DNA of 5,720 nt from Candidatus Symbiothrix sp. (GTDB lineage Bacteria; Bacteroidota; Bacteroidia; Bacteroidales; Azobacteroidaceae), in NCBI GenBank assembly GCA_031270525.1, contig JAISXN010000074.1, positions 1 through 5,720 on the forward strand. The letters run 5' to 3'. Under the pieces are notes generated by a model. The model had not been told where the DNA came from. It worked only from the letters and a program-made list of their open reading frames with translations, and ran no database searches. The position numbers and the translations under genes are program-made. Positions within the stretch are counted from its first letter, which is position 1. The number at the start of each line of letters is the position of its first letter. This document shows positions 1-5,720 of the stretch, in pieces.

Positions 1-599
1 CTCTTGCCAAACATTTTCCCAATAACAAAGCCATAAAATTTCTTGACTGGTTTACATATAGTGATAACAGCATTGACGGGCAGAGTCGCAAAAAAGCATA
101 TTCTTTTTTTGAAAGCAACCTTGTTGATACAGAGGATATTGGAACAACAAAAAGCTTACAGCAAATTCACGCATATATTTTTGGCGGGCTTTACGATTTT
201 GCCGGACAGATAAGACAAAAAAACATTTCAAAAGGCGGCTTCCAGTTTGCAGTAGCTCACTTCTTGGGCGGTACATTAAAGCAAATTGAACAAATGCCCG
301 AAAATACATTCGAAGAAATTGCCGATAAATATGTGGAAATGAACATTGCCCACCCGTTTATGGAAGGCAATGGGCGAAGCACACGCATTTGGCTTGATTT
401 GATACTGAAAAAACGCCTGAGAAAATGTGTAGATTGGAGTAAAATTAACAAAAACGATTATCTGAGTGCAATGGTAAAAAGTTCCATGAACAGTACGGCA
501 CTAAAAAACTTGCTAAAAAATGCCCTAACCGATGAAATCAACAGCCGCGAAATGTTTATGAAAGGAATAGACTATTCATATTATTACGAAGAGAATTAA
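1..599 (+). CDS. Fic-domain AMP-transferase (AMPylase), class III-like, 5' end cut by the window
   Basis: The reading frame is open from base 3 to the TAA at 597-599 and gives 198 residues with no start codon in a plausible place, so the N-terminus lies outside the window. Similar stand-alone Fic proteins are about 200 residues, so probably only a few are missing. The core motif [12 protein letters not shown] (visible residues 117-128) fits HxFx(D/E)GNGRxxR in full: H117 is the catalytic base, E121 the metal ligand, and the GNGR loop with R128 holds the ATP phosphates. The stretch FAGQIR...GGFQFA before it is the usual flap region. Fic enzymes transfer AMP from ATP to target hydroxyl side chains; the target here is unknown. 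The C-terminus ends SYYYEEN, resembling the class III inhibitory helix (S/T)xxxE(G/N), with S192 and E196. No antitoxin gene is visible downstream; an upstream partner cannot be excluded. The enzyme class is near certain; its role as toxin or regulator is open. Confidence 0.93.
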
Positions 600-620
600 A
601 ATTGTGTTATGTTCTCTTTC

Positions 621-638
621 TTGGAAAATTTTTTCCAA
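621..638. repeat. 18-bp palindrome, TTGGAAAA-TT-TTTTCCAA
   Basis: Perfect 8-bp arms surround a 2-bp centre, 21 bp after the Fic stop codon and about 25 bp upstream of the presumed spt promoter. In RNA it would be a weak AU-rich hairpin with no U-tract after it on either strand, so it is a poor intrinsic terminator. It could be a dyad operator for spt or a marginal 3' end for the Fic transcript. The sequence does not decide between these. Confidence 0.45.
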
Positions 639-644
639 AATATA

Positions 645-673
645 TTTCATTTAAGAAAATATTCTTATCTTTG
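645..673 (+). promoter_or_regulatory. Probable Bacteroidota-type promoter of spt
   Basis: TATCTTTG at 666-673 fits the Bacteroidota -7 consensus TAnnTTTG exactly. The -33 match is weak: TTTC at 645-648 with 17 bp spacing, against the usual TTTG at about 19-21 bp. Transcription would start near 680, leaving a leader of roughly 80 nt. The position just upstream of spt, after a 3' end and in AT-rich DNA, supports the call. The poor -33 element keeps confidence moderate. Confidence 0.5.
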
Positions 674-677
674 CAGC

Positions 678-721
678 CTGCTTTTTACTCAGGAATGGAG
701 TCAGAAGGGAGCGAAAGGCAG
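678..721 (+). promoter_or_regulatory. Possible structured 5' leader of spt
   Basis: Bases 678-686 (CTGCTTTTT) can pair with 713-721 (GAAAGGCAG) as a 9-bp stem with two G-U pairs. Inside it, ACTC (687-690) can pair with GAGT (698-701) around a 7-nt loop. The segment is more GC- and purine-rich than the AT-rich DNA around it and lies between the presumed transcription start and the AT-rich 40 nt before the ATG. It does not match a riboswitch class I can recognise. The pairing was found by eye and could be chance. Confidence 0.3.
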
Positions 722-762
722 AAATATTGAGATAATTTTTTGATTAATTTTAATATTTATTT

Positions 763-1962
763 ATGAACCTTCTTGTTGAGAAATTGGGGAAATATGATAT
801 TCCGCAAAGAGCGAAAGCCGCAGGCTTGTATCCTTACTCAAAAGTGATCCAAAGCGATCAGGATACGGAAGTAATTATTAACGGTAGAAAGGTTTTAATG
901 TTCGGTTCTAATTCCTATTTAGGACTGACAAACCATCCGAAGGTCAAAGAAGCAGCCATTGCCGCCACTAAGAAATACGGTACGGGAATGGCGGGCAGTA
1001 GACACCTCAATGGGACATTAGATATCCACGTAGAGTTTGAGCAGAAATTAGCAAATTTTGTTGGAAAAGATGAAGCAATGATTTATTCAACAGGATTTCA
1101 AGTCAACGAAGGAGTGGTATCTTGTCTGACCGGTCGAGAAGATTTTATTTTATGGGATGAATTAGACCACGCATCTATTATCGAAGGCCACCGTGTATCT
1201 TACTCCCAAAAATTGAAATTCCGTCACAACGACATGGATTCATTGGAAAAACAACTGATGAAATGTACCCCCGATAAAATTAAATTGATTGTGGTAGATG
1301 GCGTTTTCAGCATGGAAGGGGACATTGCCAATCTCCCCGAAATCGTTCGATTAGCCAAGAAATACAATGCCAACATTATGGTTGATGAAGCACACGGCTT
1401 AGGCGTTTTAGGACGGCAGGGACGTGGTACATGCGACTATTTCAATGTGATGCCCGATGTCGATTTAGTTATGGGAACTTTTAGTAAATCACTGGCTTCG
1501 ATAGGTGGATTTATTGCAGCTTCCGAACCGGTAATCAATTATTTACGACACAATTCACGTTCATACATTTTCAGTGCAAGCAGCACTCCGGCGGCGATAG
1601 CGGCGGCAAATGCTGCTTTTGACATTATGGTGAGCGAACCCGAAAGAATCGAAAATTTGTGGAAACTAACCGATTATGCCTTGAAAGGTTTCCGTGAAAT
1701 GGGTTGCGAAATCGGAAACACCTCTACGCCGATTATACCTATATATATCAGGGACAACGACAAAACGTTCTATGTAACGCGCGACCTGTTTGAACAGGGA
1801 ATCTTCGTCAATCCGGTAGTTTCTCCCGCAGTGTCTCCAAATGATACTTTGATCCGTTTCTCTTTGATGGCGACGAATACTTTTGACCAGATAGACCAGG
1901 CGATGGATAAAATAGAAAAAAGCCTGATCAAAGTGGATGCTTTACAAAAAATGTTAGTCTAA
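763..1962 (+). CDS. spt: Serine palmitoyltransferase (PLP-dependent alpha-oxoamine synthase)
   Basis: The 399-residue protein belongs to the alpha-oxoamine synthase group of fold-type I PLP enzymes. SPT condenses L-serine with a long-chain acyl-CoA to 3-ketosphinganine, the committed step of sphingolipid synthesis. Visible features are GTFSKSLASIGGF with K242 as the PLP lysine, VDEAHG with D208 and H211 contacting the cofactor, and DHASI with H136 stacking on the PLP ring. The start MNLLVEKLGKYDIP and the segments LKFRHNDMDSLEKQL and VDGVFSMEGDIANLPEIVRL resemble, from memory, the Bacteroides thetaiotaomicron SPT (about 394 residues) more than BioF or Kbl. A close relative such as 2-amino-3-ketobutyrate CoA ligase is the main alternative. 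The ATG at 763 gives a normal length; it has no Shine-Dalgarno sequence, as is usual in this phylum. The gene appears to be monocistronic, and its last 9 bp overlap the convergent dnaX. No terminator is visible after it. Confidence 0.9.
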   Translation: MNLLVEKLGKYDIPQRAKAAGLYPYSKVIQSDQDTEVIINGRKVLMFGSNSYLGLTNHPKVKEAAIAATKKYGTGMAGSRHLNGTLDIHVEFEQKLANFVGKDEAMIYSTGFQVNEGVVSCLTGREDFILWDELDHASIIEGHRVSYSQKLKFRHNDMDSLEKQLMKCTPDKIKLIVVDGVFSMEGDIANLPEIVRLAKKYNANIMVDEAHGLGVLGRQGRGTCDYFNVMPDVDLVMGTFSKSLASIGGFIAASEPVINYLRHNSRSYIFSASSTPAAIAAANAAFDIMVSEPERIENLWKLTDYALKGFREMGCEIGNTSTPIIPIYIRDNDKTFYVTRDLFEQGIFVNPVVSPAVSPNDTLIRFSLMATNTFDQIDQAMDKIEKSLIKVDALQKMLV

Positions 1963-3639
1963 ACGAAGATTAAATTCTTGCACTAAGTTTTTTAAGCTCG
2001 GATTCTTATCGACCATATACAAATATTTTTCCCTATCGGTAAACAATGTTTGTGTATGGTCTTCTACTTTTATCTTAATATTCAATTCGAGACTGTTGTT
2101 TTTCAATGCAGAAAAAAGATATTCTTTAATGCTTGTTTTGTTTTCCTGAAAATAATCGGCTTGTTCTGGATTTAACACTTCTATTTCGAATCTGCAATCG
2201 TCCTTCAACAAGGGATTTATATATAACATCGTTTTTTTTAGATAAATATCTTCCGATTGATTGGCATAGTCTTTCCAGGATTTGATTAAATCTTCTTGAG
2301 AAAAAGGCTGGTTTTGAATCGAATTTTCCGTTTGCAAAGAAGCTGTTTGGGGCATGCTTGCCTGTTCCGGTTCGCCGTTAAGCCTCACCCTTGCGATTGA
2401 TTTGCCGGGATCGGCGGAGGTTTTTGGGGGATTTGAGTCTTCAATAACCTTAAGGTCTTTAAGGTCTTTAATGTCATTAACGTCCTTAAGATTTTCTTTC
2501 CCAATCGCCTCAATTACAATTTTTTTTTTATCTCCTTCCACAGGAGAAACTCTTGACTGGCAAAGCCGTACCAGCAGTAATTCAATTGAAAACCGTTTAT
2601 TTTTACTGTACCGGTAATTCAAATCCGTTTCATTCGTCAATTCCATGGCTTTGTACAAAAAGGTCGTTTCACAACGGCGCGCCAGTTCCAGGTATTTCTC
2701 TTTGACGGCGTCACCCACCTCAAACAAAACAATCGTTTGCGGATCTTTGCAAACCAACAAATCCCGGAAGAATAAAGCTAAACCGCTAATAATGTGCTGT
2801 CCGTCAAAACCTTTGCTCAAAATTTCATTCAGGAGTAACAAACATTGCGGAACGTCGTTTTGCAAAATGGCGTCCGTAATACGGAAATAATAATCATAAT
2901 CCAAGACATTCAGGTTCTCAATAACCGTCTTGTAAGTTACGTTTCCCTGCGAAAAACTGATTACCTGGTCGAAAATCGACAAAGCGTCGCGCATTCCGCC
3001 ATCGGCTTTATGTGCAATGATATTTAGCGCTTCACGTTCGTAACTAATATTTTCCTGTTTGGCAACATATTCCAAATAATCAACAATGTCATTGATACTG
3101 ATTCGGTTAAAATCATAAATCTGACAACGGGAAAGAATTGTCGGCAAAATTTTATGCTTTTCGGTAGTCGCCAGAATAAAAATGGCATGATGTGGCGGCT
3201 CTTCCAGAGTCTTCAAAAAAGCGTTGAAAGCCGATTGGGTGAGCATGTGTACTTCATCAATGATATACACTTTGTATCTCCCTAATTGCGGCATAATGCG
3301 CACCTGCTCGGTCAAAGCGCGAATATCATCGACCGAGTTATTTGACGCGGCGTCTAACTCGTGAATATTCAGCGAACGGTTCTCATTGAACGAGCGGCAT
3401 GATTCACATTCATTGCAGGCTTCGCCGTCCGGCGCCGGATGAAAACAATTGATGGTCTTGGCAAAAATACGCGCACAAGTAGTTTTCCCTACCCCGCGCG
3501 GACCGCAAAATAAATAAGCATGTGCTAATTTATTATTGATGATTGCATTTTTAAGCGTAGTAGTCAATGATTTTTGACCTACTACCGACTGAAAAGTGGA
3601 AGGACGATACTTTCTCGCCGAAACAACATAATTATCCAT
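1954..3639 (-). CDS. dnaX: DNA polymerase III clamp-loader subunit tau/gamma
   Basis: The 561-residue product is the ATPase subunit of the clamp loader, which opens the sliding clamp and loads it on primed DNA; the tau form also ties polymerase and helicase together. Visible motifs are Walker A GPRGVGKTT (46-54), a zinc module with C65, C75, C78 and C81, Walker B YIIDEVH (D128, E129), the SRC motif (170-172, R171 acting in trans on the neighbour's ATP) and sensor 2 GGMRDAL (214-220, R217). The collar domain runs to about residue 365. A charged, low-complexity linker (about 370-445) follows, then a C-terminal domain (about 446-561) ending EKYLYMVDKNPSL...LRLD as in other Bacteroidales. E. coli tau is longer (643 residues). 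The linker begins with a possible frameshift site. The ATG at 3637-3639 is followed by the conserved start VSARKYRPSTF, and a good promoter lies close upstream. The gene is divergent from degP and convergent with spt. Confidence 0.97.
   Translation of the reverse strand: MDNYVVSARKYRPSTFQSVVGQKSLTTTLKNAIINNKLAHAYLFCGPRGVGKTTCARIFAKTINCFHPAPDGEACNECESCRSFNENRSLNIHELDAASNNSVDDIRALTEQVRIMPQLGRYKVYIIDEVHMLTQSAFNAFLKTLEEPPHHAIFILATTEKHKILPTILSRCQIYDFNRISINDIVDYLEYVAKQENISYEREALNIIAHKADGGMRDALSIFDQVISFSQGNVTYKTVIENLNVLDYDYYFRITDAILQNDVPQCLLLLNEILSKGFDGQHIISGLALFFRDLLVCKDPQTIVLFEVGDAVKEKYLELARRCETTFLYKAMELTNETDLNYRYSKNKRFSIELLLVRLCQSRVSPVEGDKKKIVIEAIGKENLKDVNDIKDLKDLKVIEDSNPPKTSADPGKSIARVRLNGEPEQASMPQTASLQTENSIQNQPFSQEDLIKSWKDYANQSEDIYLKKTMLYINPLLKDDCRFEIEVLNPEQADYFQENKTSIKEYLFSALKNNSLELNIKIKVEDHTQTLFTDREKYLYMVDKNPSLKNLVQEFNLRLD
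2437..2490 (-). repeat. Six 9-bp tandem units in the dnaX linker
   Basis: Residues 384-401 read in triplets as LKD-VND-IKD-LKD-LKV-IED. The units are CTTAAGGAC, GTTAATGAC, ATTAAAGAC, CTTAAAGAC, CTTAAGGTT and ATTGAAGAC, so the similarity is in the DNA as well as the protein. The array is in frame, begins ten codons after the A10 run and adds a hydrophobic-Lys-Asp periodicity to the disordered linker. It looks like growth by replication slippage in a tolerant region. Confidence 0.75.
2510..2537 (-). other. Candidate slippage/frameshift site in dnaX (A10 run)
   Basis: The coding strand carries ten consecutive A (+ strand T run, 2520-2529) over codons 371-374, read as GAT AAA AAA AAA ATT. Gaining one A, or a -1 ribosome shift, gives K-K-K-N-C-N then TGA (2510-2512), a 376-residue product. 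Losing one A, or a +1 shift, gives K-K-K-L then TAA (2514-2516), a 374-residue product. Both products would keep the ATPase and collar domains and lose the linker and tau domain, as gamma does. AAGGAG (2532-2537 on the + strand as CTCCTT) lies 2 nt before the run. E. coli makes gamma by -1 frameshifting and Thermus thermophilus by slippage on an A run. Use of this site is inferred. Confidence 0.55.
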
Positions 3640-3663
3640 CGTGAATTAAAAAAAAATTTCATA

Positions 3664-3695
3664 CAAAAGTAATCAAAAATTTGATTGATTACAAA
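3664..3695 (-). promoter_or_regulatory. Bacteroidota-type promoter of dnaX
   Basis: On the minus strand, TTTG (3692-3695, -33 element) is followed after 20 bp by TACTTTTG (3664-3671), an exact TAnnTTTG -7 element. Spacing and both elements match the phylum consensus. Transcription should start near 3657-3660, leaving a leader of only about 20 nt, with a run of nine T at its very beginning (3648-3656 as A on the + strand) and no Shine-Dalgarno sequence. Confidence 0.75.
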
Positions 3696-3846
3696 TACAC
3701 CCGTACTGCCATTCTGTCTGTTAAACAGCGTTAAGACTTGCATACTCCGGTTAAATAGTTTAAAATATATGCTAAAAGACAGGTTCTGCACGTTATTTGT
3801 AGAGACTAAGTTGAAAAAGAATAATTACATAAAACAATTTGAAATT

Positions 3847-5394
3847 ATGAAAATTACATGGAAATTATTATTTGGTTTTATTCTGGTAAGTTTGCTCAGC
3901 GCTTTTATCGCTGTCGGAACTTATTCGCACCTGAATAAAAATAAGGGAACGGTTGTTGCTGCGGAACCGTTCAATCAAGGAGATTTTCGCGCAGTAGGTT
4001 TCACTAACGCCGCCGAAAATATTGATTTTACAAAGGCTGCCGAACAAAGTATCAATGGCGTTGTCCACATCAAATCAATTGCCAATCCGAATCCTTCCGA
4101 CAGGCAACAAAAGGAATATTTCGATCCTTTTGAATTTTTCTTCGGAGGAGGCGGAAACCGGTATTCTCAACGCCAACCCCGCGTAGGCTTCGGTTCGGGA
4201 GTGATTATTTCTACCGATGGATATATCGTAACCAATAATCACGTGATTGACGGCGCCGACGAAATCGAAGTTACAACCAACAGCGACAAGACCTACAAAG
4301 CGAAACTGGTCGGACGCGACGAATTGACTGACGTCGCCTTGCTGAAAATCGACGGAAAAGACTTACCCGTCATACCGTTTGGCGATTCGGACGCTTTGAA
4401 AGTCGGGGAATGGGTTTTGGCTGTCGGCAATCCGTTCAATTTAAGTTCAACGGTTACTGCCGGAATTGTAAGCGCAAAAGGACGGGGAAACATTTCTCCC
4501 GGCGCTTATTCCAACCCAAATCCTTATGGCAACAGGCAGGGACAAGCCGTACAGCGAAAAATTGAATCTTACATTCAAACCGACGCTGCCGTAAATCCGG
4601 GAAACAGTGGCGGCGCTCTGGTAAACACCCGTGGCGAATTGGTGGGAATTAACACCGCAATTTACAGTGAAACAGGAAATTACGTTGGTTATTCTTTTGC
4701 CATACCTATCAGCATTGTTAAAAAAGTCGTTACCGACATCAAACAATACGGTACGGTTCAGAGAGCGCTATTGGGCGTATCTGTCATCGAATTGTCGAAA
4801 TTGAAAGAATCAGACCCCGATACATTTAATAAACTGAAAGTGACCGAAGGCGTTTACGTCGAAGGATTCGCTTCCAACAGCTCCGCCAAGAAAGCCGGAA
4901 TTGAAATCGGAGATGTTATTACCGCTATTAATGATGCAAAAGTAAGAACTTTTGCCGACCTGCAAGGCCAATTGAGTCGCTATAATCCCGGTAATAAAGT
5001 AAAGGTTCAGGTACAACGCGGAAATTCCCAAAAGAATTTCAACATTGAACTGAAAAATGACCAAGGTACGACGGAAATCACAAAATACCAATCTCCTGAA
5101 GATATTTTGGGCGCATCTTTCAAAGAATTAAACCGGGATACCAAAATGAAATTAGGAATCAATTTTGGAATAGAAGTTACCGGTTTGTCGAATGGAAAAC
5201 TGAAAACAGCCGGAATCAAAAACGGTTTCATTATTTTGACGGCCAATGACACGCGCATTTCTACTTCCGGTGAATTGATAAAAATCGTTCAAGCGATTAT
5301 GAAGCAGGAGCCGGACAACAGAGGTTTATTTATCCGTGGATTCTATCCGGATATTAAAAAGGTGGAATATATCGCAATAGATTTGAACAATTAA
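3847..5394 (+). CDS. degP: DegP/HtrA-type periplasmic serine protease with two PDZ domains
   Basis: The ATG at 3847 gives 515 residues beginning MKITWK and a hydrophobic segment (about 7-24), a signal peptide or membrane anchor; no clear cleavage site is seen. The frame is open 54 codons further upstream, but that part has no family resemblance and would bury the signal. The protease domain (about 58-300) has the triad H132 (TNNHV), D162 (TDVALL) and S254 (GNSGG). The aromatic-glycine segment DPFEFFFGGGG (93-103) is the LA-loop region of the HtrA family. PDZ1 lies at about 305-400 and a more divergent PDZ2 at about 420-512. Such enzymes degrade or refold misfolded envelope proteins as oligomers. 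A 20-odd residue Gly/Pro/Asn-rich stretch (about 214-238) lies between GIVSA and the active-site serine strand. The gene is divergent from dnaX and followed by a hairpin terminator; htrA next to rpoD is, from memory, also found in Porphyromonas gingivalis. I saw no convincing promoter in 3696-3846. DegQ is the other possible name. Confidence 0.95.
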   Translation: MKITWKLLFGFILVSLLSAFIAVGTYSHLNKNKGTVVAAEPFNQGDFRAVGFTNAAENIDFTKAAEQSINGVVHIKSIANPNPSDRQQKEYFDPFEFFFGGGGNRYSQRQPRVGFGSGVIISTDGYIVTNNHVIDGADEIEVTTNSDKTYKAKLVGRDELTDVALLKIDGKDLPVIPFGDSDALKVGEWVLAVGNPFNLSSTVTAGIVSAKGRGNISPGAYSNPNPYGNRQGQAVQRKIESYIQTDAAVNPGNSGGALVNTRGELVGINTAIYSETGNYVGYSFAIPISIVKKVVTDIKQYGTVQRALLGVSVIELSKLKESDPDTFNKLKVTEGVYVEGFASNSSAKKAGIEIGDVITAINDAKVRTFADLQGQLSRYNPGNKVKVQVQRGNSQKNFNIELKNDQGTTEITKYQSPEDILGASFKELNRDTKMKLGINFGIEVTGLSNGKLKTAGIKNGFIILTANDTRISTSGELIKIVQAIMKQEPDNRGLFIRGFYPDIKKVEYIAIDLNN

Positions 5395-5426
5395 AACTTG
5401 TTTTTGAATTATATTAATTGTTGTTA

Positions 5427-5472
5427 AAAAGTAGCTGTTTTATTTTATACCTTAAATAAAATAGCTACTTTT
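5427..5472 (+). terminator. Intrinsic terminator hairpin after degP
   Basis: Left arm 5427-5445 pairs with right arm 5454-5472 over 19 positions (18 Watson-Crick, one G-U at 5437/5462) around an 8-nt loop. The outer part is AAAAGTAGCT against AGCTACTTTT, so the stem ends in a T-tract (5469-5472) on the + strand and in a T-tract (5426-5430 as A) on the minus strand, as in bidirectional terminators. It starts 32 bp after the degP stop. The short T-tract and AT-rich upper stem are normal for low-GC genomes. Confidence 0.75.
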
Positions 5473-5473
5473 G
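5443..5473 (+). promoter_or_regulatory. Probable rpoD promoter, embedded in the terminator dyad
   Basis: TACTTTTG (5466-5473) is an exact TAnnTTTG -7 element; TTTT (5443-5446) at 19 bp spacing is a 3-of-4 match to the TTTG -33 element. Transcription would start near 5480, about 29 nt before the rpoD ATG. Nearly all promoter bases lie within the hairpin of the preceding terminator. A transcript starting here would not contain the hairpin. Confidence 0.6.
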
Positions 5474-5508
5474 CAAGTTTTCAGTATTCTCATACTAAAT
5501 TTTATTGA

Positions 5509-5720
5509 ATGAGGCAATTAAAAATTACCAAATCGATCACCAATCGGGAAAGCGCTTCTTTGGATAAATATCTCCAGGAAATTGGACGTGAAGACCTGAT
5601 TACCGTAGAAGAAGAAGTCGAATTGGCGCAAGCGATTAAAAGAGGCGACCGTGCCGCTTTGGAAAAATTGACGCGTGCAAATCTTCGTTTCGTCGTGTCT
5701 GTTGCAAAACAGTATCAAAA
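5509..5720 (+). CDS. rpoD: Primary RNA polymerase sigma factor (sigma-70), 3' end outside the window
   Basis: The first 70 codons are visible, plus two bases of the next. Sigma region 1.2 is clear: [20 protein letters not shown] (residues 17-36) followed by [11 protein letters not shown]. The beginning of region 2.1 follows: [20 protein letters not shown] (50-69), which binds the core enzyme. The start [15 protein letters not shown] leads directly into region 1.2 without a region 1.1, as in Bacteroidota primary sigma factors of about 285-290 residues. This sigma recognises the -33/-7 promoters seen elsewhere in the window, so it would serve its own gene as well as dnaX and spt. The ATG at 5509 is the natural start; there is no Shine-Dalgarno sequence. 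It lies 114 bp after degP and has its own promoter. A second group-2 sigma of this type is possible but less likely. Confidence 0.95.

Follow-up and report, generated by a model that had tools for sequence, protein, structure and literature searches.

A conserved run of A residues in dnaX of Bacteroidia as a probable RNA polymerase slippage site for tau and gamma

Can a run of ten A residues in the middle of dnaX give two products, tau and gamma, from a single gene, and would such a switch act on the transcript or on the ribosome? This question is raised by a stretch of 5,720 nucleotides from Candidatus Symbiothrix sp., which we call the window. It contains a gene for the gamma/tau subunit of DNA polymerase III (Table 1). 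In a profile search the product of this gene exceeded the cut-offs of both NCBIfam PRK14971 and dnaX_nterm, and it contains the ATPase, lid and collar domains of a clamp-loader subunit. The source assembly is incomplete (1.49 Mb in 230 contigs, about 53% complete) and includes one full dnaX match. At its end dnaX meets a convergent open reading frame (positions 763-1962), and the stops of the two genes overlap by 9 bases (1954-1962); we take the neighbor to resemble an enzyme of the serine palmitoyltransferase/KBL type. A scan of the window with Rfam gave nothing at the gathering thresholds.

Table 1. Position of dnaX and of the elements around its A10 run in the window.
Feature	Position	Strand	Details
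dnaX, DNA polymerase III gamma/tau subunit	1954..3639	-	561 codons + stop; open reading frame and profile matches
Collar domain, Pfam DNA_pol3_gamma3	2542..2925	-	residues 239-366
Predicted stem-loop	2531..2547	-	6 bp, UCUCCU/AGGAGA, loop GUGGA; folding, -8.4 kcal/mol; 1 nt before the A run
A10 slippery run	2520..2529	-	codons 371-374, AAA AAA AAA A; T10 on the + strand
Tau-only tail, residues 375-561	1957..2517	-	zero frame in the window, shifted frame in 54 other loci
TAA, would end gamma at 374 residues if the transcript is one A short	2514..2516	-	frame reading; ends KKKL
TGA, would end gamma at 376 residues if the transcript is one A longer	2510..2512	-	frame reading; ends KKKNCN

The run begins five codons past the end of the Pfam collar match at residue 366. 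The minus strand around it reads ..GTG GAA GGA GAT AAA AAA AAA ATT GTA ATT GAG.. and the two other frames are stopped shortly downstream. According to the first-pass annotation the A10 lies where the collar ends, the two other frames are soon stopped, and a shift in either direction would create a gamma-like protein of 374-376 residues; our reading of the minus strand confirms these statements. The gene of the window is one open frame of the tau-first type; the arrangement with gamma in the zero frame is not found in it.

Two bacteria offer precedents for such a site. In E. coli, gamma arises from a -1 programmed ribosomal frameshift on dnaX at A_AAA_AAG with a downstream hairpin (PMC3711429, PMC3290774, PMC5009743). 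In Thermus thermophilus the transcript of dnaX slips on a run of nine A's (Larsen et al. 2000, according to PMC1088944, PMC5009743 and PMC3711429). The site in the window has two features of the Thermus type, namely a sense A run of at least nine and nearby stops in both non-zero frames.

We compared the window with dnaX loci from its genus, order, class and phylum. The genus set holds 33 of 34 genomes, the window included. The order set has 23 loci, which come from 21 of 24 genomes and, in two cases, from a phylum-wide draw of 296; G008, G044 and G050 matched weakly and were left out. All 70 same-class genomes outside the order within that draw form the class set. In addition we used 80 named Bacteroidota contigs and, as the outside-class set, 37 of the 219 outside-class genomes with a match, chosen among the best-scoring ones listed. 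The counts leave out L008, L029, L030, L135 and L140, which are second copies or shorter cuts, and L139, which has no N-terminal match. A run was scored when at least nine A's occurred in the zone from 20 codons before residue 360 to 40 codons after it. Interrupted runs are scored as absent, since pure A was required.

A run of this kind near the collar end occurs in all 33 loci of the genus, in 68 of the 70 class loci outside the order and in 59 of the 80 named contigs; it was found in only 11 of the 23 order loci and in 12 of the 37 loci outside the class. The earlier expectation that relatives keep at least nine A's with stops close by is thus borne out in the genus and in the class outside the order. 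It is not borne out in 12 order loci and 21 named contigs, which have no run of nine or more. On a tree calculated with FastTree from 272 DnaX N-terminal regions (L134 was too short and left out; L067 lies at a contig end and carries no state) the fewest changes between run and no run amount to 22. The A10 is also kept in L111 and L117, whose genomes (1.2 and 1.0 Mb) are the smallest near-complete ones in the genus. The run of L117 is at residue 385, and the preceding 32 nt do not fold.

Of the 181 run-bearing loci, 136 have ten A's, and the range of lengths is 9-13. The run occurs in each of the three codon phases; phase and distance from the collar vary by lineage, so that the run itself is kept and not a fixed peptide. 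In the open reading frames of at least 250 codons from the same loci (0.78 Mb) only 12 other sense runs of at least nine A's were found. Other Lys-Lys-Lys triplets in these frames are written with AAA only in 2 of 10 cases, which is a small number, and codon usage alone predicts about 35-50% of loci. Where tau is in frame, stops occur in the two other frames within 10 codons from the start of the run in 105 of 118 loci and in one of these frames in 12 more; the control positions gave both stops in 314 of 2360 cases. The A run at the collar end is not a product of chance, and the run with its stops lies far above background.

The polarity of the gene is not the same in all relatives. Of the 181 run-bearing loci that were classified, 54 have a stop in the zero frame just after the run and a long tail that continues in another frame. 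In 53 of these gamma-first loci the shifted-frame tail, when read alone, matched (E≤1e-3) the tau tails of tau-first species; the single exception, L061, has a tail of 64 residues. The fact that the zero frame ends after the run while the tail is recognizable as tau indicates that these loci need a shift to make tau. One additional A is needed in 51 of them and one A fewer (or two more) in the other three (L119, L137 and L177). Among the run-bearing rows of the tree, the minimum number of changes between tau-first and gamma-first is 20. Since the zero-frame product is gamma in many relatives and tau in others, the feature is not special to the genome of the window. Similar genes have been described before. 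The GeneTack analysis lists 17 dnaX genes from 12 genera in which tau needs recoding, nine of them with ten A's, and proposes polymerase slippage (Antonov et al. 2013, PMC3711429). Our 54 gamma-first loci look like this two-ORF type, while the window itself is tau-first.

These data bear on two other explanations. The run and the structure before it could be tolerated sequence, i.e. a lysine-rich linker in AT-rich genomes. The gene in the window, being one open frame, indeed requires no shift. However, long A runs are rare elsewhere in the examined frames, the closure of both other frames is far above control, and the gamma-first loci could not make their recognizable tau without a shift; we consider this explanation very unlikely. 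According to the second explanation the run is a contingency locus at the DNA level: slippage during replication would turn a tau-making gene into a gamma-making one or the reverse, with phase variation of the cells as the result. This would agree with the different run lengths among species and with genome G046, in which two dnaX contigs (L127 and L135) carry A9 and A10; both of these have the long tail in the frame reached by an additional A, and they perhaps represent two strains. Against this, A10 predominates in both arrangements, and the C-terminus of tau tethers the polymerases at the fork (PMC3290774), so that its loss should be harmful. A contingency locus is, in our view, scarcely credible.

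Directly upstream of the run the transcript of the window is predicted to fold into a short stem-loop. Shuffled versions of the 41-nt stretch folded at least as well in 8 of 200 cases, and those of the 27-nt stretch without the run in 20 of 200. In 103 loci the 32 nt before the run have a mean folding energy of -7.0 kcal/mol, compared with -2.9 to -4.5 kcal/mol at eleven other offsets in the same genes. On average the stem energy is best with 0-1 nt between the 3' end of the stem and the run, and it comes close to background over about 6-8 nt. We then scored a stem when it had -4 kcal/mol or better and its 3' end was at most 3 nt from the run. By this score 110 of 171 loci have a predicted stem that ends 0-3 nt upstream of the run, versus 225 of 1710 control anchors. 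The individual sets gave 27/33 for the genus (control 37/330), 4/11 for the order (11/110), 33/59 for the named contigs (89/590) and 46/68 for the class (88/680). Outside the class the run-bearing loci show no excess (1/12 versus 14/120). With one locus per cluster of 85% identity (170 loci, 87 clusters) the stem is present in 51% versus 13.6%, and the highest of 2000 control draws reached 27.6%. Judged from these predictions, inverted repeats have a tendency to end 0-3 nt before the run. The other 61 of the 171 loci have the run without such a stem.

Synonymous-codon reshuffling retains about half of the mean stem energy, which could come from the encoded residues and the codon usage, and this is a point in favor of the view that run and stem are tolerated sequence. 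The number of loci in which the stem has p≤0.05 under this reshuffling is 14/33 in the genus, 23/68 in the class, 15/59 among the named contigs, 1/11 in the order and 1/12 outside the class. The arms differ in composition, the purine content being 0.72 in the 3' arms and 0.28 in the 5' arms.

Next we looked for covariation in three alignments; the shuffles that serve as reference ignore relatedness. The first contains 21 of the 33 genus loci, with the run at residue 372-373. Here 82% of the cells pair and 18 cells are changed on both sides. None of 500 shuffles reached the pairing, the two-sided cells or the covariation score of this set; its pairs with two-sided change and its pair types were reached by 156 and 259 of 500, respectively, and are unremarkable. 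The same pattern was obtained with a flavobacterial alignment of 38 loci, in which the run starts 19 nt past residue 360. In its 31 distinct rows 79.4% pair; pairing, two-sided cells and score were reached by 0, 2 and 3 of 500 shuffles respectively, and again the pairs with two-sided change (184/500) and the pair types (82/500) are unremarkable. The third alignment consists of 10 loci, those of the subclade to which the window belongs; L111 and L117 were placed neither here nor in the first alignment. In these 10 loci 56.7% of the cells are paired in the register of the window's stem and the score was reached by 471 of 500 shuffles, i.e. this register is not conserved. Another register in the subclade was also negative for covariation; 6 of the 10 loci pass the -4 kcal/mol score in some register.

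The most serious alternative is that the A run serves the ribosome, with a programmed -1 frameshift like that in E. coli dnaX, an upstream G-rich element and perhaps a downstream structure. The 51 gamma-first genes that need one more A are compatible with this, since such a shift equals -1. Words resembling a Shine-Dalgarno (SD) sequence are also enriched before the run, with 42/68 loci in the class, 13/33 in the genus, 23/59 among the named contigs and 4/11 in the order, compared with 8-17% in the control. The AAGGAG which had been pointed out just before the run of the window is present and fits this enrichment, but it overlaps the 3' arm of the predicted stem-loop. Of the 110 loci with a stem, 44 have no SD-like word, and 16 of the 61 loci without a stem have one. 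In the genus the word is absent in 20 of 33 loci, and 17 of the 33 have the stem without any such word. For this last reason we place the SD-like signal second as a candidate for the main element; it may have a helper role.

A downstream stimulator was considered as well. In the window itself a 60-nt stretch that starts with the run has a better fold than 197 of its 200 shuffles, a result that counts against slippage of the polymerase. Across the relatives, however, the mean downstream folding is within 0.6 kcal/mol of the control in the genus, in the class and among the named contigs, which is no clear excess, and we did not adopt this candidate. The E. coli heptamer A_AAA_AAG is not present in the window, where A10 is followed by TT. 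Furthermore, the three gamma-first genes that need the other shift imply that a -1 shift of the ribosome alone would not serve every locus. According to PMC12421855, frameshifting on prfB has a low efficiency in Flavobacterium johnsoniae, a species in which SD sequences are rarely used. Finally, a ribosomal mechanism leaves both the pure A10 runs and the upstream place of the stem unexplained. We therefore regard it as unlikely. Gamma and tau are, as predicted here, made from one gene as in E. coli, and the enriched SD-like words may be a second resemblance; the A10 followed by TT distinguishes the present site from the E. coli one, and no conserved downstream structure was found across relatives.

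Slippage of RNA polymerase accounts better for the position of the stem, the pure A runs, the shifts in both directions and the lack of a clear excess of downstream structure. Shifts in two directions on a pure A run are what a slipping polymerase would give. Together with the conservation of the A10 in genus and class and with the nearby stops, this leads us to propose that the run is a programmed slippage site from which tau and a gamma of 374-376 residues would be made; we give this reading, which rests on sequence comparison, a probability of roughly three in four. The first-pass annotation had suggested a tau/gamma switch and had preferred slippage over frameshifting, and the comparison across relatives supports it on both counts.

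The mechanism may be pictured as follows. The RNA-DNA hybrid in the polymerase measures 9-10 bp (PMC5009743). Once the run has been copied, this hybrid consists entirely of rA:dT, and the polymerase would slip and add or drop A's. A nascent stem-loop directly behind the hybrid would hinder back-tracking and promote the slip, so that stem and run might act much like an intrinsic terminator in which A replaces U. Transcripts with 10+3n A's would then code for tau and those of other lengths for gamma; in gamma-first genes the same slip would make tau.

The proposed site combines features of two known systems. As in Thermus thermophilus, there is an A run inside dnaX, tau is in the zero frame, stops lie nearby in the other frames, and gamma is predicted to come from slipped transcripts. 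It differs from the Thermus A9 in the length of ten and in the reversed arrangement seen in many relatives, and perhaps also in the stem-loop that is predicted beside the run in most relatives. The second system is an IS element of Roseiflexus, in which a stem-loop of the nascent RNA, immediately 5' of a T5C5 slip site, is required for slippage and may prevent back-tracking (Penno et al. 2015, according to PMC5009743). The stem-loop predicted here in the window and its relatives, with covariation in two of the three sets, is likewise directly 5' of the slippery stretch. In contrast to the present site, the T5C5 element slips in one direction and depends on its stem, while the A9-13 runs are slippage-prone unaided and are part of a housekeeping gene. 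The available passages of PMC3711429 on two-ORF dnaX genes name no upstream stem, class-wide spread or repeated changes of type, and those of PMC3290774 and PMC3971599 add nothing on slippage in Bacteroidota. Class-wide conservation, stem and polarity changes were also not found among the matches listed in a literature search on dnaX slippage or frameshifting in Bacteroidota and on the stem-loop, which covered titles and the openings of abstracts and few subscription journals. Thus the A9 slippage in Thermus and the two-ORF genes with A10 are known; the class-wide reach, the polarity changes and the stem appear to be new.

One family of Bacteroidales, here called f2, lacks the run and seems to reach the same end in another way. 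We searched 36 of its genomes, 33 of which gave a match, and read 30 loci (L250-L279); a named contig, L077, was added. In all 30 loci gamma stops at residues 375-378, and in L077 it stops at residue 384. The +1 frame continues with a tail, long also in L077 and of 203-295 codons in the 30 loci, in which nearby A runs have a length of at most 6. The stop is preceded by a nearly invariant AGGCAATCGCAGGAGCG-type element; the codons AGG CAA TCG CAG GAG directly before the stop are fixed in 29 to 31 of the 31 loci, L077 included, and the codons upstream of them vary. This layout resembles that of prfB with its SD-like word, slip codon and stop (PMC12421855). We did not find the word GGCAATCGCAGGAGCG in 395 genomes drawn from the class; no f2 genome is listed among them. 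We consider the f2 element a candidate for a +1 programmed frameshift that does the same job as the A run.

The observations on f2 and on the A run can be read jointly. Across the Bacteroidia an old "A-version of an intrinsic terminator" in dnaX, with a hairpin flush against A10 and with slippage instead of termination, would set the ratio of gamma to tau and would have let the two roles swap about 20 times. In this joint reading, one run-less Bacteroidales family would do the job with a fixed +1 ribosomal frameshift element, so that selection would keep the two products and not the mechanism. The odds of this wider picture seem to us about even.

According to PMC3290774, a frameshift signature in dnaX is missing from most bacteria, which may make no gamma. 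A switch that is kept across most of a class, together with 54 loci in which tau requires a shift, speaks for the importance of both products in these bacteria; what gamma does could thereby be tested in cultured members. The series of natural stems and run lengths can be used for studying how a nascent hairpin tunes slippage. If the proposed mechanism is true, it would to our knowledge be the widest use of programmed RNA polymerase slippage in a housekeeping gene. Annotation pipelines could well read gamma-first genes as broken or split.

Two further irregularities concern the tau tail. L089 and L109 have an in-frame TAG at the collar end, with similar surrounding DNA and a tau tail that continues in the same frame. 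A motif search for this site gave matches in 12 of 393 genomes of the order, in no case with dnaX in the surrounding 2.2-3 kb; the TAG may reflect readthrough or chance. In L138, which belongs to genome G003, two matches were obtained for the tau end (about residues 523-561), one of them in another frame; this looks like an assembly fault or a duplication.
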